NCBI GenBank assembly: GCA_002104905.1
Contig: MCFE01000005.1
Location: 186,001-250,000 of the forward strand
Direction of reading: 5' to 3'
Length of the DNA stretch: 64,000 nt
Origin: Basidiobolus meristosporus CBS 931.73
Taxonomy: Eukaryota; Basidiobolomycota; Basidiobolomycetes; Basidiobolales; Basidiobolaceae
How positions within the stretch are numbered: position 1 is the first letter of the stretch; each line of letters starts with the position of its first letter. Shown piece by piece: positions 1 to 64,000 of the stretch. The position numbers were made by a program, and so were the translations under genes. The notes beneath the pieces are model-generated. The model was given only the letters and a program-made list of their open reading frames with translations, was not told the DNA's origin and did no database searches.

Positions 1-985
1 CAACTGTTCTTCTGCTGCTGTTGGCAATGGGGATTGGTTGGGAGCCAAACAACTTTGCTTCATTTCTTGTTGGCATATATATGGAAGTGAGTTAAACCAA
101 AGGGGAGACAGTGTTGCAGATACATGTGTATGTGGTGCCACAACTATATTTTAACTCTAACTATGGCAGGTCATCATTGATTCTTGGAATCATGTGGCGC
201 AATGTCTTGAATACAAGGCTCTTGTAAACTCACATGAGTATTGGCAAAAAAGTGATATTATGGTTTTACATTGCTCAGTATCAAACTGTTTGTCCCATGG
301 ACAAGTCCACTTTGTTTCAACACCGTAAGAGAAGAGAAAAAAACCACGTGGCTATTGTAGTAACCCTCTCAGCTGTGAAGTACACAGAAAGCATAGGAAG
401 TATTATAAGGATCACAGCCAGTGCTTTGCCACACAAGTCATATTTGGCTATTCACCAGTCACCACTGTACCAACAATAACTCGCCAGCCACTTGATACTT
501 TTATGACTGCATCTGGGCATACTTGTTACCTTGGGCAAGCTGAGTCAGGTTAGTTTGCGCTGCTTTTATGCTCAGCCCAGCCTTCTGAATATGGCACGCA
601 GAGTGATAGCTCTGAAGAAGCAGGCTCACTGATGGATTGTTAGCCTGTCATCCCAAACAACATTACCTTGCATGAACCAAGCAATATCCCATTATGCAAT
701 GAGATAACACCTGTGGAAAAAAATGCCAAGGATAGTGTACAGAGCCAAGTGAGCCCATTCATCCATCCACTGGTGAATGATGTGGTGTGGTGGCTAGTGA
801 AGTGGTGTATCTCCGCAAATATCAGTAATGGGGGCTTTGAGGATTTACTGCTTTTTTTACCAAAATCATCCAGGGATGCAATTTACCATGTACATGGTAT
901 AATGGACAACTGCAAAGTGGCAGGCAACACATGACCCAGAGACTGTCCTGATATCAGCATGTCCCAATGAAAACTAATTTGGTCT
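1..985 (+). mobile_element. Partial CACTA-like (Plavaka/TNP2) transposon relic, copy A3
   Basis: This stretch is a diverged copy of the sequence around 21880-22870 in the same orientation, and of 3060-4140 in reverse complement. It covers the non-coding centre of the element and the N-terminal third of the transposase. Short plus-strand translations such as the segment at 668-934 (TPVEKNAKDSVQSQVSPFIH) match the same place in the other copies. Stops and frameshifts interrupt it, and homology ends near 972-985, just before a CACTG motif that I take as the left border of copy A1. The left edge is cut by the window. Confidence 0.5.
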
Positions 986-1599
986 CACTGGTGGATCCCA
1001 TCCGGATCAGCTGTCAGGATCCCATTGAGCAACTGTCATAATAGCAGCAGCATGGAATTAGTGACCCTCCTAACAATCTTATGACAGGATCACAATGGTG
1101 CTTTACTAATTTTACAACCAAATAAAGTGATAAAACTTGACAATATTTTATTGGTGCTGTGACAATACTTGCATGGTACTGTTGCGGTCTTTTATCACTC
1201 AATAACTATTTCAAGTGGATCCAGTTGGCCAGAACATCCAATTGCCGTACATGGCAAGAAACTTGACAGTATTTTGATGGCCTCACAGCAAGACTTTGAT
1301 GGCATTATACTGTACTGCTGGTAGCATATACTTCTTCACACATATGCTTGGTTATTGCCACTTATGCCATGAATATCTTCTGAATATCTGTAAAGAACTT
1401 GTTGGTATTTAGCCAATATATTACTTCTCCCTGCTGGATTCTAGTCCCCCTTATAGGTGTGCTCTGGCCTTTGTTTGTGTGAATTCTGTGTTGAATGGTG
1501 TAGAAGTTGGCTTGCAACCATGAGAAATCCAGCATACCTTGGTAGAGTTTTCCTAATAAAAATTAGCTGCTTGTTGCACCAAACCCAACTTTGCATTAC

Positions 1600-3850
1600 T
1601 TAACTGATTACCCACACATTGGGGCTTCTTAGCTTCTTAATTCCATAGGCATAGGTGTCTCTATGTGCACATTTGTCCTCAATATTTTCCAACTCTTTCT
1701 GGCTGTCCTCCATGTGCCAACTCATCACATCCATGATGAAATTGAAGGTAATATTCTTGATGAGATTGGGATATGGTGGTACCTGCAAATTGACTTGTCT
1801 TCCAATCTCCCCACACATCTGCTCCATAGGAAACTCCCAAAAGGTGAAGCAAGGCCCAATATTCTCCACATATTGTGTAAGATGGAGTAGAAAATGAATA
1901 CAGTAGCGGCAGAGATCTATGCGTTCAGCTTTATGTTTGTAGTATAGCTGCTCAAATCTCATCACAAACTCCTCACACAACAGTTATAGATGCGTCAAGT
2001 TGATATTGGTAATCCGCTTCTAGATAAATATTCATTCAATGTCCACATATGACTCCCAATGCTTCCAATGTACTCTTAGTAGGAATGGCTTCACAACACC
2101 ACATGAATAAATACATATCCAGTTTATCCAGTATTTGCATTTGTATTGTTGCACATACATATGAATATTCATTAGAGCCTGTGAGAAGTACTTAGGATGG
2201 CATAAAATCTGTAATATCTTGCCAATTCTCTCAAATTTCTCCAGTATCTTGAAGGGCACTGTTAGCTTGAGATGCCTTGTGTACAACTTGGTCATCAGTA
2301 TAAGGATATTGTTGAACAGCAAATTCATTACTCCCAGTGGAAAGCTTTTGCTCTAATGGACATCCTCTATCTTGAGTATCTCTGGCTTCCAATTGATTCC
2401 ATAATCCGGCCAATGGCTTATAGCTTGCCAACTTTGCTGCAATTGTATGCTGACTTATGTATGTTCTCTCTGTGGAAAAATGATGTTCTTAGTGCTGGTG
2501 TTTGGGTAATAATAATGTGAGTGAGTTATGGAGTAAATCCTTTGGATCTCACACATTTAACAGCAATACTATCCATTGTGCATGGAGAAACCTGCTATCT
2601 TGCTGATGGCTGGGGTGTCTCCAATGCAGATAATAATATGTGCTTTTACATGATGGCCATTTACTACTGTCCTAATGGAAAGAATTTGAAGTTCATCCAG
2701 CAATGCATACAGGTAGCTATCCAGGTTGGACGGTGATTTAGGCCCAGATACCAGTGAGACTACCATCAGATTACTGCTCTGATAGTGTGAGATGGGTGGC
2801 AGATTCAGGTTGATGAGTATCAGTGGTCAGCAGGATGGGCTAGTAGAGTACCTGTCTAGTGAGAATCCATCAAGTGCTAAAGCAAGGGCATGATCATACA
2901 TACCTTCAAAGTGGCCCTTGCTTCTTAGCTGTTTGTAATGTTTGCAATCAAATATGTTATATTTGTTTGCACTTGATTGATACTGAGTGCTGTACTGTTT
3001 AGCTTTGCAATGTTTGTCAAACTGCATCAGCTTCCTCAGACAAGGTATGATCAGAATATATCCAGAGTGTGAACAATGTTTTCCCTCAATGGTGGTGGAT
3101 TCTTGGCAATTTGGACATGTTGGCATGGTAGCATTTTTGGATGTGAATGCCATGCAACTGTTACACATGCTTGAATCAGGACAGTCTCTGGATCATACGT
3201 TGCCAGCCACATAATGGTTGACCATTTGTACCATGTACATAGCAAGTTGCATTTGGGTATGATTTTGGCAAGAAGTAGTAATTAGTCCTCAAAGTCCCCA
3301 TTACTGATATTAGTGGAAACATGCCTCCTCTCTAGCCACAGCATTACATCATTTCCTGGCAGATGGATTACTGAGCTCACTTGGCTCCCTAAAGTATCCT
3401 TGGCATTGGTTTCAACGGGTTTTGTCTCATTGCATATAGGGATTTGACCAGCCTCATGTGTGATACAGTTGTCAGGGGAGGTAGGCTCCAAATCCATCAG
3501 TAAACCTTCTTATTCAGAGCTATCACTTGGCGTGCCATATTCAGAAGGCTGAGGTGAGCATAAATGCATCATAAACTCAACTGACTCCATTTGCACAAGG
3601 TGACAAAGATGGACAGGTGCCAATATAGAAGTATAAACTGACTGGCAAGATAATGTTGGTACAGTAGTGACCAATGAATGGTCAAATATGACTTGGGTTG
3701 TGAAATACCGGCCATGATCCTTGTAATACTTCCTATGCTGTCTGCATGCTTCATGGCTGAGAGGCTTGCCACAATAGCCACATGGTCTTTTTTCACTTCT
3801 CTTTTGGTGTTGAGTCAAAGTAATCTTGTCCATAGGGCAAACATTTTAAC
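1600..3850 (-). pseudogene. TNP2/Plavaka-type transposase relic (copy A1)
   Basis: Read on the minus strand, the fragments occur in the order expected for fungal TNP2-like transposases. First comes a zinc-finger-like start (CGYCGKPLSHEACRQH, about 3775), then a Cys-rich linker (CNSCMAF and CPNCQ, about 3150). The core follows: DHALALALDGFSLDRY (about 2880), VSLVSGPKSPSNLDSYLY (about 2750) and GDTPAISKIAGFSMHNG (about 2600). The C-terminal FWEFPMEQMCGEIGRQ block lies at about 1820. The reading frame is broken several times, so no functional protein is expected. The family name is inferred from motif order; a profile search against Pfam Transposase_21/TNP2 would settle it. Confidence 0.65.
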
Positions 3851-4249
3851 CTTCAACAACATAATGCTATTATATCACTTTTTGGTCAATACTCATGTGA
3901 ACTTAAGACAGTCTTGTATTTGAGACATTGCACCTATATGAATGTAAGATTCAGTAATGACCCACCAAAGTTAGCATTATAAATAAAGTTGTGGCACCAC
4001 ATACACATGTATATGTAGCACTCTTTCCCCTTTGGTTTGACTCACTTCCATATATGTGCCACCAAAAAATACAGCAAAGTTATCTGGTTCTCAACAAGCC
4101 CCACAGCTGACAGCAACAGAAGAACGGTTGGACAACAGCTTGCTTTGACATTCAGTGCAACAAGTAGGGCTACATCCATAAAAGGCCCTAAGGACAGTGT
4201 GCCCATTGAAGGTAATGATGCAGACTCCTCAGGCTCTCAGTCAAATAGA

Positions 4250-5931
4250 CATTGAGAACCTCAGCAGAACCACAAGCTGACTGTTATGCTCAGGCAGATG
4301 AGACTGTAGCAAATGCAGTACCCTTAGTTGAAGATCAGCAAGTGGCCATGATAACATCTCCACCACTCACATTAACAAGTATGTTGTCTGCTCATACCAA
4401 GGCATCAATGAAGCAATTAGGTGAAATGGCTGATTGGATAGATGCAATGGCCCAGAGCAATCTGGAGATAGTCCAGAAACAGGATGAGTGGATAATACAT
4501 GTGGAGCAATCAATATCCCAGGTAGAGAAAGCAGTATCTTTGTGGTAAAGAAGGAACTTGAGTAGCTCAATGTCACAGCCAAGAATTGAGCCATTTCCCA
4601 ATGTAAAAGCAGAGGAACACCATACAGTCTTTGAAGCACAACAACAGTGCCCAGAGATAAAGCCCACAGAAAAGCCCATCATAGCAAGATAGGGAGACAA
4701 TATGGTATTTATAACAAAGCCTAAAAATCAAAAGACATTGAAGATCTGTGTAGCCATTGAGTGCAATTATGAAAAGTGGGCTAATAGACAAGTGGCTGTC
4801 AGAAGTCTTGCATGCTATCGCCTAAGGGCCAGCATATGATGGGACCATCAGGAACTCAAGGCCAAGCAGAATGCACTTGACTGGTTCCATGAGCACTATC
4901 CTGGATTCAAATGGGAAAAGAGATTTTGGGCCAGCATTTGTATGCCAAGAAAGTATCTGATGAATAGCAGAAACTATCAAAGACAGAATAATAAGGGCGC
5001 CATGGCTAAAAACCTGCGGTTTCCTCAAGAGCCCATTACAAGCAGTGCCAAAAGCTCCAGACAAGCGTCAAAGTGACATCAGGTAGCTGGAAGAGTGCCA
5101 ATCAGGGACAAGCAGGCAGACAAAGATGCACCAGCACAACATTAATCAAGGAAAAAGTGTAGTACCACTCAAGAAGCACCCAGTCATAGTAGCAGTGAAG
5201 GACCTGGCAGTGATAAAAACCAGCCGCTTTTACAGGAGCCCATCACAACTATGGTTGAGAGCTAAAAGCAAGCAGAAAAGAAGCGTCAGTTTGCCAGAAG
5301 AGTGCAAGCAAGGGACAGGCAGGCCAAAACAGATGCATCAGAGCAGAATTTATCCAGGAGCAAATGTAGTTCTTTACAAGAAGCACTCAGACAAAGTAGC
5401 AGTGAAAGACCTGGCAGTGACAAAGGAAAAGGTAAAGGGAAAAATGCCTACCCAAGCCTGAGACAGGGAGGCATACCAAAAAAATTGCAGTTCTCACCAA
5501 TTAACAGCGCAAGCCAGGAATAGACTGCATCCCATCATAGCCAAGAAGAATTACCTACAAGAAAACAGCTGCTTTCACAAGAGTTGGAAGTGCAGCCAGT
5601 TGAGCTACACTCTGGCAAGGTAGATGAGTTTGCTGAAAAAGGCAACTTGTCTACCACAGCCTCCACAGCCTCCATTGTTGACAGAGTGGAGATCCCACTG
5701 ACAGACAAGGCTACAATGTCAAGAGCTTAAAGGACTATAACAATGCCTTCAGTGGAGTTTTGGAACATTAATAGGCACACCAAGAGGTTGCAGCATTTCT
5801 TCAAGATCAGTGCCCAAGAAAATGAGCTGGAATATTGCAAGGACTTGATGCAAGGACTGGTAGATGAGGTGCTAGACCTTGCAGTACTGGCTAAAGCCCA
5901 GGATGTGTGGGAACTATTGAATGAACAGTGA
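4250..5931 (+). pseudogene. Divergent second gene of the CACTA-like element (copy A1), function unknown
   Basis: Plus-strand segments at 4252-4548, 5126-5523 and 5584-5931 share one composition and recur, in the same relative order, on the minus strand of copy A2 (21880 to 20547). Visible pieces are a Gln/Glu-rich helical stretch (MADWIDAMAQSNLEIVQKQD), a Lys/Ser-rich basic middle, and a C-terminal block (FWNINRHTKRLQHFFKISAQ) that is best preserved between the copies. Stops and frameshifts break it. I do not recognise a known domain. Plant CACTA elements also encode a second protein (TnpA), so an accessory DNA-binding role is possible but unproven; a captured host gene or gag-like protein are alternatives. 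Confidence 0.5.
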
Positions 5932-6465
5932 CATTAAGCCATTGGGTTCCTTCCAAAGTTGTGGACCAGATCATTGCAGCAGAAACACTTATTGAGTGGT
6001 GGATGTTAATGGAGTTACTTTTGAGTGTGGAGTTGGGCCTAATGTTAGTGTAAGGTATAGGGACTTGTATAGGTCAATACAATTGGCAATTAAGGTACAA
6101 CTGAAGTTTCAATGGAAATAAATCAATTTGTACGCATGAAAAGTAAGAGAAACGGTTGAGTCAGGAAGTAAGGAGTGTGAAAAAGAGGCAATAGCCAATC
6201 AATGTGCACAAATGTAGGAGGCAATAAAGTGTCTGGGCTCAGAAAGTGAGCATATTGGTAGGGAACCAATCAAAAGCCACTTATACATTGTTGTGATAAA
6301 AAGTTTTGACTAAGTTTTTTGCAAAATCTGGGGTGCAATTATATTTCAAAAGTCTCTGGACAGTGTCCTGACGGAATCAGTACCTCTTAGTCACAGGACT
6401 TCAGCTTTGTGATGGCCATTTGACAGGATCATCTCAATAATTTTTCATAGGGAACTGACTCAGTG

Positions 6466-7840
6466 TAATGTAATTCAGTCAATATACCAAGTGGTATTTC
6501 ATTTTCTACCTTCCCTTGTGCCATTCATGTACTCTACTATAGAATTGTACCTCTTTATTTGAGTATCTACTACTCCTGTTGGGATCCCACATATTGCTTG
6601 AGTCAAAACAAACCGTGGTCTCTTGCTTACAAACCTCTATTTATGTATGCACATCCACCACCACTAATAGATGTATCTAACACCACTATTTCACAACTGT
6701 TGAGTGTGATACTAGCAAAGTTGACATCAATCTTGTATTGCTAGCATTAGCACATTTTACCTACATATGCCTAGTTACTACCACTTTTCCTGTCAGTGCC
6801 TCTTAACTAGCCACCAAATACTGTTAGGTACTTGGCCAATATGATTCTTCTCCTTACTAGATACTAGTTCACCTTATAGGTGTGCTGTAGCTCTTGTTCA
6901 TATGTGCTCTTTGCCAAAAGGGGTGGAGGTTGGGTTGTACACAGGTGTAATTGTCATATCTAAGCTCAGTTGTCACAAAGTAATCAGTTGCTTGTGGCAT
7001 CCAACCCAATCTTACATTGCTCATCTGCTCACCCACTCATTTGAGCTGCTTAGCATCCTAATACCAATGGCATAGGTATCTCCATGTGCACATCTGTGCT
7101 CAGCATTTTTGTCCTCTTTCTGGCTGTCCTCTATATGCCAATTCTTTGTACCCATGATAGACTTAAAAGTAGTTTTTTTGATGTGATTGAGATATGGTAA
7201 AACTGTTAACTTTGCTTGTCATTCATTCTCCCACATATCCCCCCACAGGATACCCTAACCGGCAAATAAAAGTCCAATACTTTCAACATGCTAAGCAGGG
7301 TGCAGTATACAACAGATACAGTAGCCGCAGAGATCTACACATTCAACTTTATACTTGTAGTGTAGCCAATCATATCCTGTCACAAACTCCCTGTGTAAAA
7401 AGGTGCAGTTGGGCTATATTGCATTGGTAATCCAATCCTGGAAGAATATTTGTGCAATATCAGCATATGACTTTCATTACTTCCAAGGTACTCAGGGTGG
7501 GAATTTCTTCCAAAGGCAACTTGAAAAGATACATATCAAGAACTTTCAGTCCTTATATCCATACTTTTATATAGGAATATGAGTTGCACTTGAAACTTGT
7601 AAGAGGTTCTCTGTGCAGTAGATACTCTGAGATATCCTACCTATTCTTTCAAATTTCTCAGGTATCCAAAGAGCTCATTTAGCTTAGAATGCCCTATGTG
7701 CGGCTTTGTAATTGGTATTGGGATACTGTCAAAGAGCAAATGCATTGCTCCCAGTGGAAAGCTCTTGCTCCAACTAATTACCTCTATCTTGAGTTTCTCC
7801 AGTGTGATGGTGTTAAGAAGCAACTGAATGAGTGAACCCT
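6466..7840 (-). mobile_element. Partial CACTA-like transposon relic, copy A4 (transposase 3' part)
   Basis: From about 6780 the sequence parallels 1400-2370 of copy A1 in the same orientation, including the transposase 3' region and its downstream flank. The minus-strand fragment at 7641-7823 matches the corresponding stretch of copy A1. The first 300 bases (6466-6780) have only weak similarity to the equivalent flank of A1. Frame breaks are frequent and the N-terminal half is missing. Confidence 0.45.
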
Positions 7841-10106
7841 ATGATAAGTCTCAAACTTCAAATTCATCTGATTTTCAGCTGGTATTCATCTGGTATTTTA
7901 ATGGTTTTTGCTGGTATTCAGCTGGTGTTTTGGTTCAATATTTCAAATGCAATTTGCAATGGAAGCAATGGGCAGCTAATCACCAAACTTAGTGTGGACA
8001 CTAGTTGGCATAATACTGTCCTGAAGAGCTTGATTGCTTGCCTACTCATCAGCCAACTACAGAGATCTTGAGAATTTTCTCTTTCAGAAACTTGGAATTC
8101 AGCTGATATTATGATGGTATTTTACTGACCTTTTCTTGATTTTTTTTCTTAGGGTGAAAGTACTAGCTTACTGGGTGGACTAAGTTTCTCCAAAGACTTC
8201 ACAGGTGTAACTGCCTAGGTAGGTGCAGTCTTCAACTGCTATCCAATAAGGGAAAGGTTACTCATAGTAGGGTTGATATATTGGTGAGTAGTTGACTTTC
8301 CACTTCTACCTTTCTGATTGCCAAGTGATTACCAATAACAAGGTTTGAGAAGATTCCAAGAATCAGTTGAATTGATAATGGCATCAATGTGAAATAAAAA
8401 TACCCTCTGAAAGTCCAAAAGATTCTAAAAGGTGCAGCACATCCAACTAATCAAGCCTCAGTAGTCTGCAACTTGGGTAACATAGAGATACCAAAAACTA
8501 ATAAGTTACATGTGGACAAGTGAATTTTATATGCCCTATCCTATCCAGCATGTGCAGCACCATTCACTGCTTTAAAGTACAAGTGGGCACAGTGCTATAG
8601 CTACCAGTAGGCAACATTGCTCTTGGACAATTCTGCACCATGTGGGGCAATCTTGTATATTATGGCACAATCTGACACAACAAGGTTGGTGTCAGTGATT
8701 GTACCAACCTGTGATGTTGGCTCCACATATGCATTCAGATGCAACTATCATGGTTGGTAAAATCTGGTTTTTGAATATGTTTCTCACATGTAAATGACAA
8801 TTAATGCACACTACTCTATACACAATACTGATACTTACCATTTGAGCTACCATACCTGTGATTGGATGGCATGTCAGGTATTGATTGGTCCAGAAGTATC
8901 TTAAAGCTGTGAGCCTCTAACTGCCTTATTTACCAATATACAAGCTGCATGATTTGCCATCAAATATCCCATTTTGTTTAATGAGCAGGTAAATCCCAGA
9001 CTTGAGTGATTGCACAAGCTATGGTATGTAGTATGCAACCAATCAGGTAGCTGCGGACCAGAACCAACAGCTACACTGGTGTTAGAGATGATGGAAGAAT
9101 TTGCAGAATGCTTATTTGAAAGGTTTCTGTCTCAAGTGCTAGAAGTCCTTGCTACTACTCACATCAAGAACCTGGCAATCATTGGTTTGAATTGGAATGC
9201 AAAATACTAGGTTGTTTGAGTCATGATAAATGATAATAGCCCCTGGCAATTGCTTCAACTTTACCTAGTTTTATATTTCACAGGTATTACTTGTTAGCAT
9301 ATGGTGGTGATTTACTTTGCACCCCCAATCTACATTCTTGGAGATTATCATCCAAAAGCAACTTGCAGATGGTCAGGCATAATGGCAAACATAGGTGCAA
9401 GATGTTGCATTAATGTGGCCCTTGGCTGAGTCCAATGTGATGCTGTGTGTAATGGAACATGGCCTGCTTCAGTGCACTTGTATCAAGCAAAACAAAGCAG
9501 TTGTCAAGTTCTGGTAGTTTTGCTCTGAACTCCACACATTGAACCCACATGCATTGGCTTGGAGCATGGTGCTCATGTGAAAAATATTAGCATAGATTGG
9601 ACTGACATGTGCAGGCATGCTGGCACAACATGGCTTGGTCAGGAAGCTGGCAAGGCCAGCTGTTGCAATATTGAAATAGTTGCAAGTAGTCTGTTTTGTT
9701 TTACACTGAGTACACCTTTTATTGCTGCAGATACTCACTTTCTATCTGCCTGATACTTTGGAGCTGCTACCTTGCTGAGTCCTGTGTATATTACTCTTGG
9801 ACACCACTCAGCTCTACAAATATATCATGTAGTACAGTAGTTATTTGAGGCAAAATGATGCTCGAGATCATGTTGGTACCAAAAGTTGAGGAACAAGCAG
9901 ATGCATTTGGTCCATACTGCCTAAATTGCATACAGGATTGCATGCATGCAGCCTCCACATCAAGTCCTTACAATCTCTGCCAAGTTCTGATTGGCACACT
10001 AAATCCAGCACCAAAGAATTGTAATATGCTACAAAAATGCAAGCCACTATCTTGGTCCACTGGTACTCTATGGCACTATAAGTGCTTTGCTTAGGTTTTA
10101 CTTTAG

Positions 10107-10110
<4 letters not shown>
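7841..10110. other. Unassigned AT-rich, CpG-poor repeat-like DNA
   Basis: About 2.3 kb with no recognisable gene. Composition matches the neighbouring transposon relics (AT-rich, almost no CpG). Short open frames such as 9469-9738 on the minus strand carry scattered cysteines but no family motif I can name. The last 100 bases (about 10030-10105) resemble part of the foldback arm found at 25500-25545. I see no RNA gene. Confidence 0.4.

Positions 10111-10144
<34 letters not shown>
10111..10144. repeat. (TA)17 microsatellite
   Basis: An uninterrupted run of 17 TA dinucleotides, located in what corresponds to the loop of a degraded foldback element. Confidence 0.95.
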
Positions 10145-10146
<2 letters not shown>

Positions 10147-10170
10147 TACCTTAGGCTTATTTCTAAATAC

Positions 10171-10513
10171 AGTGCCAGACAGTAAAGGTGGACTAAGAAA
10201 GTGCCATGCATTTTTGTCAAATGTTGCAAGCCTTTAGAGCTTGACTCAGAGGGCCATGGGTATTAAGTACCAAAGGCATGTCATCTGCCCTTCTGTACTC
10301 TTATGCATCATACTGAACATTGATGCCAAAAAAAAGTTAAAGAATGCTTTTTCTCCAGCACAGTGGGTGAAACACAGGGGCTGCTTTACGTGACAGTGTA
10401 GAATTCTATTTCTCATTGTGTGGCCAAGCATGAGTTTGCTATGCCACTCTGGCACACTATGACTTTGTCTGGCACCCATGGCTCAGTGAGGCCGTATCTG
10501 ACAGAACAAGTCT
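10171..10513 (+). repeat. Foldback-element arm, right-arm type
   Basis: This segment is a diverged copy of the right arm of the palindrome at 25584-25928: the same order of motifs from an AGTGCCAGA start to an ACAAGTCT end. It is also an inverted copy of 10635-10964, with 121 bases between the two arms. Confidence 0.65.
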
Positions 10514-10634
10514 ACTATGCATGATACATTGTAGATAGCCTTGACATGGATCATTGTCACATCAGTTGCAGATTTTTTATTTTCATTATAGAATTTTGAG
10601 TAATTTACAAATTTAATCACCATGTCTTCAGATT

Positions 10635-10964
10635 TACTTTGTTGGATAGTGTCACATGAGTCATGAGTCCCATATAGTGCCATGGTGTGCCAGAGTGGCA
10701 TAGCAGACCTATACCTGGTCACAGAGTTTGAAAGATAACTCTTCATCTTTGTGCAGAGCAGCCCCTATGCTTCTACTGCTATGCCGGAGAAGATCCATTT
10801 TTTTGGAGAAATTTTGTTCATGATGTATAAGAGCACAGAAGGCCTGAAGAGATGTACTTAGTGCTCAACAGCCATTGCACTCTGAGCTTAACTTCAGAGG
10901 CTTGTAACACATGACAAAAATGTATAGCAACATTTTGGTCCACTGATGCAATCTAGCACTATGA
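10635..10964 (-). repeat. Foldback-element arm, left-arm type
   Basis: Diverged copy of the left arm at 25197-25543 and reverse complement of 10171-10513. It is followed by loop-like sequence and then by Gypsy relic DNA at about 10990, so its partner arm on the right is missing. Confidence 0.6.
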
Positions 10965-10989
10965 GTGCCTTATATAGGTTTTACATCAG

Positions 10990-11249
10990 GTGTATTATTA
11001 CTAACACTTTGATACCTTGCCATATAGCTTGTACTCTGTTAGCCTCTTCAAGACCTTTTTGATATGCACCAAGTGGTCCTCCTGTGTTGTACTGTATATA
11101 AATATGTCATTTAGGTGAATTATTGCAAATGTGTCTAAGTACTTCTACAAGAGAGTGATCATCAAAGTCATGAATGTTGCTAGGGCCTTCTGAGGAAATA
11201 TATATATGAGTGAGGTATGAGCAGTTGGTACAGTGCACTTGACTCCTTC
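10990..11249 (-). pseudogene. Older Ty3/Gypsy relic (RT fragments), left flank of the nested insertion
   Basis: Bases 11018-11190 resemble the reverse-transcriptase part of the intact element (13620-13790). Bases 11190-11249 then resemble its RNase H part (13048-13105), in an order that implies an internal rearrangement or two adjoining relics. The last stretch continues, after the inserted element, at 16221. Confidence 0.6.
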
Positions 11250-11617
11250 TGTTACAAGTCTTGGTAATAGAGTGGTAGAGGGATAGGGAGTTTAGCTAGT
11301 ATTGTATTCACTAAAACTTGAACTGATTTTTATTGAGGTTCCAGCAACTCCTTGTATACATTTTGCCAGATCAATTGCTGACTAATTGTATGTCCTAATG
11401 TAGGTTGTGGCTGTTGACTCTTCTGATTGCATCATCATCACCCAATAAGATCCTACTTAATATATCTATTTCTGTCCAATAAGGATCTGCTGATGCATTT
11501 GCTGACTAAAGCTACTGATTTCATAGATAATACTGATATACTGATAACCTAAACATATACTAATTGATTTGACTAAAAACTGATCTAACTTAAACATTCA
11601 TGCGGCAGATCATAACA
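11250..11617 (-). repeat. Gypsy 3' LTR
   Basis: 368 bases running TGTTAC to ATAACA, closely similar to 15818-16220 and to the solo LTR at 18613-18981. The element reads on the minus strand, so this is its 3' LTR. Confidence 0.92.
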
Positions 11618-11632
11618 TTCTCCCCTACTAAA
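11618..11632 (-). other. Polypurine tract of the Gypsy element
   Basis: On the minus strand the bases directly before the 3' LTR read AGTAGGGGAGAA, the usual plus-strand primer position and composition. Confidence 0.8.
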
Positions 11633-14600
11633 GTTGAGAGGGTTCTCCTGAATCTCTTTTCTTGTGATACCAATATCTTGATGGTTCAGTATTATCAGCA
11701 AGTCTTGCAAGCTTGAATCTGTCCCTATGCACTAAGTCTTCCCGGATATTGCCTTGCTTGTCCACTAGTTGGTAAGTTGCAAATGGACATTCTCTGATGA
11801 TCTTGAATGGTCCTGTCCATTGTAGCTCAAACTTCTTCCAAGTGTTGTTTCTTAGTTATACAAAGTTCCCAACTCTTAATGCTTCTGGTTCTATAGTCTT
11901 ATCAAATCTCAGCTTCATCTTTTCTGCACTTTGAGATACTTTGGTCTGTGCCTCTTGACGTCTTTGTTCCAGTTGCTGGTGTCTACTTGGCTGACTAAGT
12001 TCATCTTTTATGGTGTCTGTAAGTGTTGGTTGTGTGAGATCTCCTGGAATCCTTGGTTCACATCTATATACTAAGTAAAATGGCAATTGCTGGGTGGTGT
12101 TGTGTACTCTGACTCTGCATGCAAAGAGTGCTTGATCTATATACTTGTCCCATCTACTGAAAATTCCATTTGCATACTTGGTCAGCTTTTTCCAAATAAT
12201 TCATTTAACCGTTCAGTGACTCCAATAGTTCTGGGGTGATATGCCAAGGTTTTCAAGTGTTTGATCTGCTGCATTTCCAGGTAAGCTTCCAATGTCTTTG
12301 CCATAAAGTTTGCACCTCTATCAGATAGAATCTCTACAGGGCATCCAAACTTCATAAGGATTTCATGGTAGATGAAACTTGCAACTTCTTGTTCACTGGC
12401 TATAAGTACAGCTTTAGCCACTGGCCATTTTGTGCATGGTCAATTGCTACTAGGATCCAACAGTTGCATTTCCTTGTAGTTGGCAGTCTTCCAATAAAGT
12501 CAATTCCCCATCTTTCAAATGGTCTTACAGGCTCCAAGGGAAAGAGTTCAGCAATTCTCTGTGGTTGGCCTTGGTTGATTTGGCAATTTGGGCATGATTT
12601 CACTAGCTTCTCAATGTCTTGTTTTATTCTGGGCCACCATGCTCTGACATTCACATGACTATAGGTTCCTTCAATTCCAAGATATCCATATCCATTGTGT
12701 AGCTTATGTATTAAATCCAGGTGAGAAACATAAGGGCAATAGGCAATAGGGCTTCCATCAACAATTTGGTAGAGTGTTTCATCCTGTACTACAAATTTGA
12801 TGGCTTCATCATGGATTATCTTCTTGATATCTTCATCCACCTCATCAGAAATTACTTGGTCCTCCAAGTACTTTGGTAATAGACTAGGCCAATCTGATTC
12901 ATGCACCAAGTTGAGTTGTGCAACTTGATCTAATCTTGATAAGGTGACAGCGACTGTGTTGTTTTCTCCAGGGCTGTAGACAATCTCCAAGTCAAATTGC
13001 TGAATGTATTCACTCCATCTTGTCATTCTTCTAGAGAGCACCTTCTGAGTAAATATATACTTGAGGGAGGCATGATCAGTCTTCACAGTGCATTTGACTC
13101 CTTCAATATAGCATCTCCATGTCTTCAAACAGTGTATTATAGCAAGCATCTCCTTCTGATGGACTGGATAGTTTTGTTCTGCTGAGTTCAGTTTCTTGGA
13201 TTCAAAGGCAACAGGGTAGTCCCTTCCCTTGTGTTCTTGGCTCAGCACTACACCAATTGCATAATCAGAAGCATCTGTGCACAGAGTAAACTCTTTTCTG
13301 AAGTCAGGTATCCTTAAGCTTGGCAGCTTAGCAAGTTCATTCTTGAGTGTCTGGAAGGCAGTTTCACAAGCTATGTCCCACTTGTAGGTATTGTCTTTCT
13401 TGAGGATATCAGTTAAAGGTGCAGCAATACTTGCCAAGGACTTGACAAATCCCCTATAATAGGAAACCATTCCAAGGAATGATCTGAGTTCTGATATGCT
13501 ATGGGGCTGCTTCAGGTTCTTGATAACTTCAGCCTTCTTAGGGTCTAAGGTCACTCCTGTGCTAGTCACCATGTGTCCCAGGTATTCAGTGTGTTCCTCA
13601 AAGAATTCACACTTGGCTAGCTTGCCATATAGCTTGTTCACTCTTAGTTTCTTCAAGACCTTATCAATGTGCACCACGTGATCATCTTCTGCCTTGCTGT
13701 ATATCAATATGTCATCCTGGTAGATTATCACAAACTTGTCTAAGTACTCCTGAAAGACAGTCTGCATCAGCGTCATGAATGTGCATAAGGGCATTAGTGA
13801 GGCCAAAACTCACAGCTAAGTACTTGTAATGTCCATATCTGGTCATGAATGCTGTCTTAGGGATATCTTCTGGCTTCACCCTAATCTGGTTGTATCCTGG
13901 CATGAGGTCAATCTTGCTGAAAATAGTGGCTCCATTAAGTTGGTCCAAAAGCTCATCAATCCAAGGTATGGGGTACTTATTCTTGACAGTAATTGAGTTT
14001 AGGGCTCTGTAGTCAATGCACATCCTACGTGTTCCATCCTACTTTTTCACAAAAAGCACTGGTGCTCCCCAAGGTGACTTGCTGGGTCTGATATGTCCTT
14101 GCTCCAATAGCTGATCAATTTGTCTCTTCATTTCCTCCAAATCCAATGGACTCATTCTGTAAGGTGTCTTACTCACTGGAGGGCTATCTCCTGTGTCAAT
14201 GGCATGATCCATGTCTCTGACTGGTGGTAGGCTTACAAGCTCATCTGGAAACATGTCTGAATATTTCTTCAAGAGAGTCTGGACCTGCTGGGGTGCTGGG
14301 GTAGAGGAATCCTCTGGTAATACCACCATGAGGAACATCTGAGTACCTTTTTAAGTGCTATACAGAACTGGGTCTTGCTAAGTTCACTTGTCTCAGACAT
14401 ATTAGAATTGACCAAGTTGAAATCCAGCCTGGCAGGTAATAGCTCATAGGTCTTGTTGTCCTTTTGGATCTGAGTAGCATGGGTTCTCCAGTTGATTGAT
14501 GGATTACAACAAAATAGCCAGGTTTTTCCAAGTACAAGGTCAAGCTTGCAGTTCCCAAATATACAAGCCTGTAGGTCTGCTTCATAGTCATTGATCTTCA

Positions 14601-15759
14601 TTCTTACTGGCTGGGTAATACGGTTGATTATGTGAGAGTTCCCATCAGCTGTGGAGACTGAAGTTGATTTGGTAGGTTCTGAGTTGATTCCAGCTTTCAA
14701 GGCAAATTGTTCTGACATGTATTCATGTGATGCTCCTGAGTCAATCATGATTTTGGCAGGTACTCCATTGATCACTCCATTTAAGTACACTAACTTCCCT
14801 GAGTTTGAGATCATTTGGGACAAGTACTCTTCTGTCATATGGAAGGTAAGTTCCAAGTCTTCTTCAAGCTTATCCTCCATATTACTGTGTTCATGGGACT
14901 CAATATGGTTGATGGTTCTTGTTGGCTGGTGTCCATTTCTTCTCTGGGGGCAGTACTTTGAGATGTGTCCTTGCTGGTGGCAATTGAATCGAAGTCCTTT
15001 CTTCCTGCATTCTTCTGAGGTGGGGTTCTTCTGCATAGCATCTATTTCCATTGGCACTACTTCTGACTGTCTTCTTTCATAATGATTGTAGCCTTTCTGA
15101 TTAGTCTCTGTAGGCTTCCCAACTCCAAACATAGCTGAGTCATAGCCAATGGCAATCTTGATGGCTTCTGCAATAGTCTGAGGTCTTTGATAATTCACTT
15201 CCTTGTGAGTTCTTTCTTTCAACCCATCAATAAAGTATTCAACTTGATCCAGGGGATCCATTCTTTCAATTTGTTTAAGTAGACATCTGTACTCATAGAT
15301 GTATTCTTGAACCATTCCTTTCTGTCTGAGTGTCTTTAACTTCCTTCTTAGTAGTGTCTGCTGGTGTGGAGGTTCAAAAGCATCCTGAATTTCCGGCACA
15401 AACTCATCCCAGGTAGAGATTGTAGAGCATCCCATCATAGTGGCTGACCTGATCTTGTTGTGGTACCACTGTAAAGCTGCATCTGCCAGGTAAGAAGCTG
15501 CATAATGCAACTTGCTTTCTGGAGCAATTCCTTTAGCTTTAAAAGCTTCTTCAATCTGAAAGAGCCAAGTCCCCAGGTTTTCATTGACTCTGCCATGGTA
15601 CCGGTTGACCTTCACACTAAAGTTGCTCTTAACAGGGCTTTGCTGGCTCTGAGCTATGGTAGTCATTCCTTGTTGCTGTTGGCTGAGGATCTGGAGTAAC
15701 TGTTGCTGTTGGGCCAGGATTTGCTGCATGGCATTCTTCCATTCTTGATTGTCCAACAT
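11628..15759 (-). pseudogene. Gypsy gag-pol polyprotein, several frame breaks
   Basis: The start at 15759 opens a Gln-rich gag with a capsid-like region, then a CCHC-like knuckle (FNCHQQGHISKYC; first Cys changed in context) near 14980. The protease motif DSGASHEY follows at about 14740. RT starts after a shift of frame near 14350 (A5G run). It has an in-frame TAG at 14038-14040 just before [20 protein letters not shown] and a second shift at about 13790 after SFGLTNAL; its catalytic box reads YQDDIL. RNase H (FTLCTDASDYAIGVVLSQ) and an HHCC-type integrase with ILSDRGANFM follow, broken again at about 12420 and 12180. The C-terminal GPFKI motif is intact near 11800. Damage is light compared with the other relics, so the insertion is probably the youngest here. 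Confidence 0.88.
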
Positions 15760-15799
15760 CTTGAGGGTGGTTTCTTCTTTCTTCAGGAGGGAGGTTTCT

Positions 15800-15817
15800 G
15801 GTTATTGCTGCTACCAA
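15800..15817 (-). other. Primer binding site of the Gypsy element
   Basis: Immediately inside the 5' LTR the minus strand reads TTGGTAGCAGC. TGGTAGC matches the complement of initiator-methionine tRNA 3' ends used by many LTR elements. The exact tRNA is not proven. Confidence 0.6.
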
Positions 15818-16220
15818 TGTTACAAGTCCTGGTATAAGAGTTGTAGAGGAATAGGGAGTTTAGCTAGTATTGTATTCATTATAACTTGAACTGATTTTTA
15901 TTGAGGTTCCAGCAGCTCCTTATATACATTTTGCCAGATCAATTGCTGACTAATTGTATGTCCTAATGTAGGTTGTGGCTGATGACTCATCTGATTGCAT
16001 TGTCATCACCCAATAAGATCCTACTTAATATATCTATTTCTGTCTGATAAGGATCTGCTGATTCATTTGCTGACTAAAGCTACTGATTTCATAGATAATA
16101 CTTATATACTTATAACCTAAACATATACTGATTGATTTGACTAAAAACTGATCTAACTTAATCATTCAAGCGGCAGATCATAGCAATCTAACTTAAATAT
16201 TCATGCGGCAGATCATAACA
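15818..16220 (-). repeat. Gypsy 5' LTR with internal 35-base tandem duplication
   Basis: 403 bases, TGTTAC to ATAACA. It is 35 bases longer than the other LTRs because its right end carries a tandem pair: 16151-16185 and 16186-16220 both run from ATCTAACTTA to a GCGGCAGATCAT core. Confidence 0.9.
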
Positions 16221-16330
16221 CTTCAATGTAGCATCTCCAGGTCTTCAATCAGTGCATTATGGCAACCATCTCCTTCTCATGCACTGCATAGTACTGTCCT
16301 TCTGTGTTTAGTTTCTTGCTCACCTCAAAC
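16221..16330 (-). pseudogene. Older Gypsy relic (RNase H fragment), right flank of the nested insertion
   Basis: The sequence resumes the RNase H homology that stops at 11249. It parallels 13105-13200 of the intact element, showing that the young element landed in an older relative. Confidence 0.65.
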
Positions 16331-17436
16331 CAGTCATTATCCTACATTGTGAGACAGAGAGGCTGGAGTTTAGTCCAACTGGGGACAGGGTCTAGCTGGT
16401 GCACAGCAAAGTGATGACTAAACTTGTAAAGAAAATCAGTAGAGTTTCTTATGGCTTTGGCTCCCTTAGCATAAAGAGGCAAAGATCTTGGGACAACTAC
16501 CAGGGCAGGTAAAGAAGATGTACACCTGGAGGATCCACAGGCATGCCTTCTGGAGGCTGATGCTCAGTAAGGCTTTGTAGATTTTTGATGCCATCAATTA
16601 CTATGGCAATATTCTCCTGAGCTTCTTGGAGTATTCAAATTACATCATGATGAACAGATATAGCTTCAAGGAGTTCATCTCTACCATTATTGTCAGATCT
16701 TCTCTTAGCAAGCTATGGATGCTCAAACATCAAGTTGTCTCTTTCAAGCATGATGTTTTCAGATTGTTCAGTCATTCTTCCTGATTTCTTTGTGCTTCCT
16801 CCAACATGGAAAGATTTAGATTACTAGCTGCAGAGGACATCTGGTTTTTCTTTTGACATATAAGAGGAAGTGTTTACCAAGTACTGTAGAATATCAACTC
16901 CAATATATTCAAGGAGATTCCTTGTTAAGCTTTTCTGCAGGTACAAGAACTATTGACATGTAAGTTTTAACCCCACTATGCATTGTAACAAGATTCCCAA
17001 AAGCCTTGATTCTCAGCTGACAGCAATGGAGGACCACCTTGCAGAGAGCATGAGCTACTTGGAACAAGCTTGTATCCTACCACTGGCATCATGGTTGAGA
17101 TTATGATGCCCAAAAGTACCAATGAGTGGCAGATCAATCAGGTGCTATCAACAGGCTAGTACTCTGTGGCACTATGCAACAAAACATGTTTGCTAAGCTC
17201 TCCAAGATTAAATATTATGAACTCCTTGAATAGGCTGGCCTTAGTTACTTCAATGTTTCTTGGTTATTGGTGGCTATAATAGAATAATCCTCATGTAGTA
17301 CTTATAGAACTGGATTTGCTCTATCTGGCTAATAGTAAATACTATAGTCAGCAGTAATACTTTTGAAACTGAAAGATTCCAAATATGAGTGTATCTTCCC
17401 ATTTCAAGCTCTTGAGGATTGTTTCAGACCATATAG
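16331..17436. other. Unassigned AT-rich relic DNA
   Basis: About 1.1 kb with transposon-like composition and no open frame of note. Parts around 16500-16860 may be old retroelement coding sequence, but I cannot assign it. Confidence 0.35.
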
Positions 17437-17740
17437 TTTTGAGATAGTAGACTATTTTGTATCAATCAGCAGCAAAAAATTTACTTGATACTTCTAGACT
17501 AGTTGTGTTCACTGTATGACCAATTTGCAGCCCCAACTTTGCCAGTTTCTTCACATATATGATCCTACAATTATTCCCCTATAGTGAAGATCTAGTTGAC
17601 ACTTTTACCAAGAATTATGTACCAACACAGAAGCTGTTACAGAATGCTCCTGAATGTTAAGAAACCCTGCTTACTTAGTGTTGCAGCTGCATTATTTCTA
17701 CAAAGGTATAAATACTGATCCTCTTTATGACTTGATAAGT
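17437..17740 (+). repeat. Copia 5' LTR, 3'-truncated
   Basis: Parallels 19131-19500 from its first bases. It lacks an internal segment of about 31 bases and the last 30 or so bases, ending at CTTGATAAGT where RT coding begins. Confidence 0.7.
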
Positions 17741-19130
17741 ACAAAGCTAGATTGGTAACTAAGGGCTATTCTCAGATCCAGGGACTAGACTTTAAGGAAA
17801 CATTTGCTCTGGTTGCCAAGCTTACCTCCATTAGGACAGTTCTAGCCCTGGCAGCTCTATACAGTCTTGGTCTATACCAAATGGACGTCAAAACAGCCTT
17901 TCTTAATGGGGATTTGCAAGAAACTCTGTATATGGAGCAACCAGAAGGCTTTACTAATCCAAAAGGCCCCATAAGGTTTGCAGACTTTGAAAATTGCTGT
18001 ATGGGCTTAAACAAGCACCCAGAGCATGTAAAACAAGATGGACACATATCTAGAGGAGATTGGGTGAATTTGTAACAATGCAGATCACAGTATATATGTG
18101 AAACAGCTCAAAATAAGTGTGATCATCCTAGTTCTCTATGTAAACAACCTACTAATAGCTACAAGTGACCAGGAGGCACTTAAACAGACAAAATCAGAAA
18201 TCTTTAGCAAGTTTGAGAAGAAAGATCTTTGAAAATTGAGCTATTTTCTTGAAATTGAAGTGAATTTGGACATACCTAAACAGAAATTTTGTTGAATCAG
18301 TCTAACTACATCAGGGACACTCTTAGATGCTTCAAAATGGAAAATTGCAAGCCTGCAGCTATCTCTATGGACAATAATCTTAAAATGAACAAATCTCAGC
18401 CAGTTTTTGTAAAAACAGCTCAAATATGGACCACAACTTTCCCTATCAATCAGTGGTTGGTAGCCTGAGGCATTTGATGGTTTTTACATATTGTGATATT
18501 GCTGCGGTAGTTGGAATAGTCAGTCAATTCATACAGAATTATGGATCAGATCAAATAACAGCAGTTAAGTGGATTTTCAAATATCTACAAGGTACTATAA
18601 ATATGGTACTGGTGTTACAAGTCATGGTATAAGAGTTGTTGAGGAGTAGGGAGTTTAGCTAGTATTGTATTCACTAAAACTTGAACTCATCTTTGTTGAG
18701 ATTCCAGCACCTCCTTATATACATTTTGCCAGATCAATTGCTGACTAATTGTATTTCTTAAAGTAGGCTGTGGCTGATGACTCATTTGATTGCATCATCA
18801 TCACCCAATAAGATCCTACCTAATATATCTATTTCTATTTGATAAGGATCTGCTGATTCATTTGCTGACTAAAGCTACTGATTTGATAGATAATACTGAT
18901 ATACTAATAATCTAATCATATAACTAATTGATTTGACTAATAACTGATTTAACTTAAACATTCAAGCAGCAGACCATAACACTGGAATACTCTGGAGCAG
19001 CTAATAGGCAAAAACTTGATGGTTATAGTGATTGAGATTGGGGTAGAGATCTGATTGACAGATAGCTAGATCACAATTTGAGAATCTCTGAGAGGAATAA
19101 GGATTAAGAAATTATTCAGTTGAGGGGGAG
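17736..19130 (+). pseudogene. Copia pol relic (RT and RNase H)
   Basis: The translation opens with [13 protein letters not shown] and continues with the Copia RT motif [14 protein letters not shown] near 17880-17920. Frame breaks follow at about 18000-18400. RNase H sequence (GYSDSDW-like) resumes at about 19010, after the solo LTR that splits it at 18613. Both the order and the motifs are those of Ty1/Copia elements. Confidence 0.8.
18613..18981 (-). repeat. Solo Gypsy LTR
   Basis: 369 bases running TGTTAC to ATAACA, homologous to the LTRs of the element at 11250-16220. It interrupts the Copia RNase H reading and is flanked by CTGG on both sides (18609-18612 and 18982-18985), a 4-base target duplication. 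Solo LTRs arise by recombination between the two LTRs of one element. Confidence 0.9.
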
Positions 19131-19500
19131 TGTTGAAATATTGGACTATTTGGTATCATTCAGCAGCTAAAAATTTACTTAATAAATCTAGACTAGTCTT
19201 GGTCACCATAGGACTAACTTGCAGCCCTAACTTTGCAAGCTTCTTCACAGCTATGATCCTATAATATTTCCCCAATAGTGAAGATCAAATTGACACTTTT
19301 TACCAAATATCATATACTAACCTGGAAACTGTAACAGAATACTCCTGAATGTTAAGAAACCCTCCTTACTTAGTGTTAAAGCTGTATTACTTCTACAATG
19401 GTATATAAAATGATCCTCTCTATGAATAAACAATAGTTCAACTATTGTCAATATATCTTGATAAGTTCCTTATATCCATATCGCTTCTTATATTGCAACA
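19131..19500 (+). repeat. Copia 3' LTR
   Basis: 370 bases with TGTTG and CAACA ends, directly after the purine tract. It contains TATATAAA near 19405, a plausible LTR promoter. Confidence 0.75.
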
Positions 19501-19529
19501 TATAGGGACTTTTTAAGCTTGCAGATCAA

Positions 19530-19890
19530 ATGGAGGTAGTCTTGGTCAATAAGCACATCAGCAATGGCATTTTAACTTCCATTTGGGATATAAGAAACTT
19601 GAATATAACCGCAATTGCCAATATTAGTCTTATGAACTTAAACTTGGCTACCAGTGCAATAGCTTCAGGATAGGCCAGTCCTTTTATTTGATGGTATCCA
19701 GTGGCTACAAGTCTTGCTTTGTTTCTTTCAACTGTACCATCAGCTGTGTACTTTGCCTTGAAGACTCATCTGCATCCAGTTGAAACTTGGTTGATTTACC
19801 AATCAACCAGGTCTCTAGCTTGATTTGCTATCAGGGCCTGACACTTCTCAGTCATTGAAGAACTCCAGCACTTTGTCTGAGCCACAGGCT
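19530..19890 (-). pseudogene. Second Copia RT relic, opposite orientation
   Basis: Read on the minus strand this gives KAKYTADGTVERNKARLVAT followed by GYHQIKGLAYPEA, the Copia RT N-terminal block, with stops elsewhere. It belongs to a different copy from the plus-strand Copia relic. Confidence 0.6.
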
Positions 19891-20546
19891 GCCATACTGT
19901 TGTGTTAATCCCTATGAAAAATTATTAAGATGATCCCATCAAAAGGCCATCACAAAGTTAATGTCCCATGACTGGGAGGTACTGATCTTGTCCGGACACC
20001 ATCCAGAGACCATTGAAAAATAATTGCACCCCAGATTTCACCAAAAACTTTGTCAAAATTTTTCATCACAACAATGTATAAGTGTCTTTTGATAGGTTCC
20101 CTGTCAATTTGCTCACTTTCTGATCCCAGACACTCTATTGCCTCCTATGTTTGTGTGAATTGATTGGCTATTGCCTCTTTTTCACACTCCTTACTTCCTG
20201 ACTCAACCGTTTCTCTTACTTTTCATGCATACAAATTGGTTTATTTCCATTGAAACTTCAGTTGTGCCGCAATTGCCAATTGTATTGACCTATACAAGTC
20301 TCTATACACTACACTAATATTAAGCCAAACCCCACACTCAACAAGTAATTCCAATATGTTCTACCACTGAATAAGTATTTCTGCAGAAATGCTCTGTTTC
20401 CATAATTTTGGCAGGAAACCAACTGCATTAGGCCACTCTGCATTCACTGGTTCCCATACATCCTGGTCTAGAGCTGGCACCGCAAGTTTTAGCATCTCAT
20501 ATACCAGTCTTTGCCATACATTCTATCAATGTTCTGGTACATTTTC

Positions 20547-21880
20547 TTATGCACTGCTCTCAAAGAAGTACTGCAACCTCTTAGTGTGCCCATTGATGTT
20601 CCAAAATTTCAGTAAAGGCATTGTTATAAACCTTGGAGTTCTTGACATCATTGCTTTGTCTGTTAGTGGGATCTCCACTCTGTTAATAATGGAGGATGTG
20701 AAGGCTATGCTAGACAAACTGCCTTTCTCTGCAAACTCATTTACCTCACCAAAGGGTGGCTCAACTGGCTGCACTTCCAAATCTTGTGAAAACAGCTGTA
20801 TTCTTGTTGGTAATTTTTTTGGCTATAATGGCACTTATTTCTGCATGCTTCCCTGTCTCAGGCTTGGGTAGATATTTTTCTGCTTACCTTTTCCTTTATC
20901 ACTGCCTGGTCTTCAACTACTAAATTGTCTGAGTGCTTCTAGTATTGAACTTTATTTTTTCCTTGGAAAATGCTGCTGTAATGCATCTGTTTTGGCCTAC
21001 GTGTCCCTAGCTGGTACTCTGTTAGTAACCTGATGCTTTTTTCCCACTTTTTTTGAGCTCTTTGCCCAAGCTGTGCAGGGCTCTTAAGGTAGCCACTGGC
21101 TTTTATCAATACCAGGTCCTTCACTGCTACTTTTACTGAGTGCTTCTATAGTGGTACCATGCTTTTTCCTGGATAAATGATGTGCTGGTGCATCTATGTT
21201 GGCCTGCTTGTCCCTATGGCTTCTGGAATTTTAGCTCACTCTTCATCATAGCACTCAATAGGCTCACAGATCTTCAATGTGTTTTAATTTATAGACTTCA
21301 GTTGCACAGTACAGCTTCTCCCTTGCATGCTGTAATAGGTTTTACTGTGGGCTTTATCATTGGGCTCTGTTGTTGTGCTTGAAAGCTGTTCAGTATCTCT
21401 CTGCTGTTACATTGGGAAATGGCTCTATTCTTGGCTGTGACATTGAGCTACTTGAGTTCCTTCTTTGCAGCAAAGATACTGCCTTCTTTACCTGGGATAT
21501 TGATTGCTCTACACATATTATCCACTCATCCTGTCTCTGGAATATTTCCTGATTTGTCTGGGTCATTGCATCTATTCTACCAGTGACTGCACCTAATTAC
21601 CTCATTATTGGTTTAGTACAAGCTGACAACATAGTTGCAAATATTGGTGATGGTAATGTTATGATGGACACTTGCTGGTCTTCAACTGAAGGTACTTCAT
21701 TTGCTACATTCACATCTGGTTAAGCACTATGCTCAGCTTGTGGCTCCGCAGAGATTCTCATTGCCTACCTGATTAGGATCCTGTGGAGTTTACATTATTG
21801 AAATCAGTGGGCACACTGTCAACATGGCCCTTCTTAGTTGTAACCCTGCTTGTTGCATTGAATGTCAAAGCAACTTGTTG
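20547..21880 (-). pseudogene. Divergent second gene of the CACTA-like element (copy A2)
   Basis: The minus-strand translation at 20780-20547 reads through a block (FWNINGHTKRLQYFFESSA) almost identical to that at 5758-5815 of copy A1. The upstream parts match A1's helical and basic segments, with different stops and frameshifts. Two independently decayed copies retaining the same block suggest a real former gene. Function unknown. Confidence 0.5.
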
Positions 21881-22129
21881 TCAAGCTGTTCTTCTTCTGC
21901 TGTCAGTAGTGAGGCTTGCTTGGGAACCAGACAACTTTGCTATATTTTTTGGCAGAATATATAAATGGAAATAAGTCAAAATAATGGGGAATTGGTGTTG
22001 AATATATGTTTGTATGTGAGGCCACAACTTTATTTATAATGCTCACTATGGCATGCCAACATTGAATCTTACATTCATGTAGGTGTAGAGTCTCAAATAA
22101 ATGTCTGTCTGGATTTCACATGAGTATTG

Positions 22130-24168
22130 AAAAAAAATGATATAATGGCATTACATTGTCAAGTGTCAAGCTGTTTGCCCTATTGAGTAGAATACTTTGA
22201 TCCAACTGCATAGGAGAGGAGAAAAAGGACCATGTGGCTATTGTAGCAAGCTTCTCAGTCATGAAGCATGCAGACAGCATTGGAAGTATCACAAGGATCA
22301 TGGCTAGTGTTTTGCCCCACTACTTATATTTGACCATATCATCAGTCACTATTGTACCAGTATTATCTTACTGGCCAGTTGATATTTCTATAACAGCACC
22401 TGGCTATACTTGTCACCTTGTGCAAACTGAGTCAGGTGAGTTTGTAATACCCTTAGGCTCACCCCAGCCTTCTGCATATAGCGTATAGTGTGAATGCTCT
22501 CAAGAAAAAGGCTAACTAATGGATTGCTAGCATATCTCCCCTAAAAAGAGTACTCTGCATGAGCCTGGTACAATCCCAATATGCAATGAGATAACACCTA
22601 TGAGAAAAACTGCCAAGGACACTTCATGGAGTCCAGTGAGCCCAGTAATCCATTCACTAGTGAATGATGTGAGGGATTGGCTAGAAATGTGGTGCTTCTC
22701 CACTAATATCAGTAATGGGGGCTCTGAGGATTTACTACTACTTCTTTCCAATATCATCCCTGGATACAACTTACCATGTACATGGTACAAATGGACAACT
22801 GTCATGTGGCTTGCAACATATGACCAAGAGACCATCCTTATATTGGCTTGTGTTAGCAGTTGCATGGCATTCACAAAATAAAATGACACCATTGCAAGGT
22901 GTGTAACTTCTCAGGAATCTGCAACTGTTGGGGGAAAGCACTGTTGACACTCTGGATATATTCCAGTAGTATCCCATCTGAAGAAGCTTATGCAGTCTAG
23001 CAGATATTGTAAGTTATAAAGTGCTGCACTCAGAATCAATAAGTGCAATCATATCCAATATATTTGATGGCATATGTTACAAGCAGTTAAGAAGCAAGGG
23101 CTACTTTGAAGGTATGCATGACCAAGCCTTTGCCTTGACACTTGATGGATTCTCATTAAATAACTACTCTGTCAGCAAATCATGCTGGCCACTGATTCTC
23201 ATTGGCCTGAATTTGCCACCTATCTCACAGTATCAGAGCAGCAATATGATGGTAGTCTCACTGGTATCTGGGCCTAAATCACTGTCCTACCAAGATAGCT
23301 GCCTGTATCCATTGCTAGATACATACAGCTTGGCAAGCTAAAGGCCATTGGCTGGATTATGGAATTAATTGGAAACCAAAGATACTTAAGATTGAGGGTA
23401 TCTGTTGGAGCAAAAGCTTTCCACCAGGAGCAATGCATTTGTTTTTCAAAAACATCTGTATACTGCTAACCAAGTGGAATATTGGGCATTTCTAGTTAAT
23501 TGAGCACTTTGAGAAATTGGGGAAGTTTGTAAAACCAGCATAAAATTACGGAGTATCTGCTACCTTGAGTACTTCTCATAGACCTTTTTTAACATTCATA
23601 CCCATATTTAACAATAAAAGTTCAAGGACTGGATAAATGGACATGTATTTATTAAAGTGGCCTTCTGAAGCCATCTTTACCAATAGTGCAATGAAGGCAT
23701 TTGGAGTCATAGGTGAATACTGTTGAAATACTTATCCAGAAGCAGATCACCAATGCCAACTTGATGCATTTGCAGCTTTTGTGCAAGAAGTTTGCAATGG
23801 GACTTTAGCAGCTATACTACAAGCATAAAGCTGAGTGTGTAGATCTCTGCCGCTACTGTATTCATTCTCTACTCCATTTTACACAGTGTGTGGAAAAAAT
23901 TGGGCCTTGCATCACCTTTTGGGAATTTCCTATGGAGTGGATGTGTGGGGAGATTGGAAGACAAGTCAAGTTGCAGGTACCACCATATCCCAATCTCATC
24001 AAGAATACTACCTTCAAGTTCATCATGGATGTGATTAGTTGGCACATGGAGGACAGCCAGAAAGAGTTGGAAAATACTGAGGACAAATGTGCTCATAGAC
24101 CTGGAAGTCAACATGAAGGAGACAATAACCTATTCCACATTCTTGTCAACACTCGTTCAATGAAATAG
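22130..24168 (+). pseudogene. TNP2/Plavaka-type transposase relic (copy A2)
   Basis: Plus-strand pieces follow transposase order. They include a CGYC start near 22235, NPVNDV-like linker text at 22600-22881 and the core at 23021-23341 with DQAFALTLDGFSLNNY, CWPLILIGLNLPP and VSLVSGPKSLS. The C-terminal FWEFPMEWMCGEIGRQ lies at 23915-23960. The central GDTPAISK block present in copy A1 is deleted. Several stops and shifts make it non-functional. Confidence 0.65.
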
Positions 24169-24170
24169 TC

Positions 24171-25110
24171 CAAAAATGGGCTGACAATGAGATTATTGCT
24201 CAAGACCCTGTCAACACACCATTTAACAGCCCCTTGATGCTTGCACCTAAGAAGGATGCTGATGGAAATTCCACTCTGAAGAGACCCTGTTTGGACCCAA
24301 GAAATTGAAACAAACTCCTCTAAGGTAACAAATTTCCAGCTCCAATAATACAGGATATCTTTTCTCACTATCAGGAGCAAAAGTATTCTCCAAGTTGGAC
24401 TTGAAGGATGCATATCACCAATTCCAGATCCATACTGATCATCAGCATAGGACTGCCTTTACTTGGAGTAATATGCAATTGATGTTTCAGGGAGCTCCCA
24501 TTGGCCTAAAAACATTTGCCAGAAAGTTGCAGAAAGTCATGACTATAATACCTGAGAATGCACTATATTCCATATTACTTGTTGATGATGTCATTGTATT
24601 CTCCACAAACTGTGAGGATCACACAACTCATGTCACTGATATATTCAACAGATTGATAGCCACTGGACTGATTCTCAATGCTGAAAAGTGCAGTTTTGCT
24701 TGCCTCAAAATCAATCTGCTTGGATTTATAGGTACACCAGCTGACTACCAAGTAGACCCTTTCAAACTAGTCAATATTCCTGAATAGCCAAAACTCACTA
24801 GTGTCAAGCAACTTCAACATTAACTTGGAGTATTCAACTATTTCAGGGAACATATACTACTCATGTCTTCATTGAGTTCTCCTTTGGATGCAATACTCCA
24901 TAACCCTGATCTCCCCTCAGCCTGAAACAAGACTCATGACCCAGCCTTTGAGTTGCTTTGCTAACTACTTTCACAAGCACCCACCTTATCCTACCAAGAC
25001 TTTACTAAGCCTGTTGCTATTGCTACAGATGCATCTAATATAAGGTTAGGAGCAATCCTCTATTAGGATGATGACCAAAAGGCACCTCACTAGGTCTCTT
25101 TCCAAACCAG
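24171..25110 (+). pseudogene. Ty3/Gypsy-like reverse transcriptase relic
   Basis: Upstream pieces (NTPFNSPLMLAPKKDADG) and the open stretch 24395-24787 make an RT domain: DLKDAYHQFQI, then GAPIGLKTFARKLQKVM, the catalytic LLVDDVIVFS, and a LNAEKCSF / LLGF ending. A short LG-V-YF thumb follows at about 24825, in another frame. The sequence is far from the Gypsy element at 11250 and so represents a second lineage. Confidence 0.7.
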
Positions 25111-25196
25111 ATCTCTATAACCTGCTGAGAGAAACTACCCTGCCACCAAGAAGGAGCTACTTGCTAGAGTCTTTGCATGGAAGAAGTTTCATCAGT

Positions 25197-25928
25197 AGAC
25201 TTGTTCCGTTGGATAGTGCCACATTGAGCCATGGGTGCCAAATGATGCCATAGTGTGCCAGAGAGGCCAAGTGAGCCACTACCTGGCCACAGAGTGTGAA
25301 ACATAGCTCTGCATCTTCATACAAAGCAGCCCCTGTGTTTCACCCATTGTGTTGGAGAAAATCCATTTTTTGACCTTTTTTTTTGGATCAATGTTGTGCA
25401 GGATGTGTTAGAGCACAAGCATATTGAAGATATGCATCTGGTACTCAATACCCATGGCACTCTGAGTCTAGCTCCTGTAGCTTGTATCATGTCACAAAAA
25501 TGAATGGCACTATCTTGGTCCACTGGTACTATCTGGCACTATATTTAAATATTAGCCCTAAAGTAACATCTATACAAAGCACTTATAGTGCCAGATAGTA
25601 CCAGTGGACCAAGATAGTGCCATTCATTTTTGTGACATGATACAAGCTACAGGAGCTAGATTCAGAGTGCCTTGGGTATTGAGTACCAGATGCATGTCTT
25701 CAGTCCTTCTGTGCTCTTACACATCATACACAACATTGATCCAAAAAAAGGTCAAAAAATGGATTTTCTCCTGTACAATGGGTGAAATACAGGGGCTGCT
25801 TTGCATGAAGATGCACAGCTATGTTTCACACTCTGTGGCCAAGTTTAGGTTGGCTGTGCCTCTCTGGCATACAATGGCACTATTTAGCACTCATGGCGCA
25901 ATGTGGCACTATCCAATGGAACAAGTCT
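25197..25928. repeat. Foldback palindrome, two arms of about 345 bases
   Basis: Left arm 25197-25543 and right arm 25584-25928 are near-perfect reverse complements, with a 40-base loop (25544-25583). Both outer ends carry AGACTTGTTCC. Mirror-image open frames exist in each arm (for example 25317-25523 and 25604-25810), which follows simply from the symmetry. No transposase is visible, so this is a foldback or MITE-like element or an inverted duplication. A transcript across it would form a long hairpin. Confidence 0.9.
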
Positions 25929-26097
25929 ATTGGCTGATGGATGATGCAATTTTCATTGATCTTATGCACTTATCAACACCCAAATTGATTTCATTTAATC
26001 CAGTCTCTTGGCACTTATTAATTCAACTTGATCAGAAAAGTATAAATAAAGCTTACTGAATCTTTTGGTTCAGTGTGTTTCTCAACAAAATTAGGAT

Positions 26098-27231
26098 GAT
26101 GTCTCAGCAAAATCAAGAATTCAACAATTCTGTTTTAGATTCTACCCAAGACTTGCATATCTAGCACTTCTAAGAACACCAAGCCTAGCCTGCATAGCAA
26201 ACCAACTCTGTTGCCTTTATAGCCAAACCCAGCTGCACACAAGACCATTATTAGACCAGAATCTCTGCCAATATTTCTGCCACTCTTGAACAATTCAAAG
26301 ATTCTGCACACAATTGTCCCTTTGGTGCAGTTACACCATTCAAGAGCTTTATTACACTTTTCTTCCAGGATACCACACTACTTATTGATAAGGCTCTACA
26401 TAGACAGAAGGACCCACACTATTACCCTGAGCCAGTCCAAGTATGTTCAAGATATACTAAAGAAGCACCAAATGGAAGACTCTAAACTGGCAGCTACCCC
26501 AATGGAGACAAACCTTAACTTGGTCAAAACTGGACCAAATAACAGAGCTTGATGCCATCTGCAAGCTGAGAATTCCTTTATTGATCTATGGCTGGCAGTC
26601 TGGTATATATCTTGTATGGAACATGTCTGGATATCTCACACTCTATGGGAGTTGTCAGCCAGCATATTCAGAACTATGGATCTAATCATATTGCAGAAGT
26701 TAAGTAGCTTTTTAGATATTTGAAAGAAATGGCTGATATATGTTTACAGTACACCTATATGGATTGAGAGTGGGATGTTGTGAGCTACTCTGATGCTAAT
26801 TGGGGACAAAATGTAGAAGCCAGAAGATGAACCACTGAGTACACCCTTCTTTACAGCAAAGGCGCAATTGTATGTAATTCAAGAAGGCAACCCACCATGG
26901 CAGAGTATCTGGCAGCCTGTGAGCCTATAAAGGAAGCAATGTGTTAAGAAAGATTTTTAGCCACTTAGGCTTATGTCAACAAGCCCCTACTACAATGCTT
27001 CAAAATAATCAAGGATGCATACAATTAGGTAGAGATCCAGCTTTTCATGCTGGAACTAAGCACATAGATATCAGAAATCATTTTGCATATGAAGCTATCA
27101 AAAATAACTTGGTTAACTTGGTTTACTATCATAAAAGTGAAATGATTTCAGACATATCTACCAAACCATTAGCTAAAGCCAGATTCCAATATCTGAGATC
27201 ACAGTTAGGACTAGTTGATCAGAGTATTTAG
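26098..27231 (+). pseudogene. Copia pol relic (gag start, RT end, RNase H)
   Basis: A gag-like start (SQQNQEFNNS) at about 26100 is followed, after deletion, by the Copia motif QSKYVQDILKKHQMEDSK at 26430-26490. RNase H follows at 26941-27231 with MLQNNQGCIQL, HIDIRNHFAYEA and STKPLAKARFQYLR. A purine tract TTGAGTGGGAG ends at 27242 and a TGTTG LTR start follows. Frame breaks lie near 26550-26940. Confidence 0.75.
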
Positions 27232-27242
27232 TTGAGTGGGAG

Positions 27243-28844
27243 TGTTGTAGGCTTTGCAATTACATCTAGGTATTCACTTTACTTGGTTACACAGATCATA
27301 GTCTAAATATCTCAGAGAATTCCAGGCAAATTCCTTGTTGGGATTGACTCTGAGTACTTTGCCAAAATATCAGGTACCCAGAACTTGAAAAGTTGGCAAA
27401 CTGTCCCAGCAGCCCCAAATTTTATACACAAGTTCTTGGGACCCTCCTAAGCATCTTGTACATGCATATTTGCCAAGACCATGTAAGAGTATCACTACCA
27501 CTTTTACATTGAATAAATTTTGAAGTGAAAACCACATAATCTACTTGTTCCCCTAAACACTTCTGATATCTCCAAAGCTCTTGCAGCAACAAGGCCATTA
27601 AAACAATGTCAGGTTTCTTACCATCATTTGACCCATCAAGATGGGTAGGAATTCCAATGTGCAGTTGCTGTGAAGGTGTCTTTATGGCAGATCTGGGCTG
27701 GATCCGACTGCGGGACCAAATTATTTTTCATAGGGGATTTATGTAATTTTGCGATGGTATTGTGCCACAAATGCTGCCATATGGCTAGCGTTGCTCAAAA
27801 CACCTCGGAACAATTGTGGCTTGGCATCGTGCTTCAGCTAGAAGCGAAATATTGTATAGATACGAATTGCATGATGTCCAAAGTTACCACTGCCACTCTC
27901 AGAACAGAGACGTATGGTGTTGTGAGATATAGCATATTATATCAATGGCGATAATGACTGGATTTTAGCCATGATCAACCACTGCCTGGATGTCCAAACT
28001 GTAAGACAACTTGGCTGACCCCTGCAATCATTCAGGTCGACAGGTACGATGACCATCAGTAGAGTAAACTAGAGGACACCAATATGGCAACATTGATGAT
28101 TGATAACACCACACATCGCACTTCTTATTTTCCTTAAATCTTGCCGCCAGCAATGTGTACTCCCGGTGGTAGTTATTGGAATGGATTCAATGTAGCCTTC
28201 ATTCTAACCAAAAGCATTCGATCAGCCTAAAATGGTAACGGGTGCAACCGAGCTTCTGAATCAAGTAACCATTTGGTAAGCATCAACCAGGGAAGCTAGC
28301 TCGAATAGGCATCCGCTAGCCCGCATGAACTATATCACCATATGGCACCTCAATGGCAGAAAGCCATGAAGAGGCATTGGGGGGGACCTGCACAACGATG
28401 CATCCTCACCAGCGTGCCGGGACATCGCCATTTATGGGACATGCCCCAATAACAATACGATTAAAGCTACTGTGGACAGGAAAAAACTCGAATGTTTCGA
28501 ATGACTTCTTTAAGGAAAATAAGCATAGGTTTGTGGAACTCACGGCCATTGGGTTTATGAGTAAGCGACCACGTACAAAGCGCGCTAATTCAGCTTGGAC
28601 ATTTGTGCATGTTCCTTCCGGAACGATTGATTGGTCCCTCAAACCTGGATAACCGGTCAAGCTATCTTATAGCCAACCTCTCCGGTCAACGTTGCTACGT
28701 GCGATGGAACTCCTTTGGATTGGTCAAGCAAGCAACTGGCAAACATAATGGTGGTACATGGACCTTATCTACACCAGGCGTATAAAAGTCCCTAGAACCT
28801 AACCTCGACCTTACTATCAGTGAGTAGTAAAAGCTCCACAAGGC
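27243..28844. other. Copia LTR remnant, repeat/gene boundary and transporter upstream region
   Basis: The stretch begins as a Copia 3' LTR (TGTTGTAGGC after the purine tract at 27232-27242); its end is not visible. Near 27,690-27,710 CpG dinucleotides reappear and the sequence takes on the composition of the gene arm. The remainder is upstream DNA of the phosphate transporter. A 99-codon frame at 28353-28652 shows no recognisable feature. Confidence 0.5.
28781..28787 (+). promoter_or_regulatory. TATA box of the phosphate transporter
   Basis: TATAAAA lies 58-64 bases before the ATG at 28845, a usual distance for a short fungal leader. Confidence 0.6.
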
Positions 28845-30326
28845 ATGGCAGACCAACTTCAATCTCTGGGTGAAGCCAAGCTCACCGGATGGCACCTCCG
28901 AGCAATCATCGTAGCGGGAATTGGGTTCTTCACTGATGCCTACGACATCTTCATCATCAACCTGGCCGTCCCCATGATGGGTTATGTCTACTACACGGAG
29001 AACAACAACAAGATCCCTAAGCAATACGAGGGTCCGCTGAAGGGAGCCACTGCATTTGGTACATTGATTGGGCAGCTGCTCTTTGGATACTTGGGGGATC
29101 GACTTGGCAGAAAGAAAATGTATGGTTCCGAGCTGATCATCATCATTTTTGCCACCCTCTGTTGTGCCATAGCTGGCTCCTGGGCCAAGGGGTTGAATGT
29201 GATCGCCATTCTGGCGTTCTGGCGGTTCATTCTTGGGATAGGGATTGGCGGGGATTATCCAGTGTCTGCGGTGATTACCTCGGAGTTCGCCTCCACCAAG
29301 AGACGAGGAATGATGATTTCCGCGGTGTTCGCATCTCAAGGCACCGGCATCCTGGTTGGCGCGTTGTTCACCGTGATTATGCTTGCTATCTTCCAAGGAG
29401 CCATCCGTGCCGATCAGAACAACTTCGACTACGTGTGGAGAATCATGCTTGGCTTCGGGTGCGTTCCCGCCATCTTCACCGTATACTTCCGGTTGACCAT
29501 GCCCGAGTCCCCCCGCTACACCCTGGAAGTGATCGGGGATGCAGAAAGGGCCGCGGAAGACTTGAGAGGCGTTCTTGATCTCCAGGAGAAGGACCAAGTC
29601 GAGGCCCAGAATCCGATTGTCAAGGCCGAGGGCCGGCAGTCGACTTTTACTGAGCATTTTAGTCAATGGAAGAATTTGAAGGTGCTACTTGGCACTTCAC
29701 TGTCTTGGTTCTTCCTTGACATTGCTTTCTACGGGCTCTCACTGAATCAGTCCTATGTCTTGCAAGCCATCGGGTACTCGTCCAAGGGGCTCTCGCCGTA
29801 CGACGCAATGTGGACCGAGGCTGTCGGGAATCTGATCATCTCGTTAATGGGTACAGTGCCAGGCTATTGGTTCACCGTATTCCTTATCGAGCGCATGGGT
29901 CGTATTAAGATTCAGTTGATGGGCTTCGCCTGTCTGACCATCATCTTCATCATTCTCTCCGCTGGGTTCTATAAGATTCGCGATACTGCGGTGGCGCTAT
30001 TTATTGCCCTTTTCACACTTGCCCAATTCTTCTTCAACTTCGGCCCCAACACCACGACCTTTGTTCTCCCCTCTGAGGTATTTCCCACCCGGTTCCGCTC
30101 CACTGCTCACGGGATCTCTGCCGCTTCCGGTAAGCTTGGAGCAATCATTGCTACATTTGGGTTCAACCAGCTGGTTGAGATTGGTGGCAAGGATGGGGAT
30201 CATGCTTTCCTTCCCCAGACTCTTGGCATCTTTGCTGGGATCATGTTCCTTGGACTCCTGTCAACCTTCTGGGTTCCTGAAACCAAGGGCAAATCTCTGG
30301 AGGAAATCTCCGGTGAAAACAATTAG
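28845..30326 (+). CDS. PHO84: Inorganic phosphate transporter, PHO84-type MFS
   Basis: An intronless 493-residue major-facilitator protein, predicted to import phosphate with protons across the plasma membrane. The first helix contains FFTDAYDIFIINLAVPM. The loop after helix 2 has GYLGDRLGRKKMYG, the MFS motif A. GIGIGGDYPVSAVITSEF is the signature of the phosphate:H+ symporter family. ESPRYTLEV precedes the central loop and PETKGKSLEEISGE closes the protein. It is shorter than the 550-590 residues of yeast Pho84, mainly in the central loop. The first ATG of the open frame is used, downstream of a TATAAAA box. It is the first intact gene next to the repeat arm. Phosphate starvation control is likely from the family, but I see no clear CACGTG/T Pho4 site. 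Confidence 0.93.
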   Translation: MADQLQSLGEAKLTGWHLRAIIVAGIGFFTDAYDIFIINLAVPMMGYVYYTENNNKIPKQYEGPLKGATAFGTLIGQLLFGYLGDRLGRKKMYGSELIIIIFATLCCAIAGSWAKGLNVIAILAFWRFILGIGIGGDYPVSAVITSEFASTKRRGMMISAVFASQGTGILVGALFTVIMLAIFQGAIRADQNNFDYVWRIMLGFGCVPAIFTVYFRLTMPESPRYTLEVIGDAERAAEDLRGVLDLQEKDQVEAQNPIVKAEGRQSTFTEHFSQWKNLKVLLGTSLSWFFLDIAFYGLSLNQSYVLQAIGYSSKGLSPYDAMWTEAVGNLIISLMGTVPGYWFTVFLIERMGRIKIQLMGFACLTIIFIILSAGFYKIRDTAVALFIALFTLAQFFFNFGPNTTTFVLPSEVFPTRFRSTAHGISAASGKLGAIIATFGFNQLVEIGGKDGDHAFLPQTLGIFAGIMFLGLLSTFWVPETKGKSLEEISGENN

Positions 30327-31850
30327 AACACCTATACAATATCTAGTCTATCCACAAACATTTTCCAATAAACATACAAGCAATGATCCGATTGTATGGC
30401 ATTAAGTGCTGTGAAGATTTGATCCTCGATATGGTCGGGTTGCCTTGTGGTTACTTCAATACTTCACAACTCATCAGAATATGGCATCTGGACAGCCAAA
30501 ATTTGATGGGTTGCACCAAGACTTGGACAGTATTAGTGCTGGTCGCCTGTGAAACATTGGCATTTGTCGTACCAATGTAGCTCACCCATTAACATCTATA
30601 TAAAACGTAACGTCGTCAAATGGAATCAGGCCACTTACTACAGCAGATCTGGACGAATGTAAACCCCATCATTCATGATAGCACCCACAGATTCAAACAG
30701 CACAACAGTCCATCATCACTGCCCCTCTTGAAATCAACCAAAAAGTAAACCATCATTAATCACCATTCCGATTTACGTGATGATTTCCGCTAGGAATGTA
30801 AGTTTCAATTCTTCCAAGAAGATCAGCCACCCATATATAGCACCGGCGACAAAGTGATTATGGTCGAATACCAGTACGTGGATGTTCCATTCGGCATCCA
30901 CCCACTCGCCCAGAAATGTTGAGCCTGTCTGATTCATGCACATTCATTATTTTACTTCAGATTTCCGCGGCTCTTGGTTAGATTTCCCCCCCCCCGGAAA
31001 CTCTGGTTGGCATGGTTGGGATCAGAAAGCTGCGTGCCAAACAGAAATCAGGATAAGTTGATGTAAGCGGCATACGTATTTGAAACACCGATATTTATTT
31101 GGGATACAGCTGGCGTTCAGCAACAGTAAACAAGCTAACTAACTGCATTAGTGCAGCAGGAACATCTGGCTCAACAGTCAGTTGAGCAATTGTGCAGCAG
31201 GAATAGTCTGGTTCAACAGTCAATTGGGTAGTTGGGTTCTACCAACCAGCGGGGCTTATCATCGAAACTTCAGGGGCATCTCTCATGATTACAACAAATG
31301 TGTCCGTGTTTGTACCTGTGACGCTAGTAAAGCGAGTCGATCTTACGGTACGTCATCCAAATTGTCAGCGGAGAGAAGGTAACTTCGCTAGAAAACGGCC
31401 ACCTAACTGCATCCAACTTGTATGGTTGGTTGCATATCACATGGCCACCATGGCTTCCAAGTGATACAACTCTGCTAGTTGAGGCGCAATTGTCATGCAT
31501 CCCAAGATTTAGATGACCGAAGGGCCCTTAATTTCGAGAGTGAACCCCACCATTGGACCAATCCCAAAAATGGAAAGGGCTCATCTAAGCAAAGAAGAAA
31601 TTTCCATAAAAGAAGCTTTGTTCACTCATCGCACACGATACGTGTTAATTTAGCTGCATCTACTCCTATTTGCCAACCTCTTTCTGAAACTTCACCGCAA
31701 GTTTCATCGAATAGCTACCCATTAAGAGGCTCAACAATTCCGGAGTGCATTCTCCTAGATAGAGCAACCAACTCGACCGGCCACTAACTTCGTTCGCCCT
31801 TCAGCGGTACCCGCCCAACCATAATACTGTAACATATCTTCGTAGTAAGG
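30327..31850. other. Intergenic region with a short tandem repeat
   Basis: About 1.5 kb between the transporter and the lipase. It holds the 3' flank of the transporter (AATAAA at 30367), a C-run near 30989, the tandem repeat at 31151-31233 and the lipase upstream region. A frame at 31479-31787 lacks recognisable features. Confidence 0.5.
31151..31233. repeat. Tandem repeat, two units of 41-42 bases
   Basis: Units at 31151-31191 and 31192-31233 both start GTGCAGCAGGAA and contain TCAACAGTCA, differing at several positions. Confidence 0.75.
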
Positions 31851-34382
31851 ATGATTGAGGAATTTGTGGATACCCAGTTCCCTTCCACTTATTATAATCC
31901 CATCACCCCGACAACCTTGCTTAACCCTGAGGTTGCCTCGTTGATTACCACTGTTTCCACGGCTACTCGGATTTCCTTGAGGCTTGCCTCCATCATAACC
32001 GAGGCTATCTTCGAGTCTCTAAAATACAGCACTGCCACGTCGATGGATTTAAGTAAGCGGGCTTTAATTTCCGCCATCTCGGCAGCCAAAACCTTACATT
32101 CATCCAAGCTGCTCGGAAGCAATGAGATACGGGATTCTATCAGGTACGTACGAGCCTGTCTTGCTAATGTGGGAATGGGAACTAACCTTCAGTTCAGTCA
32201 AGCTTATTACAAAGCTCTTGATGGGTACACCAGCCTGGGCATTTACCTCATCAATAACACCTTCAGTCTGGCGGAGCTGTTTATTCATACCGGGTTTCAT
32301 TTGACCTCGAAGACCGTCAAGACCGGCATCAGCGTACGTACCGGCTTATTTCACTAGACATTTTACTTGAGATTCACCCTTTGTTTGTGTTTGTAGGCTG
32401 CTGAAGAGTCGGTACGTATCATCGACGGACTGTTCGGTTCCACCGATACTTCACGTGCCTTGGCAGCAATCGTCGCCTTGGTGAAGCGGGAGGTTTATGA
32501 AGACGAGGACTTTCACTTGGCAAAGTTGGGAAACATCGTTGTCCTTAGGGCCATCACGAAAGCAATGGTCGCGTTTGCTTGTTTGCAAAGCGTCACCCAT
32601 ATAAGATCCTCTAGTACGGTCAGGCTTGTCTTGATGTATGAGAACACAGTAAGTGTGGAAGGTCAGGCACTTACGAGGACTCGAAAGCGTAATTGCACTG
32701 GTCATGGATGGCCTAGAAAGTCCTCGGGCAAAGAGCTCAAACTTGAGTCGGCCACCTCCACTTACATCGCTCAGGAAACGACGGTCAGGGATTTTTCTTG
32801 GGAGTACGACTCCACTGTAAGCATGGAGCAAAATCGTTCAACTTCCCATGAATCCCTCGACTCCGGGGAAAACACCGCCAACTTCAACCCACAATCTAAA
32901 ACCAACAAGGGCCACGCAGAGGAAAACGACTTGAAGCGAAGCAGTAGTTTCTACAAAGTGTTCCAAACCATTAACCACCGGGTGACACATCGTAAAAGCA
33001 TCACCTTCAATGGAGAGTCCAAAAGCAACGACGATCCCGTGGGCCATGAGTCTAGGCCAGATCCACACAACCTGGCCGACCCAGAAACCAACCGCCAGAT
33101 CCTCTCCTACTCCTGCGACTGCGGAAAAGAACATGCAGACAGCAACAGTGCTGGTGGATTCGCGATTCAAAATTTCCCGCAAAGACCGTTGATCAGAAAC
33201 GTGTCAAGGTTCATTCGGTACGCTTCGGCGTCGTACGGCAAGAATTTCATGAAAATCCTTGGGATCGGTGTTTTGGATGACATTTTACATCAGGACTCTA
33301 AGTACCATCCCAACCACTACGCATTCGCCAAGCACACCTCGCTTCCATTGGAGTCTATTCTGCTCTCGTCCTTCACCAACGTCTCATCCTTGAGCTCGCA
33401 TCGACTCCATAATTTGGTTCACTACGTGGCCGTAGATCACTCCATCAATGCCATCGTGTTGACCTGCCGTGGTACACTCGGGTTGTCGGACGTGCTTACC
33501 GATTTGACATGCGACTATGCGGAGATGCATGTTTGGGGGAAACGGCATCTAGCGCACGCGGGAATGTTGCAAAGCGCCCGGATACTGGCATCGGTCAGAA
33601 GTGAAGTCCATCGAACCATTCTTCAGGCTTTGATCGACCATCCCAATTACGGCTTGGTGTTGTGTGGCCACTCATTGGGAGGTGGTGTTGCTGCACTCTT
33701 GTCTATACTGTGGTCAGTCAAGGTACCGTCACACTCATTAATCGAGGAGAATTGCTTTGTGACATCCTCGGGATCTGGGTTGCCACCTGGCCGCGTGGTT
33801 CACTGCTTCACCTACGGCTCGCCATGCGTGGTGTCCCTCAATCTCTCCAAGGAGTGCTCGGGGTTGGTGACCAGTATCGTCAATCACTATGATATTGTCC
33901 CTTGCCTCAGTCTTGGCTTGCTAAAAGACTTCAAGAACGTGGCAATGTCCCTGTACGAAGAAGGGCAGATTGCGGACCAGATCATCTCCAGTGTCCTTGG
34001 AATCCATACTGGAGACAGTATTTACTCGAATATCAGTCGGAAAAACTCGGATCCTTTGGCAGGGGATCCGGACAGAGATTGGTTTTGGAGTCTGATCAAA
34101 ACCATGCGCGCAGATATGTCTTCCGAAAAGCTCTACCCACCTGGAGTCCTGTACTTGCTAGATACAAAGCCCACCTTGGATGTTGGTCCATCCCAACCGG
34201 CTATCCCAGCCACCAGAGTAACGATGCATCGTTGCGAAAACGTGGAGGATCGTTTTTCGGAGATCTTGTTTTCCAAATCTATGTTATTAGATCATTCGCC
34301 TCGCAGTTATGAAGATACCATTGCCCTGTTGGTTCGTGGTCTAGGTGAGCTAAACACCGACCCTACTGAGATCCTTCGGTGA
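31851..34382 (+). CDS. Class 3 lipase, sn1-specific diacylglycerol lipase-like
   Basis: Two exons (31851-32333 and 32397-34382) joined across a 63-base GT-AG intron give an 822-residue protein. The alpha/beta-hydrolase core carries the nucleophile elbow CGHSLGGG with Ser587, preceded by the oxyanion-side block ILTCRGT-like (AIVLTCRGTLGLSDVL). The acid is probably Asp660 in HYDIVPCLSL and the base His794 in LLDHSPRSYED, the arrangement of DAG-lipase-alpha relatives. The N-terminal 160 residues are helical and hydrophobic, possibly membrane-associating; residues 250-400 are low-complexity and probably disordered. Substrate (diacylglycerol) is inferred from family. The gene is convergent with Dicer, whose stop is 388 bases away. 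Confidence 0.87.
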
Positions 34383-34769
34383 AGCTTGGATAGTCGCAAC
34401 TCCATTTTTGTAGCTTAGCCTATCTCTCCATGAGACATTATATATATATAACCGAGTGCATTCATCACACCAAACGAATAATCCCTTGGAATGCACACAT
34501 GTTAATATGATTCTGGATGTCCTGTCTATATCCAACATCTCACTGTACTAACAACACATACTCTTGGGGTGGATTTCTCCTGATATTCAGTAAACAACTT
34601 GCAAACCCTATTGAAGTTCATGATTTGGTTCTGTTATATATTGCCATTGTGTATGCTTATGTATGGTAATCATCGTAACAGGGTTTATACAGTAGCTCAG
34701 TGGTTCGTGTATGCGATTCCGACCATTGTGAGAATAGATATGGAAGTGGGTACTTTGTAGATTTCTGCT
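34383..34769. other. Convergent intergenic region (lipase / Dicer 3' ends)
   Basis: 387 bases between two stop codons, holding a (TA) run near 34440 and presumably both polyadenylation sites. No gene seen. Confidence 0.6.
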
Positions 34770-37700
34770 TCAGGAAAGATTCTTGTCAACTCCATTAGTC
34801 TGCCTTCTCTTTGGGCAGATGCAAACCCTTTCAAGGTAGCTGGGATTTGCGGTAAGAACCTTCATGGCTAATAAGGCTGCTTCTTTTCTCGCCATTCGTA
34901 CCACCACGCCAGTACCGCTTGCCACCAAAGTATCGTGAATAAAGATTTCGCACTTCTGCGAGTTGAAACTTTCGTCCTTGATCGTGGCGTTTCTAGATGA
35001 TTCAAGAAGTGAATAAGCCTTCCGGACAAACCTGAAAATCGAGCAAACTCACCTTAGAGTTAACATCGTGCACCCCAGCTTCTGAACCATGATGGTCAGT
35101 TGGACCACCGGATGTATCTCTACTATATCCGGCCGGATATCCTTCTCAAGGATGGGCTTGATATGTTGCTCGAATATGGCTTGTACTGCGGACATCTCGA
35201 ATCCTGAATCAACAAACACTGCCCCGAAGAGAGACTCCATCAGATCTGCAACCGCTTTCGGTGGATTGAGTTTGAGCCAGTATTGGTGAGGCTGGTTTTG
35301 CTTGGTCTGCTGCATCTTCTCCATCTGATCTATGAACTCCATAAGGTTGGAGGATAACGCGCTTGATGAATGGATCAAATGCTGATGCAAACCAAGGGAA
35401 TGGGAAATGAACGAGAGGAAATTGTTGCTCACGGATGCCCCCTTGAGCTCGGTGATGTTAGCTGGTTTAAGGCCCGGATATCTTTCAAATAGGTAGCTGA
35501 CTACCAAAAAGTCCAACACCGCATCTCCAAGGAACTCCAGCCTTTGATAACATGAGGTGTTGGGGTTAGGACAAGATGGGTGAGTGAAAGCCTCATATAA
35601 AAGCCGTTTGTTCCGAAAGTTGTAGTTGATCGAGCTTTCAATTGCCTCGATGTCTAGATAAAGAAACTCGGCTTCATCACAGGTGGGACTAGGAGAAATG
35701 GCATTGTTTAGTGTAGCAAATTCTTTCCAATGCTTTATCTCTGGAAATGGTATCATCATCTTGATAGCACAATCTAGCGCAGACTCCACTCCTTGTGATA
35801 AGTAACAAGCTCCTAGACTAGCCTCCACAATGTCAGCCAACGTTTTGTCTGAAAGACTATGCTTAAAAGAGCGCCCCGATTCAAGAGGCTCATCTTCCAT
35901 GGTGAAGTTCGGCGGTAGCCAATGCTTTCTGTTGAACGGAGTTGAGGTTACGTATCTGTAAAGCTCCAACTTGACTGCATTACGGTACAGTGCAGAATTC
36001 GATATGCTTTTTATTCGTCGGATGTGTAATTGGCCTTCTTGCTTGAATGGAAGTATGAGATACATACGAATACTAACGCAGAGCTTGAGGAAAGAATCCC
36101 CAAGAATCTCGAGACGCTCGTAATTCGTATCCAAATTGGCTGACGGAATCGAAAATGCCTCCATGAATAGCATGTCGTCCACATCGAGATTTAGGTTTTC
36201 CTTTAACTCTCGCACCAACAGGATCGACTCGATTCGCGTTAGGACGGATGGAAGGAACATGGCAGCACGGTAGAGACTGGCCGAGATTGATAGCTTGCTT
36301 GCGAACTCCGGGATGATGTAGTTGTAAGAGGTTTGTTTGACCTTAGGTGTTGCAGTAATAATGGGACTGAGGAAATTCAATGCTTTGGGAACCTCTTCCA
36401 CTTCAAAAATTGGCTGTTTCCAGTCAATGATAGTTTTTTTACATTTCTTCTCGAAAAAGTCAGCAATGTGAGAGCACTCCGATGCTTCTATTGGGACACT
36501 TTGGCTGGGGGAAATTTTGGACTCTGGGGAAAGATCCCAACGGACACTCTTCAAGAAATAGCGCCTTTGGTAATCGTACTCGTCCACGATAATGATGTCG
36601 CGATCAACGTTGTGATTAATCGGTAGCAGTTCACTTGATGCACCTGTGTAAGCTTCATCCCAATCTATGCTTGAGGGGTCCGCTACGCTCGAAGGTGCAA
36701 TGAAATATTGAAAATCTGCTGAGGAATGCCATATTTTTTTGCGGACCAGAGACGAAAATAGATTTGATGTATACTTCGCTAAACACTCGATCTGGCCTTC
36801 ACTGAGCTTGACCGGCTCATTGTCGCAATTGATGTGCACGCATTGCGGGGCCCCTTTGACGTAAATATTGAAAGGTGGTACAGTGAGCGGCTTTCCCCGA
36901 GTGATAATACTGAAGGATCTTAACTCTTCACTTGAGGCATTATTTACCCTCACCACGGACTTGTAGAACAGACTATTGTTGCTCGATGGCTGATATATGC
37001 TCCAGAAATCGGAAGCTTTTCCGGGATAGTCCTGCCTAGATTTGCCAGATCCCTCGTTACCCTGAATCTCCTCATCATCACCCTCGTCGCCATCATCTAT
37101 ATTTTGGTTTGCTGGTAACAAACGATTATCCAAAGCCCCCAATTCGTGCAACCGAATGCAAGCCTTCAAAGCAGCCGATTGCTTTGCTAGTCGTTTCGAT
37201 GGGGAAAAATCGCCAGTAACCTCCTTGACTGGCGACTCCCGGGGTAGTATAAGCCTGCACACAAAGCCGTTTCCTTCACCAGATATTTGGAATATGGGCG
37301 TCGAGTTGGAGTATGAATCTTTCAGCAAAAGAGAGCAAAAGTAATGGATCAAGGCCACTGAAGAATTTAGAGAACAAACGGCCCCGGTCTCAGGACTAAC
37401 GTACATGGTTTGCCTAGACTCTATCTCAGCGGCACATGTCTCTGAGACTGTAATTTTAGCTTTTGAGTTCTCCAGACACCAGCTCTTCATCTCTTCCTCA
37501 GCCGTCCGTATCTCATAATATAGTTTTCCCTGTTTGACATTCCCCCTCTCCAACATAAGGATATATTTGGAGTTCTTCTGGCGTGCACGTCCGCGAGATT
37601 GAATATAGCTAGTGAGGTTGTGAAAGAAATCAAACCTACAAGGTCGGATTAATTGACATTAATCATTGGGATTGCATAATCTTACTGGCGAGTACCTTAT

Positions 37701-39200
37701 CACCAAATTGCATGGCTGGATATCTAAGCCCTCCTCTGCTACGCTGGTTGCAATGAGTAAGTTTAGCTCCCCACATCTAAAATCCTCGATGGTCTGATTC
37801 TGTTCTTTGAACTTCATTCGGATATCACCACGTTCAGAGTTACCATGACCAATAAGGATCCCAGGCCTCAAAAACCCAAACCCAGGGGTCTCACTAATCA
37901 ACCTGTTTAAAGCGTACGCCGTGAATCTTTTCTCAACGAAAATGATGCCGCAAAAGGTTTGAGGTGACTTCTCATAGAAACGCAAGAGTTCGATGAGCTT
38001 AAGCACCTTGGGCGACATGAACTCGGGAGATAATTTTAATTCATCACGCCGATGTGCCTCCAGAATCCTAAATGATTTCGTGATGACCAATTGCTCAAAC
38101 TCTGCTTTGATATTTGGGTTCATTTGTAGAGAACGGCCAAGCTTTTCTTGGGTAGTGGTTAACATATACTCCCATATCTGATCTGAGCACCAGGGGCCTA
38201 GCTCATGCAGCACCAGGTCTGCAACGCCAAACGCCTTCTCCAAAAGCTTGGTATTTAGATCCTCTTTAAACGACTGGTAGAGTGGTGTGTGTTCGTAATT
38301 AGGGGATTCGTTGTATTTTATAAAATACTCCTTGGGTCGACTAATGAAATTCTGTATCTCTGTTTCGTCAACCGTAATTATCGTGCTCGCTAAGTTCGCC
38401 TCCAAAGAACTACTCATACAACGGTTACCTTCGGAACAATGCCCCTTCTTACCAAAAAATAGAGATACCTTGCACTAAAGCTCACTCCCGTTTTGGAACT
38501 ATTGGGTGAGGCGGTCATTCCGAATATCCTGGGGCGCTCGTTTCGTGAGGAGCGATCGTAAAATTCTCTCATTATTAAGTTGTATGGATGTTGCTTTTTC
38601 GCATGGTGACATTCATCGAACACTAATAGATTTATCTGTGCAACAACAAAAAGCCGCAACCGGTAAGTAAGAGTGCGTGTCTTTTAGCTATAAGTACGTA
38701 AATACTTTTTTCATGGAAATGAAACCGTGTCGTAAGACATTCAGCAGCACCTGAGCAGTCATGACCATAACCTCAGTATCAAGAAATTCCTGCTTCCACT
38801 TCTCCGTATTCCAACTATCTGACTTTAACTCGCCGCAATATTGTTTTACTTTGACAGATAGATTGTCGGCCAGCACCGCTGCTTGCTGTGTCACCAACGG
38901 AACCAAATTCACCAAAAAAACCGTGATCCTTTTCTGTTGACTGGCATTACCAAACCAAGCTCATGGCGATTGCGCAAACTGCTAATAGAAAGCACTTACA
39001 TCTTCGTTTAGCCGACGATATTCTTGTTCTGTCTGAAGCATATGCTTTATGATTAATACTGATATCAGAGTTTTGCCTGTTCCCGTGTCAAGGACCGCAA
39101 TCACATTTCTGGACAAAGCCCCTTGAAATATATCGAGTTGGTACTGGCGTGGCTTGAAGACGAGCCCATCTTGAGACGTGGCGACTTCCTCTGAAGACAT
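34770..39200 (-). CDS. DCL: Dicer-like ribonuclease III
   Basis: Six exons (39200-39000, 38933-38706, 38635-38469, 38409-37696, 37635-35053, 34992-34770) give 1371 residues. Order: DExD/H helicase with [11 protein letters not shown] and the box DECH in FDECHHAKK; helicase C ending in YIQSRGRAR (about residue 450); dimerisation domain (about 510-615); divergent PAZ/connector (about 795-855). RNase IIIa follows ([13 protein letters not shown], about 942, with DIVEASLG), then RNase IIIb ([13 protein letters not shown], about 1133, with DLMESLFGA), and a C-terminal dsRNA-binding-like end ([11 protein letters not shown]). The acidic catalytic residues of both RNase III domains are present, so the enzyme should cut dsRNA into small RNAs. 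All introns are GT-AG, 59-70 bases. It shares a 323-base upstream region with prefoldin 5. The repeat arm would be a natural target of its pathway. Confidence 0.93.
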
Positions 39201-39523
39201 GCCAACTTGAGAAGTCACCAATATCGTAAGTTGGGCATTGACAAGGGTTGAAGCAGCCAATATAGCTAATATCAACACAATCACTGATTGTTAATTCAGA
39301 CGATATCTTTGATGGAGAAACATACAATCAGAGAGATAAATTAATCATCTTTTGACATGCATTGAAGGACAAAGAGTGCATGTAGCCATGAATTGGTAGT
39401 TTGTTCGATTGAAATTGAATCTCGATATGCAAGATCCAGGCTATTTTTTTACTTTTTTTCAAATGCCTAAGTTTCTCTACATATCCAAACTACCCAAGCT
39501 CCGCTGGTAAAGTGAGGGAAATC
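39201..39523. promoter_or_regulatory. Shared upstream region of Dicer and prefoldin 5
   Basis: 323 bases separate the two start codons, so both promoters must overlap or abut. It contains long T runs near 39445-39460 (TTTTTTTACTTTTTTTC) but no clear TATA box in either direction. Confidence 0.6.
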
Positions 39524-40339
39524 ATGTCAGGTGCCAAAACGCAAACAGTAGATTTGGAGGATCTTCCTTTACAATCACTTCAGCAAGTCAAGAGCCAGCT
39601 TGAGGAGGTATCTGCAACTATCTCGGTCGTCCGTGCTCTCACCTTCATCTTTTAACCAACCACCTGATTGTCGTAACCAAAAGGAACTTTCCCAACTTAC
39701 CTCTTCGTACTCGCAACTCAAGCAAGCCCAATCCACATTCAGAGATTGTAAGGAGTGTGTAGAAACCTTGAAGCCTGAAAACTCGGGTACGACAATTACC
39801 AGCGAACGATGCCCCCGATCGGGACTAATTCTCTCATTACAACAGGAAAAACCATCCTCATCCCCTTGACCAACTCTATATCCTTTTTTACTGATAATTA
39901 GGAGAGCGGGATTCTCTATCTCCATATAGGGTTTATTATTCACCTTAATTCGCAACTTACCTCTATGTTCCAGGAACTCTCGGAAATGTTTCAAACGTAA
40001 TTATCGATGTGGGAACTGGATACTACGTTGAGAAGGTAGGCATCAACCCGAAATGAATCCCTTCACACACCACGGCTCATATGTTTGATTCTTTCAGTCC
40101 ACCCAAGATGCCCATAGCTTCTATCAGGGCAAGGTTGATTACCTCCAAAACAACCTCGACAAACTCCAGGAAACCGTCACAGGCAAACAAAACAACCTGC
40201 GAGGTATTGTCATCTAATCCAGCCCACTCAGGCCTAGCATTCACATCCTTTTCCTTTTTCTTTCACAGTGCTTGTTGATGTCATGAATTCCAAAATATCC
40301 AAGCTTCAAGCCGAAAAGGAAGCTACCAAATCCTCTTGA
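39524..40339 (+). CDS. PFD5: Prefoldin subunit 5 (alpha-type)
   Basis: Six exons (39524-39607, 39684-39786, 39846-39877, 39961-40035, 40098-40203, 40269-40339) give 156 residues, the usual family size. Prefoldin is the hexameric cytosolic chaperone that hands actin and tubulin to CCT; this is one of its two alpha-type subunits. The protein has two coiled-coil arms around a hairpin core. The first arm contains LPLQSLQQVKSQLEE, the core TILIPLTNS followed by LYVPGTLGN and VIIDVGTGYYVEK, and the second arm VDYLQNNLDKLQETV. The third intron (39878-39960) is AT-AC, not GT-AG: only that junction rejoins LTNS to LYVPG in frame. The other four introns are GT-AG. The gene lies head-to-head with Dicer and 326 bases before RPS24. 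Confidence 0.92.
39878..39960 (+). other. U12-type AT-AC intron in prefoldin 5
   Basis: The 83-base intron starts ATATCCTTTT, the canonical AT-AC minor-spliceosome 5' site, and ends CTTAC. A branch-like CACCTTAAT lies at 39941-39949 with its adenosine 12 bases before the 3' end. No GT donor in the right phase exists near LTNS, and the next exon starts CTC TAT GTT CCA, giving LYVP as in other prefoldin 5 proteins. Confidence 0.88.
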
Positions 40340-40665
40340 GAATTTATTAGCATGGAATAAACAATTCAGTTCAAACCAGATTCCACCCATTTTGTTAGCA
40401 TTTTAAGCAAGAAAACAAACCAGGCTTAGGATTCCAATGGCCGAGAAAAATCATTTCGATCACTGTGGCATGGGGCCAATCAGGAATCCCGATGCCGCTC
40501 CCCCTTGCAAAACGAAGGGAATCAACGGATTCCGAATGGAAAGGAATTTTTTTTTCGGAAATCTAGCCATAGGGGTGGAATAAAGTACACGACGTTGTTG
40601 AGAGATTTCTTCCTCTTTTCCTAGTTTTTGAGTTCCTTCGTGGTTCAAGGTTTGAGACAAGAAAA
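40340..40665 (+). promoter_or_regulatory. Upstream region of RPS24
   Basis: 326 bases between the prefoldin stop and the RPS24 start. It includes pyrimidine stretches (TTCCTCTTTTCC near 40608-40619) common before ribosomal protein genes. No TATA box is evident. Confidence 0.45.
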
Positions 40666-41132
40666 ATGGTTAGTAGTGTTCATCGATATAGATTCCCCAT
40701 GCATCCTTCCCAACTAACCTCCTCTCTACCATCCAGGCCGACGCCACCGTTACTATTCGTACTCGCAAATTCTTGACCAACCGACTCTTGCAACGCAAGC
40801 AGTTCGTTGTTGACATCTTGCACCCTGGTAAGGCCAACATCAGCAAGGATGAGCTCCGCGAGAAGCTCGCCAAGATGTACAAATCCGATAAGGAGAACGT
40901 CTTCTGCTTCGGTTTCCGTACCGTTTTCGGTGGAGGTAAATCTACCGGCTTCGCTTTGATCTACGACTCCTTGGACTCCGCCAAGAAGTTCGAGCCTAAG
41001 TACCGCCTTGTTCGTCACGGCCTTGGCGAGCACGGTATCACCTCCCGTAAGCAACGTAAGGAACGTAAGAACCGTCTCAAGAAGTTCCGTGGTACCGCCA
41101 AGACCAAGGGACCTAAGACCAAGTCTGAATAA
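40666..41132 (+). CDS. RPS24: 40S ribosomal protein eS24
   Basis: The first exon is only the ATG (40666-40668). After a 68-base GT-AG intron the second exon (40737-41132) supplies the rest, total 132 residues. The protein matches eS24 throughout: [12 protein letters not shown] start, [40 protein letters not shown], and the basic tail [16 protein letters not shown]. It is a component of the small ribosomal subunit body and is needed for 18S rRNA maturation. Codon use is strongly biased (CGT, GGT, AAG), as expected of a highly expressed gene. An intron directly after the ATG is also known from animal RPS24 genes, so the position may be ancient. It converges with DNMT2, with 156 bases between stops. 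Confidence 0.96.
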
Positions 41133-41288
41133 ATGTTTCCTTGATGACCAATGGGGACTCTTCCATGTTGAAGTATTATTAATCACGCGGAACCATTGTT
41201 TGTTCATACTTTACTCAAAAATAAATTGTCAAGTAACCATCAACCGGTGTTGCTCTAATTGTTTGTTCTTTATTTGACAGTAAAATGA

Positions 41289-42858
41289 TCACTCTTGACT
41301 AGCATTGAAAAGGATGCACCTCATGAGCTCCGCGATCACCCAGACGTTTAGGCTGTTTCCTAGCAGTCGGTAGCGTTGCTTGGTGCTAATGGATTCGGGA
41401 AACTCGAGGAGGGGTGGTTGGGTGCAGGGGGAAAATGGTCTGGGTGCACTGTTGCTGTCTGCTGGTGTCTTGCTATCATCTGAACACTGTACTGGGAACG
41501 CGTGTAACTTGGCAATCTCCAGAGGACTAAAGAATCGCAGCCCAAGGTCTAGTAAGCTCGCGGGGTTTTCCCAATCATAGTCCGTGAACTGCAGGAGGGA
41601 ATGATTAGTACGTGTCGAAGCATATGGGAGATCGAGAAAAATTACTTGTAATTTTCTGGTCTGTAGCAAGGAGCCACTTCGATACACATGTCGACTTCCA
41701 TAGCCCTAGAGGGATTGTCATTTAGGAACAGTGGTGGTGAGGTGGGTCCCAATATACATTACTTTTGTGAAACATGAGCACCGCACATCACTGGGCCGGA
41801 CAATGTCAAATCGGAAGGAGGCCGTTTTTGTTATGTACTTCTCGGGCACTTGGTATGTTTGCCAGAGATCTCCCATCCTCCAGGTAGCTCTCTAATGTGG
41901 GTAGTTCGAATAGGTAGTCCTCTGTGTTGAGTTCCGAAAAGGCGCCGCTCAACCGTAGCTGGTTTTTTTCCTTCTCCTCAGTGAAGGGCCATGTGGTGAA
42001 GATCTGACAGGTGTCTATGTATTTTTCTTTGTCGGAGTCGATCTTTGCCGACGAGGGCTTTCGACGGGCCATCAAGTAGTACCGGAGTCGATCATTTGGG
42101 ATGCCGAATTGGAGAGGAGTCAACAAGCATTCGTGGATTTCATAATCCAGGTCGTCGAGACAGTTGACTAGTCGTTCTCTGGAACGGGAATACTCGAAAT
42201 TTTTCACGTTCTCGAGAAACAGATATTTGGGTGGGCAGTCCAGCTCGGGGAGTAGATCGATCAAATGCAGAAGCCCCTTGGCGCGCTCGTCCTGGTCGTC
42301 GAGTGATTTCCGCCTCGCGTATAGGGCTTGATATCGAGAAGGTTACTACATCGAACAATACTGAAGTTCACGCAAATCTAAACCGACAGTACCTGACAAG
42401 GAGGACTCAACAGCCAACAGTTCGCCTGGTACCTGTCGAATATTGTTAGAAGGGCTCCGACTTCGTTTGGAAAATCTCTCGAACGAGCCTTACTTTTGGA
42501 TGTCAGCTACACTTAAAAATTCAATTCCTCTCTGTATGGCGGTAAAAGGGAATGTTACTGAAACTGGGCCGCAAAAAAGGCAGGTGAACATTGACGTGTA
42601 CTGTAACAGGGGCCTTCTTGAAGTTGTATAGGTAAACTTCATTCGCCACTTCGTTCATATCAAAACTAGCCACCACCTCGCCAGAACCACCAGCAGCAAT
42701 GAATGCATAATGCTAATAACAAATATACAAACCATTAGCATTGTCATATAGGCATCATGTAAGAGAGACTTTTGAGATTTCAATCCAATGAGTCTCCGAC
42801 ATACCAGTCCACCGATTCCGCTAAAAAACTCCAAGCATCTGACTTCGTCTTGCGCCAT
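41289..42858 (-). CDS. DNMT2: tRNA (cytosine-38-C5) methyltransferase DNMT2, with two apparent frame breaks
   Basis: Seven exons (42858-42805, 42712-42602, 42531-42494, 42432-42393, 42326-41763, 41705-41646, 41588-41289) give about 388 residues, close to other DNMT2 proteins. Motif I is LEFFSGIGGL, the catalytic loop is SPPCQ (Cys near 80), motif VI is ENVKNFE, then QFGIPNDRLRYY, and the C-terminal target-recognition end KQRYRLLGNSLNVWVIAELM. DNMT2 methylates C38 of tRNA-Asp; it is not expected to methylate DNA. Within exon 5 the frame slips by one base at about 42304 (after PYTRGGN, before LDDQDER) and slips back at about 41862-41880 (before TYQVPEKYI). This means assembly errors, or a decaying gene. 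It is divergent from ELP4. Confidence 0.85.
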
Positions 42859-43082
42859 TTCTAGCTTGACTTGAGCGTTTATTTTGACAGGATTACCAGC
42901 GGCGACCTCTACCGGGAAAATTCATCGAGTAAGAAAAAAATCAATTTCGATCCGTTGCACCTTGGTTCACCGAACGCACAAATTTCCAAGCGATGGGCCA
43001 ATTTATCAAAAATTCCCTAAAATGACATCTATGCAATTTGAAGGCTTTGTCAAGTTCGCTTTGCGTTTGGATACATATACAC
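42859..43082. promoter_or_regulatory. Shared upstream region of DNMT2 and ELP4
   Basis: Only 224 bases lie between the two start codons, so the promoters must be shared or adjacent. No TATA box is obvious on either strand. Confidence 0.6.
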
Positions 43083-44537
43083 ATGAGTTCTTTTAAGAAG
43101 CGCACTTCTGTAAACCAACCAAAACTCCCACCAGGGTCTAGACTAAGTGCGCACAACGGGCAGCTTCTAACCTCTACGGGGGTTCCCTCGTTCGACGATG
43201 TTCTTGGCGGAGGTCTACCCATCGGGTCGGTCCTAATGATCAAGGAAGACAAGCACACTGATTATGCGCAAGTACTTCTCAAGTATTTTTTGGCCCAGGG
43301 AATCGCCTCGAAACGCGCCATTCTCCTCGCTTCGGCAGACGAAGACCCGAAGAAATTCGTGGATTCCTTGCCTGATTTCGGCGGGGACAAAACCGAAGAG
43401 AAAGAGCCAAAAGAGAAAGAGGCCTCGGAAGGACAAGACGAGAAAATGACCATCGCTTGGAGATACCAGAGCTTGCCGAAATTGAACGTCTCCGCGGCTG
43501 GCCTGTCAAGCTTTAAAAAATCAGGTACTGCTCTTGCAACCATCTAGGTGTCCAGACCGTGACTCAAAAAGGGCATGTCTTTTACCTATTTAGCGATGCC
43601 TTCTGTCGGAGAGGCTGCTTCTGTTTATTGTCACTCGTTCGATCTGACTAAACGCATGTCAGAGTTGAGCATCGAGTCCGCCTCGAAGCATCTGATCAAT
43701 ATGGATGATTGGGAAGAGGAGGATGATTGCACCAAGTTGATCGAAGAGATTCGCGCCCAAATCGAACGTGAATTTAGGTTAGAGATGTGCCACTGACCAC
43801 TGCACCGGCTGACAGGACTAATGCCTTTAAATCAAAGCCCATCCTCTACCTCCCCGTCTGGGACCAGAAACATCTTGAGAATTGGGGTTCATTCGTTTGC
43901 ATCCATGTTTTGGAAGCGTAGAAACGAGCAGGTTTGGGTGAGCTTGGTATATCCTCTGTCGGCTCAGGACTGACCGCACAATCTAGGACATGTTCCGATT
44001 TTTGCACGCGCTACGCGGACTCCTTCGATTCTCGTTTGGTGTATGCGTTTTGACTGTACCGGCCCATCTGTACGGCGCTGAATCCGGGTTCATTCGCAAG
44101 CTCGAGCATATGTGCGACGCTGTTGTCGAGATTGAGTCATTTGCCGGTGGGTTGTTGCACCATATCGACCTGTCAATTGTTGACTAATCCCAATCCATCC
44201 CTTAGGATCAGAGAAGCTAGCCGACTTTTCGTCTGACTACCACGGCTTCTTCCATGTCCGCAAACTTCCGGTTCTCAACACGATTGTCTCCTCGTCGGTT
44301 AAACTCTCCGTTCTCCAGTCGTCGCACTCAACTACCAACAACCTCGCCTTCAAGCTTCGTCGCAAGCGGTTTACCATCGAGACCTTCCATCTCCCAATTG
44401 AAGGGGGAGTTGGTGAGCGTCGAACTAGCTCCAAGCCAGACGAAGATCAGAAGAAGAAGGAGCCTTCGACGTTCAAGAAAGGGCCAAAGGTCGGCTGTGG
44501 ATCCATGGCAGGAAAGAAGGACCCTCTTGAGTTTTGA
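43083..44537 (+). CDS. ELP4: Elongator complex protein 4
   Basis: Five exons (43083-43524, 43594-43767, 43816-43937, 43987-44146, 44206-44537) give 409 residues. It is a RecA-fold subunit of the Elp4-5-6 ring, which binds tRNA and supports Elongator's modification of wobble uridine 34. The start matches family members (STGVPSFDDVLGGGLPIGSV, with no true Walker A lysine, as usual for Elp4). Further blocks are YCHSFDLTKRM, NILRIGVHSFASMFW, a conserved PAHLYG, and CDAVVEIESFAG. A charged linker (DKTEEKEPKEKEASEGQDE) interrupts the first domain. The exon 2 donor (43768) was chosen because it keeps frame into the ILRIG block; the nearby GTTAGA donor would not. Introns are 48-69 bases. Confidence 0.92.
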
Positions 44538-44801
44538 ATGGATCTGTCCATTATATATGTATATGTTTTAAGATGGTTAATAAATCGCAGCATGTTTAGA
44601 CCTTTCGCAAATTTTCCCTCTTTATCAGCCGCATCAAATTCCCAGTCACGTATTTGCATGCGTGATCAATGTAGTGTGGATGGAGGTCGTGGTGGGTAAA
44701 TAGTGACAAAAATTTTTAGCTCGAATTCCTACCCAAAATCCTAGAGCCCAAATAACTTGCTCCGAAATATTTTGCTCTTCCTCCAGCGAGGAAACCCCAC
44801 C

Positions 44802-47002
44802 ATGTCTCTCCTAATATTTCAACTTCGGCGTCATGCATTCCTACAGCTGAACCGCTATCCGATATACCAAACCTCCATGTTGAGCAAACGCCTGCCTCGG
44901 AGTCTGGTTTGTGGTTTCCCCCTTTGCCCCTCGCCCCACCCTCATACTAATTCTGTTGTCTCTTCGAAAAGTGCGCTACGCGGCTAATTCCCGCTGTTGC
45001 CCCCGCAAATAATTTCAATACGCTTCAGACGCCAATTGCCAAATCTCACGAGCTCAACGCTCTGGAGGAGGCTCTACTCGACAAAAATGCGGATAAATCA
45101 TGGCACCTGTTCCAGGTCATTTTGGAGAAAGAATTGGGGCCCTCACTCACCCCCCACCATTTCGCTACATTGCTTCAAGTAGTGGCAGTTAGCGAGAGCG
45201 ATAAGCAGTTAAGTCAGAGTCGCGGCGCGAAAATTCTAAAGGCTCTCCAACAAACCGGACAACAATTCAACGAGGCAGAGGACTACAGTGTATTATTCTC
45301 GTACTATAGCAAGAACAAGCTATACGAGCAGGTCAAAAGTGCTTTCCATCGACTCGCCACGGAATCGGAGGGGGCCTATGATATCGGGGTGTATAATGCC
45401 GCCATCGAGGCATTTGGTAGAGATGATCCCCAACGCTCATTCGACCTGTACAAGGGGATAGTTGAAAAGAGCATAGAGCCTAATTTCGAGACATACAAGA
45501 TCCTTCTGAAGGTGTGCGGCCGTCATAACCTTATGAAGCTGTATTCGAAAATCCACGACGAGATGTTACAAAAAGGATTTATACCCGACGAAGCAATCTA
45601 CAACACCCTCATCACAAATTTCGCCGCCAACCATGACATCCATGACGCCTTGAGGGTTTACGATGGCATGTTGGCGCAGCGAAAAATCTTCTCGAAGCAT
45701 CGGATGCCGCCCACCATGGACTACAATATCCTCATCAATGCACACGTCAAAAACGCCGATATGCCGAACGCAATGGATATTTTTAGAGAAATGTTGTCCC
45801 ACAACATCAAGCCTAGCACTGTCACCTATAGCATCCTGATCAAGGGATATGTCCAGAGCTCGAATCTCGACGCGGCTACGAAGCTCTTCAACGACATGCT
45901 TGCCCAGGGCATTCCACCGGTCACCGTGATATACAACACCCTTATTCGAGGCTATGTCAAAAGCTCGCACATAGACAAAGCCCTGGAGCTCTACGAAAGC
46001 ATGCGTGCCCGTAACGTACTCACAAACGTAGTCACATATACCGACTTAATATATGGTCTGGCTAAGACTCACAACATGGAGGTTGCCACCAACTTGTACG
46101 CGGAAATGATCCAGCTCGGTGTCACCCCTGATGAGTGGGTGTATGCCAATCTCATCGATGGCTACGCCAACATCTTCGACGACAAACGAGCACTTGCTTT
46201 GTATGAGGATATGAAGTCTCAAGGGATTCAACTGAACACAGTGGTCTTTAACAACCTGATAAAGGCCTGTGTGAAGCGAAACAATGTCACCGAGGGATTT
46301 CGTCTGTATAAAGATATGAGAGACCTGTCCCTTCCACCAGACGCGGTGACTTATTCCCTTTTAATCGACGGCCTAGTCAGACGCTCACAAATAGCCCGTG
46401 CTGTGCGATTACTGAAGGACATGAAGGCGTATGGGATCAAGCCAAACAGTGTGCCCTACAACATCTTAATGAATGGCTACCTGCGCAAGGGGAAAGCCCA
46501 ACCCATGTTCAAGCTGTATGACGAAATGATCCACGACGGAGTGACCCCCGACGCATACACCTTGACCGCACTCTTGAAAGGCTGTAGCATAGAGCAGGAT
46601 TCCAAACGCATGGTGTCATTGTGGAACGAGTTCAAGGAAAACATCCCGTACAAGGAAGATCTTAGCTATGGAGCCACCGTTATCTTAGAGTCATTTGCAA
46701 CATTCAACCAGGATCTCGATGAGCTACGGGCTATCTGGAGATCCTTCAAAGTGGACAAAATCCCGTTGGCGGAGATCCAAGTGGATAAGTACATCAAAGC
46801 ACTGCTCCATCACAAAGCGTATCGGGAGGCAGCGGAGATCTACATGCGCGAGATAATCGACTTGGACATAACGCCCACGTCGAGAAAGGGCCCCGTTCTA
46901 GAGTTGGCCAAGCAGCTGCACCGAGCCAAGGACACAGAGACTCTCCAGAAATTCAAAGCCTTCATGAAACATCGCCACCCATCACTCAATCTTCAGGTCT
47001 AA
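44802..47002 (+). CDS. Pentatricopeptide repeat protein, probably mitochondrial
   Basis: Two exons (44802-44906 and 44972-47002) with a 65-base intron containing a TACTAAT branch motif give 711 residues. The first 35 residues are rich in Arg, Leu and Ser without acidic residues, as in mitochondrial presequences. From about residue 130 to 560 there are a dozen or so tandem 35-residue repeats of the PPR type. Examples are YNTLITNFAANHDIHDALRV, YNILINAHVKNADMPNAMDI, YSILIKGYVQSSNLDAATKL and YNTLIRGYVKSSHIDKALEL. PPR proteins bind organellar RNA base by base. The target is unknown. The C-terminal 150 residues are helical without clear repeats. It is convergent with CDC25. Confidence 0.92.
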
Positions 47003-48111
47003 ATTGGCTGTACACTTTCATCCTGTCTGCTTGTTATCACGAATACCATCTGTTGCACCTTCCCTTTAATACAATTCATTTACTTGTATATTTAGTAGCA
47101 TGGAATGTATGGATTGAAGCCATGTGTTCCGAAATCCCTATCAGATTTGAAACATTGATATAAAGCGACATTCTCGAGCTGCCCGTTCACAAGAAAGATT
47201 GATTTCAGGTTGTTGACCAACGGCCGGATTACATAATGAGAAGATGCTGAGCTTGATTAGGAATGTGACGAGATCATGATCACGCACCACGCCATTTGTA
47301 GCCAAATTATTCCAGTTTCCGCACCCAAGGCAATATTGCTTGTATAACAAGCGGGCAGCTCTGTTCAAGCACCCCTACCACAACACATGGAATCAGCAGA
47401 TGAGGATAGATGTCGTGAAACGGCTCCACAACGAGGCGGACACTGCCACAATCAGTCAGCTCAATACAACGCCAAGGCAGTTCCCATTTGCTCAATCATT
47501 GCTACTGGCTCTGCGCTACAGCGATGCAGAAGGAAATCATTGAATCAGACGATCGAATGTGTTTATGTATGCAATAATGAGGGGGGACTTTTTTGATATG
47601 TACAAGACCCCGCGCGCAACGCCATTTTGGGGGGGGAGGAAGAGAAAATACAACTTTTTTTTGCATGAGTTCCATGGGCTAGCAAAATCCATGGAATCAA
47701 CATCTATAGAACATGAAATGTAACAACGGGCAAAGGCAAAGAATGTGATAAATACGAAGTATCGAAATTCGCTCGAGCATGGGGTCGAGTGGAACCGGGT
47801 GCTATACATCGGCTTTTCAAGATGGTGCTAGAAGTGCGGTCCGATGGTCTTCGTGAATCGCTTCGTCGGACGTCTCGGTCGCCGGGTGGAACGTAAGTGG
47901 CAGGGAGCAAAGGTCGATACGCGCGGGCTTGATCCATAGTTTAGGTTTTTTCGTGGATGATTTTTACATTCTTATCGAAAGAGTATATAAATATGTAATG
48001 TTCTGGCAATATATGTATAAGTGTTCGTAGATTGCTGGCAGTCGATTAGTTGGGGGATATTTCCTGTAGAACGAAGTGCTGGTTGTTGTACGCTCTCTCG
48101 TAGTTTCCCAA
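47003..48111. other. Convergent intergenic region (PPR / CDC25 3' ends)
   Basis: 1.1 kb with no recognisable gene. It has AATACA/AATTCATT-type 3'-end sequence after the PPR stop and a G-run at 47626-47636. Short frames at 47141-47937 lack family features. Confidence 0.5.
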
Positions 48112-49112
48112 TCAATTGGATCGAAGTCTATTCAGTAGACTTCCTCTATGCAGTTCGGTTCTTCTTGCAGGAATGGCGTGTATTCTTCTGTTGGTTAACA
48201 ACGAGGTATGTCTATAAGAATGGGTTTCACGAGGCCAGCTCGCTCCTTTAGGCTTGTTGCGACGTTGGGAGAAATTGTTGCAGAAGCGGCTCATAAGGAT
48301 CTTGCATTCTTCCAAATATTCATTATCGTTCATTTCGATGTAATTCTGAGGAGTACAGAAATCCCTGAACTCCTCGTAAAATTTCCGATAGCCTCCATCC
48401 ACAATGTAAAGCTCTGGGAAATAAAGATTAGGGTAGTTTTCTATGTTTAGCTCACGATCCTTATTACGTAGGTAGAGGGCCCTGGAAATGGAATGGTCAG
48501 GACTAGATGCAGGGTGGATAGAAGGCAGGCAAACATACATGCGAGGGCCTCGTTGAGCGGAGTATTCGCAATGGAATATTACAATTGTACGGGTACTAGT
48601 GGGGATGTTTACAAAAAAGTGCTTCTCCAAATCCTCCTTGGTGTTCAAGTTTAGAGCCCCTTCAATATGACCACCTTCGTACTCATAAGGAAATCGGCAA
48701 TCGACAACTTCCAGCTTGTCATATGCATCTCTGAACTTTCCGGAAAGAACCTCGGAAAGCTGCGGGAGGATGGTTAGCTTCCGATGGGGAGAAAGAGGCC
48801 ACTAGACATACATACAGTTTGTGGGGTAATTCGTTTAAGGGTATCGTCTTTACTGTTGAAGTAAGGGAGAGAATTAAGCTGCCCACGGGTGTCCAGCACT
48901 GCATGTTTATAGGTGTCTTGAAACAGGAACTCTTGGTTGGAGAGACTAAGCAGACTCGACGTTTTTCGAAGTTTCGCCGGCGGGGGTTTAGGCATGTCAG
49001 TGCTATAGTGCATTGAAACATTTAGGTCGATCGACGATCGGCGGGTTTGAGCTGCAAACAAGAGTTAGCCTTGGGCTCGTCATGAAAACACAGAATACCA
49101 AGTACCAGGCAT
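48112..49112 (-). CDS. CDC25: CDC25-type M-phase inducer phosphatase, compact
   Basis: Four exons (49112-49106, 49051-48816, 48759-48539, 48481-48112) give about 277 residues. The protein dephosphorylates the inhibitory tyrosine of cyclin-dependent kinase to trigger mitosis. The catalytic rhodanese-fold domain is clear: LKRITPQT, VVDCRFPYEYEGGHIEGA, the P-loop HCEYSAQRGPRM (Cys145, Arg151), YLRNKDRELNIENYPNLYFP and LYIVDGGYRKFYEEF. The N-terminal part is only about 60 residues, far shorter than in yeasts, but includes LDTRGQLNSLPYF. The tiny first exon is a proposal: ATG CCT G joins the next exon in frame, and a TATAAAT lies 88-94 bases upstream. Missing upstream exons cannot be excluded. All introns are GT-AG, 54-57 bases. 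Confidence 0.88.
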
Positions 49113-49199
49113 AGTTAGGATTTGGAAGTAATAGCAAAGGGCGAGTATGGAGGGAAACTGAATGAGAGCGTCCAACGAATGCCGACGCTTCCAAGTATA

Positions 49200-49206
49200 A
49201 TTTATA
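49200..49206 (-). promoter_or_regulatory. TATA box upstream of CDC25
   Basis: TATAAAT on the minus strand, 88-94 bases before the proposed ATG at 49112. It supports the short gene model. Confidence 0.45.
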
Positions 49207-50821
49207 GGTCTGGCAGACTAGGGTGAGCCCAGGTTTGATGCCGCCCCATTGTATCTTATTGCTGGGTCTCATTGTTATTATCATAGCTTGGATCAACATG
49301 CGGAGGATCTGAGATGTGGAGTAAGGATTTGTGATCAGGGATTGAAGACAAGCTTGGAGTATGATCCTAGGTATGCAACTCGATTGGTAAGTGTAATCAA
49401 AGAACTGGATGCTGGTGACATCCTCTATTGATCTCATTCCTGCCTCTTTTACTTAGTTCAGGTGGCGTAACAGATATTGATTAATGCAACATTCTTCCCG
49501 CATAAATTAATGATTTTGGGCAGTATCGAGGTCATTCGGTATCTCGAGCTAACTTACACTCACACGTACACTCACACGTATAGCTTAGCATTTACTTACA
49601 ACCATAAATCCAACAACTTGGTAACCAGGCTGATGTCATGAAGGCGATGATTTGTCCAATCAATGTTGTGATGTGGGTCTGATTATCACAACACGCACAG
49701 TTGCCAAGCAACCGTTGGCAAATGTCACTTGTAAATTGTGTACTGTAAGCGGGGGAACAAGGCGTAATCCCCCAATAGAATATCCCCATTCCTCAGTGAC
49801 AATACCTGACCTTGCATCATGTATAGGCAATACTATCTCTGCGCCACTAGGGTGCCTCCATTACAGTTGTGTATTGCGTTGGGTATTTCGCCACTTCGCT
49901 GGACGATGTGGGAGCCAATAAATTTTACAATTGTATGCTCTGTTTTCATATAACCATGGGCTGAATGCCCTCTTGTACATTAACTTCGTGCTCCAAGAAT
50001 GTTCTTTTTGTGTAAGTTTCGTGCTTTAGGAATGCACTCTTTTACATAAGCTTCGTACTCCAAATCTGAGCCGTTTGCCTCGTCGGAGCTTTTGTAAGAA
50101 CCGTCTTTGCTTCAGAATATAGTCCGGCAAGGACTCGTACGTAGACGATGTCTACGTCAACGTCAAAAAAAAGAAAATTTGATGGTCAAGCACCAAGCTG
50201 GGTTGTACCAAAGGATATTGTTGAATCAAGATAATTAGTATGACTCATTGAATGGGAAGATTATCAGAATGCACTCATTTCCAACATGTTCAAGGTACTG
50301 GGTCTGCTATTCGGCTAGGAAATCTAGGCCCTTCATGGAGGTTGAGCTCCCCTAATCGAAACAACGTCACCCAGTGATCATTGCCATGCTCAGCTCAAGA
50401 TCACTGGGCCTTGTGGTTGTGTCATTGATCCTACGCTTATTTCAAAGCCAACTAAGCTATCGCCGATTAGAAGCCATTTGACAATTGTTCACACCGTCTT
50501 CTCAGCTGTACCATACTCATGTGATAAACGGCCTAGGCCGTACGCGTGGAGGGAATGCCTGCATACCCCGGAACGCACAACATCATCGCATGGCATGGTG
50601 GTCGTGTATGACAGTTTCATTCACACTCGAGAAAATACCGCCGGTAAATAACAAACTCTGCGAGATTAATGAACCAACAGCATTCAGAGGGCGGCAAATC
50701 GATCTCTCAGACTCCCACACTTTACTGGAAAAATAAAGTTCACAGATTGCAGAGATCCAATTTATTATTGCTCCGAGTTTTGTACAAAATGAAAGAAGCC
50801 GTCAAACGAGATAGTAGGGAA
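49207..50821. other. Intergenic region between CDC25 and eIF3i
   Basis: About 1.6 kb, AT-rich, no gene recognised on either strand. A short direct repeat of ACTCACACGTA occurs at about 49559-49580. The right end is the 3' flank of eIF3i. Confidence 0.5.
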
Positions 50822-51799
50822 TTAAACGTGCTTGAACTTGTAGTAATCCTCATCGAAATGGTGCACACGCACGTAACCATCTTCTCCGCCACTGGAGAAG
50901 CTCTTACCATCCGGGTGAATGGCGATGGTGTTGATGGGACCGAAATGTCCCTTGACACGGCCAACTTCCTCTTCGAAGATCTTGTGATAGAACCGGCACT
51001 CGAATTTACCAGCACGTTGGGAGGTGGTTGTTACATTCATGGCTTCTTGACCACCACCAAGGACGACGAATTCTTGGAACTTGGGAGTGAGTGAGGCCGA
51101 GTTGAGTGGGGTATCGGTGGTGTATGACTTCAAATGGTTCAAGGTGTTGGCGTCAAAGATCTTGGCCGACTTGTCCTTTGAGCTGGTGATGAAGTAGGTG
51201 CGATCAACTGAGAATTGAAGATCGGTGATGGGTTCATCGTGGGGATGAACGCTCTTGAGTTTTTCACCGGTCTTGGGGTCCCACATGGAGATGCTGCCGT
51301 TCTCGTGGCCGGAAATGATATACTTGTTCAAGTAACCCCAGCCGGCGACAGTAGCCTTGGAGCCTTCAGGGATGATGACGTTGATAGGTTCGAGGGTGTA
51401 CTTATCGCCATCCTTGACGATATCGAGGACAGTAACGGTACCGGGATGACCCATTCTCTCCTCAGTGACGATCAGGGCAAGGGCATCATCTTCGGAGAAT
51501 TGGACACGCTTCACAGCAGTCTTGGTTTCCAAGGTATAAAGGAGTTTACCGGTTTGAACTTCCCACAAACGAGCAGTGTTATCGGCAGAACCAGTCAACA
51601 AAAGAGTGGTGGTAGAGTCAACGTCGACAGTCCAGATAGCACCGACGTGTCCGTTGTAAGTGCCTAAACGTTCGCCATTATGGGAAAACCAAGCGTTTAC
51701 AACATTATCCTTGGATACACTGAACAAAAGATCGCCTTCACGATTGTATTTTATTTGAGTGAGGGAACGAGTGTGTCCTTGCAAAAGAATAGGTCTCAT
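50822..51799 (-). CDS. TIF34: Translation initiation factor eIF3 subunit i
   Basis: An intronless WD40 protein of 325 residues. The start [20 protein letters not shown] matches the conserved N-terminus of eIF3i (yeast Tif34, animal TRIP-1/EIF3I), so the ATG at 51799 is used rather than any upstream codon. Repeats typical of a seven-bl    aded propeller follow: [78 protein letters not shown], and the last [18 protein letters not shown] with a closing [18 protein letters not shown]. It is a peripheral eIF3 subunit that joins eIF3b and eIF3g and helps scanning. Codon bias (GTC, AAG, ACC) suggests high expression. Confidence 0.96.
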
Positions 51800-52442
51800 C
51801 TTGTCCGAATCCAAAGCAGTTGAGGTGGCAACAACGGAAGAGTCAAAATCCCCTTTAGAAATTTTTTCCTTACTATTGGAAAATCATCATACTGGGGGGT
51901 TGTGTTTTTTTCTTTTTTTTTCCCAACTTTTTTTCCCTCATTTTCGAGTCTCCAAGTGGTTAGAAAATATCATGATCGCTCGGAGATTACGTATATTTGC
52001 GTAAATTAGATGATTAACCCTGACTGATCGAGTAGTTTATGGTCAAAATACACACAAGTTGGCAACTTCCGCCATCGTAAGATCAACCATTGGTACACTC
52101 AGTTGTCATCAGATTGCGGTCAAGTGCAATCACTAGCCAACATGGAGGACGCATCGAATATTGTCAATCAATCAATCCCCACGAGTAATGAACCAAGTAT
52201 TACTTTAGATATTAATAGGATAGAGGGACGATGTGAGCAATGTTAACTATACTGCCAAATGACTGAATGGATGATGTTGTAAACCCCAAGATAGAGCTTA
52301 AGGCTCAGCTTGAGAATTGTAATGGTTAAGTGATGGTGGTGGCGGCGGTGGGGTTTCTACAAATTCAGGAGCCTCACATCGAATACAATTTCTACAATGG
52401 ATAGTAGAGTGAGAATTGTTAATGTACATGATATCAAGATTT
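51800..52442. other. Intergenic region upstream of eIF3i
   Basis: 643 bases with the eIF3i promoter (T-rich tract at 51900-51940, pyrimidine-rich on the plus strand) and the 3' flank of the Munc13-like gene, including a short GGTGGTGGCGGCGGTGG run at 52335. No gene seen. Confidence 0.5.
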
Positions 52443-55400
52443 TCAGCTTTGCATCAAGTTGGCGTATGAGCTTTTCGGTCGCGAGAGTGCATCCGGGTTA
52501 GGTGTGATGCTGGAGGATCTAGATCTACGCTGGTTCGAGGACTTGAATTCGTTGGCGGCGTTAAGCTGCTGCTGCTTGCGACGAAGATCCAGCTGGTTTA
52601 CTACGAAGTGTTTGGCTTCTTTGTCGGAGTGGGTTTGAAGAATCCGTAGGATGTAATCGCATCGCTCGGTAAACAGCCGTTTCTCGGATTTCCGTTCTTT
52701 GATGGTTCCGAAATGCCGTTGGATTTGTCTGTCGTCCTTCTCTCGATGTCCCGGCTTCTGTGCACTCTTCTTCATCGAGATGTTGTACTCGTTCATTAGA
52801 TCCTTGGTGCTCAACGAGAATAGCTCACGGGCCTCACACAATTCCTTGTACTTCCTGGTGGTAAGCCGCTCCATGGGAATCCCATCCCCATCTTCACCCC
52901 CGTTGAAATAAATCTTGATGAACTCAATGCACCTGTATATCATATCGATTTCGTAGGGCTCCAAAGGCTCATATTCTACGTCAAAAAGCGGTATCAACAA
53001 CCGCTCAAAGGCCAGCAAAACCTCCTTCCAGATCTTTTCGATCATGTTCTCAGCCAAGACGTCGTATATGTTTTCATTGATCATCCCAAGGTTGTTGTCC
53101 AGATAGTCAAACAGCGGGTATAGCATCCTGTCGCACTCTTCGTCAGTAATGCTTCGACTGGCGGTTTTGTTGGACGATTTCATAAACGAGAAATAGTTGT
53201 TACGCTTGAAGGGCATAATTAACCGGTTCCTTGATAAAAGTCCCTTGGTTTGAGATGAAAGTCGATTAATTACTGTTCGAATCATGTCGACATGGGTCGA
53301 TTTCAGTGTGCGGAACGTTTTGCCGAAGTAGAATTGCGCATCATTCTTCTCTCCTTCAATGTGGACTCGTAACAGGATCCTCCCTTGTGGCTCCAAATCC
53401 AACCACACGTCGTGCGTGAAGTAGTCACAGAAGATAGCAGGGTCCAGGTTGAAGTAGGCGGTTCCGCAGCAGTCGTCATCCTTCATCATGTCCTTATCAA
53501 ACACGACGACCTCCACGCTGCCGACACCCGAGAACGAGATTTGAAAGGTTTCCTCCCAGCGGGGGTTCAAATTCTCATATATGATGCGAGTGCGGCCTAT
53601 CTCTCGACCATTGCTTTTGAGGACTACATACGGATCGCTGAGCCCATTGCGATCGCATGGCTGCAGATCCTGGCCAAGGACAACCTCGACAAAATATCGA
53701 TGGACGTATGGCATGGGGCTTTCTGGGGTATCAAGCTCGGACCTTGGGCTCTGACCTTCCAAAGTCAGGGATACCTTGTCGATATCCAGGGAGTGGTATA
53801 GGTCATTAAGACGGTCCTGAGCGATCTCAATGTTGTTCAGCTTTACACAGGCTTGCAAACTAATGTCCGTTGGGGCCAGGTTTTCATCGAAAGAACCGAT
53901 GTGGGGTTTCTTTCCAAGATTCATCCAACTCGAGGACCCTGTAGGGTGTAGCTCTGGCGGAATGGCCTTCAGATCGTGTATGAATGTATCTAACGTGATT
54001 TGACAGTACTGCTCGACAATCTGGCTGATCACCTTCGAGAGCTTCAGCACAAATTGGGCCTTCAACAACTCATCGGGCCATATCAGCTCTGAGCTGGGTC
54101 GGATCTGCTGCTGGAAGAATGAGAATAGATCCACCACAGAGGTCGAGTGGCGTAGTCGATCGGAAATCATGGTGAACTGGTCCACGGCAATCGCACGCTC
54201 AACCCAGTCGTTAGCTTTGGAGCCAAGAGTGTTCAACCACCTTTCCACCTGGGCTTTGAACCACTTCCCTAAGTCAATCTGGAAATCAATTCTAAACCGA
54301 TCAAGATTCTGGTTAGTGCTTGTAAGTTCGCTACCAAAAGGTTCATCTCTTACTCGGGGCAATGCTCTTGGGCGATATGATGCAACTTCAACACGTGATT
54401 GTAGAGTTTGAATGTATCCTCAATAGGGATGTTTTCGCTCTTCTTGTCGTTCACCATATTCTGAACTTCGGGGATGAAGAAGTTCTTCAATGGGAAATGC
54501 AGGACGATACTGATGATATCAATCTTTTGGCTGAACACTGGCTTGGGGAAGCATTTCTGATACTTCGCAATGTCTCGAAGGATGAGTTCGTTGAGCTCCA
54601 GCAAGGTCAACGCTTCCGCTGCATCCGGCTCGGGGGAGACCAGTTCTCTCAGCTCGTAAAATCGCTTGATGGTTGAGTTGAGAACGATATCTCGGAACGT
54701 CTCATAGAATTGCTCTTGATTGGTGTGTTTCTCTTGATATAACGGGTATTGATGGATCTCTGATAGCATGGAGATCACAATACGAAACGTTTGAGGGGAG
54801 GTGGTGCCAAACATTCGGAACGAATGCTCGAATTGCTGCAAGAGCAAGGGAACCATGGCCTCGAAGATGCATAGAAGGTAGTTGGACTAGAATATACTTA
54901 GTTTCAACCCTCGGATATGGTGGAGAATGGAGTAGCCACTTACATCAGGAATATTCCAATCAATTTCATCGCATTCTTCCGTGGTTTTCTTAAGCATGAG
55001 AACTGCAGAGTCCAGGTAGCTAAGAGGAACAGCGCCGCTCTCGAACTGGTCGTTGATAACGTTCAGGTAGGCAACCTTTCTAAAGAGCTTCGTCAGCCTC
55101 CACCGATACCCACACTCGGCCAGAATCTCGTTCGAGAGCTTGGAGAGAGACAAGGTCTCCGTGGATTTTTTAACGTGTCCGAGGATATCCTTCTGAACAC
55201 AGCGCCTGAGCAGATTGAGGTAGCAACCCTTCGGATCTTGAGGCATGTAGGTAAATCCAGGCTTGGTGTACTTGATGAAGGGGCGTGGAAGCTTATATTA
55301 CTACCGAGAAGTATGGCTGGCAAATGGAAGCAATGCCTCAGTTACCTCAATGGCTGCGCTTTGATCTGCCCTTCCGGTGCGAGCTAAAGACATCATGAAC

Positions 55401-56245
55401 TGTTGTATGGTGGTTCGTTCTCTAGATTTCCATGTTTCAAACAACTCGGGGGTTTTGAAATCTTTAATGGTCAACACCCCGCCTGTTCCTTTCTCGAGAT
55501 TGCTTAAGCATTCTTTCAGTTCCCAGAATGCCGACTAAAATTGAAAATTAGGTAAGCGAAAAATATATAGCTGCACGGGGAGTGTCGAAATCCAAACGGG
55601 TACCTGTCCATTACACATGTTGGAGAACGACTCAACTACTCGCTGATGTTCCCGGGAGGACACCTCATACAACTCACCGACCCAATCAGCCAGTTTACCT
55701 TCAGATGCGCTCGATTGCTTGGCAGCGGCAGGCTGAATGATGAGCTGGTAGTTTTCAAGGCGCTTAAGAATATCAGCGGTGGCGAGTTGCGGGAAAGTGA
55801 CCAGAACATCTCTCAGGATGGAAACGAAAATCCTGACGTACTCCAACAATCTCTCTTTAGTGCTCTGAGAGGATTCAATCCCTTGTTGTCTGAATTGAGT
55901 GGATACGGTTTTTGAATAGAAAATCACCAGATCCTCCATTTTGCCATTCTCCTTTAGGGTTGAATAATAGGAACGGTCATGAAGACTACTAGCCATAAGC
56001 GTGATACATTTCCGAGAAAGATTGTCGCCGTAGGTGGTGTTTGTAGAGGGTAGCCTAGATATGGAGCCTAGGCGTTCTCGAAGGGCTTTTATGAACTGTT
56101 TGGGCAAGCCACCATGATGAGAGGTGATGTGAAAGCTACGTTTCTTATATTCGCGAGTGACTTTCTCCTCAGCCAGGTTCTGTGTCAGCAAAGCGCAACG
56201 AAGTACATATGGGTACACTTGCTTTGAATGTAACTCCTTTATCAT
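52443..56245 (-). CDS. Munc13-homology (MUN) / C2 domain protein
   Basis: Five exons (56245-55604, 55534-55346, 55291-54944, 54886-54354, 54291-52443) give 1186 residues. The N-terminal and middle parts are helical and MUN-like (RPFIKYTKPGFTYMPQDPKG marks the family's fungal branch). MHD1 lies around 560-700 (IDFQIDLGKWFKAQVERWL). A C2 domain follows at about 770-860, with Ca2+/phospholipid loop acids in CDRNGLSDPYV and FDKDMMKDDD. MHD2 then follows (YPLFDYLDNNLGMINENIYD), and a basic Ser-rich tail. Fungal relatives include fission yeast Ync13 and Git1, linked to exocytosis/endocytosis balance at cell tips and to glucose signalling. Membrane fusion or vesicle priming is the likely role. All introns are GT-AG, 54-69 bases; the 54-base second intron ends at ATAAG, a weaker acceptor. 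Confidence 0.88.
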
Positions 56246-56712
56246 GGGGAAGGAAAAAACACGGCGAACACTATGTGTTTAACGGAGTACTTGATAACTT
56301 CCACCTGGATAAGGAAAATGTAAACCTGCGTTAGAAACCACACGAGAATTAAGCTAGAGTAAAGTGGCGTTGCCTTTGAATCAGTAAATAGTTGAAATAG
56401 CTGGGAGGTGTTACTAAAGTGAACTTGACACCGCTTGAACTAGAGAACTAGCCACACGACACTTTAATAATAAAGGCTGAAGGGGCTGAATTGGAATTGC
56501 CATGGCGAATTACTAATTAATTGTTTTCTGAACACATAGCATGAATCTAAATAATAAGCCTAAAGTATCCTGGAAATCTTTATTCCTTAAAATCAGCGTA
56601 GTGAATGTTTCGTGAAACAAGAGTAACAAGTGTTTCAATTAGATGTTCACACATCAGATCCGTCGGCGCTCGTGAGGAGCTTCAAAACAAAGGAAATTGG
56701 TCTCTATACTAT
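56246..56712. other. Upstream region of the Munc13-like gene
   Basis: 467 bases between the Munc13-like start and the snurportin stop, both on the minus strand. No gene or clear promoter box seen. Confidence 0.5.
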
Positions 56713-57938
56713 CTACTGCTCCATTTGCTGTGTTTGCTCTAGTACTATCGATTGGGTTGGATGTGACAACCACGAGCCGATGATTTCATCGATTTTTTCC
56801 AAGCCAACCCAGCCGCAGAGCGGTGTGTCACCAATTTCGTAATGAGCCTCCTTATTGAAAAACAGCAGACCATCAGGTTGGTAGCCAAGTTGATATGGAT
56901 TCCCTGCCAAGGAAGTCAAGGATTCGGGTGCACAATCGAAGACCTGTAACGAGCGGAATTGGAACGCCGTTTGTGCCGAAGTTCGTGGGGGATCTAACTC
57001 GGCCAACTTGCTTTGAAGCCAAAAAAAGCTGGGCACGGGTGATGCTTAGATCGTATATAATTGATATGCCCAAAGTGAAGAACCTACCGAAACTCTGTAG
57101 CACAGTCATAGAATGGCATACCCTTCCAGCACATCAGATCAAGCACATAAAAAGTTGAGGAGTTCTCATCGAATATACAATCGAGAATACAATAATCGGA
57201 AGATCGGTTCCCTCTATATCATCCATTAGTATGTTGCAAGCAGTCGATGGAATTTTACATATATACAGGACAGACATACCTGTAAGTGCCAGAACCTGCC
57301 GGAAGTGTAGACTGGAATTGTTTAAATATACGACCACTTTTAGCTCGACATATTGTCTTTCCTGTATCAAATGATCAACCTCTTGACCGGCAGCGGTATG
57401 CACTGGAAGAGACTTTTACCAACCATTTGCTGCAACGATCATACACCGTTTTCCTTTTGGACATAGAACCATATACCAACCACCAAACAGATTGGGTGGC
57501 ACTTGAATCATCCATTCAGCATACATAAGCTGATCACTATCATTGATAAAACTTAGAGGCCTCCCTTGGAAGCTAAAATAATCCAAAAACCTACGCATAA
57601 GGATTCTTTTTCTGACTTTTATCCCGAAAATGACCTTTAATTCGAAGCCGCTTTGCAGTATCTTGTCCTTCCGAATCATCTGTCTCGTCGTCTAATTTAC
57701 GCTTCTCACCTTGTGCAAAAGGAGACTCGGCATCACTCTCACTCTCCTCCTGGTTATTTTCCGACAATGCTAGTTCCTGTGCATACTCACTAAAATCTCT
57801 TTTTCTCTAAGAACAAAGTTAATTTGCCGGGGGCCAATTGGAATCCGTCTCAATGCGAAGAGTAGTATATGCAACCTTTTTTTGCTCGCTCAGCAATATC
57901 TCTCTTCTGACGTTCTGGTCCTCGACTGTTGGGTTCAT
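56713..57938 (-). CDS. SNUPN: Snurportin-1 (m3G-cap snRNP import adaptor)
   Basis: Six exons (57938-57876, 57806-57595, 57536-57424, 57361-57280, 57213-57088, 57028-56713) give 303 residues. Snurportin binds the trimethylguanosine cap of spliceosomal snRNPs and carries them to the nucleus with importin-beta. Visible: the end of the importin-beta-binding helix ([20 protein letters not shown]), an acidic linker, then the cap-binding fold. The fold contains [67 protein letters not shown] and [13 protein letters not shown] ending in PLCGWV. It is about 55 residues shorter than human SNUPN, mostly at the N-terminus, so an upstream exon may be missing; the ATG at 57938 is tentative. All introns are GT-AG. 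Yeasts lack this gene. Confidence 0.88.
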
Positions 57939-58875
57939 CGGCAAATATATATTACTGTTGAAGCAGCAACAACCTCGAGACAAAAATAGCACCGGATAAG
58001 ACGTACTCCATCCAGCGACCGATTGAATTTCCATTTTAATCAACCATGGTTGTTTAAAAAATGCATAAAAATGCCAGTTGTTTAGTTTTCGCAGTAATCG
58101 TGACAATGCCAAGCTACTTCAGATGGATGGGAGTAGCATAATATTATTGACTTGATGGGGGGGGGGTGAAAATCGAACAAAACAATTCAGAATCCAAACT
58201 CACCCGAGTTATCGGCAAAGATAGCTTTTCATAAATTAAAAAGCCTGCACGACGTTCGGGATTGAAATGCCTTAAACTTGGGCGTCATGTTGTAAACTTT
58301 CCCATCCGATCTAGAATAATCCATGATGCAGATTTCCTTGGGCCAAACATGGCGAGTTATTTATAGCGATTAAAAATAAATTCCGCACCCTCTTGCCAAG
58401 GCCGGAATCGAGCTAAATTAATTTTGGAATGTTACACTTACCCGCTAGTCACATGACGATCCTATTTGTCGGGAGGATAGATTAAATTGATGTGATCGGG
58501 TAAACGGACGGAGTCTACGTCTGCATGGAGACTCGAATGTTCGGATAAATTGGATCAAGATTCGAGCGCTCGCAGGAAGATGGTGGTACACCTTTATCTA
58601 AAAGATGATATTTCTCGTGCCAACAATCACGCATACATGACATGTTTCATATTTAATATATGGGACAGATGGAAAAAGATGTCAAAATATCGTAATGATT
58701 GAATGTACGTGACATTGAGATAGAGATGTAGGTAAAGAATATTCACATTCTAGTACGGTGATGGTTGATGGGGAAATGAACATGTGGTGTGGATAATAGC
58801 GCCCATTGGAGCGTGCAATAAGTATGGATATTTAAAATTATCGAAATTAAAGAGATAGGCTATATCTCAGAACTA
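57939..58875. other. Intergenic region between snurportin and the serine-rich gene
   Basis: 937 bases. A G-run lies at 58158-58167. A minus-strand ATG at 58288 (MTPKFKAFQSR) could be the missing importin-beta-binding start of snurportin, but I found no convincing splice to the next exon. Confidence 0.4.
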
Positions 58876-60681
58876 TCACATATTCATACTTCTCGAGTTG
58901 GTTGGTCTTCCCAAGTCTGGTGAAAACATGTTCTGCATTCGAGAGGTTGGAGCTCGCGACACAGAAGGAGAGCGAGGCTGCTCCGCGCTTAGGTATCTAC
59001 CACTGCTGCGCGATACTGATACCGACCGAGGTTGGGGCTCCATATAGTGTCTACCAGTGCTTCGCGAAACCGATTGTGTGCGTGGTTGAGGCTGTGTAAA
59101 CTGCCCGCCAGTACCCTGAGATATTGAGTAGGAGCGAGAGTGACCCTCATGAAAACCTCTGTAACCAGTCCGGTGTGAAAGTGGGTCAAGGTTTGACTGG
59201 CTTTCATAGTTGGCATATGAAAACATAGTACCTGGTAGTGATGTTGTGGATGAGGCTGACCTCATACCCGAGGTCCTGGACAAAGATGAATATACAGTGT
59301 TCTCGTAGCCTTGTCGCCGGATATCAAAGTAGTCATCGGAAGGTTCATTATAGCCGGCATAATAAGGATCATTAAAGTAGGCATTATTAAGCATATGAGC
59401 ACTGTTCATGTGCTCGCGGTTTCGGTATGCTGTATGTGGAATAGTGTCAAAGAATTGCTCAGCCGGTAGAGGACCATACCGATTTGAGATAGGTTGCATG
59501 TTTTCGCTGTAATACTCGTCAGGATAATGGGAAGCTTGATATCCAAGTGGTCCCGCTTTTCTTTCGCTAGGCTTATGTACAGACACCTTCGTTTTTGGAT
59601 GGGGGGACGCTTCTCTTCTAGAATAGCTGCTAGGAACGTCGTGGTTCTGGTGGCGGGAGGGGTTGCGCGGAGGAAGATCATACATTCTTTCACTCAACTC
59701 GCTAACATTGTCACATGAATATGTACGTCGAGAACTATATATCGAGCTGCTATCATCTTCAGATATATCGTTTTCATTAGGAATATACTCGGCATATGCC
59801 GAGAATGATACAGAGCGGGTGCGTTCCTTTATTTTTTTCGAAGGTTGTTGATGGCCTGGGGATTGAGGTTAGTTATTCCGATGTACAGTCGTGAACGAGG
59901 TCCAGATAGTGTACCTTTCTCATTGGGGCGATTCACCATATCCCTTCTAGCCAGAGCCGCTAGAGGAACGTTGTCTTCGTCATCTGAACCTTGACTCTTA
60001 TCCGAATAAAGTTGAGCTGGCACCTGCAAAGTCTCAATAGGCTTGACTATATGTACGATGACTGGTTATTGGATCGATGATAAGAATTTGTGATCTATGA
60101 ATAATCAATTACCTGGGGCATCGAGCTGATTTTGCTGACCTGCCAGCACCACGTGGGCGGTACCAGTGTTCTTTTGTGCATCAGGAAGCTCTTCTGGCTC
60201 GCTTTTTTCGGATATACTTTCTAGTGAGCTATTGGGACTACCAAAAGCCTTGGAATGACCCTCTTTATCTAATGGTCGATGAGATGTAAATGTTAATATT
60301 GATGGACACTCGTGTGTAAGCTTTGAGGTAGTGATTACTTTTTAACGTTTCTTGATCGACTTGTTTGTGTATGGCGGTTTTCAAACTACTCTTTAGTGGT
60401 TTTGGCGGTAAGCTACTCGGTGGTTGGCTTCGTGCTCTAGTGGCGTGCGAGCCCGGTTCAATATAGCCTCGATATGTTGGTGCAGCACCAGATATCAAAG
60501 ATGGTGGGAAATGAGACTGAATGGCATGGGGAGGGGGGACTCGAGAGTTATTGACCTGTCGACGACTCTCTCTACGTGCCTCGCGCTTTTCGTCCATAGA
60601 TATTTGAAGCCTAGACATATGCATCGGCATACTTTGCATATTTTGTGCTAGCATATAGTCGGGCACACCACGGCCGGACAT
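58876..60681 (-). CDS. Unrecognised serine/arginine-rich, low-complexity protein
   Basis: Four exons (60681-60339, 60268-60113, 60046-59915, 59855-58876) give 536 residues with consistent phase-1 junctions. I do not recognise a domain. The N-terminus has MPMHMSRLQISMDEKREARR. A Ser/acidic region follows, then a short motif DDEDNVPLAALARR of the kind found in fungal low-complexity signalling proteins, then Ser-Arg runs. Near residues 453-516 an approximately 18-residue unit is repeated (SVSRSTGRHYMEPQPR, SVSRSSGRYLSAEQPR, ending SVSRAPTSR). Most of the chain is probably disordered and rich in candidate kinase sites. No signal peptide or membrane helix is seen. The first ATG that opens the long frame was used. 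It is divergent from the Vps3-like gene. Function unknown. Confidence 0.7.
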
Positions 60682-62338
60682 GAGGAGTGAGCTTTTGAGG
60701 GGAGAAGGGTAAAGAAAGCAGTATAGACAATCTGAAGTAAAGGGAGTAGAACCACAGTAAGACCAAAGATGGAGCAATCAACGTCAAAATAGAAAGTGCT
60801 GAAAATTTCAGAGAAGTGAAGAAAAATACGAGCACTTTATTGGGAAAAATTGTGGTATGGTGGCGGTTTTATTGTCCAATATCAAGGGTGATATATGGGA
60901 TCCAAGATGCATTCATCTCACCCCAGTGCAGTTTCGTAACGCCGATCCGAGTGAGATATTTTTATGGCGTGGTCGGTTGTTCCACACTCCATACAAGGAA
61001 GGCCTGCATTATTCGTAATATCGATACCATCGTTCCCTTACGGTGAAGTGGCCTTAACAAGCTAATCAAACAGTTGGTGAATTCATATTATTCAATCATA
61101 CAATTACTGGCCATTATATGATTGGATCAATGTCGTCGCATTAGACAATCGATTATGAATCGGGATTATCATGTTGCGCCTACACAACCCTATCCTTACA
61201 ATTCGTGACTAGAATTATTTTCGAAGATGAGTCTTGAACAAACAAATAGGCAAACTAGCTACCGTGAAATTACAGCAATTTGGAAAAGCGCCCTATATTT
61301 AGAACTTGATGTTGTAAAAACGGGTTGTTGATAGAGCGAAGTGGGGAAGTTATTTATGGATTTTCTTGTTGATTTCCATGAGTAAAACAAAGGATCTCAG
61401 CAGTGTCTCTGGCTGTCTCATTGAACATGGATACCGCTCCCTCATTCTTAGCAAGGGACTTATCCGGCATGATGAGTTATAGAAATTGCGAGCTAGAACA
61501 ATCCATCAATGCATGTACCATCAACAACTATATGCTGAGATTAGATTGGGGACTCATGGTAATCGATAAATTTAGGCCATCACTTCTATTGGAATCCAAA
61601 CATGACTCTTCCTCGAAGCCCAATTTAAGTGCATCGCCAACACACTCAAACCTATCGTTTGTTAAAGAGGCATGGAAATGGCTATTTGTACCAGTTTCAA
61701 TACAATCGACATGATACGAGCATTTACCCCCTTTTACCAAAATTAGTTTATTATTATGTTGAATAAAATATATCGGGCAGCGTTAATCCTGGAAATAAAG
61801 TTCCCAAGGCAATAGCTCAGTGAACCATTACCAGAAAATAGTATGTTCGATTTGATTATCTCATGTTGCTACTGACTTTGGGAAGCAGTCACTATCGAAT
61901 CTTCTGAATTTTGGTGCCACCGCAAGCCATTGTACCTTATCATGATCAAAAAACGGTGTTTAAAAATAGCTCGTTTCATCAGAAATGCAAACCCAGTTGA
62001 GATACTCTAATCAACTTTTATTGTTTAACTATGTTCTCCAGTTAATGCTTCAATTCTGGCCATTTAAATATGGGATGTGCACGCGATTCGAAATTCACCA
62101 TGTATATTGAAGGTTGCCTATATTTACGTGGTCGATTTCTGGATAAATTATCATGACGATTTGGTTGTTTAACTAAGTAATTAATTCAATAACCCTGACG
62201 AGTTTACGACATTGGTATACCAAGTAGTTGCGAACTTCGAGAGTACACATTCCATTTCCTACTCGGTGAATGTCCTTGTTTCGTCGCTTGTTTTGACCTT
62301 TTCTGAGCTTGAATAAGACCATAGTTACCGTTTGAGTT
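60682..62338. other. Long divergent intergenic region
   Basis: 1.66 kb between two divergent genes, AT-rich. A plus-strand frame from ATG 61427 to 61714 (95 codons) and an overlapping minus-strand frame at 61528-61740 show no recognisable family, and I cannot tell whether either is real. It should contain both promoters. Confidence 0.4.
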
Positions 62339-63999
62339 ATGCAGTTCCAACCGTTCGTGCTCAAAACCATACTTTCCGCGTTACTCCCGGAGGACCAATC
62401 ATCAGCCACCTCGCCTTCGCTTACTACACACCAACAAAGTCCACCACGCCTCCCACCAAGAAATTCCTCATTATCGCCAGTAAATCTCACGAGATCGTTA
62501 TCCGCTAGCTCTACTTCCTCACTGTTTTCTGGAAAAGTCACTGCCGAGTCCGTAGAAACTTGGGGTACTGTATACACGCCGCCCATTGTACTTGAGCCTT
62601 CCGACCACTGTTCTATACTGACAGCAATCTCACTCTGCAGACAAAAATGTATATGTTGGAACAAATGACGGGTATATATATCACTACTTGGCTGCCGATC
62701 TGTCTTTATCGGACGATGTACATATTTCCAAATATACCTATATGCATTGCAACCAGTATTGACCAAAGGTGCCCTATTTACGTGCAATAGGAAGATGAAA
62801 GCCCACAACTAATTCAGAAGCGCAATCTTGGTGTTGGTAAGAAGTCGGTAGAGAGAATCGTGGCACTTCCCACTATTTCTAAGCTTGTGGTGCTGTGTGG
62901 TATGTAACTACCAAGAAACTGTTATACTTCGTAAATGGTCGAGCTTACGCCCATTCTAGATTCGACCATTATGTTCTTCACACTTCCTGACCTAAGCTCT
63001 ATACCACACGAAATCATGGCACCTATCCGAGGGGTAACTTGCTTGTGTTTCGACGAAGGAAACTCGTCGTTTCAGAAAAATCGAGTTTCAATGTGTGCCG
63101 TTAAGAGGAGAGCTGTCCAATTTTACCAGTTGGGCGATGGGGCCGTCTTGGAGCGGGTAATTGGATGGGATACCTATACACGACGAGCTTGGACATATTT
63201 CTAACAGTTACCCGATCTGCGTAGGAAACATCTCTCCCGGATGGTGCAATTACTGTCTGCCGTTTTGAAAACCATTTGTGCTTTGCGGATACATATTCCT
63301 ACAAAATCCTGGATATTCGTACTTCACGGGCCATAGATCTTATCCCAACCTCCAAAGGAAATTCAGACTGGGGTATCAAGAACAGCAGCGCATCTTTAAA
63401 GCCGATCGTTACTGTGGTAGACAAAGGGGAGTTTCTTCTTATTACCGCAGCAGCTGGAGCCCATATCCTTTCTGAAATGATTTCTGCTCATGCCGCCCAG
63501 TACTTGTAGCGTTGTATTTCTTAACATGCGTACAATCGGCTTTAGGAATGTTCGTCACGTCTTCCGGAGATCCTACCAGAGGAACTCTTCAGTGGCCTAG
63601 CCATCCCCGAGCCATCGGTAAGTGTTTCAGCACCAGTGCATTAGCGATCTTAGTGCTGATCGCGTACTTCGCATCTCATAGGGATTCATTTTCCATACGT
63701 GATTGCCCTTCTTCGAAACAACACCATCCAGATCCATAATCTTCTTGACCAAAAATTGATGCAATCATTTGGCTTTACCCGGAATATGGAGGTTCGGAAC
63801 CTCGTGGAGACGAATGGAATGGTGTTTTCAGCGCCTTCCATCCTGGACATGTCTCAAAGCCTCCCAAGTCTAGCCACCACGTTTCTCATCACCAGAGACT
63901 CGTTAATGACTCTGGCTCCACTTCCTTTGATTACCCAAGTATGTCGGTGTCCAATATATATCGCTGATCGTCTCGTTCTAATCCAGCGGGTTGCAGGTG
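62339..63999 (+). CDS. VPS3: TGFBRAP1/Vps3-type vacuolar sorting protein (CNH domain), 5' part
   Basis: Eight exons reach the window end: 62339-62564, 62641-62717, 62818-62899, 62960-63156, 63225-63462, 63534-63617, 63682-63938 and 63986 onward (about 390 residues). The sequence is a CNH (citron homology) beta-propeller as in Vps39 and TGFBRAP1/Vps3, subunits of the HOPS and CORVET endosome tethers. Evidence: NVYVGTNDGYIYHYL, then ERIVALPTISKLVVLCD, SMCAVKRRAVQFYQLGDG, ETSLPDGAITVCRF and LCFADTYSYKILDI. GMFVTSSGDPTRGTLQW, IHFPYVIALLRNNTIQIHNL and LMTLAPLPLITQ follow; the last fits TGFBRAP1/Vps3 better than Vps39. A Ser-rich insert follows the first 20 residues. Intron 5 (63463-63533) is AT-AC and alone rejoins the frame; the others are GT-AG. 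Confidence 0.85.
63463..63533 (+). other. U12-type AT-AC intron in the Vps3-like gene
   Basis: The 71-base intron starts ATATCCTTTC and ends GCGTAC. A branch motif TTTCTTAAC lies at 63517-63525, its adenosine 9 bases before the 3' end. Exon 5 ends in phase 1 (GCC C) and exon 6 starts AA TCG GCT, giving AAAGAQSALGMFVTS. The GT donors nearby (63500, 63506) and the AG acceptor (63545) cannot be joined in frame. Confidence 0.88.
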
Positions 64000-64000
64000 G

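Follow-up and report, generated by a model that had tools for sequence, protein, structure and literature searches.

The segment at 63463-63533 of the window, by which we mean the whole 64,000-nucleotide stretch of Basidiobolus meristosporus DNA that was analysed, is almost certainly a real minor-class intron of the AT-AC subclass, cut out by the U12-dependent spliceosome. On the strength of its sequence elements, its reading frame, its agreement with a public gene product and the matches to minor snRNA and CENATAC genes in the same genome, we infer that it would be removed by the U12 route in the cell. It confirms what has been published about minor splicing in early fungi. The part that deserves specialist attention is the U6atac gene of this organism, in which the bases that usually pair with the 5' splice site are altered.

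An AT-AC intron in a Vps3/TGFBRAP1-like gene

The features of the intron and its host gene are as follows.

63463-63533, forward strand: AT-AC U12-type intron, 71 nt, phase 1, dividing a Gln codon (C^AA); the join is also present in public protein P0001
63463-63472, forward strand: U12-type 5' splice site ATATCCTTTC; pairs with the U11 5' end, U4-U9 with G8-A3
63517-63525, forward strand: branch site TTTCTTAAC; its putative branch A, at 63524, lies 9 nt from the intron end
63532-63533, forward strand: 3' splice site AC, read from the sequence
62339-64000, forward strand: Vps3/TGFBRAP1-like gene, 5' portion, beginning at the public protein's ATG; the gene runs past the window end (contig C757)
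63225-63462, forward strand: exon 5' of the intron, ending EFLLITAAAGA plus C
63534-63617, forward strand: exon 3' of the intron, AA plus SALGMFVTSSGDPTRGTLQWPSHPRAI plus G

In the window sequence the intron reads ATATCCTTTC...TTTCTTAACATGCGTAC. Its 5' end fits the U12-type form [AG]TATCCTTT, with ATATCCTTT found without mismatch at 63463, and its branch site TTTCTTAAC departs at one position from TTCCTTAAC shortly 5' of the 3' end; the AC end and the restored frame are those of the AT-AC subclass. An unmismatched ATATCCTTT together with CTTAAC 9 nt from the intron end is the signature of the minor class. The intron shares with U12-type AT-AC introns the ATATCCTTT 5' site, the CTTAAC branch near the 3' end, the AC end and phase 1, and shows no notable difference from them.

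The upstream exon reads ...VDKGEFLLITAAAGA plus one base before 63463, and if the intron were left unspliced, a TAG would be met at 63507 in the upstream frame. The downstream exon, AA SALGMFVTSSGDPTRGTLQWPSHPRAIG, holds a conserved block of Vps3/TGFBRAP1 proteins. Joining 63462 to 63534 yields AGAQSALGMFVTSS, identical to the public protein, with Gln as the seam residue. That protein, K493DRAFT_403612 (P0001) of B. meristosporus CBS 931.73, is the best match of the gene and comes from a contig of 279,783 bases; since it carries AAAGAQSALGMF at the intron join, the public gene model already has the 63462/63534 join. The intron had been proposed in an earlier note on this DNA, and its coordinates, letters, 71-nt length and phase were all verified; the assignment to a Vps3/TGFBRAP1-like gene, whose public product shares the splice, is supported. 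Some of our own exon joins downstream of the window were partly wrong: P0001 uses different ends at several introns, and our query was 91% identical to it. Among these was an apparent GT-AC intron between ERM and KAG, where ERMRYELEYIYRKAG of the public protein is consistent with a GT-AG intron whose acceptor we had overlooked; the intron at 63463-63533 is unaffected.

Alternative spliceosomes and alternative joins

Some AT-AC introns are of the major class and are handled by the major spliceosome, according to the accessible part of PMC8280824, and the 63463-63533 intron could in principle be one that the U2-dependent machinery removes. The unmismatched ATATCCTTT, the CTTAAC 9 nt from the intron end and the matches to minor snRNAs in the genome all argue against this, and we consider it highly unlikely.

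We also listed the stop-free joins between the upstream and downstream frames, allowing the end pairs GT-AG, GC-AG, AT-AC, AT-AG, GT-AC, GT-AA and AT-AA, introns of at least 30 nt, starts at 63380-63511 and a last base no later than 63550. No GT-AG join was open among these seven end kinds and within these limits. GC donors at 63385 and 63388 gave six open joins, and the GC-AG joins remove the conserved EFLL block. There are further open joins of the AT-N and GT-N kinds, and almost all of them add or lose residues. The AT-AG join 63463-63545 keeps MFVTS, loses QSALG and separates acceptor and branch A by 21 nt, and the AT-AA join 63465-63535 preserves the length of the protein but puts His where the public protein has Gln. 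It is therefore extremely unlikely, given the lack of an open GT-AG join, the loss of EFLL and the His residue, that other ends (GC-AG, AT-AA or similar) or an assembly frame error merely mimic an AT-AC intron here. The earlier note held that only these boundaries restore phase 1 and the GMFVTS block, which is too strong: 63463-63533 has the best boundaries of the open joins, none of them GT-AG, but these are not literally the only ones, with other AT-N and GT-N joins open.

A second AT-AC intron, and the expectation by chance

A second gene with the same signature, as the earlier note had claimed, is that for prefoldin subunit 5.

39878-39960, forward strand: AT-AC U12-type intron in the prefoldin subunit 5 gene, 83 nt, phase 0, branch site ACCTTAAT

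Joined over this intron, the product is 100% identical to the public protein P0093 at all residues over 156 amino acids. Seven joins are open here among five end kinds tested, none of the seven being GT-AG, and 39878-39960 alone yields IPLTNSLYVPG. This intron is as sound as the one at 63463-63533.

The pattern combining the AT-AC features occurs once in the window and at least once in 2 of 400 dinucleotide shuffles. For a wider U12 pattern there are two matches in the window, at 39878 and 63463; 15 of 400 shuffles had one occurrence and none had two (mean 0.0375). Both patterns were written after the introns had been seen, and so the protein evidence weighs more than the shuffles. The bare 8-mer ATATCCTT is found seven times in the window against 2.87 expected, a count reached by 3 of 100 shuffles, and two of the seven sites are confirmed as introns; on its own the 8-mer is weak evidence, being mildly over-represented.

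As a stand-in for a genome-wide count, we scanned 27 loci of the genome. TATCCTT with an exact TTCCTTRAC partner was absent from all 27, and so was a control pattern with the branch reversed; TATCCTT with TYCTTRAC occurred once, at the 63463-63533 intron. There were three sites of ATATCCTTT in two of these loci, that intron included, and five of GTATCCTTT in five loci. The seven pattern sites beyond the 63463-63533 intron were viewed by eye. Two, in L020 and L025, lie in near-identical, repeat-like stretches, and at four others no U12 intron was seen by eye. The remaining one is an 86-nt GT-AG intron of U12 type on the contig that bears U6atac (L003:8169-8254, forward strand), with GTATCCTTT and CACCTTAAC; among the joins tested, this one reads KFEAKRTEVPQLRDEYRTYKILAG, in what we take to be a casein kinase I-like gene. 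A further candidate, ATATCCTTAGG at position 5150 of L002, fits a looser pattern and was set aside, as the public protein is without residues there and a GT-AG intron seems to end at this point. Position 55185 of the window likewise fits the looser U12 pattern.

Relatives and the published survey

At the point where B. meristosporus reads AAAGAQSALGMF, the protein of B. ranarum (P0002) reads AAAGAHILFESSLGMF (...AHILFE...), and that of Umbelopsis vinacea (P0006) reads NVNNHILLKAHTTIGIF (...NHILLK...) at the same codon. HIL is the translation of C^AT ATC CTT, that is, of an unremoved C^ATATCCTT read as exon. It was found at the intron position in none of the remaining fungal proteins compared; Umbelopsis sp. 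WA50703 (P0007) reads NVNNQTTIGIF at this codon. We infer from these protein sequences that an AT-AC intron of the same position and phase was probably overlooked in the annotations of B. ranarum and U. vinacea. If both relatives have it, the intron would be older than the divergence of these lineages.

A survey of minor introns that covers B. meristosporus was reportedly made by Larue and Roy in 2023. In the part of the survey available to us, which spans over 3000 genomes, B. meristosporus has 249 minor introns, or 0.554% of its introns, and the highest minor-intron density in fungi (PMC10639083). Rhizophagus irregularis, which branches early among the fungi, is likewise rich in minor introns and has all four snRNAs, its figures being 205 and 0.272% as against 249 and 0.554% (PMC10639083, same part). 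The suggestion in the earlier note that this genome has a substantial number of minor introns is borne out by the reported 249 and by the four minor snRNAs matched here. As the survey drew on annotated introns, and 63463-63533 is part of the public model, its tables likely list this very intron. The minor-intron richness of B. meristosporus being published, the intron finding is already known in substance. Our search for Basidiobolus minor introns, which lay mostly outside the subscription literature, found PMC10639083 alone.

The minor spliceosome of Basidiobolus

All four minor snRNAs were matched in the assembly: U6atac once (63.2 bits), U11 twice on different contigs (L005 and L006, 76.8 bits each), U12 once (46.9 bits) and U4atac once (43.4 bits), the last two below the Rfam curated cut-off of 53. 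PDCD7, which belongs to the U11/U12 particle, gave one weak piece of 26.3 bits (32.5 with its neighbours) with one internal stop. CENATAC/CCDC84 (PF14968), a factor that acts on AT-AN introns, gave three pieces of 41.2, 33.1 and 27.7 bits, above the family's cut-off. Depletion of CENATAC in human cells affected 92% of A-type and 24% of G-type minor introns, as stated in the accessible part of PMC8280824.

The U11 5' end AAAAAGGGC and the U12 segment GAGUAAGGA are intact. The 5' site at 63463 pairs with Basidiobolus U11 as well as with consensus U11, and branch pairing is weaker with Basidiobolus U12 than with consensus U12 (-3.7 versus -5.0 kcal/mol). In the cell, U11 would bind AUAUCCUUU and U12 would bind UUUCUUAAC, leaving the branch A bulged; U11 would give way to the U4atac/U6atac.U5 particle and CENATAC, and splicing would end at the AC that follows the branch A by 9 nt, giving the phase-1 join that reads Gln.

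A U6atac with a changed 5'-site pairing stretch

L001:1501-1634 (contig C779:39963-40096), reverse strand: U6atac gene, the sole copy found

The Basidiobolus gene keeps from the U6atac family (RF00619) the GUGUUG start, GAGAGA, UUAGCA and the AAGGA/GGAA partner of U4atac. It differs at nucleotides 11-16, which read AGUCGA where the Rfam consensus has AAAGGA, a change at three positions. In the alignment the six bases of this changed stretch carry the top posterior mark, and a few bases preceding them do not. The consensus AAAGGA pairs with U4-U9 of the 5' site; with AGUCGA, C6 and U7 of the site are therefore unpaired in the usual register. Opposite CC5/6 of the 5' site, where GG would be expected at nucleotides 14/15, the Basidiobolus U6atac reads CG. 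In CHO cells, the loss of splicing caused by a change at CC5/6 was suppressed by a matching change of U6atac GG14/15, and fully so when U11 was also matched, so that full splicing of the changed site requires a matching U6atac (PMC4980772, accessible part).

For the Vps3 5' site, the best computed duplex weakens from -8.2 kcal/mol with consensus U6atac to -4.1 kcal/mol with that of Basidiobolus, the latter being a shifted duplex in which GAGAG (consensus nucleotides 15-19) faces intron positions 6-10 (C6-C10). The prefoldin 5' site shares this register, at -2.5 as against -6.8 with the consensus; the casein kinase site, at -5.4 as against -6.5, pairs in an unrelated register. We had considered nucleotides 20-23 (AAAG) as the shifted pairing element; the best duplex for Vps3 and prefoldin uses GAGAG instead.

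Our tentative reading, which we hold at somewhat short of an even chance, is that the U6atac gene is live and that its product holds the 5' site in an altered way. A live U6atac might hold the site at the catalytic step by the shifted, weaker pairing and by proteins such as CENATAC, and the intron letters would be maintained by U11 alone, as U11 could do because its 5' end is unchanged. That the gene is instead a dead copy, the ordinary U6atac being absent from the assembly or missed in our search, is a serious contender that we nonetheless rather doubt. Three differences fall within the six key bases, the assembly is in 1311 contigs, and the model search scored 46 of 3836 candidates. However, the model search and a DNA search both returned this single copy, and an ordinary copy should score above a changed one. 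The gene also retains a 13-bp pairing with U4atac (-20.4 kcal/mol) and a 7-bp stem I (-10.0 kcal/mol), ends in a T-run and has TCCCATA at -64, close to the -63 of such an element in eight of eight U6 loci. Scans of the viral_contigs and genome_contigs collections with U6atac core patterns, made to find other U6atac sequences for comparison, gave no matches.

If the gene is live, the oddity may matter more than the intron, with hundreds of minor introns reported and the sole detected U6atac lacking the standard match; Basidiobolus would be a natural system for testing what recognises the 5' site once U11 leaves. No title on a changed fungal U6atac appeared among the matches listed, and Basidiobolus with U6atac brought up PMC10639083 and a springtail genome paper only, both searches lying mostly outside the subscription literature.

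A shared upstream element of snRNA genes

Eighteen U6 loci lie above the cut-off, and the eight that we fetched and inspected all have TCCCA[TC]A at -63 (five TCCCATA and three TCCCACA). CCCATA lies at -65 of the one U11 copy tested of the two, at -60 of U12 and at -63 of U4atac, which has an additional CCCATA at -89. We regard CCCATA as likely to be an snRNA promoter element common to U6 and the minor snRNA genes, and its sharing points to live minor snRNA genes. Across both strands of 330,802 bases, TCCCATAA occurs 18 times, a count that includes the snRNA genes and overlaps. The element, about 60-65 bases upstream of snRNA genes, was seen in L001, L004, L005, L007 and L028-L035.
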